Source: Lunularia cruciata
Lineage: Eukaryota; Streptophyta; Marchantiopsida; Lunulariales; Lunulariaceae
NCBI GenBank assembly: GCA_948567375.1
Contig: OX419757.1
Location: forward strand, 14,522,974-14,586,973
Direction of reading: 5' to 3'
DNA length: 64,000 bases
Shown: piece after piece, positions 1 to 64,000 of the stretch
Position numbering within the stretch: position 1 is the stretch's first letter
How the letters are laid out: each line of letters begins with the position of its first letter
Notes under the pieces: generated by a model
Told to the model about the DNA's origin: nothing
Seen by the model: only the letters and a program-made list of their open reading frames with translations
Databases searched by the model: none
Program-made: the position numbers and the translations under genes

Positions 1-3000
1 GCATAAAGCTACAGGCTTCCGTAACATCTAAAGGGCAATGCCATAAGCTATTAGTATTTGTGTGTAGAAAGAAATTAATCTGGGAATATTTAATGTTGAA
101 GAAAGTTTAAACTTAAACTTTTCAAAATCTCATGATTTCACTTAAAACCTTGTTCTGATTGTTGAAACAAATCACACTTTGCAGTGTAAAGTAGAGTACA
201 ACTTTTAAATGCTAAAACTGTTCTGCTAGCAAATTAAACAATCAAGTGAATGACCAGCAATGTTTCTATGTGTTGATTATAGATACATACGTCATCCTTA
301 TCTAAAATAGTTACATTACAAGAAAGTTTGTAAGAAGAAGAGTTCTGCAGAGTATTGGACTTGGTGCATGAGATTTCTCGTCGTAGGTTAATCATCTAAA
401 TGAGAAGATGGCGACCATAAGACCATTGGAGAAGATACTGACTTATAGAGGCGTTGAAGTATTCAGCTCCCTAAGAAGGCGTTATCACGCCTGATTTTCC
501 ACTTGAAAGTCTTCAATGTCATTCGTGTTCTCTCAAGAGAAGAATGAAAAAGATAGGTAATAGGTGGTCCGTGGATTGCATGATCCTGAGCGTATACTTG
601 TATGATTGGCCCAGTGAGATTTGGCTTTTGCCACAACTCAACTAGTGTAGGTGATTCAGCTGGTTCATCATCTGAAAACAATCTTCTAAGATGGAACTAG
701 ATGCTAGACACCAATCGAGCTGAATGATGGGTAGATCATCAGCCTTCCTCCTGAACATTCTGAACATTCCTCATCATTTGAGGAACTCTGGCTAGTGCAA
801 TCGGAGATAAGTCGACAGCTACCTGAGAGAGAATGCTCACAGTGTAAGATAGATGAATTAATTCCAACACTTATCTTGTGACAATACCTTTCTTCTACGT
901 CACACCAGCTACAGTATCCATCTTTACAACATGCCTACCCCTAGTTGACATCTATCACTACCTAGCAAAAGGTGGGGAGCAGAAGAGAAACACGAGTACA
1001 CCTCTCTTGTTCAAAGTCTATAAGTGCGTAGGAGAAGTTCCATGTAGTGGAATTATTGACATGCAATGCAATGAGTGAGGGTATATCGATAATACAAGGG
1101 AAGACGGGTTGTTGAGTTTGTCTGCCTTTTTTAGCATTGAGCACGACCAGCAATGGTCGCCTGTGGTAGACCAAATAAATTTGGATGAAATAAGGCAGAC
1201 AGTTGGTTACTCCACGACTTAGAGAGAAAAGAACAAAATTCTTCTGGATTCTCGACGTCAGAGAGGACAAAGGATATTTTGTCCTTCTTCTCCTACAGCT
1301 GAGTGTGTAGAACAAAGTACTCGAGCCGGGTTTAGGGTCACTGTGAGTGTGTTTGTCTGTAACGAAGTTTCTTCTCAATTATAGGGTGGACTAGGAGACA
1401 GGCGAGGGAAGCGTCGGGTATAAGCAAGTCTTCATCAGCCATCTACGAGGAAAAAGGTTGCGAAGGCATTGTGTACCCAGGACTCGGAGATCGACGACAG
1501 TCCAAGATGAAAGTTAAGAAGGGAAGAGGAGAAATGCTCCACCTGAGAGGATGATCGTGCGTCCTTAACTAAGGGAGTGAGGGACAATCTGAAGTCTTAA
1601 TAAAGCAGAATGGGATCACGTACTTGGCCACCAAACTGTGTCATTTACCACGTATGGCAAAACACTATCTCGGTTTGCAACGTCAGAATGGTCACGGGAT
1701 CAGAATTCCAGTACCGGTACCGTGAAGTAGGTACCCGGTAAGGAAGTCCGACACCATGTGTGAGGCTCATGGGGTGCTACTTCGTCCTACGACGTCATGA
1801 ACTGGCTGGCACAAGGATAGGCAATCTTGGTAAGGCAAGACTTTTACCCGCATCGGGGACATCGATCCGCGATCTGACCACGGTACAGTGCATATAGGGT
1901 CATGCATGAGCTAGAGGCCGAGTTGGTGGTCCGCATTTGGACCAATGAGGGTCTGTAAAGCTCGCGACCTTTATTGATGTCAGAGGTAGTCAAGACAGAG
2001 TTCGCGACGTCACACGGAAGTACCGAGGCGAAACCTGGTTCGTAGGGAGTGCGTTCTGCAACATGTAAAAAAAAGGAAGAAACGAACATGGGCGCAGTGT
2101 GGGAAGGCGGGGGACGGACAGAAGGTGCTGGGAGTGTGGGCTGCGTGGAAAAGAGAGAGAGAAGGTCGGTCTTGTCGAGAGGATGAAGAAGTAGAAGGTA
2201 GCAGCTGCTACGGTACTTGTGTAGTGGGATGGGATGACAGCAATCGCACGTGAAAAGAGTGAATGTGCCCAGCAGCGGAAACAGCAGCAGAGTAAGCCTG
2301 AAAGAAACGACGAATGTAGAAGAAACTAGCTCTCGGGGGAGATATTTTCGTGCGTCTATCTATCATCGGATGGGGAACAAAATTGGGGGGATTTTGATAA
2401 AGAATGGTGTGATTGGGAGAGGGCTACGAAAGACGAAAGAGAGAGAGAGAGAGAAGAGAGAGAGGAATTGTTGTGTTCCCAAGAGGACGGGTGGCGACAA
2501 CCTGATGCTGTGCTTTGTACGAGTCCTAGTGGATGGTGGTCCCCAGCTGTAGCCTGCGACTATACCCTGCCCCGGCCCCGGCCTCCTTTGTGTTCTCCAT
2601 CGACTACCCGTTCGAACAAACTTTCTCATCTCAAGAGACAGCGACGCAGATAGGAGAGATCGTTGACTAGTGCCAAATGAGTTGATGGAGGCGGGTTTAC
2701 TGAGACTATGACTGTTGAGTTCACGAGGTTGAGGGTGCAGGGAAGGGGCTGATGATGATCAGTCGATACGGAATCATAAACTTTATTTGTTGTTGTAGCG
2801 ATCTTCTGTTGGTTGAAACCTGAGATCTGCAATGGCTATGATTTCAAAGGTGCCTGGGGTCGAAAGCAAGAGGCTTTTGGAGGTTGGACTGAATCGAAAC
2901 AGATCTTTGTGATAAAACGACTCAGATAAATTTGACGCTTCGGCGACCGGACAGACTATTTGTACAAACGAAATACGTAATGATGGGCTGTAAACGTAGG

Positions 3001-3405
3001 GACAAGAAGCGCTGGAAGGTAATGGCTTACTCGTGACTACGAGCAAAGCTGCGGGGACCCGATTCCAAGATCGACAAGGAACAATTTGGTCTCTCTGGCC
3101 GAGGGAACCACAAATGCGAAAGACTCAGCTTCATGAGCATAGCAAGGTGGTTTAGAGTAGTAAGATGAGAACACTTCTGGATCAAATTTGATCAGTGAAA
3201 CAGGGCAGGAGGACAGTGCGGTAGCAGTTTAGGAATCAATGTTTACGACGAACAACAGAATGAGGACAGAGGACAATGTAGAAGGTCAAAGAGCAGGGAG
3301 GCGAGGTAGAGAGTATGGGAGAGGGACGGAACTCCGGGGAAGACGCGGTTCTTAGTAGGGGAGCATTTTGAGGAAAACAGTAAGATAGACGCACAGATTA
3401 CGAAG
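1..3405. other. Upstream region of SPIKE1 gene; no gene recognised
   Basis: I found no convincing coding region on either strand. The open frames here are short, overlap each other on opposite strands and match no family I know. From about 1.4 to 3.4 kb the DNA is richer in G and in GA runs than the flanks, as expected of a promoter and transcribed 5' leader. Promoter elements and the transcription start cannot be fixed by eye. Confidence 0.5.
2434..2465 (+). repeat. GA microsatellite in probable 5' leader of SPIKE1
   Basis: A run of almost pure GA dinucleotides interrupted once by AAG. GA-rich tracts are common in plant 5' leaders and core promoters, and a similar purine-rich stretch precedes the other gene of this window. 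A regulatory role is inferred only from position. Confidence 0.6.
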
Positions 3406-3810
3406 GTGAGACCTGCCGGAGAAAATGGCCGTGCGTGATATAGGTTTCAAGCCAAGGCAGTTTTCCATATGCTAGTGGTGTCATTCAAGTTTCTTTCTCA
3501 ACCGGCAGCTGCTTGAACAAGACGTGACAGATGAAAGACTTGGTTCTCAACCTGGGTCAGGATGCCAAAGAATTGATCCAAGAAATGACACACACTTGCA
3601 GTTTGCTGCCCTTAACTAACATCACCAAAACATTTAGTCTGGTCCACGTAGAATGGCGTGGATTTGCTGCTGGAAACTTAATGTAGAGTTAACCTAGAAC
3701 CTCAGAAATGATCCGTGCATCACGGTGGTTGCTTCTCGCCGTCTGGCTTGTAGAATAAAAGAAAATCGTGATTATGAGGTTGAATGCTTGTCAGCTTAAC
3801 TTCCTTACAG
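3406..3810 (+). other. Possible intron in the 5' UTR of SPIKE1
   Basis: A strong acceptor with a pyrimidine-rich tract ending in TTACAG closes at 3810, only 48 bases before the SPIKE1 start codon. The best donor upstream is AAG|GTGAG with GT at 3406-3407. No open frame runs through the interval. The acceptor is convincing; the donor is one of several possible and needs transcript evidence. Confidence 0.4.
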
Positions 3811-3858
3811 TTGAATGGTCTTCAAGAAATAAGTTTTCGGGCCACCCTTGTGCAGACT

Positions 3859-6800
3859 ATGGCGGATCTAGTTACAACCGGTCATCGTTTCAGGCGCATC
3901 GGACATGCGAGTTCAATGAACGACATTGACCCAATGGTGAATCTTTTGCTCGATCTATCGTGTTATTCCGCTCAGCACGGTTCCTTTACGCTTGTTGTAC
4001 ACTCGTTCTTCATTTGTGAAGTACGGGTTTACTTCCTTTTGCTGATCTCACGTATGTGTACTAAATTCGACTGTTGCCCGCAATGCACTCATAGTATATG
4101 ATAATCATCACCACATATCTGCTCTTGATTTCCCTACACGTAGATCCGCGTTTGACTGAGGTCTTAACGCTGGTCCGCATCGAGAACGATGTTGGTTATA
4201 GGCGAACTTTGCTTAATGCTTTGAGATTACTTCCTTGGGAATTTGTCCTGCGACAACCAATATGTGTTCTGTTATGTTTCCGTCTGACATTAGCTAATGT
4301 TCATATGAAATATTTTAGAGTTCTCTCTCCTTGTTCTAGTGAGAAGGTGTCGTCTCTTCAATGTTTTGGACACACGCCAGTGACTTACAACAACGTGCTC
4401 CTTCCGTGCAGTTGCATGGCAACTTGGAACAGTGGCCACATATAAAAGAGCTTGTTCTCATTCATAAGGCAGAGTGGGTGAAGGATGAAAGCAAGTACGG
4501 CCATTATGAGAGTGTTCCACACCCTTCTTTTGAGCAACCGACCTTTGAGGGGCCTGACACGGATATTGAGACAGGTAAGACAATCTGTCAAATGATTTGG
4601 CGTTCTTACGATTCAGGAGAGCATAGTCAAGCTTGGCTAAATCAAATCTTCTTTACGTTTCAGAGCATCGGTTAGCAAACGGACGACGGGGTCGAACTGC
4701 AGATGTTACAGATGAAGACGATCCCAGCACTTCTGGCAGACTCTCCGTTGCAAGTGAATATGAAGGCTCCCACGAGAAGAAGCTGCCAAAGGTATGCTGT
4801 CATGGATTAGTCTGCCCGTGTAGAAGATGTTCTTTGCCAATCTGTGAAGGAGGTGTTACGTTCTTAGCCACTGATTGGCGCTCTTCACTTGAGGACCTGG
4901 CTGCAGCGAGCTGTCGTAAGGGGCCACCAAAAGGATGAGAACATCTCATAAAGTGGAGTTTCTGGAATGTGCAAGACACTAGTAGCGTATGGTTTTAAGG
5001 GCTTGGAGATTTCATTGACGATAGATATGAATTCACCTTTACACGTCTTGAGCATTGGTTTGAGAGGTTTGCTCTGTTTTGCAGCATTTTGGTCCAGCCC
5101 CTTTACCGGCTTACGATCCCGTGTTTAATTGGGAGGCTGAAAGGGGTATTATTTACGGGCAAAGACAACCCGTTCTACCGGCGGCCCTTTCTTCGAGGTA
5201 AAGCCAGCGGCCAGTCCTTTGGAAGAACGTTCTTTCTCGTAGTCTCAGAGGAGCCATCCTATTTTCAAACTTTGATTCTTAAGACGAAGTAAGAGCTTTG
5301 GTTTCTGCTGTGTCATTTATTTTTCACGCACACATTGCTCTGCCCAACTATGGACCTTGTGGAAGTACACTGTCAATGACAATTTTTTTTTTCAAAACTG
5401 TTCTTGGAGAACTTTGCAGTGGGCTGAAACTATCCGTGAAAGTCCTTTCATTAAACTTTCACGCTGGACTCGTTGGTGAGTTTGTTCACAACCACTAGAG
5501 GCTATATCTTTTATGAAAGTGGACAGGTACAAGGATCAGTTAGGACTGCTGCGGAAATTACGGTTAGGTCAAGCTACTATTTTACATGGAAATCCATAGT
5601 GGACATGATACAAAGGACTGCAATCCAGGCTAGCCAGCTATCAGAAAATTCTAGTTAAGTACTCAGTGAGAACGTCTGGAGAAGTTCCAACGTTGTTCGT
5701 TACGTCTGGGGAATAGCATCATTAGGTATCAATTTATGATCGTTGAATCCGCAATGTCACAAGAATGCTATTCAGTCTCTAATTTCTTATTTGATGCTGG
5801 TAGCTGCTGCGTATTGTACGAGTCAATGACCCTTGTGTCAATGTAATTTCAAGCAGAACCTATCTATGGAACTTTATGCTTGTATCATAGAGAAAGAAGG
5901 GAAAAGCTGTCTGAAGATTTTTATTTCCAATTCAGTCCCAATGACTTCCAAGAGGTAAATCCATTGTAGACCATATACTTGTGAACGCGTAGAATTTCAT
6001 AGACAGTTAATCGCCCCGTAATGTCTTTACTAATCTTCTTGTCTGAAGGTCGGTAGACGCAGAGAGTAAGCGTTATGGTTCTAAGCTTCCTGGAATAGTT
6101 CATCGGTCTTTACTCTCGACAGAGGTCAACATGATCATGACAAGTCGACCTGATGTGAATTGCAGCCAGGAGCAGCCTCCTACAGACGAGCAATTTTTTC
6201 TCTGGATGCCCCAACTGCTGCTGTCTGTTTGCTAATTCAGCTTGAGAAACATGCGACCGAAGAAGGTGGCGTAACACCTTCTGTCTATTCTCGCAAAGAA
6301 CCGGTAAGCGATGCAGCTCTTGGCATATTCTCGTCTGAGAGATTGTGGTTATCGTCAGGCCTGATTCTCTTTTGTCTTCTTATGAACTGCTAGTACCAGG
6401 GTCTGTACATTAACTATTTTCTTTCCCAGCAATCTGGTCATGTTCTAGCTTTTCTTAGTTCCCCCTTATCATTGTTAGTATCTGTGAGGAATGTTGGTTG
6501 GTTTCGTCTCTGTAGATGTAATAATGCTGCTGTATCTCCAGTGTTGTCGGTTGCTGTACACTACATTGAACGTATCAAATTGGAGCCATGTTTCCGAGTT
6601 AGTTACCTTGAATTTGAAGCAACCTTTCACAGCGTAGGTTTCATATTGTGTGTGCAATCGTTAAAATCAGTTCTTGTACCAAAGTGTGGTGATGAGCTTA
6701 TTTGACCATTATGTGCAGGTTCATTTGACTGAACGGGAGAAACAAAAGCTTCAAGTATGGGCTAGGGTCATGCCTTACAGAGAGCCATTTGCCTGGGCAG

Positions 6801-9800
6801 CTGTTCCGCTTTTCGACACGACCATGTCTGGAGTAGGTGGTTTTCCTTCTCCGAGCAGCCCCCTTCCTCCTGGACTGTTGAGTACGAGCTTGATTGATGG
6901 TGTGGACTTGGACAGTGGCAGATCCGAAAAGCATGAAGGTTGTGTTCCTGTGTTAGTGGACATCCCAGGATTAAATCGGGTCAAAGAATGCTACAGTGAG
7001 GAGTCCTTACAGGTTGGATTCATTTGAGAAGTTCATTGTCCATCTTCCTATTCAGCTTTACTTATCTTCCCTTGCTGTGCAAATTTTGCTTTGTTGACCT
7101 GGACGTGCGCCTCACACAGCAGTAAAGAAAACATCCGGATCGTGTTCCGCTTCGTGTTCTTGTTTCCTGCAAAGTCAGCCTATCTCCACATAATTCCAAT
7201 TTGGCAAAACAGCAATGTTCTGTCAAAACCTGAACCTCGAAGGTTTACTGGCAGGACCCAAAGCGGAAAGTGCACAAGCCAGTGAAAGCAACGATGCGTC
7301 TGGAAGTGGAGAGGATTCTTCCTGAAGATAATGAGCTGGACACCTTCTCAGAGAGTAGTAGTATCAGCAATGGATCTGGAGACGGTGACGGACGCCTTGG
7401 AGACACTTCGCTGAGAAGCATTGGAAAGTCGGGAAGAGCGTTGTACAACGGACGACCAAAGTGGAGTTCTTCTGATCGTAATGACAGTGGAAAACATAAG
7501 TTCAGCAGTTTCTCAAGCGCAAACAGTCCTGATCATCAACCTTCAGATGTACGGATTTCAGCTTAGTATGCCAAAGTAGCACGGAGGCCATTTTAGCACA
7601 ATAAGGCGGCACTCATAAAGACCGTAATACTGCGGCTTTTATTTTATTTATTTGTTTTTTCGAGCCCATTTGTTCTACAGGTTTTTGGGTCGTGTGGTTA
7701 ACTACAACTTTAAGGTTGTGGTCAATCTTGTTTACGGAGGTCTGCTATTTCTTTCAACTTCCCCTGTGAGTCTTGACTGTGAATGACGTTATTTAGCTTC
7801 TGCTCCCTCCTAAAATTGTTACCCAAATCGCTTTGCAGTTTCGGGCATTGGAGTTTCGTACCTTAACGAAAAACGAGCCTTTCAATCAGCTTTTGCACAG
7901 TCTCTACGTGTACCCACTGGCTGTCACTATGAGCAAGAAGCGCAACCTTTTTATTCGTGTGGAACTCCGGAAGGATGACGTTGATATACGCAATCCCGCT
8001 TTGGAAGTATGAACACATGTACTCGTTATTCCTGATGAGAGACCACGTGCTTTTATCGATGGCTTAGTATGTCCGGATCTTACTAGGCTGAATTTTCTTC
8101 TTACAGGAGTATTAAGGCACTGAGTGTGAGACAGTTGAACTTAGACGAAAAATGGGAGTAACTCGTCATCTATAAACTTAGACTGTAACTCGTCGTCTTC
8201 ATTGTCCTGGCGTGGATGTGTACTGAAATAAGTTGTCACACAGTGGAGCTTGATGTTCTGAATGTACCGAATTGACTCTGTTTCTTGGCTATCATATTCC
8301 CAGGCAGTCTACTCTCGAGACGGCAGCAATCGGATACAGAAGTTTGCACATTCTCAAATAGCTGTAAACGCACGTACAGCTCATTATCATGATGAGTTCA
8401 AACTACGTCTCCCCGCCGTTCTCACTCCTCACCATCACCTTGTCTTCACCTTTTTCCATGTGGATCTTCAAATGAAGCTCGAGGCACCGAAGCCAGTAAG
8501 TATTTTCATCATGCGTTTGTTTGGTGATGGAATTCCCTTACTGAGTTTCTGATGAGGCACTAATCTGTGAACGAGTGTTAGTTGAGTGTGACCCTCCTTA
8601 GGAAGATTTCGTCTATTGTTTTAAAACTTCTAAACGCCCAAACGCCCAAACGCCATGAAAGCATCTGAAGCTTTAGTTTTGGAGGAAATATTTGTATCAT
8701 GTGATTACTCTGACTTCTATCGTTTGTGGTGGTCGCGTAGAGCGAGGAGAACAAATCACGTTTAGTTGCACGATAGTTTGTCGAGTAATTGTTTCAAATG
8801 ATGACAGTCTTTTCGTTGACCAGCAGTGGTCATAGACACATGACCTTGTGTAATCAAATACAGCAAATAGTAACTGATGCGTATTTTGAAATTGTATTTT
8901 GTCTATTTTCCAGGTAGTTATGGGCTATTCTGTTCTTCCTCTTTCGGCAGGAGCGCAGTATGTTTTTACATCTTTGACCTTCGAACTATGTTTCATTATG
9001 TTAGACTTCATAGACGTCATGAAGTCAGTGAGCTTTGTTGCTGATTAAGGAAACTTATTTGCTAGCAATATATTTGTCCATGAGAGTCTATCTGCGCGCG
9101 AGGTCATATATGTAATTTACAGCAAAGGCAGAAAGTGTTACTACTTGATGTCAACTTTGTGTGATATTAACGACGTAGAGTTATGTGTTTCAGCACTACA
9201 CCTCAACTTGTTATCAGGTCCATCTCCGTATTTCAAACTCATATCCTCCATGCATACGATGACCTTAGTCTACATATGGTATTGCTCTAAAATGATGCAG
9301 AGTTCTGAGGTCAGATGGCAGCCTGCCTATCATGAAAGAATTGCTTCCTCACTATCTGCAAGATGCTGTGAAGGTAACGTTGCTCATGCTGTTATGGAAG
9401 CATTGAAGCACTAGCATTCTTAGCTACTTTTGGATTCGTCTAACTTTGCACTAAAATTTAAGAGCATGTAAGCCACGAGCATGGGTGTTTCATCAAACTT
9501 ATATCCTGGCTCCCATGATGGGTGGTGCAGGAGAGGATGGAGTACCTCGAAGACGGAAGGAGTGTGTTCAGATTGCGTTTGCGTCTATGCTCGTCACTGT
9601 ACCCCATTAATGAACGAATTCGTGACTTCTTCACAGAGTATGATCGTCACATTCTCCGGACTAGCCCCCCTTGGGGATCTGAACTTCTCGAGGTATGGGT
9701 TAATATAGCTCAGAAGATGTGATGAATTTAATCGGAGGACTTTTGAAAGAGTTTACTCTTCTGTTTTGCATATCACGGCTACGGTGTTTTGTTAGGTAGT

Positions 9801-12800
9801 TTAAGAGATGATTCTATTTCCTGGCTGCAAAGAGGCCTTCTATATTGTATTGGACCTAACCAAGTATACACTGATTCTTTGTATCACGAACTAATGTGAT
9901 TCAGGCCATTAATAGCTTGAAGAACGTTGATCCAACTGCAATGCTGCAATTTCTACAACCGGTCCTGAATATGCTTCTCCGGATGATTGGTGATGGCAGC
10001 GAAACTTTACAGGTTGACCTGTCGTTACTTTATGTTTTGATTTAAGTGTAAGATACTTTCAGCTGAGGTAGTGAATGCAGAAAGAACTGAAGCACTAGTT
10101 GTAGGCATCTTCTAGATATAGCTGTCCTTGGTCTCTCCATGTTTTGTCCCGTCACAAACACTGCCAAAAGAGAGCACAAGGCTACAGGGCTCTAGTGGGA
10201 AGAAAACCTTTGACATGCGAACTTAAGTAATGCTTACAGACTTAATTACCTTCCTTGTTGCCCTTACAGGTTGCATCATTCCGGGCAATGGTCAACATTT
10301 TAATTCGGTAATCCGCAATACCATTTGCTATCGTAGAAGAGTTAGTCTGCTCGCATATTCTTCTCAAGTTGACTGCCGACAGTAGTGGTTATCATCCCAA
10401 CGTAGTTCGGTATATTGAATTCTAGCATACGAACTAGCATTGAAGGCACGATGTAAAATGTGGCTTTCTTATCACGACCACCTATCCCTTTCATTATTAT
10501 TAGGACAAGGACAAGACCGTTGCATTCAGTGGTGACTCTGACCTTCCTTCGAATATTTTTCGTCAAGTTCCTCTCAGTACTCCTTTTGCTCGGTCGCAAA
10601 CATACATGGTGGGAATTCTCTCACGATTCTGAGGTAAATTTTGTATGATGATATCGTGGGTACAGGGTTCAGCAGGAGTCATCTGAAGGAGCTGAGAGAA
10701 ACCCCTTTCTTGTTCAGTACGTGGATTATTCTTTCGATGACTTGGGTGGTCTTCAAGAGCCAGTATATCCTGGACTTTGCAATGTATGGAGAAGTTTGGC
10801 GCGAAGCAAGGTAGTTCACAGAACTTACTACTCTAGGTGCAATCTGGTGACATCGCAGTGCAGGGGAATTTCTGCTTACAAGCACATACTGGCTTCAAGT
10901 CGGCCACTGTTAGGACGGCAGTTGATGCAACATTTGTGACATGAACGTGCTAATGTTTCTCCCTTGCTCCTTAAACTTTCGCAGCTTGTTGAAGATAAGC
11001 TAAGACTGGTTGCATGAATTGGGGGTCCGCACGTTTCTCATAATATGTTTGTTATTGACAACAGGCAAAGGGGTACAGGGTGGGACCTGTATACGACGAT
11101 GTCCTGTCAATGGCATGGGTGTTTCTGGAGTTGATTGTCAAGTCCATGGCTCTTGAGCAATCTCGAGTTTTCTCCGATACCCTGCACTTAGGTTTGTTCG
11201 TTTTCCACTTTGTCTCTCCGTTGTTGGCTAGTTCGAAAAGGTTAAGTAGAGTGGTGCTATACAGATGAAAGTTAGTGCATAGACCACCGTCAGTATCACA
11301 CACGCTGAATATCCTGCGTTCCACCTGCCAGTCGTGAACAAACTTTCGGAAAGTTCATATCTTTAAGAATTTCATTGAAGACCGGTCCGTGAAGCTACAC
11401 CTTGACATAATCTTACCTCCTACTATTTCCATCTCACAGGTGAGGATTTGCCACCGATGCAGCTAAAGGAGGGAGTCTTCAGATGTATATGGCAATTATA
11501 TGACTGTCTCTTGACAGAAGTACATGAGCGCTGCAAAAAGGGTCTTACTTTGGCCAAACGCTTGAATAGTAGTCTGGCCTTCTTCTGCTACGACCTCCTC
11601 TCGGTCATTGAACCCCGTCAAGTATTTGAGCTGGTTAGTTTTGTGGCCTGAAATTTGTACCAGGTGGCGAAGTCATTTTTTGCTTCAACCACGTGGGCTG
11701 CATTTTGTGCCTTCACCAGTTTGATACTTCATCTTCTGGAAGTTAACTTGTGATAGTAATTTAACTTTTTGGTAAGCAGTCGAAAAGAGGTTGGTATATA
11801 CCATGAATCAAAGGATACTTGGTGCTGTCAGACCAAGGGCTTGTAAGTGCCTACCGGGTTCGTTAAACTTCATCTTAGTTCTTTGGATTCATTTAATTAT
11901 CTATAACTTACATGACGAACGTCTGTTGGCAGGTTGCTCTTTACTTCGACAAATTTACTGGCGTTTGTCAACCTGTGCTGCACGAGTGTAAGCTCACGTT
12001 TCTACGAATTATATGCGACCATGACTTGTTTGTGGAAATGCCTGGGCGTGATCCCTCAGAAAGGTACCATCAACTCTTTCCAGCCGTCAGCTTCGTAGAG
12101 CACACATGCTAAATTGCATATTAACTCAGTGCATCCCATATCCTGAAGATCTTTCGACAATCCCATTTATGCCAATCGTGTTATGTATCTGGCTTCTTAC
12201 ACATTTGGAGTTAACGGTTTCTGGCAGGAATTACTTGGCGACGGTTTTGATGCAGGAGCTTTTTCTTACTTGGGATCATGAAGATTTGGCACAGAGGGCA
12301 AAGGTAGCGTTTTCTACCATAACTTATTCTTGGGTCGACTTTAAATGTCGCCGCTACTCAACACGGTTACGAAATAGTTTTAAGTCTTAGCTAGCTTCAC
12401 AGCACAGATTCTAGGAAATAATTTCAAAATTAGATATGGAAGTAATTCTGGTACAAAATGGTAACCCTTTTTTCTCTTTCAAAGGAGCTGTTATCTGGAA
12501 TATTCTGCAAGCTGAGAATTAAGGACTGGGAGGTATTAGTCCCCATGAGATTCTTACAAAAGTATGTAAAGTATAAAGAAAATAACTTCTAACGGCTTCT
12601 GCTCCTATTTCTCAAATATAACTTTGTCACTGCAAAGGAGATTCAACCTGCCATTCTTCTAAACTAAAGCGAGGCACTGATCATCAAATTCTGTATTGAA
12701 GGCTGCAAGAATTTTGGTTGTACTCATGTGCAAACATGATTATGATGCTCGTTACCAAAAGCCGGAGGACAAGTTGTATATTGCCCAGCTATATTTTCCT

Positions 12801-15800
12801 CTCATAGGCCTGGTGAGTTGCATAGTCCTTTCTCAGTGTACGAGCTTATATCACCTCTCATCTGTATTTCTTGAACGGTATCATTTCACATGCAAATCTC
12901 CTCTTCTGCTTACATCAGTTCTCCACAAATTAATTGAAGCTTTTCCTTCAAACTCTGTCAAAGTCCCATCAGCCCCATACGGTTCTCTCTTACAAGCATT
13001 GAATGTGGTTGTGACTTGTAGATCTTGGATGAAATGCCTGTCTTCTACAACTTAAGCGCGACAGAGAAGCGAGAAGTGTTGGTGTGTGTGATGCAAATAG
13101 TTCGACATCTCGACGATGCCTCCCTTGTGAAGGCCTGGCAGCACAGCGTTGCTCGCACGCGACTTTTCTTCAAGCTTCTTGAAGAATGTCTGGGTTTATT
13201 CGAGGTAGATTCTTGATATTTAAATCTCGACGGATTATTCTATCATTTTTGAAGCAAATGTGACGTCTGCTGCAGTTTCACCGAGCCCTGGTGCTGTGGA
13301 TGGGATTTCCTCAATTGAAATTCTTTTATGTTCTTAGTTGCTGCTCACTAATTCCGAGTTTCTCGGTTGGCTGCAGCACAAAAGAGCCTCTGTTGATAAC
13401 ATGGGAATACCAGGGGGCATACCACCACCTGAAGAAGTTGAAGGACCATACTCCCCACGATATTCCGAGAAGTTGTCTCCCTCTATACATGGGTATTTCA
13501 CCGAGGCGTCACGACCGGACACAGGCAGAGTGCGTACACTCTAAATTTCTTTACTTGTTATCTCGTTCGTACCCTTCTTGATTATATCTGAGGACATGTG
13601 ACATGGAATTCCACTCCCTGCAGTCACTTTTGAAGCTGCACCTGATGGATCATTAGCTCAGATGTAAACAATGGCTAAAGTTCTGCACAAGGTGGTCAGG
13701 TAGATGGTGATATGGCTAAGTACGTCCACTAAGTTCACTAAGTTGTCTATTGTTAGAAGTTGGGTCTCCTACAAGAAATGACTGTAACCAGATCAAGACC
13801 TGCATTTATGCTCAAAGATCTGAACTCGGTGTATGGACTGTTTTGCAGCCTCAAGTTACACCAGATAGTGGATACTTGTGGAAGAAGCTAAGTCCACAGT
13901 TAATAAGCTCTCCAGGACAACCGTATTCGTTGAGAGAGGCTTTGTCATCTCAAGCTCCGTCTTCTCGAAGAGTGGGATCAGACCGGGCATTGCGTGAGAG
14001 CTTGCACCCAATGCTTCGCCAGAAACTGGTACGAGAACCACATAATCACGACGTATGTCTGCCTTAGTTTTATTATTGGATGATGAATGTAGTCTCTAGG
14101 ACTTGCGGATTAATCATGGAAAGAGAAAAGTGGAACGGAAGGAGTGGGCATACCATGAATAAAGAATGGAATTCATGTATCACCTTCCTAATTCCATTTT
14201 GATGTAACAGTTGATTCTACTTATCGTCATCTAGTAGAGTCGAGTCTGAGGCCAATTTCCACAATTGTAATATAATATCATTGACAACTGGATGCAGGAA
14301 CTCTGGGAGGATAACTTAAGTGCCGCTGTAAGCCTACAAGTGCTTGAAATTATCGAGAAGTTCGTCGACGCAGCTGCATTGCATAACATTGCCACCGACT
14401 ACGTAAAACTAGATTGTATCACTGCTCTCTTCACGGGATTTCTGTCACGCAGCCAACCTCTTCCATTTTGGAAGTCATTTCTTCCGGTAGTTAACAATCT
14501 ATTTAGTCTCCATGGGGCAATTCTTATGGGCCGGGAAAATGACCGGTTTTTGAAGCAAGTTGCTTTTCATTTATTGCGCTTGGCTGTGTTCCGAAATGAC
14601 TCGATACGTAAACGAGCCGTCGTCGGTCTCCAGATACTCGTGCGGGTAAGGTTCTTGGACTTAACTTCAAGTTCAAGTTCGGCTCAAATGTAATTCTTTG
14701 GGCTCGTAATATAGAATCCTCTGTGGGTATGGAATCAGGTTAGTTTTAACGGGTTATTTTACTCTATATTTAGAATCTTTATTGCCAAAAAGCAAGGCGT
14801 TGCTTTTGCCATTTCTGTTTTACTCTACCAATTAGCAAATTATCTAACTGGTCGTCTCATGTGCAGAACTCTTTCTATCATTTCCAATCTACTGCACGAC
14901 TTCGTGTGATGCTTACCATCACACTCTCAGAGCTTATGTCTGATGTACAAGTAACTCATCCATGCCCTGACGGAACATTTGAGGAGAGTGGAGAAGCTAG
15001 GCGTCTGAGAAGTTCCTTGCATGACATTGCCTCTGAAATCATCAGTCTGGATCTCCTGAAAGAATGTACTCTGCCAGAGAATTGTTTGGTTGCGGTGCCT
15101 GATGGCGGAAGTGAAAACCGTTGGAGATGGAAGGAACTGCAAGACCTGTCAACCACTTTGTTGCGTGCTCTTGATGCTGCCGTTGAGCATGCTCTTCTGG
15201 TACAATTTTTTTCCCATTCGTTGAAGTTGATCTCTTTCTTCGGTTCCCAAGCAGTTACGTAGTTTCTCCTTTTTCGGAAAGACATTGTGTTCGTCTCATC
15301 AGTTGCTGCGATTATACTAGGAGTTTTGGAAGATCACAGTACTTGGTTGTGCATGACACAGTGAGGCTGTCGGCTGATCATGGTACTGGTACATTTTTAA
15401 CCAGGGTGACGTGTGGCAGGGTCCTATGATGGGCTTTGACAAGTATGCAACCGCAGAGAGCTACCATAGTTTAGCATGGGCATATTCTCATGTCCCAGAT
15501 ATCCACATTATGTGGCTCCTGCATCTGTGTGATCAACATCAGCAGATGCACTCATGGGCAGAGGCTGCCCAGTGTGCCGTCGCTGTGGCTGGTGTTATCA
15601 TGGAGGTAGCTACTGCTTCTTATCTTTGTTGCCTTTATCAACTTATGCCAAAGTTCAGGTCCCACGTGTTGAATGGCAACTGAATCAAGGGTATTTTCCT
15701 TGCAGGCTTTAGTTGGAAGATCGGATGCAGTCTGGGGCAAAGAGCATGTAGAGTCTCTTCACAAAATATGTCCCATGCTAAGTAGCTCAGTGATAGGAGA

Positions 15801-17067
15801 AGCAGCGGCTGCCGAAGTTGAGGGATACGGAGCTTCAAAGCTGACCGTAGACTCAGCTGTGAAGTATCTCCAGCTCGCGAATAGACTCTTTCAGCAAGCA
15901 GAACTGTTCCATTTTTGTGCTGGGATTCTGGAGCTTATAATTCCAGTGCACAAAAGTCGACATGCTTATGGGCAGCTTGCTAAATGTCACACATCTCTTA
16001 CCACCATCTATGATTCTATAGTCGAACAAGAGACGAGCCCTATTCCTTTTACAGATGCCACTTATTATCGTGTGGGATTTTATGGGGAGCGCTTCGGAAA
16101 ACTAAATCGGAAGGAGTATGTGTACAGAGAGGCCAGAGATGTGCGCCTCGGGGACATAATGGAGAAACTAGGACACGTGTATGAGTCTAGGCTAGGCGAT
16201 GGTCACACCTTGCACATTATACCCGATTCTCGTCAAGTGAATGCTGAGGAGCTTCAACCGAGAGTTTGCTACCTGCAAATCACATCCGTTGACAGAGTCA
16301 TGGAAGATGAGGATCTTGAAAGCAGGAGAGAAAGACAACAGTCTGGTCACGCATCAGGAAGTGTGAGTGCGCGCGTTTTTGATAGATTTTTATTCGACAC
16401 CCCCTTCACGAAGAATGGTAGAAGTCAAGGAGGCCTAGAGGACCAGTGGAAGAGGAGGACTGTGGTCCAAACGGAGGGCCCATTTCCTGCCCTAGTTAAT
16501 CGTCTCCTTGTGGTGAAATCAGAATCTCGAGAGTTCTCTCCTATTGAAAATGCGATAGGAATGATCGAGACCAGGACATCTGCATTACAAAATGAACTTG
16601 AAGAGCCACGGAGTCCAGAAGGAGATCAATTGCCTCGGTTGCAAGGCCTGCAAAGAATTCTTCAAGGGAGTGTTGCTGTTCAGGTTTCTTCTATCTCTAT
16701 CCCTACTTGTAGTCACAGAAAATGTGCATATTGTTCGTATGATCCTCTTGTGCAAGGAGATGATACATAGGCTAGGGATGTTCTAATCCTTTCGTCTGGA
16801 TGGATGGAACAGGTCAATAGTGGGGTTCTTGGGGTCTGCTCAGCGTTCTTGTCTGGGGAGCCAGCAACACGACTACGTTCCCAGGAGCTGCAGCAACTCA
16901 TTGCAGCATTGTTGGAGTTTATGGCAGTATGCAAACGTGCCATTCGTGTACATTCTCGTCTGATAGGAGAGGAGGACCAAGACTTCCATTCTCAGCTAGT
17001 GAATGGTTTCCAGTCTCTTACAGCGGAGCTCTCTCACTACATCCCGGCCATCTTATCTGAACTTTGA
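3859..17067 (+). CDS. SPK1: SPIKE1-type DOCK-family ROP guanine nucleotide exchange factor, 30 coding exons
   Basis: Coding exons: 3859-3936, 4412-4574, 4664-4791, 5085-5197, 5420-5475, 5857-5954, 6166-6303, 6719-7012, 7255-7548, 7839-8006, 8304-8495, 8914-8957, 9301-9373, 9531-9692, 9905-10012, 10270-10307, 10666-10810, 11065-11191, 11440-11633, 11933-12063, 12228-12303, 12702-12812, 13022-13204, 13377-13529, 13849-14028, 14298-14645, 14867-15199, 15405-15605, 15706-16683, 16813-17067. All introns are GT-AG and every junction keeps phase, giving 1853 aa (Arabidopsis SPIKE1 is about 1830). The start gives MADLVTTGHRFRRI, matching the family's N-terminal HRFRKI-like start. The C2-like DHR1 domain covers about residues 465-615 (VELRKDD, FTFFHVDLQ). 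The catalytic DHR2 covers about 1380-1853 (ATYYRVGFYGERFG near 1560; GSVAVQVNSGVLG near 1762-1775). In the family, DHR2 loads GTP on ROP GTPases and signals to WAVE/SCAR-ARP2/3 actin assembly at ER and cortical sites. No break is visible. The exon 7 acceptor could shift 9 bases in frame. Confidence 0.95.
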
Positions 17068-18205
17068 GGTTCGCAATCGTAGTACTCCATCTAGAGTAAG
17101 TATCCACAGTAGCATCTAGCTGTTTTTAGATTGGGCTTTGTCCCACTAGCTCTTACTAAACATCAGTCATTCACTCATACAGGAGATGTGCAGCAATGTA
17201 GAAATCTGCTTCTGTACCGATTGGGCAGCTTCATTTTGTATTTATAGGTTGGACGAGCAATGTCCAAAATTATCTCAAAGTGGCCCATTTGAATCAATAC
17301 AATAGTGGACATAAAAATGTTGCAATCCTGGTTGACTTGACTGGCTCACATGCGGATGTACCATTGTATTAGATTCTTGTTACAAGATGGTGGACGTCCG
17401 TCTGTTCACTCTTCTCCTGTGCATAAGGGGATTTGGTGTCATTTTAAGTTAAAACATGGAGCAACGGAGCATGAAGTACACTTCGTATGCAGATTATTTT
17501 TGAGCAAGGTCAATCAACTACAGTTCGATATACAAGTCAGCCGCTTGCTCACACTGTACTGACTTCATGCAAATTTAAAATTAGTTCTTCCGTGCTATGT
17601 GCTCAAAGGGTGACCTGGCTGCGAGTTTGTCCCAACGGTTACCTGGCAGTTCCCCACCAAAACCAACCAAATTCTGCCTTCGACATGGGCTCCGTAACTG
17701 CTGTGAATTCCAAGATTGCGGTCCCAGTCTATAGCTGGATCCGGTTGTCGTGGTTTGTGGTTTGACCTTCCAGCCTCGCTAGAGGATCAAAAGGTAGCTA
17801 CAGTAGTGAAATCTGTTATGATGATAATGCACTCTTGCACAATTTGTCGCAAACTTTGAGAGTTTGGGATGCAGCGATGCCAAGTGTTTCGCTACGGTGC
17901 GTTGATAGTCGAGCTCCGTGACTGCCAAAGCACTTTGTACAATTTTGAACAGGTATGCAACGTGTCTCGATCCTTTTCTGGAATGCTACCCAGTACCAAA
18001 TTGGCTCCATGGGCATTTCCAACTGGGGGCCCACGATGCCAAAAAGTATACTTCTGGAAAAGAAAGATAAAGGAACAAAAGGTTTATTGAGGACTAGTGT
18101 CCAAAGTGCGAAAATGGGATATTGGGGACTAGACCAACGAAAAATCGGACGTAGAACAATGGTTCCTAACCAAAATAGGAATAGTATTGAGTACTTTAGG
18201 CGGAG
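17068..18205 (+). other. SPIKE1 3' UTR and downstream flank
   Basis: The stretch follows the SPIKE1 stop codon and probably begins with its 3' UTR. I see no further exon, no RNA gene and no clear repeat. Several open frames of 60-130 codons overlap on both strands and have no recognisable motif. A poly(A) site cannot be chosen among the weak A-rich signals. Confidence 0.45.
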
Positions 18206-18254
18206 CAATAAAACTACAAACTGAGCAATTTACCATTGAATGGCGTGACAAGAT

Positions 18255-20177
18255 GTAGAAGGACTACCGCGAAGAAAAGATGAAGGATGGGAAAATCCCA
18301 TCAAGCCATACAAGGGAGAGATGAAAAAGGTAAAATGTGCTTAAGCCCATCTATTGAATGGGGGTGACATAGATACTCTAATGGTACATGTGGTAAATGG
18401 AAAGGGCAGGTGTATTTCCCTCTCCTTGGTCCATAAGATATACATCATGGGCCTTGTATAGCAAATTAGGTAGACCTTTGACAATTTGATGACATAGTTA
18501 CATCTTCTAGGATTGAGAGTCAAGATGTCAAGGTGCAGAGCATGCTGCATTTTAGATATCACTCCTCACTTTGAGCTTCCATAGAGGTGTATCATATCTA
18601 TATATGGACTATGTAATATTGGAATGCTAGTAGGATTCAAGGATTTTGTCACATGTTTGTTTATTACACGCAGACCTTGTAGATATTTTCCATATGGATG
18701 ACTTTCTTCTATTAGTAGATTCGCAAGTGGGATCTGGTATACTCTCCTCTAGCATTGCATGTTGACCGATTTTCCTTCTTCATATTGTTCCCTTTTCCTT
18801 GATTTTCCTATCATGTCTCCAAACTTTTGATAGGATGATTATGGGAGTCTTTGGTGATATCATTGACCAAGAATATTAGAGTGTGTGATAGTGGACTTGG
18901 CACAGAGATAGATATCTATACAAATCTTGTATAGAGAGATAGATATACTATCTATGGAGGAGATGACATCTATAGTGTTTTTGTGTAGTTGGGCTCTCTT
19001 GACACCCTTACTTTCGTCTCAATTGTGGTTGTTTATAGGCCAGTTTCGGAGATATATGTGACAAAGGTGGAAGAGGGATTTCTTTTCTCTCAAGATGTTA
19101 TTACGGTAGACGGGAGATGGTCTATCCCCATAGGCACAAGATGACCTTTCATCCTTTGTTTCCTTACCTACTTATTGGACTAGAGGCTTGTAGTCTTCCT
19201 TCATGGAACAACAATGTCAACATATGCTATATTCTCTATTAGTTGACTTGTCGATTCCTTGAGCTACTAGAGCACATCTTTGCTCTTGCTCAAACAAGGA
19301 TATAGGCTCTTGGATCCTAGCTTGATCTTGCATTAGTGCATTCTCACTTGCACCAACTACTTTCTCTACAGCGATGAGATTTTGCCTAGGTTTGGTCCAC
19401 ACAATTGCATCTTCATTATGCAATTGTGAGTGTGGTTCTATACTAGATTCAACAATGGTCCATATGACACAATGTTCTTTTGGAGGATAGAGAATGGCAA
19501 CCTCTGATGCCACCAAGGATTTAGTGTTTTCTATGGCACGAGAGATTGGATACGTTGCTTGGAGGAGTGCTCATATTCTTTGCACACAACATATGTCAAG
19601 GTAAACTCATACTTGGTCCAAGATGATCAGGTGGCAATAGAGGATGTTGTGGTTACAAATCCTACGTGTGATGGAGTTTTGAAGGAAGTGATTACTCATC
19701 CTCGTAGGTGGGCGGCGAGTGGAGCAGTAACACACAAGGTCTCCAAGTATAGGGTATGCAAGGGGTTCACCTCTTTGTTCCTCTAGCCTTGGAGTTATAT
19801 GGAGCAATGGACATGGCATTTGATACATTTGTCAAGGACTGCACGAGAGCTCATCATACTAAACGTCAAGGATATCACTCTCACTCTCATACTTTGTAAT
19901 ATATTTTAGACAACATGTGTCCATTGTTCTATAAAGAGCATTGGCTAATGCAATCCATAGGAGAGAAATTACACTAAGTGATGTTTCTTTGGATGCTCCA
20001 ATAGTTTCTAGACCTTACAACTTTCATAACTCAGATATCTTAGGTGCGGTAGGGTAGATTTTGCATATTGATACTATTGGGGCTTAGCTCAATTTTATCT
20101 CTTTTGTCTCACCCTTCTATAGCTTGATGGTCTTCCTATCCATTGTGTTTCTATGCGGTTGCCTTTCTCTTTCCTTA
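18255..20177. mobile_element. Inverted-repeat-bounded element, copy A, enclosing a reverse-transcriptase element fragment
   Basis: About 95 bases at the left end (18257-18352) recur in inverted orientation at the right end (20074-20170). Shared landmarks, read inwards from each end, are ACCGC, GATGGGAA, the CATCAAGC-CATACAAGGGAGAG segment, TAAAATG and CTTAAGCCC. The same terminal sequence bounds copy B (39786-40480) and occurs alone at 39447-39520. The interior is the 3' part of the RT element family seen at 57.8-61 kb. Flanking sequence is repeated directly on both sides (18206-18250 and 20184-20236), so a target-site duplication cannot be told from pre-existing repeats. It may be a MULE-like element with captured sequence, a DIRS-like retroelement, or a derivative of the RT element itself. 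Confidence 0.6.
18410..20080 (+). pseudogene. 3' part of a LINE-like reverse-transcriptase polyprotein, decayed
   Basis: The sequence runs collinear with 59385-61050, beginning just before the RT catalytic motif region and continuing through the post-RT C-terminal domain. Matching stretches include the GVLVGS and DDLPLLG-like region near 18620-18730 and a VVVTNPT-like stretch near 19650. Later comes WAASGAVTHKVSKYR near 19710-19755. Many stops and frameshifts are present, so no product is expected. The conserved D...DP...K.KY arrangement after the RT resembles a PD-(D/E)XK-type nuclease end domain, but that is inference. Confidence 0.6.
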
Positions 20178-20480
20178 GACAAGATGATAAAACTACAAAA
20201 CTGAGTAATCTACCATTGAATGGTGTAGTGTGACAAAATTGAGTAATATATTGAATAATGTGATAAACATACTCTAATGGTACATTTTTTTAATGGAAGT
20301 GTTCTTAGACAAGATGTGTGCTCCTACTATCATTGCTTATATGTGAAGGTTTTTGAAAATGATATAGGTACTCCAATGGTGTATTATGTAAATGACAAAA
20401 TATCTTAGACAAGATTTGTGCTTCTATTACCATTTCATGTTTATGAAATCCCTTGGAAATTGATGTGGATTCTTTGTCTA
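20174..20480. repeat. Irregular tandem module with CTTAGACAAGAT start
   Basis: The string CTTAGACAAGAT occurs at 20174, 20304 and 20404, each followed by related AT-rich sequence containing variants of ACTCTAATGGTACAT. Spacing is 130 and 100 bases. Similar strings lie at both sides of copy A near 18245 and 18375, so the module predates or accompanied that insertion. No coding potential is seen. Confidence 0.45.
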
Positions 20481-23400
20481 AAACATGAGGTGGGCATGGT
20501 TTGAGAGATAATTAATGCTCCTCTCCTCCACAAGGAGCTTTGTACTACCTCTCAAAGGAGACCATTGAATTAGCAATAAATATTTCTATAGCTAAAGGTA
20601 CAAAAGTATGAAAAGATGGTGCATAATGGTACTCCTTCTCTTAACAATGATGATTGTTGTTGCTCTTTCTTGAATAAATATCTCTATCAATGACTTTTCT
20701 TGTAGAGGTTATAACTACCACATCAAATAAGGAATGCCATCAAATCCAAGAATGTAACTATATTTGCTCTTATATGCCAAAGATGTGGTAAAAAAAAATC
20801 TAACCATTGCTTAATTTATACTTGGGACAATAAAGATCATAGTATCTATCCCATTATATCTCAAATGACATTATGAGTTCTATTGGGCTCTCTGCAAGCA
20901 CACCATAAAATATGTATGTCATGCGGAAATACACAAGTGCATTGGTTAGGTAGCTCTAGAAGTGCTAGATATAATAAACCTAAACTCAAGCATAATGCTA
21001 AAGTAAAATCTTCAAACATGAAGTGGAAGTCCTCAACCAAAGAGAAAGCATAGAGCCAAGCTCTGGAATCTTTTCTCTCCATAAGAGAAAACACTATCAA
21101 GGGAACACATATCAATGAGGATATTGGTGTGTGTATGTGTATCTGCTCAACTAGGGTCCACTTGAATCTTCCTAGAGTCTAGAGATACAAAGCAAATAAA
21201 AGCAATGAGTGGTATGTATGCAATGCTTGGTAATAGGTTGCGAGTAAAATAACTATATGATTGGAAATCTTAAGTGCATGAATAAACTATAGTGATAGTT
21301 CTCAAAAGAAAAGGGCAACCATAGTAAAGAATCTATTTGCTAGTAAGGAGGTCACTAGAGCCTATGCTCCTAGATATGGTATTGGTTTAGTAGCCTCTTG
21401 CAATATGAGACCAAATCCTCCCATTGTTATAAGAAGAGCTATTTGTAGCTTATACTACTTATTTTATTGCTGGGAGAGGATATATAGCTATAATACAATA
21501 AAGAAAGTGTGGTGTATGGTAGTATCAAATGTACATAGATGACTTAGTAGTAAATTTGTGGGTGTATAAGTACATTGAAAATAGGAGACTCCACTGATAT
21601 TGTCAAAAATGAATAAACTACCTATGTGTTACTCAATGGAGTAAATGAGCATGGAATATAGCTTGAACCAATGTGTCTAAGATCAATGAGCTACAAAAAC
21701 AATCATTTCCTAAAAGAGAGCACAAAACACTCAAACCTCATGCTAGAAACTAGAACCTTGGAGAGAAGTATGAGGGAATAAGGATTACTTTTTGGATTCT
21801 AAAAGTTACATTTACGAGCTAGATTTGTAAACCCAATGTCTCTAAGTAGAGTCTCAAAGGAAACAGGGCTTGAATTACATACTCTTAAGAACACAACATA
21901 TGAGTATCATTTGAAAATGATTGAAAGAGATATGAGTGAAAAGTGATTGGAACCTTCCACAAAGTTTGAAGTGAAAAATGGCAAATAGATGCCTCTTAAG
22001 AGATCTCCCTAACATGCATCCTTAGTATATACCAATTTTTTGTAGTCCATTGTAGTAGTATGATGACTATATAAAAAGGATCTTTATGCCATAAAAAGTA
22101 TGCAAAAATGGAATTAAGGAACTGATGAGTGAAGAGTATGAAATAAAGTTGGATAAGAAATGATATTGGAAGTATTTAAGACATCAACTTGAATAATCAC
22201 TAATAAAGATGGATTCCCAAGGGCCCTATGACTTATGGCAATAACCATCTTATAATAAAATGGAGTAGCCAACAAATTGATGTGGAGATAAGAGGATGAA
22301 AAAGGAGTGACAAAGTTAAAATTCTTTTATTATGTGAGACTGAACATACAAGACCATGTCCAATAGCAATAGGGTAAACACCTGAATTTCTACTTTGAAA
22401 GAGCAAGGAGATGGGATGCACCAAACAAACAAGCAACTACAAGGGATATTAGACCCAAGGCAATCTGTTGACAAAAAGCAAAGAGAAGAGTGAAACTAAA
22501 TCAGATGTGTTTTGTGAGTCATAATCACATAAATGCTAAAAAGCTAAACCTAATGGCCTGCACTTGGGTAATGGAGTAAAGCATAAATAAAGAATAAAGA
22601 AAGAATCCATAAGCTATAGCTCCTTATTTGGATGATAGTCAGAAAGGAAAGAAGGAAGGTTTATGACCAACGGATGGAGAGTCTATAAGGTAGATAAAGT
22701 ACCTATGGAGAAAGTTCTTGTCTAGAGTGTTATAGTGCTTGGGTTGCAAGTCTATACTCATTTACTTGACTTAACATCAAAGAGCAACAAAGATGTCTAT
22801 GATCTAGAGATAGAGGTTGAAATTAGGGGAGCTTTGTGATATTCTTGGCTACTACATGGCAAGTATGGTACACACATCTTGTAAGGTTGACCACTCTCCT
22901 TGCAAAAATCTATAAATCCTTACAATGGTCTCTTGATGTCTTGATGGATTGCAATGAGATAGAAGGCCACTTCACATGGCTCATGATGTACGTCAGTTTT
23001 GACATCCATCAGCCTTTAGAAAATTGACTAAAAGAGTATCTTAATGTGTCCATCGGAGGGCACAAGTCTGGCATTTAACTTGGACTTACATCAACCTCAT
23101 ATGTATACTTGTGATGGCAGGTCACTTTGGATTATTGATGGGCGCTAACAAGTAACCAACTCTCAAACTAGGGTATATCAAGTAAGGAGATCAAGGTTTA
23201 TAAATATTAATATCTTTTGATTCCCACATTTGTTTTGAACAAAAAGGGCTCATCACTGTCAGCTTTCAGTCCTCTTTCACATATTCAAGATGGAGTTTTG
23301 TAATTTTATGCTTTTCTAGTTAATGGAATCTAAAATAGAAAATCTCATGGAGTTAGCCACATTGTTGAGGGGGGATGCCACATTGTTACATATGCATCCA

Positions 23401-24788
23401 ATCTCGAAGGTCAAATCTTAAAATCAAAGATGTATTTGCTTGGAAAGACAAAAGAATTGATCTCACAAAGATGAAAGTTGGAAGGCTCATCCTTGGGAAA
23501 ACTTAAACCTGCATAGAAAGGGAATTTTGATAGTTCTATTGCATGTTGTATCACCGGACCCATTAACCAAGACAATTCTTGGTTCAAAAGGGCTCAAATG
23601 GAGCTAGAGCTGCTTGACATATAGGCTCTGGCAGAGGGTCTACACGTCAGGCAGACCCAACATGCATATGAGCTCCATCAACGCTCTGTCAAAATCATGG
23701 TTGCCAGACTTTGTTGTTTAGCGGGCCGCCAGAGCCCAAGAGAGCCATGTGAATCAGGTAAGAGGAATTAAAGTCCATTGTGAGAAGAGTATTGATAAGG
23801 TCTAAGTAGAGACATCTTTCCCTAGGTTGGTTTCCAAGAGAGCTCATAGTGGTAAAGAGCGCATAGAGCACACTAGGTGACGTAAAGAGATAAAGTTACT
23901 GATATACATATGTGGTCTAGGTAAAAAAAGTAAAAATACATAAATAGGGTCAAGAGAATGTAGCTCTGAGTATGAGTTTGATGGAGCTTGAAGAGATATG
24001 ACAAGAGTACAAAGAGTGTAGAGAGTTGGAGGTAGGAAGAGAAGTGAACTCTGCCCTCATTTGTGAACATCTAGATCTACTTCTATAGTATGTGAAGACA
24101 ATCTCAATCCATAGACATCCGGATAAGACTATGTGGATTGTTGATAAGGCGGTATGTATGGACATGGCAAGGATGCAAGTAAAAGAATATGATCTTGTGG
24201 TGGTGGATGGGTACGCTATGGGAGAAGGGGACAGAGTCGTGGATTGTGGAAGGAAGATTAATAGGTATGCCAAAAGATGTAAGATTATCCGTAAGAAAAT
24301 CAACCAAAGAATCAGTATGTCAAAAGGTGTGGGATATTCCATTAGTATAGATAATGTACATAACATGGAGATTGAAGGCACTCATATTAAAAAAACCTGA
24401 TCAATTATCGATGAGTGTTGAAAAAGTCTATATTTGGATCTTTTCATTGATCACAAATAAAGGGTAAAGGATGGAAGATAAAAAGTATCACCTATGGTTG
24501 TCCATCTAAGCCCCTATATTAAAAAAATATATAGAAACATCATAAGTTTCTTTTCTTAAAAGTACTCACACATACAAGAATATAAATATTAACACATGAC
24601 TAAAAGAAAAAAAAATATAGACAAGGAAAACAAAAAACACAAGGAAAATTAAAAGGAAAAACAAAATAAGGATAAAATTGGAAGTAATAAAAGAATATAA
24701 ATAATACAAAATAATTAAAAGATAAAACATATGGAATAATAAATACAAACCAAAAACTAGAGGAAATTGAAACATCAAATAAATTAAG
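20481..24788. other. Intergenic repeat-like DNA without recognisable gene
   Basis: AT-rich, low-information DNA with stops in all frames. Neither strand shows gag, pol or host-gene motifs that I can name. The longest open frame (24092-24400, +) and its antisense partner match nothing I know. The region is most likely decayed transposon sequence. A short GC-richer stretch near 23600-23760 also carries no identifiable motif. Confidence 0.5.
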
Positions 24789-25266
24789 GATAAGAAGAAA
24801 AAGAGAAGCAAATGAGAAGGTACTATCTACGACCAAAGAAGATCATAGTCACCATATGACCATAATTTCAAAATATGTTAAAAAATAAATTTCTTTGAAT
24901 ATTTTTATTTCAAAAGTAAAAACCAAAGGAAAATTGAAATTTAAAATAAGGATAAAGAGGAAAAAGAGGAAAAAGAGAAGCAAATGAGGAGGTACTATTC
25001 ATGGCCAAAGGAGATCATAGTCACCATATGATCATACATTCAAGCTGTGTTAAATATATTTTTCTTTGAATTTTTTTATTTCTAAAGTAAAAAACTAAAG
25101 GAAAATTGTAATATAAATAAAAGGATAAAGAAGAAAAAGGGACACAAATGAGAAGGTACTATGTATGACCAAAGGAAATCCTAGTCACTATATGACCATA
25201 CACTCAAAATATGTTAAAATTTATTTTTCTTTGAATATTTTTTATTTCAAAAGCAAAAACCAAATT
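24789..25266. repeat. Three tandem copies of a roughly 165-base AT-rich unit
   Basis: Units start at 24789, 24951 and 25124 (periods 162 and 173). Each begins GATAA-G/A-AGA-rich, then AAATGAG-AGGTACTAT, a GACCAAAG-AGATCATAGTCAC segment, ATATGACCATA, and ends in a T-rich CTTTGAATATTTTTATTTC followed by AAAACCAAAGGAAAATT. The third copy is cut short. The length is close to a nucleosomal satellite unit, but only three copies are present. Opposite-strand Phe/Leu/Ile-rich frames here are composition artefacts. Confidence 0.8.
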
Positions 25267-25498
25267 TCAACATATGATGATAGTTGGATTCTATATGATG
25301 AAAGATAAAGTAAGTTAAAAGATTGATGTGTTTTAATTAATAGTAATGACTAAAATATTTTTGTAAAGAAAATGAAGTCATACAAGACATATATTTTACA
25401 TGCAATTCATTTTAAGCATCATTTAAAATAAGTGTATTGAATAAATATTTAATTTAATTTTATCTCTTATATATAGTCTAACCTAGTAAACTATTTTA

Positions 25499-25572
25499 CA
25501 AAGAGTGTGGTTTAAGTTTTTACAATCATCTACAATCAATCTTCTATAATCAAAGAGTGTGGTTTAAGTTTT
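25499..25572. repeat. Short direct repeat pair, 22 bases, 52 apart
   Basis: CAAAGAGTGTGGTTTAAGTTTT occurs at about 25499-25520 and again at 25551-25572. The spacer has its own near-repeat (CTACAATCA). It sits between the tandem array and the next RT element fragment. Function unknown. Confidence 0.6.
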
Positions 25573-25699
25573 AATTATATTAAATGCAAAGGGAATAATC
25601 AAGAAGAACTATCTTGTCTATTATTATTAATATTTAATATACTTATTATAATCATAACTGACAAAAGTACCACTATCTCTCCACAGTCCTCTTCTAGTG

Positions 25700-27230
25700 G
25701 AGTTGATAGGAGAGGAAAATGATGAGGAACTATACGCATAGGAGGGAAATAAATAAGGAGAAATCATTAATGGTTCAAAGCAAATAGAAATTTTGTTTGT
25801 TTTCAATTTTGGAATCATTGGCACTCACATAATAGGATGTAGAGAATTTTATAAATATATATGAGCACAATCAGATTTTTTACTTTTGAGTGATTTTTTT
25901 AGTTAAGTATGAGATGAGTTTTGTTATTATGTTATAATCTCTTGGTTTGTGTACTCTGATTCTCTTGGAACCCAATTTGAAAATTATAGAGATGAAAAAT
26001 AGACGTAATGAATTTTTAAAGTATTTTAAAAGTTAGCATTTAATTATTTGAGGTGGGATATGATAGGGTTTTCTTCTCAAGCTTAGGGAGATATATGATG
26101 AACCATCTTATGTTACTCTTGTTATTTTTGTATAACTTATGGCTTCAATTCCATGTGTGGCTACATAGAGTGATACAAGATACACCATGCTTGTTGTTTT
26201 ATATATTCTTTATCTTGTAAAGAGTACACATCCATGTGGAAAAGATGCAGAAAGACTATAATTGGACAGCTTGGGATGCCATGTGAGCTGTGCAACCACA
26301 TAAAGATGTCTGATATATACTATTATGCATTATATATCAATCTCTTTGTTCCATATATACATATCAAGTTGACTGAGTTGGTAGCATCTCAAACAAGTTA
26401 TATTTGAGTTTTATTCAAAAGTAGTTATCCATGTTTGTGCGCATTCTATAAGCTTCACATTGCACTTTATATGAGGTTAGAAAAGCTTTTTGCTTATTAC
26501 TTGATAGATGTGCACACGATCTCTTGGATGAGTTAGCATAATTTTGTTTCTCTTACTCTTGCAGTGATATTTGTTTTATACTAAAGATAGATGTGCATCA
26601 CAAAGAAAGGTGGCTACTAGACTTTGGAGATTTTAGGCTAGGGATTGAAATATTTTACAACAAGAGTCTATTTAGGCTACATATATTAAGAGATAGTTTC
26701 AATTGTAAGATACTACAAGTGATACTTATTTTTTGACCATATATGAACTTTAATCAAGTTGATAAGTATACCATGAACCCTCTATTCTTTTGGTTAATTT
26801 GAATAGTGAGACTTTTTCCTCTTCGCACCTTTTACATCCCTCCAACTAGAGAAGAAACACCATTAGAGGTCTTATCATATCAACTTGAGTAGCCATGATA
26901 TCTTGATAGATTGTCCATGCATTTTTTACTATTGCAAATCTCTCCTTATGATGCTTGTCATTAGACTTCAATATAATTTAGATATGATACACTAAGAGGT
27001 TTTGAGGTCATATCTCTTGGTAGTAAAACAAATTATAGATGCACCCATAGATGGTGTTTAGAATAATATTTACAGTTTCTCTTATATATCTATCTTTAGA
27101 AAGAGTATGGAAGCTAGTGTATTTGTAACAAGTGTTATTATTTTTGTGCAATCCTTCCATAGTTTCAGTTTATCTCTCTATTACTATCTTGACTTTTCAC
27201 TAGAATGAGTTAAAATTCTTTAGTAAAATA
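25700..27230 (+). pseudogene. 5' part of the LINE-like RT element, strongly decayed
   Basis: Collinear nucleotide similarity to 57400-59240. It covers the leader with GGAGGGAAA..GAGAAAT blocks, the finger-encoding region near 26100-26300, and a segment with TTAGAAAAGCTTTTTGC near 26475. It then covers the N-terminal RT region near 27000-27110 (GAGGTCATATCTCTTGG; CTATCTTTAGAAAGAG). It is richer in A/T and more broken than the 57.8 kb copy, with stops throughout. The similarity ends just before the adjoining minus-strand element, whose insertion or deletion probably truncated it. Confidence 0.55.
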
Positions 27231-27339
27231 CAAATAAATGACAAGGAGATCTCTTAAGAGGACTCTTATTTTCCATAACTTCCTAACTCTTAATTTTCCA
27301 TACTTATCCTCCTCCTTGATTGGCAACTAATGATATCTT

Positions 27340-27830
27340 GCTCAAATCCAAAGTATTGAAGACTTTTGCAGGTCCAATTGCATCAAAGATCTCCTCTGGT
27401 ATAGATACCGATCAGTCCTAGTCTGTTGGTTGATAGGACAGTAATCTCCACACATCTGCCTATCTGTGTAGTTGCCATGCATATCCTTCTTGATTGGCAT
27501 CATTGATGCTGATACATACTCTCTATGTGAATCTCCACCAAACCAGCCTCAAAAAGGTCACTACTCTAGCTCTTAATCAATGTTCTCTCCATGTTGTTGT
27601 ATCAATAAGGACATTTGAAAACTGGTGTATGACTAGTCAACTCAATTTGAATACGAGGTCCTTTTAGAGCACCCAAATCCTTCATATTGAAGGCAAAACA
27701 ACTCCTGTAGCTCCTCAAGAACCTCCAAACTCTCTGTCTTTCCTCTCCTTTAAGCTAAGGTCCAAGATCTGGCTCCCAAGTATCCTCTATAAATGTCATA
27801 GGAGTGGAAGCCGTAATGACTAGCTGCTAC
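27340..27830 (-). pseudogene. Reverse transcriptase N-terminal part of the methyltransferase-bearing element
   Basis: On the minus strand the linker is followed by a typical gypsy RT approach: FLRSYRSCFAFNMKDLGALKG, then RIQIELTSHTPVFK, MCGDYCPINQQT, RTDRY, EEIFDAIGPAKV and FNTLDL. These correspond to the fingers and motif A of Ty3/gypsy RTs. One frameshift precedes EEIFDAIG, and stops interrupt the rest. The match ends at about 27340, so the YxDD box is absent and the element could not have been copied in its present state. Confidence 0.82.
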
Positions 27831-28139
27831 ATTGGACCCTTGGGAGCCGTATTGTCATGCTCCCAAGCACTAGAGGTCCTAACCTTAGTGTGAAAAACTC
27901 CCTATGATCTGGCTGCAAGCTCCATACGTCCTCTAGCTACATCCCAAGTAGACCAAGGGTGTAATCCAAGTAGCCCATGCTCACCTAGATGGTCTCTAAC
28001 TGGACCACTTTCCCTAGTAACTACTGGTTGTGTCCCAAGAATACCATGTCCACTTAGTCCATTGCCCCCAACATGTGCTTGAATCATCTTGATAGGCACA
28101 TGGCTCACAAGTGTCCAAGTGGTGATGCCTTTCAAGCGC

Positions 28140-29135
28140 ATCCTATGTTGCTTTGCCTAGCCAAGGCTCACAACCCAGGTCAAATAGTTCAAGTCCATAG
28201 CTTGACCTAACACTTGACGCTTGGATGCCTCTTACACTACTAGAACAGCGGTAATACCAATGAAAAAACCCATCACCCGCTCTTTCTCATTGGCGGTAGG
28301 CTCCACCAATTTTTGTAAATATGAGTCCCAAACCAATCTAGGACCTCCTTCTCAAAAAGCATGAGAGATTGGGAAACGCATAAGTATGGGAAAAGCAACT
28401 CTAGGCTGTCCAACTATGTTCACCACTACCACCGGTGATCTATCAGCCATTACCACCATCTGAGACTAATGCCCAATATCCAAGATGTCATCAACAATGA
28501 TGTGGTCTAGTTGTTAAATCTTGTCATAAGCGCATTGTAGAACCTTTATAGGTAAGAAGTTTGTCCACCAAAGACAAAATGTGATGAGCTCGTGATCCCA
28601 CTCTGGCTGCATCTAACAAAATAGTAAGTTCCATCCAAGGATGGACATGATGTGTAATCGCCACCACTTGGGTGCAAGAATCACCCATCAAAGGGACATT
28701 CTCCAAAATGTAAGTTGGAGAAACGGACTAATGAACTTGGGGGTATTGTAGTATCCATAACATCTCGCAAAACACACTAGAATGGAGATCCTAGAGACCA
28801 AAACCTTGGCTAGCACGTGTATTTCCCTAACATGGCCATCCCAAAATCACCAAATGAACAGGCCCATGTCTTTCCAAATCATGTGCCCCGAGTAAGGAAA
28901 TGTTTGTTGGTAGGGCCTTCTAATAACCCCTGATTGGTAACATCGGTAGTAACTCAGAATACCAATTAGCCAAGTGTGCCACATGATGTAGAGAGACTTG
29001 CCTAGCACTCTCATCTCTCTCCACATACAAGTACCTCCGTACTCGTATACCCGCCTATAGGACCGCAACTAGTCTGGTGTTAATCCTAGCAAACAACTCC
29101 AATAGACATACTCCCTCTACTTGATACTACCAAGC
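28140..29135 (-). pseudogene. C5-cytosine DNA methyltransferase domain inside a retroelement, decayed
   Basis: About 330 codons on the minus strand show the C5-methyltransferase motif series in order. Motif I is LLELFARINTRL (29062-29105); the family's SAM-loop glycines are replaced. Motif IV is VILGWPC followed by a stop, with the nucleophile cysteine codon at 28830-28832. Motif VI is ILENVPLMGD (ENV at 28695-28703). A motif VIII-like stretch is LLDAARVGSRAHH. Near the end come ANEKERVMGF and RQVLGQAMD (28193-28219), fitting motifs IX-X. The enzymes move a methyl group from SAM to cytosine C5. Five or more stops are TAG, several where Gln is expected. It is not one of the host's MET1, CMT or DRM genes: there are no flanking BAH, UBA or chromodomain segments, and gag/protease and RT adjoin it. 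Confidence 0.85.
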
Positions 29136-29499
29136 AATGAGTGTGGTATCCAAAGGTGTCAAGGTAATCAACTCTAGAGGCTCATCCTCACACTAATCTC
29201 CTAGTGGTACAAAGGCTCCACTCCAAGCCTCCTGCACCAACCAATCTGCATGTTCCTAAAATGCCTCCTCTAAACTCCACGATGGAACATCCAAGGTGGA
29301 TAGAACAATCCCACTTGTACTCCAAATCTGAGTGATCTCCTCTAATACTTGAGTATCATGTGCATGGGTGTTCCTCTCCAACAAATCACCAGGCCAAGTA
29401 ACAACACCACTAAAAGCTAAAACTGATGTTGTCATGGTCCAAAACTATAGTGAGCCAAGACTGCCACTACTGAAGTGTATTAGTAGGCAACATACTCAT

Positions 29500-30302
29500 C
29501 CTTCACTATACTGCCAACCTGGTCTGTAGGAGGTTGTCTCCTCCCAATAGTTGATACTGAAACCCATGGGGCATAACACTGCTCTTCCAATTAGCACATC
29601 ATATGACTCAGCTATCGTTGCAATAGCCTGAGTTCTCACTTCCAAGCTATCAATTAGGTGACCAAGCTGAACTTGGACAACAAGCTCCCCATGTGTGATG
29701 TACTGTGTCTAACCACCACCTAGAGATGTTTGGATCTGAAATGAACACCTCTCCACATCGGTCTTCCATAACTTCAAACCAACAATTGCAGCCTTCTCCA
29801 ACGTAAGGGGTTGTGCACCAATGTCTAATAAGACTCTCTATGGTATATAAAACTTCCTTGAAGGTCCCACCAAATGGAAAATCCCCCTCTGGTTATCCAA
29901 TAGGACAATACCAAGTGTGAACTGTGGTCTCTCAAAGGCTAGTCTAACTGGCAACTCCTCCAATCTAACTGTTATTGCTTGCCATAAACCATTGGTCATT
30001 GAGCAAATCCCATGCTCCTCAACCAAGTCAACTCCACTATCAACTACCTCTGCTTTAGAAGAGGGAACCACATCATCCCTACTCTCACAAAGCATGGCAT
30101 CCAGCCGGAACACTAGGGTTGGATCAACTCCCAATGTAAACATACTATTGGCTAGAAACAAAAGGCAATGCATAATCAATTGAGCCGCCCCCAACATCAT
30201 GCTAGATTCAATTTGTATAGTAGTAGGTGGTTGAGTAATAGGTAGTCTATTATACATCCCATCAACACCTATCACACCTGCACTAGGAAGTCTTGGAGCC
30301 AT
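29500..30302 (-). pseudogene. Aspartic protease region of the methyltransferase-bearing element
   Basis: Minus-strand frame with VLLDIGAQPLTLEKAAIVG at 29763-29845. In this element type that is the retropepsin active site, a D-x-G-A core. It continues to a DVLIGRAVLCPMGF-like stretch near 29600, the usual C-terminal part of the protease, then YWEETTSYRPGW. The preceding 154-codon frame (29838-30302) is open and carries no motif I can name. It links gag to protease. Stops follow in the protease. Confidence 0.68.
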
Positions 30303-30425
30303 AGATGTTGTCTACAATGATTCAGAGAGCATGAAAGATAGAGGAAGTCTGACCTATCTCCCAACCTCTCTTCTCTATGGGTCCAACTCCATTGATGCTC
30401 CTCTAGGCACGTACTGCACTCCTAG

Positions 30426-31960
30426 TCATTGCAACATATGCATCCACCTATGTTGCTCCACACATGAAGTCCAAAGCATCTCTATCACCAACATATGAGG
30501 TGGAAGCCTCAACACCCAAATCTGATCTCCTTTGAGCAATGGCCATACAAACCAATCTCTACTCCAATTGCTCAATCCGAGTAGCCATAGTTGTATCAAA
30601 AGTAAGGGCAAGGAATGCACCCCTACTAGGTGTAGATCCTTTGCTACCTCTTCCTCCATGAACTAGAGCTCCTCTACTACCTGCCATAGCAGCCCTACCA
30701 CTCCGTAACTCCGGGTGTAGATCAAAGCATTGGTCACTAGAGTGACCATATCTGTGACAATGCTCACAATCTCTGTGCTTGTTGTGATGCACAAGAGGTA
30801 TCAAGTCGGTTGCCCTGAGTACACTCTCTCCTATGGTGAGGTCCACCACAAGTCCTACAAGCAACACCACCACTCACAGGCTATTGTTGACCCAAAAATG
30901 AAGGTAAGGGTCTAACTACAATATGCACTCCACTCGCTTGATAGGACCTAGGTTGTCCACCTTGTCCTCAAAAACCAACTAGGCATGGTGCAATCTGCTA
31001 CACTCTAGAAAAAGTTACAATTGTGGATGAGATCTCCCAACCAAATCCAGATGTCACCACTCTTTCCTCCATGATGTTGAGCTCAATACAATAAGCCAAA
31101 CCAAAGACCATTGCCAAAGTGTGCAAAGTAGCTTGTAAAAACGTAGCATCACAAACTCTACATCATAACTCCCTTTCCAATATCCCATACCAAAATTGGA
31201 CTACGTGGGCCCCAATAACTCCTTGAGAGAAACTGATCAACTGTCTCATGCGAGTGTATGCCTTGCATATGCTTTTTTTAGCCTTCTGTTGGAACTCCTA
31301 CAAGCTTCTTAGCTTGTCGGTCCACACTCCTTGGTAGTTCTACCTCAAACATTGGAAGAACTCCATCATGGGGTTAAACCTCAAAATTACATCACCTCAT
31401 GTAGCAATACCTCCACTCATAGTAGCATTATCTCTAACTAGTGCACCGCCACTAGCTCCACCAATGTCATTTGAGCTAGAACTCATGGGTACAATTGATC
31501 TTCTCCTAAAAACTAAGCCTAAAGTGATGGAGACATAGTTTGGAGACCAATGTTGTCTCCATAGCTCAATCTATTCCAAGTGAGCTCTCTTGAACTCATG
31601 GTAGTCATCCATTGGCGGACCCTCTAAATGTTGAAACAAGCCCTCCCATCCCATGAAGGGTGTGAACAAAGTCGGGTTTTGCATTTGCTGCAAATCACAC
31701 CAACTATCAAACTCCTAGATGAAGTCATCTAACTCAATGGTACCCATTGTAGCAGAGGAATGCCTAGGGCCTTTGGAGGCCTCATAAATCTTGTCCATGT
31801 CCTACAATAGCGGTGTGGACACACCAAGAACACTCTCAACTAAATCAACTCCTTTGTCAAACTCCAACTCAAAGTCAAATTTCTCCCTCATTGGGACCTG
31901 AGATACTTGCTAATACTAAGCACCAATGCGGGTTAACTCTCGATGTATTATAGGGCTATC
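30426..31960 (-). pseudogene. Gag with CCHC zinc knuckle, decayed
   Basis: The minus-strand reading starts near 31960 with an acidic DDFI-EF stretch, then LFTPFMGWEGLFQHLEGPP, DDYHEFKRAH, RFNPMMEFFQCL and NYQGVW, which look like a capsid region. A zinc knuckle CEHCHRYGHSSDQC (C-x2-C-x4-H-x4-C) is encoded at 30727-30768. It is followed by a Gly/Arg-rich tail and a heptad-like segment RIEQLERLVW. Gag packages the RNA and the knuckle binds it. Several frameshifts and TAG stops break the frame. The knuckle placed before the protease domain fixes the gag-pol direction as minus. Confidence 0.72.
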
Positions 31961-33517
31961 TCCTTTGGAATCACCAAAAAACTCTATCGTGACAAAGTAA
32001 CCACAAACCGCCAACCGCAATTGGAACTACAACTGCAAGTACCCCACCAAGAACCAACACCAACTAAGCACCACCAAGTGCCAATACCAACAGAACACTA
32101 CTCACTAATGTAACTCTAATTGAGACAACTAAACTAGCGGGAAGGGTGACCTATAATCTGCCATCACAACACGCACTCTCACAATCTGCAAGTTATCACT
32201 TCTTGCATCACCGGAGAGAAACAAAGGTAGTCTGATTAGTCATCACTCCAGCTTCACCACCGAGAGCACACTTGAGCACCAACGCTCTAAATTCTAGGCA
32301 CCTCACACAAACATGGTGCACAAATAGGAAGTAAAGAATAGAGGGGGTCCAATCACAAGAAATCTAAACAAAAACTCTCCATCTCATAAAGCAACACGAG
32401 ACTTACTCTACCACCATTTGGCATTTCACATAATAGGAGTTCATATCTACGTCCTAAGCTACCAAGATCACCAAGAATGGGATCAAATTGCCCCTCCTAG
32501 CCAAAGCTACAAGCGTATAGATAACAATGGAACAGTCACTAGGACACCAAGTGAGGATGGACTAGTTGGCTTGAACACTAGTCTAGGAACCAGAGATCTA
32601 GGGGTCAATTCCTATTATACACAATATAGTAGGATAGGCAAATTTTGCCAAACAATGACCAAGATCTACTCTAAACTAGCACGCCTTTTGGCTCTTTTGG
32701 GCCTCCATAGCCTCTCATAGCCCACAGCCCTATGCCTTGAAGCCTCTAAACACCAAAATAAGGCCTTTCTTCTTACTACTTTGAACCCTCTCCAAATCTA
32801 TGAAACTCCTCCAACTTTGGCCAAAAATCTGCCACTTTGAAACTCCTCCAAACCTGGTCAAAATCTGATGTAAACTCTAGCAAAAATCTGACATAAAATT
32901 TTGACACAAACCCTAAAGTTGGCTAATCACCAAATCCTCTGCTAACTCTCCACCTTTGATCCTCTTGATAAAGTCATTCCTTGTATTCCCTCTCAGCATA
33001 TTGGGAGCATGCTATAAGACAATTTTGGGACAAATACTATCACAAAGATGAAGGTAGACACCAACTATCACAAATGTGCTAAAAGTGAATAGAACATTCA
33101 CAAGAATTGAATCCAAGATAGTCATGAGAATAAAAAGTGGGACTAAGATACATGCTGTGCTTATATCTATTGCTACAAAATATACATCATTGTCAACATC
33201 ATACACTATAGACACATAACTCACACATAAGTCATACATAGATTCTAAAGTGCCACAATAATCAGTTTGTTTACACCACTTGAATCAACTCAACTCATAT
33301 CAGTACTTGGTCTGTCATTCTATAAATTACCAACAACTAGACACTAATTATAGTCAAGCCACACCCACTCTAGCTAAGAGAATCTAGGTGACTCTCACTG
33401 GCCTCTGTCCACCATAGCCAAGAACTTGAAGGCTCAACATCAAAGAAGTGAGCTCTCTGGAGTTGCAGTTTGAAAGTATACCACTGGACTCAAGCTAGAT
33501 CTGAAAGCCTAATGGTC

Positions 33518-33529
33518 CCTCTGATACCA
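33518..33529 (-). promoter_or_regulatory. Primer-binding site, tRNA-Met type (minus strand)
   Basis: On the minus strand the site reads TGGTATCAGAGG, one base different from the TGGTATCAGAGC usual for plant LTR elements primed by initiator tRNA-Met. It lies upstream of the minus-strand gag, as it should. The 5' LTR would therefore occupy plus coordinates above 33530, but its outer border is not visible. Confidence 0.65.
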
Positions 33530-33780
33530 CACCCAATGGTGCAAACTGTGCAAAGTGACGGTGGACTCCACCATGAAGTCAATATCTCAAATACAAAATC
33601 TGACCATCGGAAAGTAGTCTATGACTACTAAAATACCCCTAACTACTATCAATGCAACTCCAGTGTCCGAGCAATCTAGATGCAACACTACAAATGGCGT
33701 GACACTATACCTACACAAAACCTACAAACATAACAAGCACAAGTAGATGACTCAACACCAATGGAGATTGATGTCATCTA
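33530..33780 (-). repeat. Probable remnant of the 5' LTR of the methyltransferase-bearing element
   Basis: The position directly before the minus-strand primer-binding site is that of a 5' LTR. No second LTR is in the window because the element is 3' truncated, so the borders cannot be checked. The plus-strand chromovirus begins close by, which suggests the LTR is itself cut. Confidence 0.35.
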
Positions 33781-33799
33781 ATAGAGACCACTTGGCATA

Positions 33800-36700
33800 A
33801 TAGATCATGATCAATTGTGAAAAAATTATGGTTATTTCTATTATTTCTAAATTGGACAATCCATTGCTAAATGTGTATTCCACAATGCATAATTTTGACC
33901 AATTACCCAAATGGAGTTTGTGGGGCACAATGGTGAGGGAAAAAAGATTCCTAATAGGAGATATCAAATCACTTACTAAAAACATGGTTATTTATAATGA
34001 GATTGAAGGCTTGACTTGTACAAGTTTGATTCACTTGTAAGGTATGATGTCAATTGTGATTGTAAGATTTTGGTTGATTTTGGGAGTTTTGAGAGTTATA
34101 TGTCCATGCAATTAGAAAAGGAATTGTGTATTCTTATCAAATTTGCATTAGGAATCAAGTTGATGATGATAGATTGTCAAAAGAGTTTTACATTTTATAC
34201 TTCATGTTTTATTATTTTTAATATTAGGATTGATTATTCAAATTGTATGAGATTCCTTGTAGCTCACCTATATTATGATATCATCCTAGGTCTTCATGAG
34301 CTTGAGCATCATAAGGTTCAATTTAATTGATGCCAACAATAGATTCAAGTACAATATCAAAGTAAGAATTATTGATTAGATTGTTTGGAACCTCTAAGTA
34401 AGACATCTAAAAATAGTCAATCCAAAAATGGAAATTTTATCAAAAGAGTAATTATAAATCAAGGTTTGGAGGAAGGTATTTTTGTTTTTGTAATATGGAT
34501 CAAACTTGTTGCACAAGGGAAATTTGATGATGATCAAAAGCCAAAGGTTGATCAAATAGTTTAGGAGTTTGTAGCCATGTTTCAATTGATCTTTCAAAAG
34601 GGTTACCATCTGATCAAGGTATGCCTTTCAAGATTGAGCTATTGCCAAGTAGTACTCTAGTGATTAGCCCAATCTATTGGCTCTCACCAAAGGAGTTAAA
34701 GGGACTTTGAATAACATTTACCAAGTTGTTAGAGAAAGATTTTATATGATATAGTACATCTCCTTGCAAAGAACCAATACTCTTTGTACCAAAGAAGGAT
34801 TTTGTATTGACTAATTTTACTTAACAAAGCACAAATATTATGTATCTCTTGCCTTGGATTGATGACTTGTTGGATCAATTATATGGAGGTTGATACTTTT
34901 CAAAGTTAGATCTTTGCAATGACTATTGGCAAATTCCCAATGATAGAGAGGAGGTGCAAAAGACTACCTTTTTCAATAAGGTATGGATATTTTGAATGGA
35001 GAGTTTCACCTTTTGGGCTCACTCACACTATCAATTTTCATAGATCAAATGCATCAACTATTGGAGGCGCTATTTGATTGATATGTGGTAGTGTTCTTGG
35101 ATGATTATTTGATATATATTAAAATAAAGGAAATACACAAGAAAAATGTATGAGAAGTATTAAGATAATTATGCCAATGAAGTTTTTCTTGAAGTTTTAA
35201 TTCAAGAAATCCAAGTGTGTCTTTTGGCAAAATGAAGTTACCTTGTTGGGTCATAAGGTCTAAATAGAGGAGATCAAGATAGAAGAGGAGAAAATTGAGG
35301 CTATTTGCAATTGGCTTACTCCTAAAGATGTAATGGAAGTTTAAGCATTTAATGGATTGGTGAGTTTTTATTGATGTTTCATCCATTATTTTGCTCATGT
35401 GACCACACCATTGATTGATTTCTTAGAGAAGACAATAAGCTATGGTAGACCACCAAGCAAGAAGAAGCATTTAAGAAAAACATAAAAGATATGGTGTCCT
35501 CATAGCACATCCTCTAACCTTTGGATCCTCAACTACCTTTTGTGGTTGATTTTGATGATTTTAACTTTGCAATTGGAGTTATTTAGTAATAGAAATTTTT
35601 AGATGGATTAAATCCCATTGTCTTTGTATCTCAATGATTAAATGCAACAAATAGGAACCATTTGGCACAATATCAACAATAACTTGCAATCGTATATGCA
35701 AAAAGATGGGTGACATTACCTTTTGGGGGAAGAAATTGATAATCTAAACTAATCACAAACCCTTGTTGTAGATCCTACATTTGGAGCACATGAAGTATTG
35801 CCATCATCAATAGGAGGAACAAGTAAAATTTTTTGATATCAACTAGGGAAAAAACTTGAAAAGTTCCATGTCATTCTTGATACTTGGTCATAACAACCTA
35901 TTTGAAGATTTTCCAAAATCTCTCCTTATAGCAAAAATCACCATGATTTCTACATACTCCAAGGTACATAAAGAGTTTAAGATTGTTATACAAGAAGATC
36001 CCTTCTTTTCTCTTGTGCAAAGTGACCTTGCAACACATGGCAAGGAGTACAACACCTTTCCATTCAAGGATATACTTCTATTTTGCAAGAATAAAGTTTA
36101 TGTTCCAACTATAGGAGACCTACAACTCATGCAACTTCAAGAAGCGCATGACTTACAAATCATTGGTCACTTGGGTGTGGGCAAAACCTTGAGTACCTTA
36201 CAACAACAATGGTGATGGCCGACTATGGCATGCAATGTTTGAGAGTGTGCCTAATCTTGTGAGAGCTGCCAATGAAACAAGGCCAAAAACCAAGTGGACT
36301 ACTCCAACCACTCTCAATTCTCAATAGGAACATGTGCCTAGATCTCATCACATCCTTGCCAAAGATGGACCAAGGCCATACAAAAAATTTTTTATTTGTT
36401 GATAAGCTCAACAAGTAGATTCACTTGGCACCTACCGTGGATACAATAGATGCTCTAATGTTGGCCCAAATCTACTTTAATATGGTATTCAAACACATGG
36501 ATGCCTAGGATTCTCATCTTTGATCATAATCCTTGCTTCACCAATAAATTTTGGCAAGTGATTTTTAACGGTTTTTAATCTACTTGGTACCAAGCTTGCC
36601 ATGTCTATTGCTTATCATCCCCAAACTAGGAAAACAAAACAAGCAAATCACACCTCTGAATATTTCTATGTGCATTTTTCAATGTTCATCATACCAATTG

Positions 36701-37400
36701 AGATACTTGTCTTTTGACTATCAAGTTTACTTACAATACTGCCAAGCATGCAAGTACAAGATTCTCTCCTTTCTTCCTTTATTTATGAGCAAGATACACT
36801 TGTTCTAAATTCCCTTGTGCTCCACTGCCATCTCATGTCCCTCATACTATCATCTTCTTGTCCTTATTTATGTCCTTATGTTATTTATGTCCATCAAGCC
36901 AAGTCTCATCTCCTTGTTGCTTAAAATTGACAAAAAAAACATGTTGATTAAAACAATTTTGATCTCACCTTTCAGATAGGTGATAAATTGATGCTCTCTT
37001 TGTGTAACTTTCCTCTCCCTCTTGAGACCCAAGTTTGTAAACTTGCTCCTAATTGGACAATACTCTTTGCAACTATTCAAATTATTTCTCCCATTGCCTA
37101 CAAACTTGCACTTCCTAGTCACATGAAGATTAACCTTGCATTTTGTATCTCAAAGTTAATATCCTTTGTTTATAACTCATATTCAACCTCCTCTTGCTCC
37201 AATATCTATTAATGATGATGAAGAATATGAGGTTGATTGTATACTTGCATGTCAAGACATCCAACAACATACCAAGTATAAGATCCTATGGAAAGGATGC
37301 ATGCTTCATGATGCCACATGGGATCCTCATTCTCATCTCTAAAATCTACAAGGGGCTATCCAAGAGTTTGAAGAGTCCATGGCAATGAAGACATCACCAA
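33800..37400 (+). mobile_element. Ty3/gypsy chromovirus pol, decayed
   Basis: Plus-strand domains in order. Protease at 34040-34330: ILVDFGSFESYMS, then DIILGLHELEHHK. RT at about 34560-35150: VISPIYWLSPKE, ILFVPKKD, YFSKLDL and the catalytic VVVFLDDYLIY, with the two Asp codons at 35100-35105. RNase H is marked by PFVVDFDDFNFAIG near 35540. The integrase zinc-binding region has HDLQIIGHLGVGKTLSTL near 36150. The integrase core has DLITSLPKMDQG near 36345. A C-terminal chromodomain follows at 37205-37385. Almost every domain is crossed by TAG or TAA stops and some frameshifts, so no functional product is made. Gag and 5' LTR are not seen. Confidence 0.82.
37205..37385 (+). pseudogene. Integrase C-terminal chromodomain of the chromovirus
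   Basis: One frame reads EYEVDCILACQD, KYKILWKG, then DATWDPHSHL and a final EFEES. This is the chromodomain pattern: E-Y-E-V-E-x-I-L, W-K-G, and T-W-E-P. The domain directs chromovirus integration to chromatin with particular histone marks in characterised elements. One TAG stop sits after HSHL. The domain lies directly before the polypurine tract and LTR, the standard chromovirus place. Confidence 0.78.
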
Positions 37401-37417
37401 CTAGTGGTGGAGGAATA

Positions 37418-37840
37418 TGTAATAATATAGAGTTAGCAAAAGAGTTAGGAGAAGCTAAGGAGTTAGTAGAATCAACTACATATAGCAAAAATGAGGTAGA
37501 ACTAGCATAACCTAAGAATTTTGTAGAAGCATCTAGGAAGCTTTATGGTGGTGAGAAGCTTTTAGGAACCTTCCAAGGATTGAGTAACTTGTACAGCAAG
37601 TTGATGGCTAGCTTACCTTACATGCCAAGTAAATAGTTAGCTCAACTTGCACTCCTCCCTTGGAAGGTTCTTGAGAACCTTGTACCTAAGGGGCCTATAA
37701 ATACCAAGGCTGAAGCCCATGCTAGACATTCAAAGTTTCACTCACTGGAGAGTTCCAATTTGATGGTCTTTTATATCTCTAATGCTCAAAGATATAGCCT
37801 AATCTCCTCTTGGTATAGCAAACTTATAGGGACTTAGGTG
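37418..37840 (+). repeat. 3' LTR of the chromovirus
   Basis: It begins TGTAATAATATAG after a purine-rich tract (GTGGTGGAGGAATA at 37404-37417). It contains CCTATAAATACCAAGGCTGA near 37690 as TATA region. The blocks around AGGAAGCTT, AACTTG and TATAAATACCAA recur in the LTR at 61053-61466, so both LTRs belong to one family although they are not the two ends of one element. The 3' border is approximate. Confidence 0.6.
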
Positions 37841-38541
37841 TTATTGGAAGTGTGAATAGTACTCAAGGATGATAATATAGCTAACAAGATGCAAGAAGAT
37901 CTTCCCAATAGCAATTGGTCCTATACTCCTTATGTTCTTCTCTGTTGCAAGAAGTCAACAAATATCTAGTTAACAAATGTGTGAATCTACTCCTTGGCTA
38001 TTACTATAGCCATATAGAATAACTCTATAAAACACTAGAGGGACCATCTATATGGAAATAATCTCTAAGATGCTCATAAACCATCCTTGACAAGCATCTT
38101 GAGGTGAGGCAAGGACAGGTTGTGGTTTGATCCAACCAAATCCTAGTAAATGTTAACTCTATGTATTCTTAAAACTATAACTACTTATAAATTTTATTTC
38201 ATACCTACTAATTTTTCAAAGTAAGTTGTAAAAGACTCAAAATATGAAAAACAAGAGATTAGAAATTATTTATTTTTCTCATGATTCTCATACTAAAATT
38301 CCCAAGCCTAAAACATCAATAATCTAAAAAATCTGAATACTTTCATATCTTCCTACATAATTCCAGAGCTTTCAATCTGAATATTAATGGACAAAGACAA
38401 TCATCTATTTATTTACTTGTAACACATAACATAGTGTGCACTCAGGAATTATAGAATTCATCTAATGTCCCTCTCTCTCTCTCCTTGTCGGCACACTCAT
38501 CCTCTCGTGTTGTTCAGATTTGATTCCAATCTTATCTTATA
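37841..38541. other. Intergenic DNA, no gene seen
   Basis: AT-rich sequence with stops in all frames. It holds a short CT microsatellite near 38469-38485. No coding or RNA-gene signal is recognised. Confidence 0.45.
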
Positions 38542-38583
38542 AAAGGTTAGGTTCACATTCTACCGGATGTGAACCTAACCTTT
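38542..38583. repeat. Perfect 17-base inverted repeat with 8-base loop
   Basis: Left arm 38542-38558 and right arm 38567-38583 are exact reverse complements (AAAGGTTAGGTTCACAT and its complement) around TCTACCGG. It would fold into a stable stem as DNA or RNA. It may be a miniature foldback element or a recent palindromic duplication. No promoter or small-RNA gene context is visible. Confidence 0.85.
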
Positions 38584-38698
38584 GATAAAAATAGCTTTTG
38601 AGTCCCTGGATAGTGCTGGTCTTTGCTCTCTTAATTAATATTAAAAATGAGAATCAAAATTCACAATCTCGTACTGATTCACAATGTGAGTCTCACAC

Positions 38699-38728
38699 GT
38701 TACTTCCTAAACATTACTAGGAAGTAAC
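38699..38728. repeat. Perfect 10-base inverted repeat with 10-base loop
   Basis: GTTACTTCCT at 38699-38708 is the exact reverse complement of AGGAAGTAAC at 38719-38728. It lies about 115 bases after the larger hairpin. Both could be parts of one decayed foldback element. Confidence 0.75.
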
Positions 38729-39446
38729 GCTTCCACTGTCTTGTTAGTAAAAGAAGCCAGAAGGAGGAAAGTCATTGTCCCAAGAGTAACAATATTCGAT
38801 CAAGAGGATGTGAAGGTTTGCTTCACATTTATGAGATATCATCGGACAAAGAAATAGATCAAACCATTAATCGATAAGAATTTGCGAGCCCATGGTAAAA
38901 AGGGGTTACATGCCAAATTATCCAGTTCAATCTATTATTATTAATGATGGTGTAATTCAATTCACATGCCAATCAAAATGTCATGTTGGTCCACGTCAAG
39001 CTTTGGGACACTACGAACTGTTTCTGCCAACTTGGGATGCCGTTTAGTCTATTTCACAAAGTTAAGGTACTATTAAGTTCATCTCTGAATATTACAGTCA
39101 TGCTTTACATTTCAGTTGCAATTTAGTTGCTCCTTACATTATTGTTGGGATGGAATGGCGCTCTACACCATCAGATCTCGTAAACTATATCTTTTACATC
39201 TAGATTGGCTATTTGATGGTAATTTGGGCTACAGCGTTCTGTATTCATCCAATGAGACCATTTTACATCTGCACATTTACTTCTTTCCTCCTTTACTTGG
39301 TACACTATGTCGTTTAACTTTCCATGCTTTGTGATGCAAACTTTAGGTATTTATTTTTGAATGCGAGATTTTGAGAGCCAAATAATTACTTAGCTTCCAA
39401 TATATACTCTTTATACCCAAGTAGAGAAAGCATGCCTCATAGAACA

Positions 39447-39520
39447 CAAGAAGGATGGGAAGACCACGTCAAGCCTCACAAGGGAGAGACAAAAGAGGTA
39501 GAATGTGCTAGGTCCCAATA
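39447..39520 (+). repeat. Isolated terminal repeat of the inverted-repeat element family
   Basis: Starts AAGAAGGATGGGAAGACC and continues CAAGCCTCACAAGGGAGAGACAAAAG then GGTAGAATGTGCTAGG, matching the left terminus of copies A and B in the same orientation. No partner in inverted orientation is found close by, so it is a solo end or a deleted copy. Confidence 0.6.
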
Positions 39521-39785
39521 GCATCAAAATGATAAATAAGCCAAAATGAGAAATCTGCACTACCGCACAAAATAACTAGGTTATGCGAGTAGTTAGGTTT
39601 ACAAACTACTAGAGCATCAAAAAAAAATCACCTAGAGTGATTGCTCTCTTATGGATTGTATTGTTATATTTCCCTTGTACCCAAGAAAAATATAACATCT
39701 TTACCTTTACCGAGCATATCGCTGAACAGAAATCCATATTCAAAACATTTAAAATGGATAAGCATTGGTAGGAGCATTTACATGT

Positions 39786-40480
39786 GAGAGAATGCGACCC
39801 CTTGGAAAAAACGAAGGATGGGAAGGCCTTCGAGCCGTACAAGGAGAGAAAAAAAAAAAGGTAAAATGGGGCTAAGCCCCAATAGAGTCTATATGAGAAT
39901 TTACAGATACTACTCTAATGTGCCCAAAAGAAGTCATGGTTATGGACCCTACGCAGGATACAGTTTCGGAGGGAGTGATTACCCATCCCCATGGATGGGC
40001 AGTGAGTGCAGCAGCAACCGGTCGCATGGTCTCCAAGTATAGAGGCATGCAGCGAGGTCACCTCTTTGTTCCTCTAGCCTTGGAGTTATATGGAGCGATG
40101 GACACGACCCGTTTGACACATTTGTCAAGGAGTGGTGAGAGTTTATCATGTTAGGCGCAAGTGGTACCACTCTCACTCTCACGCTTTGTAGCATATTTTA
40201 GACAACGGGTGTCCATTGCTCAACTGATGGCAATGGCTGGTGCAATCCATAAGAAAGCAATCACATTAAATGATGTTTCTTCGAATGTTCCAATTGTGTG
40301 TAGACAGTAAGATTTGCATAGCTCAGATATCTTAGGTGAGATAGTGCAGATTTCTCCTAGAGACTCTAGTGGGGCTTAGACCCATTTTACCTTCTTCTTT
40401 TTTGTTTCTCCCTTGTGCTGCTAGATGGGGTCTGGCCATCCTTCGTTGTTTCTCCGCGGTCTCCTTTCTATTCTCAAAGA
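39786..40480. mobile_element. Inverted-repeat-bounded element, copy B (short, internally deleted)
   Basis: Terminal inverted repeats of roughly 95-100 bases: left 39786-39890, right 40365-40480. Both read inwards ACGAAGGATGG, an ACAAGG(G)AGA segment, GGTAAAATGG and CTAAGCCCC followed by AGAGTCT. The interior (39915-40340) matches only the last part of the RT element (compare 19640-20070 and 60620-61045), including GTTATGGACCCTA and the CTTTGTTCCTCTAGCCTTGGAG block. Relative to copy A, the middle is missing. Sharing the ends but not the centre is what non-autonomous deletion derivatives look like. No clear target-site duplication is found. Confidence 0.65.
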
Positions 40481-40512
40481 AGTCCCGGCGAATAAGAACG
40501 ATAAGAGAAAAA

Positions 40513-40540
40513 AGGAAAAATGAAGGATGGGAAGACCCCA
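40513..40540 (+). repeat. Fragment of the same terminal repeat
   Basis: AAAAATGAAGGATGGGAAGA then CCCCA repeats the outer part of the element terminus, in the same orientation as the left end of copy B, just outside its right end. It may mark a second, truncated insertion. Confidence 0.5.
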
Positions 40541-40549
40541 TAGATCGAG

Positions 40550-40574
40550 TTTAGTTTAGTTTAGTTTAGTTTAG
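40550..40574 (+). repeat. Five tandem TTTAG units
   Basis: Five perfect TTTAG pentamers. The unit differs from the common plant telomere repeat TTTAGGG by lacking two G, so I treat it as a microsatellite next to the terminal-repeat fragment rather than telomeric DNA. Confidence 0.85.
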
Positions 40575-42600
40575 ATAAGATGGACAAGGACATATTTTAG
40601 TGGGGATCCTTCAAGTCAGAGATGTACAGTACTTTAATCGAGTTTACTGGGACGTTGACGAAAGACACTGTTACCGCGGCAGTGAATGGTTGTAGTCATA
40701 GTCATGGTCAAAGCCTCATCCTTGATGATACTGTACTGTATTAGGAGGATGCTAACCAGGCAACGGCGTACAAGACGGTACAATCAGATATTTCTCCACC
40801 TAAATTCCCGGTAGACCACTATGACACGTGTCAACTACTAGTTTGCAGATCTAAACCTCTATGGAGCTGTGCTCCCACTTAAGAGGGACCATCTTTACTG
40901 GCGCACAGGCGTCACTGGAATCGCCGCATTGCGCATGGTCTAACTGCTTAAAGTGTGGACTACGCATGTAGGATAGTACGGTGGGAATCCAGGGTCCGTT
41001 TTGGCCCTAGAAACTATGGTTGGGCAACATTAAACTGCAGTACTTGGGAATACCTGATATCGGGAATCCTTTTTATACTGGAACGTTATTCCTAAACCTC
41101 AATATGTTGTTTGAAAATTATGTTTCGTTGATGGTTTATTAAAAGAGATTTCGTGCAACTTAAACAATTTCAGGTGCTTTTCCGTGATGTCGTACCTGTA
41201 TAAATCAAGTGAAACCTTCTCCATTTCTGCAAATGTCTCCTTTCTAATTCAGTTTTAAGTGCTCGAAATCTCATTCAATGACTCAACAAATTGATTTAAG
41301 ATGCGCTCAAAAGTTGCAAGTATGATCACTTCAATGATGAATTACGTCATTATTCTATGCTACAAGAAAAGCGCACTTTGAGAAAAGAATTTAAGGAATC
41401 ATAACTTCTACATATATATGACCCAGAATCTGCACTGACTCTCCATTGTATCTAGTACTGTGACCGCATTACGTCCATTCCCTGTGGAAGTTCTAATGCA
41501 TGATCTAGTAGAACCCATTGCAATCTTTACCAAATAGGTTGCATGCTTACGTATGAATTGTCATGTTTGGCTGCAAGTGGATAACTCAAAAAGAATGTTT
41601 CATTAACCATGTAAAGCAACCCACTTGTCTCTTGGAATTTCCATTCGAAGTGTACTGTGGGTCTCCGTGGTTGACTACCAAGGCCAAGTGAAAAGTATTA
41701 TAAATTTAGTGATTCACTTTTACAACAAGTGTACCTTGCAACAAGACCTGGAGATTCATCGTATAGACCACACGATAAAGTTGCTACAAAGTCTAGAACG
41801 TAGATGATAATATCTTCAGAATGAATCAAAACATGAAAAGGTAGGAACTACTGGAGCTCATCCTACCAGGAAGTCAACATTCATCTTGGCAAAGAAGATT
41901 CAGGTTCTTCTACATAACAGAAAAGTGAGCTCTTATCTTTGGAGTACCAAAAGGTAAGGTAATGATGTTTGTTCCCTTGAAGATTTGTAGAAAATACACA
42001 AATCGCTAGAAAAAGGATTCGAAAGCACATTCACTATCAAAGGCGCTTCAGATTCATAAGGTGAATCCCAGGTGGGCCGAACGTATTGAGGAAACTACAC
42101 AAAGAAATGGCTGGGGCCTCCCTCCCCGCAAGGTTCGTCACACTGATGCAGCACTATTCGGCTCTTGTGATGTATGGGGCTCTTGACAAGCCACATACAG
42201 TGGCTTGACTCCTCGAAGCAGGCCCCTTCAGACTAATTTGAGTTGATCCTCTGGCCTTCTTTCTGTTCGCACACGAGAACATTGCACTAGATTTGCTCAC
42301 ATGATTTGTCGCTCACACTCCTCTCCAGTCGTAGAGTACCGTCCACCCAATGCAACAAGCTCCAGTAACTTATTGCTGCCGAAGTCGAGTATGTCCACAA
42401 CAAGCTTGTCTCAAGGCCTGTTCCTCCAATCATTCCAATCCAAGAGGCGAGAAAACTAAAAGTTGCCCGAGAAAAGGTGTTGAGACGAAAGTTTAGTAAC
42501 CCAGTGAGAGTAATTTGAGGACGAAGTAATTGGAGGACGAATTGTGGGTGAAGATAGACTTATGTTTCCCACATTGTGGGTGCTAGCTAGCTACAGTAAA
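40575..42600. other. Intergenic DNA between repeats and the second gene
   Basis: I see no gene, RNA gene or clear transposon domain here. Base composition rises towards that of the gene flank after about 42.0 kb. Short open frames (for example 41625-41807, +) have no recognisable motif. Confidence 0.45.
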
Positions 42601-43496
42601 GACAGAAAGAATCAGAGGAGTTGGCAACAATAGCGTGATTTCAGTAGCTTTTTGGAGCTGGGCCATATCTGGACCTGGAAAAGTTGAGTGGGTCCCGATG
42701 CGATACAAGAGTCCAACAAACACCAGTATAGAGTCAGTTTTCTGTGTGTGGGGGTGCAGAGATATTAGATGCTGGGATGTCAGGGAGAGAGCGAGCGAGA
42801 GAGGGCCAAGACCGGGGGAGGAACGGAGGGATTCCGGAGCCGCCAGATTCTGACGAAATCCGTGTGGAAAAATCTTGCCGGGACCGAAACAGGTGAGCGT
42901 GACGGGAATAATGAATATCTTGGGAATTAGCCCGTTTCAGGGAATAGAGAATTCTCGTTCAGAGAATAGAGAAATATCACCGGTGCGTACATGGGATAAG
43001 CCCGAAAACAGAAACATTTCGGGGGTGTTCGGCCTCTTGTGGATATGCCGGTATACTCCTCCCTTTCGGGATCTTCTGGGATAATTAGGGGAATTAGTAC
43101 CTCAGCTTGGTGGACGCCGGTGGAGCCCATGTTTACCTCAATCGGTAACGTGACCGGTTGTCAAGAAAGTCTACCGGAGCACCGGGAGACATGGGCAACA
43201 CCAGGGAATAGAAGGCGTCAGATCCGGGACGTGTGACAGCGAAGAAAATTGTACTACTTTTAGTCATGAGTAACTTCTACAGTAGCAGCAATGGCAGCAG
43301 CAGCTAGAACTTCTTTTCATTTCCCCAATTCCAAGAAGTGCTGCTGCTAGGGTGAGGAGAGCGCAGAGGAGGAAAAGAGCGATTGGTGGTTGCCGAAGTG
43401 CTTGATTGCGCAGCAGCTAGGAGGGAAAGAAGGAGAGAGCGAGGGAGGGGAGGAGTCCGGTGAAGAAATTTTGAGGAGCGATAGAGGAGAGAGGAT
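42601..43496 (+). promoter_or_regulatory. Promoter and purine-rich 5' leader of the RETICULATA-related gene
   Basis: The last 900 bases before the start codon are GC-richer than the repeats upstream. From about 43345 to 43495 the strand is strongly purine-rich (repeated GAGGAG, GGAGAGAGCGAGGGAGGGGAGG), as in the leader of the other gene. A second GA cluster with GAGCGAGAGAGGG lies near 42785-42805. No TATA box is convincing, which is common for plastid-protein genes. Exact elements cannot be assigned. Confidence 0.5.
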
Positions 43497-46400
43497 ATGG
43501 CGCTAGTCCTCTCTTCTCCTACGAATTTGGGCTCCTCCCTCTTCACTGGTTCGTCGTCGTTGTTCCCGCTCGGGACTTCTTCGGCGACCACAGTGTGGGG
43601 AAATGCTCGGGTGTGCATGATTGCCTCACCTTCTTCCTCGTCGTCCTCATCGGGGTGGGGACAAGATGTTTTCGTAGGTTCGTCGATCAGTTTGAAGAAG
43701 AAAGCAAAATCTGTGAAAGATGCACCGAGATTGAGTTCGAAGGGGAAGAATTGGCAGCTCAATGCAGCAGACGTGCAGCTTGCCAGCGGTGGAGACAGTG
43801 GGAGTGGTGTGGGAGGCGGATTTGATGATGGGAATGGAGGGGACGGTGGTTCCGGAGACGGGGATTTCTCCGAGGGATCTGGGAGCAGCGAGAACAGGGA
43901 TGAGGCTCTGGCCATCTTGGCAACTATTGGGAGATCTCTCGAAAGTTTGCCCAAAGACTTGGCCTCCGCCGTCCAGGGAGGGAAGGTTCCTGCATCCGTG
44001 ATTCAGCGGTTTCTTGAGCTCGAGAAAGCACCCTTTAGGAACTGGCTCATGCAATTCGGAGGATTCAAGGAGCGTTTGCTTGCAGATGATCTGTTTTTGA
44101 CCAAAGTGGGAATTGAATGTGGAGTCGGCATCTTCACCAAGGTGGATGATATTGCACCTTTTCAGGATAAATGTGAGGTTTAGTTCGCTTCTGGTGAAAG
44201 CGACTAGACCTTGCATTTATTTGTAGCTTCTGCCTATTTTCTATCCCTGTCACCGCGAAGGTTACCTCTGTCAGTTCTAGTCCTCCTCTTGATTTCAAAA
44301 TAGATTAGTTGCTTCACCGGCAGCGCTCTTCCGTTGGAGAGTGCCAGCACGCTGGGCATTGGTTTGTTGGACCTGTAAATCATGGTTTTCATCTGAACAT
44401 GACATTGCAAGACTCCGATGTGTGTGAGGATTGAGTCCCTTGTTAGCTTATCGACGGGAAACGATCCTGAGTTGCTTTCTTAATTCTTTCTTAGAACTGC
44501 AACTTGCTGAAAGTTGGCAGTGACTAGGTTGAGTACTACCTGGTGATTTACTGAAAGTTGGCAGCGTGGGTTCCTTCCATTCGACTTATGCGTCAATCCG
44601 TTGGAATTTTGTACTTCTTGCAGACCGCAGCTGAGTTGGAGAGGCGACGAGAAAACTTCGGGAAGGAACTTGATTTTGTCGTAGCTGATGTGGTATGAGA
44701 AGGAACATGAAGAAAGTATAGGCCTTTAAGAAAGTGTCTGCCTTTACGTTCTGATTGTGAGAGGAGTGTAGTTGGCATAGCACTCGGTTATCGGTTCAAA
44801 ACAGAAGATGGTTGATTGGAAGTGCAGAAGATCGGCTGATAACGCTTTGTTCTTCTTGGGTCCCTTGTGGTTTAATTCCCCAGATTATGGCTTTGGTGGC
44901 CGATTTCATGCTGGTATGGCTTCCAGCGCCAACAGTGGCCTTGCGCCCTGCTCTTGCCAAGAATGCCGGAAAGATCGCATCATTCTTCTACAAGTGCCCA
45001 GACAATGCCTTCCAGGTAATTTCTTCGACTCTACCGCCGCTCTTCTCGGAGGGTTCCGGGATGAATCTTTGAAGAAGTCAATCATGTAGTGTTGAGAATT
45101 TGAATGGCCTTCCCCTCCGCAAACCCGGCCAGAGAGTGTTCATTTTCGCTGTCCAAAAAATAAAGTACTCTGTTCTATTGGCTAAGATGCTTGTGTCTTA
45201 CCCTGTTTCGAAACTATCATTCCCTCCATGTTGGTTCACATGGATGTTAAATCCATCTGCACGTATGGCAAGACCAATTATCGATGGCTCACTCGCATGT
45301 TTGGTTAGTGAATTGTGCTCGCCTTCCAGTATACAAGGAAACCTCACTCTTACTACCTTGTGTTTTTTTTCACTTGAAACCCTCTAAATTTTCCCCCATG
45401 TAATTTCTTGATGCAGATTGCACTTAGGGGAACTTCATACTCGACGTTGCAACGAGTGGGAGCCATTGTGGTACGCCTTTCCTTCCTAATAGCAATTGTG
45501 ACCATCAGGTGCGATTTGTATTTGGTCACCATGAGCTTTCTGAAATGACTTTGATGAGTAACCCCTTGAACTGTTCCTGCGGTGTCGTTGGTGGTTTACA
45601 GAGGAATGGTTCGAAGTTGTTTGTGGTGGGAACGTCTGCTTCTCTGGTAATTTTCAAACTGCAGACAGTTTTGAGATCCAATCTTTTTATGTTTTTACCT
45701 GCTTCTGAGAGAGGATTTAAACGAGTCAATTCATTGCGAAGACGTCATCACTTCATACATGCTCTTACTTCGTTAGTTCTTTGTCATACAGATCGGAACT
45801 GCTGCAACCAACACCCTCATCAAGTTAAGGAAAACACTTGACAAGGATTTTAAAGGAGAAACCGAGGATATTCCAATTCTTTCCACCAGTTTGGCGTACG
45901 GGGTGTACATGGCAGTCTCGAGTAATTTGAGGTACAGATTCTACGCCAAACTACAGACTAGCTATTTACGCTGTAGCATTTCTAATGTTACTGGAGATAA
46001 ATTGATTGAGTAGGCTGCTCAGCAGAAGCTTCCACTATATCCTTGTCCGTGACTTTCAAGGGACTCTTGTAGAGTTTACTCGAGGTTTAGTCCAACTCCT
46101 TTCAAATGGGTTACATGTGTGATATTGTTCCCCATGCTAATTCTTTGAAAACTAAGAGGAAAGGATGTTCGGTTCACATTGTGAACTTGTAAATGAACAC
46201 AGCAAAATCTATATGATAAGAATCTCCAATCATCCTTGAATCACAGTCAGAACCATCTAAGCAAAAAGCATTGTGAAATTGCTAAAAGAATCCTAGTAAT
46301 GCACTTAAGACTGCACTTCAACCACTAGCAGTAAGAATGCTTGTCGTTGAAGTGTTATTTGTGTACCAAATACACGGAGAAAGGCCATGTGATTTCCGGC

Positions 46401-46944
46401 CGAAAGCTTGAACCAATACTAACCATGCTAATATCTTGTATCTGTTGCAGGTATCAAGTTTTGGCAGGTGTGGTGGAGCAGCGTGTGTTGGAGCCCCTAC
46501 TTCACAATCAGAAGCTGGTTTTGGGTGTATCATCCTTCGCTGTGCGAACTGCAAACACATTCTTGGGTTCTTTATTGTAAGTCGCTCTTCGGACCTTTCT
46601 CATCTGGGCAGCATAGGGTATCGCACCATATATTTTCCATTCGTGGAATCAAAACACTAACTTGTTGCTACCTATTAAACGATCGTCTTCGCGGGGATAG
46701 GAATGGAAATGCCTGACTTGTTTTCTAAGTGCGGAATGAGTACTTTGTAGTCAGCCTACTCGAATAGGATGGCTTCTGCACCGTTATCAACCTCTATGTT
46801 AATCATAGTGTTAGCGACCGATTAGTAATGATCTCCTGTTTTAATTTCTAGAGATATAACTAAGTTGTCCATGTTGCAATCTTTATGTGCAGATGGGTAG
46901 ATTATGCCCGTTGGACAGGTGTACAAAAGGTTCATGATCATTAG
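43497..46944 (+). CDS. RETICULATA-related plastid membrane protein (DUF3411), 8 coding exons
   Basis: Exons: 43497-44141, 44624-44692, 44884-45015, 45417-45470, 45602-45646, 45792-45931, 46451-46576, 46893-46944. All introns are GT-AG and every junction keeps phase, giving 420 aa. The N-terminus (MALVLSSPTNLGSSLF...) is Ser-rich with few acidic residues, as in plastid transit peptides. Next comes a Gly/Asp/Ser-rich acidic stretch at about residues 97-135. The conserved domain starts near 145 (LPKDLASAVQGGKVP, FLELEKAP) and continues FGGFKERLLADDLFL, GVGIFTK, ERRRENFGKELDFV, DFMLVWLPAPTV and CPDNAFQ. It ends GTSYSTLQRVGA, ILSTSLAYGVYMAVSSNLRYQ, TFLGSLLWVDYARW. In Arabidopsis this family acts in chloroplast-envelope function and leaf mesophyll development, with no known enzymatic reaction. 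The sequence is closest to the RER4-6 type as I remember it. The exon 1 donor, AAG|GTGGAT, is weak. Confidence 0.93.
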
Positions 46945-47480
46945 CAGGTGTAGTCCAAGTTAAATGTTCTTGTCATTATTTGGTCTACCTCCTTTGTCTT
47001 ATAAAGAGTGGATCAGTACATGATCCTTCAACCCTCCCCTTTCGCGCGGCGTCATTTTGTTACTGGTTAAATTCATTTTTCCTGAACGGAGAGTAAAGAA
47101 TTATCCCAAAAGTTCGGTTGTTATGGCGATGGCATTAATGTGTAACGTCAACAGTCATACATCCCTGTCCAATTCTTCATCCGCAGAAGATCGTCTACCT
47201 ATTTTGCAAAGTTTTGAACAACTTTGTCAACAAAGATCTAGGAGTTTCTGCGGAATGGTAATGACATTAAGCTTGAAACAAACTTCCTTCATTGGTTGTC
47301 ATCACTTCATATCGTCGTCCTTTCTCCAGATAATCTCGCAGGATTTAGTAAGGATTTATAGAAGCAGTGTAAAAGTCAAAGTAACGTATAGCCGATTTGC
47401 TCTTTATGCTGGAATTCAAGTTTGCAATAGTTTTGCTGTGGATACGTATTCAAAGAGCAGGAGTAGCTTGTAAATTTGAC
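46945..47480 (+). other. 3' UTR and flank of the RETICULATA-related gene
   Basis: The DNA after the stop codon keeps gene-like composition until about 47.48 kb, where it falls abruptly into AT-rich DNA. One 138-codon frame (47057-47473) has no recognisable motif, no supporting splice pattern and unlikely composition. I do not call it a gene. Confidence 0.45.
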
Positions 47481-47933
47481 TAGGCCCCAAAGAAACATAT
47501 AAGGATAGTACTGCACGGTCGTTACAGTTTTGGAATGTGAATCGATCCTCTCTTCTATATAATTTCAATAACTAAGTTTCAATTTTAATAATGATAACTA
47601 ATAATTTCAAGATTTATGAGATTTTGAAATTATATTTAATATATAAATTTTAATTATCTGTGGAATATAATTTTAAATATATATTGTTATAATTATAATT
47701 GAATAATTTATATTTAATATATCATCTGATTTATTATTTAATGAACTTAGTTGATTAATTAAAATTATTTTTATTTTTATACTTTTATAATGAAGAATAG
47801 TAATTTAATATATATCATTTAAAAATATTTAATTTTTATTTATTTAAAATAAATATATAAATTATTATCAAATTAATTTTATTTTATAAACTATATTATA
47901 AATATTATATATTATTTTGTTATTTATAATTAC

Positions 47934-47957
47934 TTATTTTATTTTATTTTATTTTAT
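47934..47957 (+). repeat. TTTTA pentamer run
   Basis: Nearly five perfect tandem TTTTA units near the beginning of the AT-rich block. Simple-sequence repeat without other context. Confidence 0.75.
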
Positions 47958-50193
47958 AAATTATACTTATCACATTATTGGTATACACTATTTTAATTTT
48001 TAAAATTTTAATAATTTTTATTATTAATGAAAATTAAGGATCATTAGAATTTATTTTAAAATAAGTATTTATCAATTAATACAAATCTAAAATTAATATT
48101 CAATCATTGATAAGTATCAATTTACAATAAATTTAAAATATAATCTTTATCTATAATTTTAATATTTAATAAACTTACAACATGATATTACATTCAACGA
48201 GAATTTTTACCATAAAATTATTCCTAAAATTTTCACACAATGATCCCTGGCGACGGAACTAGGAAGCAAGTATTGCATTAATAAAAAATTTCCAAATCTC
48301 ACTTAACCAACTCGACAACTTTTACTTGGTGCATTCTAGTAACCCTATAAAGTATTTTTTATTTTATGTGTTTATTTAATTATTTTTATTATTTTTATTT
48401 TTATTTTTTTGATTTCATGAGGAAGAAAAAAAGAAACAAGGTTATTATGTAAAATGTTTTGGAACAAGGTCATGTGAAATTCTAGCCGAAATAAAGTTAT
48501 ATTTTGAAATTCCTTTCATCATAAATATGATCTTAATAGTTTTAAGTGGAATTTTCCAAACTGCACTACTTAAATACATGATTCTCCAAAATACCCCTTT
48601 TCATTATAAATTTTAATGACTCACCATTCACCAGTCATGTTACTCTGCATCCTTTGGCGGAGTACTATTGTGGAGTTGTGTGAGTTGAAGCGGCCGTGCT
48701 TGGACAGCATTATGGTAATACTTTAGAGGAGAAAAAGGCGACCGCGTAGGTAATACTTTAGATGCGTGAGGCCTTTTCGAGAATATTTCTTTTTTAAGTA
48801 GAGAATTTTGGAGAATTCACTTACTTTCAAATTTTATAAATCTTACTACAAAATCTTGTTTTTGCATGTCGTTATTTCAAAAATATTCACAAAATGATCT
48901 TCTTCTTCTTTTTTCGTCAAAAAATAAAAAACATACATACAAGTATTAAATATTTAATAAATACTAGCTTATATGCTTGTTAAACTTTATTAAATTTTTT
49001 GGAGAGATGAGTTGATTATGTGAGATTTTGAAATTTCTCAACAATAGAATGCTTGTTATTACAGGAGTATAAAGAAAAAAAATCAGTGTCATTTTGTGAG
49101 TTTTGGAAAACAAAGTCATTTTGTGAAATCCCAGCTGAAACAGGTCTCCTAATACTAATACTAAAATACCAATACAAGAATGTTGGAATCAATACAAGAA
49201 TATATTAATTATTCTTGTATGGTCATCTACTTGCAGGATAGTAATATAGCATATTTTATTAAGATACTTATTTGATCAAATCTAAATGATAAATTAGAAA
49301 TTTAACCATTATAAACTATCTCATCAAAATATGACTTACTTCATAAATTTTTTAATATTATTAGTATTTATTCACTCATCTAACTGGACCTTAAGTTTAT
49401 TTCAAAATTAATTATATTAAATAAATAAAAATAGTTATTGTAAAAAATTATAATTCTAAATATAGACCATGCACTTTACATAACTTGATTTTGATGCTGA
49501 CAATATTGCCTTTGAAGCTCTTCACCATCTTCCAAATGCAACGGAGCTTTATGTTAGTTTCAGGGCATTTTTATAATTTATAATTCTATTTTCAAAACTT
49601 GTTTTAACTTCTTTTTCTGTTTACAGGTTGACAAATAGGAGTTTGTATAAGAACTATATTTTATATAAATTATTTAAAGATTGAGTGTTTGGTGTTATGT
49701 ATATACATATATATTATTTTTCTGTATAAATAAAATTTTATATTGATAAAATATGTGAAATCACTACTTAAATTCATTTTCATCTTGAATATATACACTC
49801 ATACATATTTAACTTCTTGTGTTTTAAATTTGCCAATAGATAGATATAAAGTCCAATCTCACTTCTAAACTTCTTTGGATCGCTTTCCAGTTTGATAAGA
49901 ATAATAATGATTAAAAACTTGGTGAAAAACTGCAGATATCTTTAAGTTTTCCTTGTTAACCATGGTGATAATATTAAATATTTTTAGTTTGGTGAAAATA
50001 AATTTTATTATTTTATTATTTTTCCTATTCAAATTATCATTTTATTGAGTCTTATATCCATACATTTAATAAGCATTAAGATGATATATTAAAATAGCTT
50101 TGATAGAAAAACCAATTAGAATTCACCTAACATTGTAATAAATGAAATGATACAATAGTCAACATATAGAAGATAGAAGATAAAAGATATCAA

Positions 50194-50218
50194 ATAGAAG
50201 ATATCAAATATCTTCTAT
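50194..50218. repeat. Perfect 11-base inverted repeat with 3-base loop
   Basis: ATAGAAGATAT and ATATCTTCTAT are exact reverse complements separated by CAA. Upstream lie two further imperfect AGAAGATA copies (50165-50192), so the palindrome grew from a short tandem repeat. Confidence 0.8.
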
Positions 50219-53200
50219 ATTAAAAATAAAATTTTATTTATAAAATATTGTTATTATGTAACAACAAGTTAGAAAAATACATATCTTAATTATTTCAAGA
50301 TAAATGCGGGCTTAGATACTCAATTCAATCAAATACTTAAATATATCTCCTTGAAGTATACTTCTTCCTTTCAAGTAAAAGCAAAATCCTCTACACATAG
50401 AGTAGATATATGTATTTCCTTTTTTCTCTCTTCTTAACTCTCTTTTTTCAATCATTCATATTTACAGAATAAATTGACATTTTTTAAGAAACCACTTTAC
50501 TTTTTCTCCATGTGGAACTCATATTTTTAATGGATTTACTACTGCTGACTCTTTGATATCCTAAATCCATCTCTAATAAAATCCTTCTTACTATGTTTAG
50601 CCTTAGCTATATATTTCTACTCTACTTTTATTACACATACTCTATCTAGGATCTAAGATGAGTTTGTTGACATCATTATTTATGATATTGATCTCTATTT
50701 AGATCTTCTTGGTTTATTGAGTAATTTTATTAACCTTTTTTTATTAAATATTATATTCTAACAATATATATTTCATAAAAAAAAAAATAATAATAATCTA
50801 GAATCATCCTTATCCTTATCTTTCTTTTCTTTCCTTCTTCAATAATTGCAAATTTTCCATGATTGTTAAATAAATCATTCTTTAATTTTGGATAACCTTG
50901 AAGTAGATATACTAAAATTTGGATAAGATATTTATTAATCTTTATAAGTGAATATTGGATATAATGATTGCATTTCTCGTAAGACCTATACTTTATTATG
51001 ATTCTACTCTATTTGTAACTTAGGTAGGATTGAAGACTTCTACAAATTGAAGTTCAAACATAAGATGTACCTTAATGTCACTTTCTCTTCTTTAAATATT
51101 GAATCATCATCCCTCAATATCAATCAGCATTCTTCATGTGGATTCAGATATTGTATTGAAGAGAAACACAAGTAATACTCTAGTCAATGAATTCATTTGC
51201 ATGTCTTGACCAACTATGATTAACTTTTCACTCATAATTAATTTCATCTAAAATCATATTCTTCACTTCATCTAAAAATCTAAACTTAACTTCACCTAAA
51301 AAAAATTTGTTAAGTACTTAACTAGCTAGTATCCTTTACTATATTAGACCTCTAATTTAATTTTGACTAAATAAAGATTGTTTCACTATCTACTCTCAAT
51401 AATTAGCTAAACTCTAAATAAGATAAGAGGTTGACGGAACTCCATTAGCTCTATTTCTTATCATGAGGAGTATTTTAATCCACATTATGAGCCTATCATC
51501 CCATGTACTACTATACTTTATTTGCAATTTAGAGGAAATTTTTACCTCATCATCAACTTTTATCATTTACTCCACCATTTATAGGAGAAGTTTTAAATTC
51601 TTAAATTAGGTCTATCTCTATGGTTTGTATAATTAATTAATTTAAGTGTTACATTGCAAAGACTTATAAATACACTTCCGTATTGCTTTATCTAGATTCA
51701 ATTATTGTTTCAAAACACTCAAAAGGTTAATTATTGATATTTTGGATTACAATTTTAGATTATCCATTGTAATTTGTATTCATAATCCCTAGATTCAAAT
51801 ATTTTTTTGTAATCATAAGGTTCAGTTCTTCTTCTCTTAGTTGCTTATCTATCAAATATATCTCCTTTAATAACTCAGATGTTAGTTTTTTATTCTGTAG
51901 ATCATTATTATACATCTTAGCTTCCATAGTTCCAAAACATAAGCTTGAATATATCTCATGAGGAGGATTGTAACTTAAATGTCACTTCATCCATATTTTT
52001 GGTTTCTATATAATGCTTCATGATAATCCACATTATATAACTCATAATCAATGTATTCATAATGATTTAATTATGAAATATTTGTCTTATAAGCACTTTA
52101 CTAGATATAGATTTTATACAAAGACTTAAAAACTGTATAGATATATATTGGTTAATTTTTTGCATAGAGATTGACTCGGATAGACTAGTACTTTTGGATA
52201 GTTCAGCCAGTTTTAGTGGTTGATTATTGGTTATTGATAATCCATAGTGGACTCTCCTCAATTTTAATTTTTCATCATCTTTGTTGCTGCCTCGCTCTTT
52301 TACATTATCCATTTTTCCTTTCGTTTAAATATTAAGCAAGATGTATTACATCTTTATATTGTCTACTTGTTAACACAAGGTATGGGAAACATAAGCTTTT
52401 CATCATTTCCGAAGAGGATAGATTTTTTACCTATAAGCAAGAAGTTAGGGTCTTAGGAATATAAACGAATAGAGGGATCTTTGATACGCGAGAGTTTCGA
52501 CCATTATCAGAATATGAGAGTGGAAGAACCAATGGATGGATGGGATGGATAGTGGAGTTTATAAGCCAATTAACATCCCATTGTAGAATCCATATAATAT
52601 CCAAATAAATTTTATTACTAAATTTTGGTGTGAACTCAACTCAACAAATCATGAACTTGCTAATTCTGATTACTTTTCATGTATCATTTATGGATAAGAA
52701 TGGACATTTATGGATCCTATAATTAACACTTTTTTAAGCTTTACTTTGAAGTGCAATATTAACCACCCATAGATTTGTAATTCATTTTCTTGCAACAGCA
52801 TAAAAGTTTGCATTTTGTAAAAGAAAGGCTCTTTCTCTTATCTTATGTTATAGTTGACATCTATAATACATTCAATCAATTCTTCTTTCCCCCTCTTTTC
52901 TTCTATCCTTTGTACTGGTTCTATCCTTTCTCCTTTTCTCTCCTATTTTATTCAATTTTAGTGTTCTAATCTTAAATTTCCTTCCAATATTATATATTTT
53001 ACGCTAAATAAAAATTATTTAACCAAAGTACATGTAATGTAATATTAATTACAAATCCAAATAATCAGATACAGTTTATCAAAGAATTATGAGGCCAACT
53101 TAAGCTATCTTTAAAGCGTTTCATCATGTGAGTATCTGAATATGCTTTTTGGTTGACTTATCTTCATAAATATGTTTACTCACCAACTAAAAATAACCTA

Positions 53201-54611
53201 GTGGAAGATTTGCAGTAATACTCTTAGATGTCAAAATACCATATTCAAAATTTTGGATATCTAACCGCTAATGACAAATAGTAGGCACAAGTTACTGACT
53301 TTTGTCAAAATCTATGAGTTCTTTTCGAATAGCGTTATTTACTTCGTACATTTGAACTTCAACCAAGGGTAGCTAAGCTTTAGTGAGGCTTGGTAAAGCG
53401 AAAATGGAGTAGGCTAGTTGAACTGAATTTAGGTAAATTAGTGTAATGCTAAGGTAGTAAGTTATTTTTCATATAGTCTCATCAGAAGTCCATATAAATG
53501 GAGTTCAACAAATAATACGTACCGCTAACCATGTAATTTTACATGGTTAATAAATACATTTCAACTGCCATATAAAGATACTTTGCCTTACTTTACTTTC
53601 CATTCCGCCAGGAGCGCTCTTGATAGTGGTTCTTGATACCTATTATCTATCCAATATTATGTCACCGGATACTATCACGATGAAAGGTTTCAAACTCTAA
53701 ATTACTACATTTTTCCTGTTTTCAGTATTCATTTTGATTGAGACTTATAAATTACAGACGTTGACATGATCCAATCGTGTCCGATGAATTTAGATAACAT
53801 ATGTACATTGACTATTTTATGGGGTAAATATAGAGAGCTCGTCAATAGGTACATATGCATATAAGTAGATCAGAGTATCATTACTAGATTGGATAATTTA
53901 AATAAATTGTAATAACAATTTTGGATTACATAACCTAATGGTACATACACATCAGGAAGCTTACAATAATTATAAGATGAGAAAAAATTTATTCTCTTAA
54001 CCATTAAAGTTTAGGAATAAGTATTTTGGTTTTTAGGTATCATAAAACATACACATCAATCTATCTTTTTCTTATTTCTGAAAATTATTTCAGTTTCTCT
54101 TGTTGACATTGTCCTTTATGGGACAATAAGTAATGTTAGAATGTGGATTTTATCCTTTGGGAAGACGTTCATCATTGCCTCTAAAATATATTCTCATCAT
54201 AATTATATTTTAAGTGATATATAAATTTCAGAAAAATGGACATTCATTGTTGCATTTTGAGATTGTTTCCTGATTTTGAATGGCCACGATGATTTTCTTC
54301 AAATCATAAGAACATTGTAAAATTTGCGCACATTAGTTTCAATTCAAAGTCAGTTTCATTTACCTATCTCCATTTTATAAATGTGGTATCCATGCCACGG
54401 AAAGTGTCCTTGTATCTATTTTCCCACTTAGACCATAACTATAATGGTCTCAACGTTTTCAATTTTCAGCAGGTTGCTCGTTCAGGAGTCCTCAAACGAG
54501 TAATTGTACACCTTTCTATATATTTCTAGCTCTCATTCGGCCCTCAACAGCCTCCTAGACTACAGTAAACACCCTTACTCTATCTACCATGAAAGACTTG
54601 GTGTTCAATAG

Positions 54612-54713
54612 ACCAAGGTGGAGGCTATTGCATGTATTCCTTGGTCTACAAATGTGAGTAGAGTGCAAGAGTTCATTGGGTTGGTGAACTTCTATAGCAT
54701 ACATGTTAAAGGA
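54612..54713 (+). pseudogene. Small fragment of a Ty3/gypsy reverse transcriptase (RNase H connection region)
   Basis: One frame reads TKVEAIACIPWSTNVSRVQE then FIGLVNFYS. This is the conserved connection after the gypsy RT palm: K-V-E-A-I, P-x-x-V-x-x-V-Q-E-F, G-L-x-N-F-Y. A TAG stop precedes it and the match ends after about 34 codons. It is an isolated relic at the edge of the AT-rich block. Confidence 0.7.
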
Positions 54714-57399
54714 CAAAGTAGACACTAACTTGAGATCTTGATGTAACGACTAGCGGCTCTTGGCTTGCTAGTTTAGCTGGGCCAGATTCAGATTTCGTAA
54801 AGAAAGACACAGAGCAACACGTTTCCGAACCTAAGGTTGAGTAGTCGATCGAAACGACGCCGGCAAAGATAAGATACTGAGATCTCGAAGCGGTGGACAG
54901 GGGCCGTAGGACTAGCTCGCTAGTTTAGTCGGGACAGCATAAGGTCGTAAAAGTTTGTGTCTGATAACTGGTGACCTTGGCCACCAGTCCAACCAGTCCA
55001 ACGGGTGTTTTTGCTGCACCGTTTCTCCCACGACATATTGGGGGTTTCAGTTGAGCGCCTATGGTTTTCGTAGCAATTTTCTTCATTGTGGATGGGAGGT
55101 CGTTAAATTTCTATGGGATACGGTGCAGATTACCCAGAAGTTCAATGGGACTCTATCCATGTTTGTAAATTTTGGAATTCTTTGGTTAGTTATTCATATC
55201 CAAAACTTGTTTTGAAAATCTTCTACATGTGTTTTTATAGATCTCTTCATTGGGAAAACAATTATCCGTAGGTGGTATGTCCATTGGAATTGATGAGTGG
55301 TCATTCCACCCCTCTAGCCATTTCATAAATTTCTCGAACTGAGACTCTGTATTGTTCTGGAAGTCCGTAATTTGTTATTTGATTCTTGCTGACTGGTAAT
55401 AACAAAGGCCAGGAACTTGAAGGCTGAAATCGCAGTTCAGCCCAGAAACTTTGGGTGTCTTATCGAGTTTTATAGAGTACTGACCGCATGTGGTTTATCT
55501 TGTGTGAAGTTATGAAAAGCTTGAAGCGCAAAACATCTCAGAAATGATGAACAATCTATCATCCCCGCAGTTCCGTACAATATGAAGAACTTTGATCGCA
55601 TCTACGAGTTGGAATTCGCCATAGTGCCTCATATTACCCTAGCCATGTTTACGTCACCACAATCCATATCCAGATCCAGATTGTGATGTTTCAAGTAGAA
55701 GTAGAACATTTCCTCTTAGAATGACATTGCTTACTTCATCCAGAGAACGAATGCTATAGTGAAATACGATATTGGTATCGCTTCCACGACCGACGCGCAA
55801 TGTTAAGCACGTCTGAGTGTGGTTGCGTCTTCTTGCCAAGCTTTGGATATGGCTAAGTCCAATTTTGCCTAGTTTAGCGTACACGCTCGGCGAAAGAATG
55901 CAAGGAAACTGACTGTACTCCATCTTCCGGTGCACCTCAAAGCTCGCTCCGCAGACTCAAACTGAAAATTGTCATATACACGATAAGAGTCACATAAGAA
56001 AGACATGCTCAGTGTTATCGCTCTAAGAATGTAAAATACTCCACAGAACAAGTCCAACAAACTACCCTAACAGCGTATAGGTAGCCATAGTCTATGTTCC
56101 CCTTCCAGTGTTTCACTCACTGTAAGAGGTTGGATCCGAGAAACCGAGAAAGAGAGAGATCCTCGAAACGAAACAGAGGCAGCCAAAAGTGGCGACATTT
56201 GAGTTACATATTTCGATTTGACTTGCTTCTCAATTATGGATTGGACTCTTCTTGCCCTATTACCCTAGAAGTACGATTTTCTAAGATGCAGCTGGTGTAA
56301 AAGACACACACAACAATCTCATCTGCTGCGTCAGATGATTTCAGATGAGAACATGGCAAGTCAGTGAAGAAGCTCCCAAGCCGTTCGTTCATTTCCCACC
56401 AGGCCCGGGTTTACACCCCGAAGCAAATGTCTCTTATCGTACAGTAGTTAGCTGCACGTACTTTTTAAGCTTTAGAGCATCTCGTGCCTGGAATACGGAT
56501 CATGGATTGGCCAGGGTTTAGAAGTTTTGCATTCCTTTTCTTCCTGACTTTATGAGCGGAGATTTGAAGTAGGACAAAGTCAAATGAATCACAGTGAGAA
56601 CTGACGTGTGATATGGTAGAGGAACCTGGACAGAAGCCCAAAAGGCGAGATTCCAACGCGGTTTACAAAGAGCTCTCTGCCCAATATGATATGTTACAGC
56701 AGTGACAGTGAAAGTCAATTTGAAGCACTCCATGTCGTTGTTTTACTTTCTTGTGTTCTTCTATTGATGATTTTCATTTCAATGATGTGCACATGGACGG
56801 CTGGCACAGCCAAACGTGTCACGCAGTCGACGAGATATTTTTTGTCCTTGAAATCTAGTTTGATGAGCTTAATCACTTACATGCTAGGCATGTACGATCA
56901 AGCAAGTTGTTAGAGTAGAAGAACCAGCCATTTAGGATAGTTTAATGAAAAAGAAAGTAAAGCAAGGTAAGGATAGCGCAAAATAGGAAAAAGAGCACAA
57001 GGCATCCGAGGGGGGAAATAACCGCAAACTCCCAAACCAATGGAACATGCCTTAATCATCTAGATCGCATAAAAGCCAAACAGTTTACTGCTGAATCGAA
57101 AAAATCCTCTGAAGAAATATCAGGTAGGAAGAATGAAGGATGGAATTGTGTTCAAAGTGAAAAACATCCCATTGTTGTTGAGCAAAATTGTTATAACCCC
57201 TTATCTCAAAGAAGACGATCAAATGATGATAAAGATACACAAAAACCTCCCATGCCAAAGATCCAAAAGCATACAAGGCTAGTCATGATACATAGTAGAT
57301 TCTCCATACCGATGGAGGTATTAATTGCCTTTTCCCTTGCTTGTATATTTACTTGTGCTTAAGACTCTTCTTTTCTTGTAGGGGTTAGCAACCACTACA
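54714..57399. other. Intergenic DNA of mixed composition, no gene seen
   Basis: Composition is more balanced than in the AT-rich block. Overlapping short frames occur on both strands (for example 55654-55935 - and 56686-56913 +), none with a family signature or a coherent splice pattern. A diverged single-copy remnant cannot be excluded. Confidence 0.4.
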
Positions 57400-57807
57400 C
57401 TAAACAATATGTATCTCTCATCAATGGGAGGAAAGGGAACGAGAGAATGAGAAAGGAGATCCGGATATTCTAGAATTTTAGAGAGCTCATATGCATATCT
57501 CACAAGAGTCAATAGTCAATTCTGTTCATTTTTCAATTTCGGTTTCATGAGTATCGAGATTGAAGGCTATGGAGAATTAAATAGAAAATTATGAGAACTT
57601 TTAGGTTTTTTAGGTTTAGAGTGACTACTTCACATTGAGATTGATGGGTCTGGAATTTTTAATTTTTAATCTCTTGGTTTTCATAATGGAGTTCCATGGA
57701 AACCTAGTTTGAAAAATTTTGAGAGTTTTGAATTTTTGAGATGGAAATTGAAAGTTATGAGAGTTTATGGTTTTTAGGGTTGGAGAGATTTTATAAACTC
57801 ATGTGAG

Positions 57808-58113
57808 TTGGAATGTGAGGGGTTGTGGTTTTGCATGTATGGGGAGATATGGAGAAGAGCATCACACGTTACTAGTGTTATTCTTGTGCTAGCCATGGCT
57901 ACACTTCCCCATGCGGGGCTGCCTAGAGCAGCTCAGGATACACCATACCCGGTGTGTCATCAATGCTTTGCCTTGCAAGGAGTAAAGATCCATGTAAGAA
58001 AGATGCATAAGGACTACGATTGGAACCACTTGGGATGCTCATGTGAGGCAAGCAACCACATCAACAATGGTGAGACTTGGGATTACACATGTTTCCTCTA
58101 TCCCTTTGTTTGA
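57808..58113 (+). pseudogene. N-terminal zinc-finger region of the LINE-like element
   Basis: An open 101-codon frame holds CHQCFALQGVKIHVRKMH at 57955-58008, which fits C-x2-C-x8-H-x4-H, a C2H2-like finger. It is followed by a Cys/His-rich stretch (CSCEASNH, then WDYTC) that might form a second metal site. N-terminal fingers before an RT are known from non-LTR clades such as R2 and CRE, where they bind target DNA. Placement in such a clade is inference. Confidence 0.5.
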
Positions 58114-58899
58114 TCATGCTAGGGATACCAATCGAGTCATGGAAGTTGTTAGCATCTTAGGCGGGTTGTATTGTGGAGTTATTTGAGACTAGTTTTTTGT
58201 ATCCATGTCTATTCCATAGGCTAATTTTTACACTCCATGATGAGGCTAGAAAAGCTTTTTGCCTACCACTTGATTTTTTAGCACATGATCCTTGGGACAA
58301 GTTAGCATGGTTCTTATTCCTCTTACTCCCTCGATGATGCCTTTGTTATGCTAGATGGCAATGTGCGTGCCATAGAGAGATAGTTGTTTGATTTCATCAA
58401 TTTTGAGTGGGAGATTGGGCCACCCTACAAGATGAGTCAATTAGAGCTACATGTTTTAGGAGAAAAATTCTACTACAAAATACCATATAGTCCACTTGAT
58501 TACATAGGTATAGGACATTGGGTCATGAAAGAGAGTTTAGTCTAGTAGCATGAGCGCTACACCCCTTGACTATGGCTAGTCTCACTGATGAGACTATCTC
58601 TTCCCTATGCTCACTCCATCCTATGGCAAGAGAGGGAGTACCATTCAAGGTCTTGGATTATCAGCCTGAGCAGCTTTTATATCTTAATAGGTTGCTTTTT
58701 GCATAAGCATTGTGCACTATTCCTTGCCTCACCGCTCCTCTCCTCAAGAGGCTTGTCAAGGATGGAATATGAGCATCATAGATATTGCTTTCAGGCATGT
58801 GATCCTTATTAAGCTATTTTAGGTGGCTACAACAATAGCAAGGGGAGATATTCCTACGTCAATTAGTCAAGTGTTAGGGGCTAGTCAACTTCTCATCAT

Positions 58900-59802
58900 A
58901 GAGAAGGACACGGGGAGCATTAGACCAATTGCTATTGGAGAGATCTTTTTGTGTTTGCTTAGCCACACCATTGTCCTTCACCATCAATCTCACTTTTGAG
59001 AGCACTTCAGTCCACATCAGTTTGGAGTAGCTACAGCTGAAGGTTGTGAGGCTATTTCCCTAGGCATCAAGGCACTCTTAGATATCCGTCTAGAGTGGAT
59101 TGTCATGTAGGTGGATGTTGAGAAAAAATTTAATAGTGTCTCTTGGGCATCTATCTTTAGAGAGCTTACAGAGGTTGAGAAATCCTTGGCGAGTCTCATT
59201 CCTTTTGTGTGGTTGCTATATGGCTCTCCTACTTCCCTTTACTACCAGCATGGGTGGTCACAAGAGGGAGTCACCATCTTGGAGTAAATTGTCAATACTC
59301 ACCAAGGAGATCCTTTAAGGGGACCTTTGTTTGCCATGGCTCACTTCAAAGCTTTCTTATCTACAACTTTGGCCATGTTAGGTTATGTATTTCCCTCCTT
59401 AGCCAATGATACACACATTGTGGGCCCCGTAGATTAGATTAGGCAAGCCTTTGATCACTTTACTATCAAGCTACATCTTGTAAGCTTGAGAGTCAAGGTG
59501 TCAAAGTGCAAAGCATGGTCCTCTTTATGTATCCCTTCCCACCTTGAGCTTCCAAAGGTGTGTGTTACACTTACATATGGACTATGTATTGTTGGAGTGC
59601 TAGTAGGATCTAAGGATTTTGTCACATGCTTCTTAAACGTTGCGCTTGCAAAGGATATTCTCCATGTAGATGACCTTCCTCTACTAGGAGATCCACATGT
59701 GGCTTTTGGTATACTCTCCTCTAGTATTGCCCATAGATTGACTTACCTTTTTTTACATGATTCCTCCTTCCTTGACTTTCCTATCATGTTTGAGAGCTTT
59801 TG
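58900..59802 (+). pseudogene. Reverse transcriptase domain of the LINE-like element
   Basis: Recognisable RT stretches are IRPIAIGEIF, then HQFGVATAEGCEAISLGIKA, VDVEKKFNSVSW (motif A region), HQGDPLRGPLFAMAHFKA (QGDPL, motif B, at 59300-59344), and FPSLANDTHIVGP (59387-59425). KVSKCKAWS and DDLPLLGDPHVAFGILSSS follow. The catalytic A-D-D box expected in motif C reads A-N-D here (59402-59410), a single G-to-A change that removes one metal-binding Asp. The remaining stops include TAG in place of expected Gln after VIVM and in VGPVD-I. Confidence 0.75.
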
Positions 59803-60549
59803 ATAGGAGGATCATGGGAGTCTTTGGTGATATCAATGGACTAGGAACATGTAAGTGTGTGATTTTGCACAAAGATATACATCTCTACTAGTATTTTTTG
59901 GAGGGGTAGGATTATTATCTATGGAGGAGATAGCACTTATAGTGTTTTTGGGTAGTTGTGCTCTCTTGGCAACCCTACTTTCCTTCCATGTTGTGGTTGC
60001 TGATAGGCTAGTTTAAGAGACTTATATGACCGAAGTGGAGGAGGAATCCTTTTCTCTCCATGTGTTATTGTGTTATTGTGGCATACAAGAGATGGTCTAT
60101 CTCCATAGGCACATGAGGATCTTCCATCCTTTGCTTTGCTACCATCTGATTGGACCAAAGGTTTGTAGTCTTCCTTGATGGAGCAATAATGTCAACATAT
60201 GCTACATTCTCTCTTTGTTGACTCATCCATTCCTTGGGCCACTAGAGCACATCTTTGTTGTTGCTCCAGCAAGGGTGTAGGCTCTTGGATCCTAGCTCAA
60301 CCGTGCATTAAGGAATCCTAACTTGCACAAGCCACTTTCTCTACAATGATGAGGTTTTGCCTAGGTTTGGTCCACCAATCTACATCTTTGTTACTCACTT
60401 GTGGGTGTGGTTCTACACTAGATGCAGCAATGGTCCATATGACATAGTGCCCTCATGGAGGACAGAGGATAGCTACCCATGATGCCATCATGGATATTTT
60501 GTTTTTTATGGCACAAGAGAGTGGATACCTTGATTTGAGAGAGCATTCA

Positions 60550-60860
60550 TATTCTTTGTAGATGACACGTGTTAGAGTAGACTTTTACTTGGTCCGAGAT
60601 GATCAGGTGTTAGTGGCAAATGTTGTGGTTATGGACCCTATGCATGATGTAGTTTTGGAGAGAGTGATTACTCATCCTTTTGGATGGGCAGCAAGCAGTG
60701 CAATAACATGCAAGGTCTCCTAAGTATAGGGGTATGCAACAAGGTCACCTCCTTGTTCCTCTAACCTTGGAGGTATAGGAGCAATGGACATGGCATTAAA
60801 CATATTTTTTAGGGAGTGCATGAGAGCTCATCATATAAAATGCCAAGTACCACTCTCACT
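60550..60860 (+). pseudogene. Conserved C-terminal domain of the LINE-like element
   Basis: Shared with copies A (19580-19900) and B (39915-40190). The shared core is V-x-V-DP followed by V-x-x-x-x-I-x-H-P-x-G-W-A-A-x-x-A-x-x-x-K-V-x-K-Y, then LFVPLALE-YGAMD. Three diverged copies conserve this core, so it was under selection in the living element. The spacing of acidic residues and the K-x-x-K-Y recall restriction-like PD-(D/E)XK endonucleases that follow the RT in R2-type elements. That assignment is tentative. Confidence 0.45.
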
Positions 60861-61052
60861 CTCATACTTTGTAGCATATTTTAGATAACGTGTGCTTATT
60901 GCTCTATAGAGAGCATTGGATGGTGCAATCCGTAGGAGAGAAATCACTCTAGGTGATGCTTCTTTGTATGCTCTGGTAGTTTGTAGACTTTCTAACTTAC
61001 ATAGCTTGGATATCTCAGGTGCAATAGGGCCAATTTCTCATATCAATACTAC

Positions 61053-61466
61053 TGTTGGACTTACGAAGTTAGTCGGACTTACAAAGTAGCACAGAAGACA
61101 AATTAGCCTAGAGTATTTCGGAAGTATTTAGGAAGCTTCTTGGGGAGCTTCCCAACTAGCTTAGCTTGCACCGCAAGTAAGTAGCTTCTAGAAGGAAGCT
61201 TCTAGAGGCTTCCAACTAGCTTAGCTTGCATGTCAAGTAGGCGGCTTCTAGAAGGAAGCTTCTTGAGAAGCTTCCTAGTGAACTTGGCTTGCACTCTAAG
61301 AAGGCGGCTTGAGGAAGCTTCTTGAGAAGCTTCTCAAGGGCCTTGTATGCTACCTATAAATACCAAAGCCAAAGCTCATGCAAGGCATTTGGAGTTTTCC
61401 CTCATTCAAGTGTTCCAATGTGAGTTTCCATTCTCCTATTTCTCTCCTTGGTCTCGATCTTTTACA
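61053..61466 (+). repeat. 5' LTR of a Ty3/gypsy element
   Basis: It starts TGTTGGACTTACGAAG and ends ...TTTTACA, two bases before a primer-binding site. TATA region CCTATAAATACCAAAGCC at 61352-61369. Three diverged copies of a GGAAGCTTC / CTAGCTTAGCTTGCA block fill the U3 part (61110-61320). The sequence is related to the LTR at 37418-37840. It begins inside the LINE-like element. Confidence 0.72.
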
Positions 61467-61467
61467 T

Positions 61468-61479
61468 TGGTATCAGAGC
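61468..61479 (+). promoter_or_regulatory. Primer-binding site, initiator tRNA-Met
   Basis: Exact TGGTATCAGAGC directly after the LTR, complementary to the 3' end of initiator tRNA-Met, the common primer of plant Ty3/gypsy and Ty1/copia elements. Confidence 0.85.
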
Positions 61480-61736
61480 AAGAATGGGATGGATAGAATT
61501 TATGGACCACCAAATCCACTTCCGCCAACCATTGGGATTTTCATGTCCAAATATCACCCAAGCACCACTTCACACAATTCATCACCTCACGCTTTGGGCA
61601 AGATTTTCTACATATGATCACCATGTCTAAGGAACCCTTGATACTTCTGGTTGTCACTTACAGAGAAAGCTAGATGTGTTGTATCTATGTGTTAATCAAT
61701 TAGATAAATTGGGAGTAGTAGGATAGAGTAGTAGCT

Positions 61737-62573
61737 ATGGCGGCAATACCAGATGTTATCCTTGCGATGCAACAACAAATTGAGCACCTTACTCAATTGT
61801 TGGATGAACAAGACCAACAACAAAGAGAATATATAGAGAGTGTGTCAGTCCAAGATGGAGAAGATCATATTTGATTTCCAAAACCTAAGGTGTTTGAAGG
61901 CAAGAATCTTCCATGCATAGTGGAGAAATTATTTTTTTATTGTAAACATTACTTTGAAGCCACCAATCTTCAAGATGAATGGAAATAGATTCTCTTGGCT
62001 TCTAGCCAATTAGATGGTGTGGCAAAACTTTGGTGGGGATTCCAAGTGGAGCAAGCTGAACGGTAGATTGTTGCACCAATCTTGATATGGACGGAATTCA
62101 AGGATGCAATATTTGGTCCATTTCAAACTATAAATGCCACCCAAGCCGCACAAGATAAATTGGCAGAGTTGAAGTAGATTGGCTCAATAAGAGGCTACCT
62201 CACACAATTTCAAAACATCATCATGCAAATTCTAGATATATGTAATACCAAGAGCTAGCCATATGATCTAGATGTGAAATTTGGTTTGGTAACATCTGGA
62301 ATGATGTTATACATGATGGTCAAAATAGATCAAATAGAAGTATCACCAAAAGTGTACTTCTACTTATAGGGCAGAAAACCGAAATAGATTTGAAAACCTT
62401 AGAACAAATAGCTAGACATATGATTTGAAGGTGAGAATTGGGTTGGTAACATCTGGAAGGATGTCTCACAGGATGGACTAAATAGGTAAGAAATATTTAT
62501 CACCAAAAGGGGACTTCTACTAATAGAGTTGGAATAGAAATATGCCTGAAATCTTTGAAGGCAATTTTGGATG
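61737..62573 (+). pseudogene. Gag of the 61 kb Ty3/gypsy element, decayed
   Basis: The frame starts MAAIPDVILAMQQQIEHLTQ with a Gln-rich coiled-coil-like N-terminus. It continues FPKPKVFEGKN, VEKLFFYCKHYFEATN, LDGVAKLWWGFQVEQ, WTEFKDAIFGPF, TQAAQDKLAELK and IGSIRGYLTQFQ. These are the conserved blocks of the plant gypsy gag (Retrotrans_gag) domain. Stops include TAG in ELK-stop-IGS and AER-stop-IV, where Gln is usual, and TGA before FPKP, where Arg is usual. A tandem duplication follows in the 3' part (62260-62573). The element is broken off by the next one at about 62.6 kb. Confidence 0.75.
62260..62573 (+). repeat. Tandem duplication of about 157 bases inside gag
   Basis: The blocks AGCTAG-CATATGAT, TTGGTAACATCTGGAA-GATG and TATCACCAAAAG-GACTTCTACT occur at 62255-62416 and again at 62412-62573. 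The two copies have diverged considerably, so the duplication is old. Confidence 0.7.
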
Positions 62574-62599
62574 CCTAAACAGATGAATTAGGCCTCAAA

Positions 62600-62995
62600 A
62601 TGTGCAGATTTCCGTCCAATGGAAAAAAGTTTGGCCTTCCCTCCCTCCCTGCTTTGTCTTGTCAAGAGCTTTCCAACAGTACCTCACCCACGTGATTCTA
62701 AGATTCCTATAGGACGATTCTCTAAAAGATTCCCTCCGATCAAAGCTTGTTTGACCAACCAGATAGGACCAGGACTGACATGTCACCCATCCAAGTAAGT
62801 AATCCAAGGGTGGAGCTTGTTGACATGTCACTTATCTATGTACCTAATCCTAAGGTGGAGCTTCATTGGAGGAGATCCGCTTTGCCTATATATATAAAGA
62901 GAAGGTGCTCCTTTGGGGCATTGGAGCTTGAGTGTGAAAGTGTATGTTTCTCATGGTGAGTTTCTCTTTAGGTCTATTATCCTCGGAGTATTACA
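62600..62995 (+). repeat. 5' LTR of a second LTR element (left border uncertain)
   Basis: It ends ...GGAGTATTACA, one base before a primer-binding site. TATA-like TATATATATAAAGAG at 62887-62901. Upstream lie two 45-base tandem copies, each beginning with the perfect palindrome TGACATGTCA. The left border is not defined because the 3' LTR lies outside the window. Confidence 0.5.
62776..62865 (+). repeat. Two 45-base tandem copies with TGACATGTCA palindromes
   Basis: Copies start at 62776 and 62821. Each begins TGACATGTCA and ends with a GGTGGAGCTT block. The 10-base palindrome is self-complementary, as are many dimeric transcription-factor sites. The position in the presumed U3, before the TATA-like site, fits an enhancer, but this is inference. 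Confidence 0.7.
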
Positions 62996-62996
62996 A

Positions 62997-63008
62997 TGGT
63001 ATCAGAGC
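62997..63008 (+). promoter_or_regulatory. Primer-binding site, initiator tRNA-Met (second element)
   Basis: A second exact TGGTATCAGAGC, 1529 bases downstream of the first, which shows that a separate LTR element starts here rather than one continuous element. Confidence 0.83.
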
Positions 63009-63118
63009 AAGTGTTGTCCAAGAGAGCGGATCATCCCTCTTGGAAGAACATGGGCTATTGAGATTGAGTAATTTTGAGGAGAGACATTCTGGTGTAATTG
63101 GTAGATTAGGAGGATAGA

Positions 63119-64000
63119 ATGGATGCTCCGAGAGGAAAATATCCAATGCCTCACTTTCCATTCTTGAATCCATTCAACATCAAGATTATGTACATTTTGC
63201 ATGAGCAAGTGAGAGTGTATTTGGTTTTTCACTTCAGAGTAGAGTTCATGGATACAATAATGAATTCACCAAACCCAGTGATTTTGCCTACAGTGATTTA
63301 CGAGAGAGAGTGGGATTTGACCATTTACATTTTGTTGTGATGGATTTGAATGTCCCAAATCCTTTCCCTTTTAACACTCAAGTAGAAATTTGTTATGTAG
63401 TAAGACCAAAAGTGATGTTTAGGGATTTCATGGTCAGGAATTTTGGTGAGGAATATTACCAACAAGTGGTAGCTTCTAAGGTCTCAATGGTAGTTCTTAT
63501 AGTTTGTGCGCACTCTAGAGTGATCATATTAACTCTCTATTGAAGTTTAAGGTATAGCAATCGAGTGTTACAAGAACCATGGATCCGTAGTTGCAAGAGT
63601 TAATGCAAGGAATGCAGGAGATGTTGAACAAATTTTGAGAGATTAAGATGACCATGGAGGCGTTACAAAGTCAAGTGCAGACCCTCAAGAATGATCAAGC
63701 AATGCAAGAAGAAGAGCCATCTCAAAATCCAATACCTGCGATTGAAGTACTTGGAGAGGCACATGTGCTTACAAACCCTATCAATGATGAAGCCACATTA
63801 CTACTCTGATGAAGAAGACCTGCAACATTGAGCCTTACAAGGGGCAGCGTACGATGGGAGTAGTGGAGAACTGGATCTCGAGAATGAATTGATATTTTTA
63901 GTTGTTCTCAACAGAGATCACCAAGCATGTTGCATGTGGGTACTTGACCAATAAAGCCCTCACATGGTACAAAGCTTGGGAACAATCCATGTTGGCCAAG
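63119..64000 (+). pseudogene. Leader and gag of the second LTR element, running off the window
   Basis: An open frame (63119-63340, then 63310-63543 in another frame) shows no motif that I can name. A later segment (63855-64000) has a gag-like core: GVVENWISRMN, then EITKHVACGYLTNKALTWYKAWEQ, with the aliphatic-x-x-W pattern of the gag region. It is preceded by a Gln/Glu-rich coiled-coil-like stretch (63610-63720). TGA and TAG stops interrupt. The element continues beyond the end of the window. Confidence 0.55.

Follow-up and report, generated by a model that had tools for sequence, protein, structure and literature searches.

The stretch of DNA analysed here (the window, 64,000 nucleotides) contains on its minus strand, at 27302-33704, what is by its sequence a decayed and truncated copy of a Ty3/Gypsy-type element with a C5-cytosine methyltransferase (MT). 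Read in the sense of the element, from 31.5 to 27.3 kb, the parts follow each other as gag, CCHC zinc knuckle, protease, MT, and the N-terminus of the reverse transcriptase (RT; Table 1). The copy is broken by frameshifts and stop codons, its blastn similarity to full copies in the host genome stops at 27302, and it is without RT palm, RNase H and integrase. The initial annotation had recognized MT motifs inside a gag-protease-RT series on this strand, and the comparison with a relative (L021, described below) bears this out: the tblastn matches of this copy to L021 all lie on the window's minus strand and in order, with E 1e-84 over protease and MT (ORF1 342-923 and 928-1071). The zinc knuckle lies where it had been placed. 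The RT fingers that had been assigned to 27340-27830 are present, but the RT stretch is shifted relative to this assignment, and the copy is truncated there.

Table 1. Parts of the element copy in the window, listed in the sense direction of the element
Feature	Position	Strand	Basis
Terminal repeat A (5' end, sense direction)	33259..33704	-	82-83% identity to repeat A (~450 bp) in the three full copies
Repeat B, directly after A	33157..33259	-	86-87% identity to B of L054, L056 and L058
Gag capsid-like piece	30970..31498	-	Sole Pfam match Retrotrans_gag PF03732, E 0.071, below cut-off
CCHC zinc knuckle	30727..30768	-	Direct reading; tblastn to L021 ORF1 214-245, E 1e-4
Putative aspartic protease	29480..29845	-	Alignment to L021 protease (Asp_protease_2 7.8e-4, below its cut-off)
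Predicted DNMT3-like C5-cytosine MT	28136..29129	-	PDB, block scores and tblastn to L021; frameshift near 28570, several stops
Linker, MT to stop	27830..28135	-	dN/dS ~0.98 in present host copies
Readthrough-type stop TAG-CAG-CTA (UAG-CARYYA), between MT and RT	27821..27829	-	Sequence
RT N-terminal part	27303..27784	-	tblastn E 4e-28 to L021 ORF2 22-185

The MT of the window copy retains GWPC and ENV and has six in-frame stops in its first 195 codons, all of them TAG. Pfam searches with the window's MT, RT and protease pieces gave no match, and a PDB search with the RT pieces gave one unrelated weak match and otherwise none. In PDB the first MT piece matched DNMT3B in 4 of 4 weak matches at E<=1 (E 0.67-0.68), both pieces joined matched DNMT3A in 8 of 8 weak matches at E<=10 (E 0.055-0.32), and the second piece alone had no match. 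DNMT3A block B and DNMT3B block A find their best place in the whole window at the MT site, where DNMT3A block A ranks second. None of 200 randomised windows attained the score of 97 that the two co-located DNMT3 blocks have together, and 11 of 200 attained the score of each block taken singly. Two models made with AlphaFold2 had low confidence (mean pLDDT 33.4 and 32.8).

Elsewhere the window holds an exon of DHR-2 and a RETICULATA-like piece whose match lies below cut-off. Together with DRM and CMT-type genes recognized by eye in the same genome, these suggest that the host is a streptophyte, most likely a land plant. The CpG observed/expected ratio is 0.09-0.32 at 20000-42000, where TAG/CTA is in excess over CWG; at 4-20 and 42-45 kb it is 0.65-0.73, and there is no such excess. 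Another Gypsy element has left decayed remains of its RT and integrase on the opposite strand at 34615-36269 (+; three pieces, one with E 3e-4, the others with 0.03-0.04), and an RT fragment of 38 residues, 53% identical to L021, lies at 54597-54710 (+).

A relative and the copies in the host genome

The relative L021 was found with the pattern LDLRSGYHQLP in a collection of prokaryote genomes, on one contig filed under a Synechococcales bin; judged by its content, we take it for eukaryotic contamination in a cyanobacterial bin. Its ORF1 (1162 aa) is open towards the contig start and contains two zinc knuckles by eye and Pfam matches to Asp_protease_2 (7.8e-4, below cut-off) and DNA_methylase. 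ORF2 (1047 aa) contains RVT_1, RNase H, H2C2, rve and a PHD finger (Pfam E 4e-10). The relative has the order protease-RT-RNase H-integrase, with an rve integrase, of Ty3/Gypsy elements. Its ORF2 holds a PHD finger and no chromodomain at E<=0.01, so that it does not class with the chromoviruses, in which the chromatin-reader domain is positioned after the integrase. Similar predicted plant polyproteins are known. Since L021 has the same arrangement as the window, there is no sign that the MT was inserted later, in agreement with the absence of insertion borders noted at the outset. This relative's contig (L023) closes on itself through 127 identical bases (1-127 and 9159-9285), as an assembled repeat or a circle would. 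Among viral contigs, protein and pattern searches found no relative (for 20 loci, tblastn with the MT and protease pieces gave nothing below E 0.2), and of 137 stretches found among genome contigs by an MT peptide none was confirmed.

In the host assembly (566 Mb, 74 contigs, the window lying at 14522974-14586973 of one of them), all 121 scored candidates matched the L021 MT at 51-53% identity, over residue 2 or 3 to 326-329 of 330. The number of at least 121 further MT copies refers to this best-scored set, the first look having had 11,107 candidates. With the DNA_methylase Pfam profile, all 123 scored candidates, from 2161, matched, a few of them being host genes. In 30 loci, fetched as the best MT matches, protease, MT and RT occur in the same order without exception; the position claimed for the MT in the window is thus also that of the copies elsewhere in the genome. 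The MT is free of stops in 24 of the 30 and has at least one in the other six. The 30 copies are 96.7-99.7% alike in the MT, and therefore count as one lineage and appear to be recent; the family is, as far as these matches tell, abundant and recent in the host genome. RT and RNase H were recognized by Pfam in one host copy. Integrase was recovered by tblastn in three (73-75% identity), with one stop in the integrase stretch of each of the three full copies, and three host copies have a PHD finger at 60% identity, in which all eight zinc ligands can be recognized by eye.

For three copies both ends could be reached, through separate comparisons of the left and the right stretches. All three begin with a repeat A of ~450 bp and end in B-A-B, where B has 107 bp; the copies of A are 99.3, 98.9 and 98.0% alike and those of B 100, 99 and 98%. 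The ends read TG...CA and are flanked, by eye, by 4-bp target duplications in all three (GCAA, CGTG and TTTG). These are split direct repeats, DIRS-like, on an element with a predicted DDE integrase. DIRS elements use a tyrosine recombinase and make no target duplication; an assignment to DIRS was rejected in view of the rve integrase in L021 and three host copies and the 4-bp duplications in three of three. In the window, A is followed by B at 33157-33704, an order that in the three full copies occurs only at the 3' end. In L059 (5165-7910) and L058 (1673-2327), pieces of a related but older element adjoin or surround the young copy.

The methyltransferase and the stop codon that follows it

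The identification of the domain as a C5 methylase is confirmed by profile: PF00145 matches L021 with E 6.8e-12 and 45.9 bits and two host copies with 5e-8 and 6e-8 (33.2 and 32.9 bits), all above the curated cut-off of 22 bits. Nine aligned proteins share F17, G19 and I20 of AdoMet motif I, P103 and C104 of the catalytic PC, and E147, N148 and V149 (ENV) without exception. In PDB the best 29 of 49 matches of a single MT sequence, and the best 29 of 53 of an MT profile, are all DNMT3A/B/C; HaeIII, HhaI and DRM2 follow in the ranking, and for the profile also DNMT2. The motif order is linear, as in DNMT3, and among five reference pieces DNMT3A scores best against the element MT, followed by the host DNMT3 exon. 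We therefore class the predicted enzyme as DNMT3-like. Three host methyltransferase genes were recognized by eye: a DNMT3 (L060), a DRM with rearranged motif order (L061) and one of CMT or MET type (L062). The host DNMT3 exon and a human DNMT3A fragment score 59 bits against each other, but 28 bits (exon) and 39 bits (fragment) against the element MT in a host copy; the pieces differ in length. This suggests either that the MT was captured long ago or that the domain evolves fast.

The initial annotation had put the MT between protease and RT. As an order this holds in all 30 host copies, but a stop codon separates the MT from the RT. The TAG that ends ORF1 of L021 is followed directly, in the same frame, by ORF2, which opens with CAA TCA; at the corresponding place the window has TAG CAG CTA, and all 30 host loci have an in-frame TAG between MT and RT. 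The six bases after it conform to CARYYA in 29 of 30 host copies (28 CAGCCA, one CAGCTA; the remaining copy has CAGCCT). As a background, CARYYA follows 3 of the 2132 TAGs of the window and 2 of the 190 of L023, both strands counted. Tobamoviruses, benyviruses and pomoviruses have UAG-CARYYA as their type I readthrough motif (PMC5382211); in the open literature we found nothing that joins CARYYA, readthrough and a retrotransposon. To judge by their divergence, the stop is shared by lineages of different depth, namely L021, the old copy in the window and the present copies. Because this stop separates it from the RT, the MT belongs to the Gag side; it sits on the Gag-protease side of a stop of the readthrough type, at which readthrough probably occurs. 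We also considered that the host reads TAG as glutamine. This was rejected, as the excess of TAG fits the decay of CHG-methylated CAG. TAG makes up 19 of 26 in-frame stops (one being the readthrough stop) and 64 of 154 out of frame; the frames were chosen by resemblance, and hence only the share of TAG among stops was used.

Nonsynonymous and synonymous changes were compared among the present copies. Estimated dN/dS is about 0.55 for the MT, 0.50 for the protease, 0.68 for the RT and 0.98 for the linker (27-29 of 29 copies in register, one of the 30 having been dropped for a shifted register); the MT value is lowered by the fetching of copies as best MT matches, which favours intact MTs. Changes in the MT are 72 nonsynonymous to 55 synonymous (P 8e-4 against neutrality) and in the linker 28 to 12 (P 0.53), and the difference in dN/dS between MT and linker is not significant alone (P 0.14). 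Selection on the MT is thereby indicated.

The window copy is 85% identical to the best present copy over 3350 columns, and C to T or G to A accounts for 294 of its 474 substitutions. C to T changes affect 68 of 182 CG sites (37%), 126 of 395 CHG sites (32%) and 100 of 1155 CHH sites (9%). This footprint at CG and CHG suggests that the old copy probably carried methylation of the plant type, which the element's own enzyme or those of the host may have set.

Interpretation and comparison with known elements

We propose, with a probability of about 0.72, that the copies represent a Ty3/Gypsy-type element that encodes Gag, CCHC knuckle, protease and MT in its first reading frame, reaches the second by UAG-CARYYA readthrough, and packages the MT, which marks the cDNA. 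The first product would be Gag-CCHC-protease-DNMT3-like MT, and the extended part RT-RNase H-DDE integrase-PHD finger. Most ribosomes would stop at the UAG and make MT in Gag-like amounts, so that it could enter the particle, and RT and integrase would be made in small amounts through readthrough. In the particle or in the nucleus, the MT would mark new cDNA. The integrase would insert this cDNA and in doing so duplicate 4 bp of the target; a role in guiding it or holding it on chromatin probably falls to the PHD finger. The domain order, the stop motif, the PHD finger, the repeats, the target duplications and the abundance can be read from the sequence itself, and readthrough, packaging, methylation activity and a benefit of the mark are inferred. 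A readthrough stop at this place makes a prediction about dosage, namely that the MT is about as abundant as Gag. The roles suggested in the initial annotation, in which the MT would maintain marks on the element's own copies, hide the element from the host or target methylated sites, are hypotheses.

DNA methylation is the plants' main route for silencing retrotransposons, and it is therefore a testable paradox that an element so abundant should keep an MT of the de novo type. One rival explanation, improbable in our judgement and still the strongest competitor, is that the chief effect of the MT is to restrain the element, whose copies it marks in advance for silencing, selection then reflecting tolerance by the host. 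The window copy, with its heavy CG and CHG methylation footprint, is what this explanation leads one to expect; however, the host's DRM and CMT/MET-type genes (by eye) would leave the same footprint, and the family is abundant and recent. Somewhat less probable is that the MT acts in the particle on the genomic RNA of the element, or as a nucleic-acid-binding chaperone, and not on DNA. The MT lies on the Gag side adjoining the zinc knuckles, DNMT2-type RNA enzymes are among its distant profile matches, and an RNA role has been proposed for SymbioLINE-Dnmt (PMC5890265); against this, the closest solved relatives, DNMT3A/B/C, are DNA enzymes, with a best E of 3e-15 as compared to 6e-4 to 6.5e-3 for the DNMT2 type. 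A slightly weaker contender still is that the UAG is an ordinary stop without readthrough and that the RT is reached by re-initiation or splicing. ORF2 of L021, with its 1047 codons, is indeed open on its own beyond the stop, but it starts directly behind it in the frame of ORF1, and a motif known from plant viruses follows the UAG in L021, in the window and in nearly all host copies. A last alternative, in whose favour it speaks that the window copy alone is too decayed for Pfam, is that a fragment of a host MT gene has landed in an unrelated retroelement of the window. It can be dismissed with near certainty, as it is refuted by the copies with the same domain order (30 of 30 in the host, and L021), and the host DNMT3 exon is closer to human DNMT3A than to the element MT.

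Returning to the reading in which a packaged MT marks the cDNA, we tentatively consider a wider scenario, which we rate below even odds: a lineage common to a land plant and another, perhaps algal, eukaryote, in which stop-codon readthrough lets a DNMT3-type enzyme be packaged at the level of Gag and mark each cDNA before insertion, the PHD finger behind the integrase places it by reading chromatin, and success in this plant led to a recent burst that now fills a visible part of its genome. For Lunularia cruciata, a 580-Mb assembly inflated by Ty3/Gypsy bursts has been described (PMC9985172); the word methyltransferase does not occur in the main text of that paper.

Retroelements with their own DNA methyltransferase are known from dinoflagellates as SymbioDIRS-Dnmt3, whose MT methylates CG in yeast, and SymbioLINE-Dnmt (PMC5890265). 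As described there, these are a DIRS element with tyrosine recombinase and a LINE, whereas the element considered here has a predicted DDE integrase and 4-bp duplications. Plant chromoviruses (PMC6317226) resemble it in being Ty3/Gypsy elements with a chromatin-reader domain, but it has a PHD finger in place of the chromodomain and, in addition, an MT and split repeats. The plant DNMT3 with DUF3444 (PMC6453930) is, like the element MT, described as of DNMT3 type with linear motif order; it is, however, a host gene, and the element MT diverges more from it and from DNMT3A than those two do from each other.

The closest known system is KnitGypsy-Dnmt3 from the charophyte Klebsormidium nitens, published in 2018 and not known to the initial annotation. 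According to its description (PMC5890265), it shares Gypsy domains, a Dnmt3-type MT in the coding region and under purifying selection, and DIRS-like repeats (figure legend). The K. nitens enzyme had no activity in yeast (PMC5890265), a result its authors call inconclusive because human DNMT3B failed too. Streptophyte and dinoflagellate elements are mentioned again in PMC12344493. In the open literature we found such elements in a charophyte and in dinoflagellates, and in no land plant. Such transposons are said in PMC6338049 to be not present in land plants, e.g., tracheophytes; if the host is a land plant, as its genes suggest, that statement does not hold in its general form. Compared by description with KnitGypsy-Dnmt3, the present element differs in its probable land-plant host, its at least 121 copies, the UAG-CARYYA with the MT on the Gag side, and the PHD finger, some of which may be shared; the terms PHD and readthrough do not occur in the main text of PMC5890265. 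The kind of element has thus been known since 2018 (PMC5890265), and what appears to be new is the probable land-plant host, the abundance, the readthrough site and the PHD finger.
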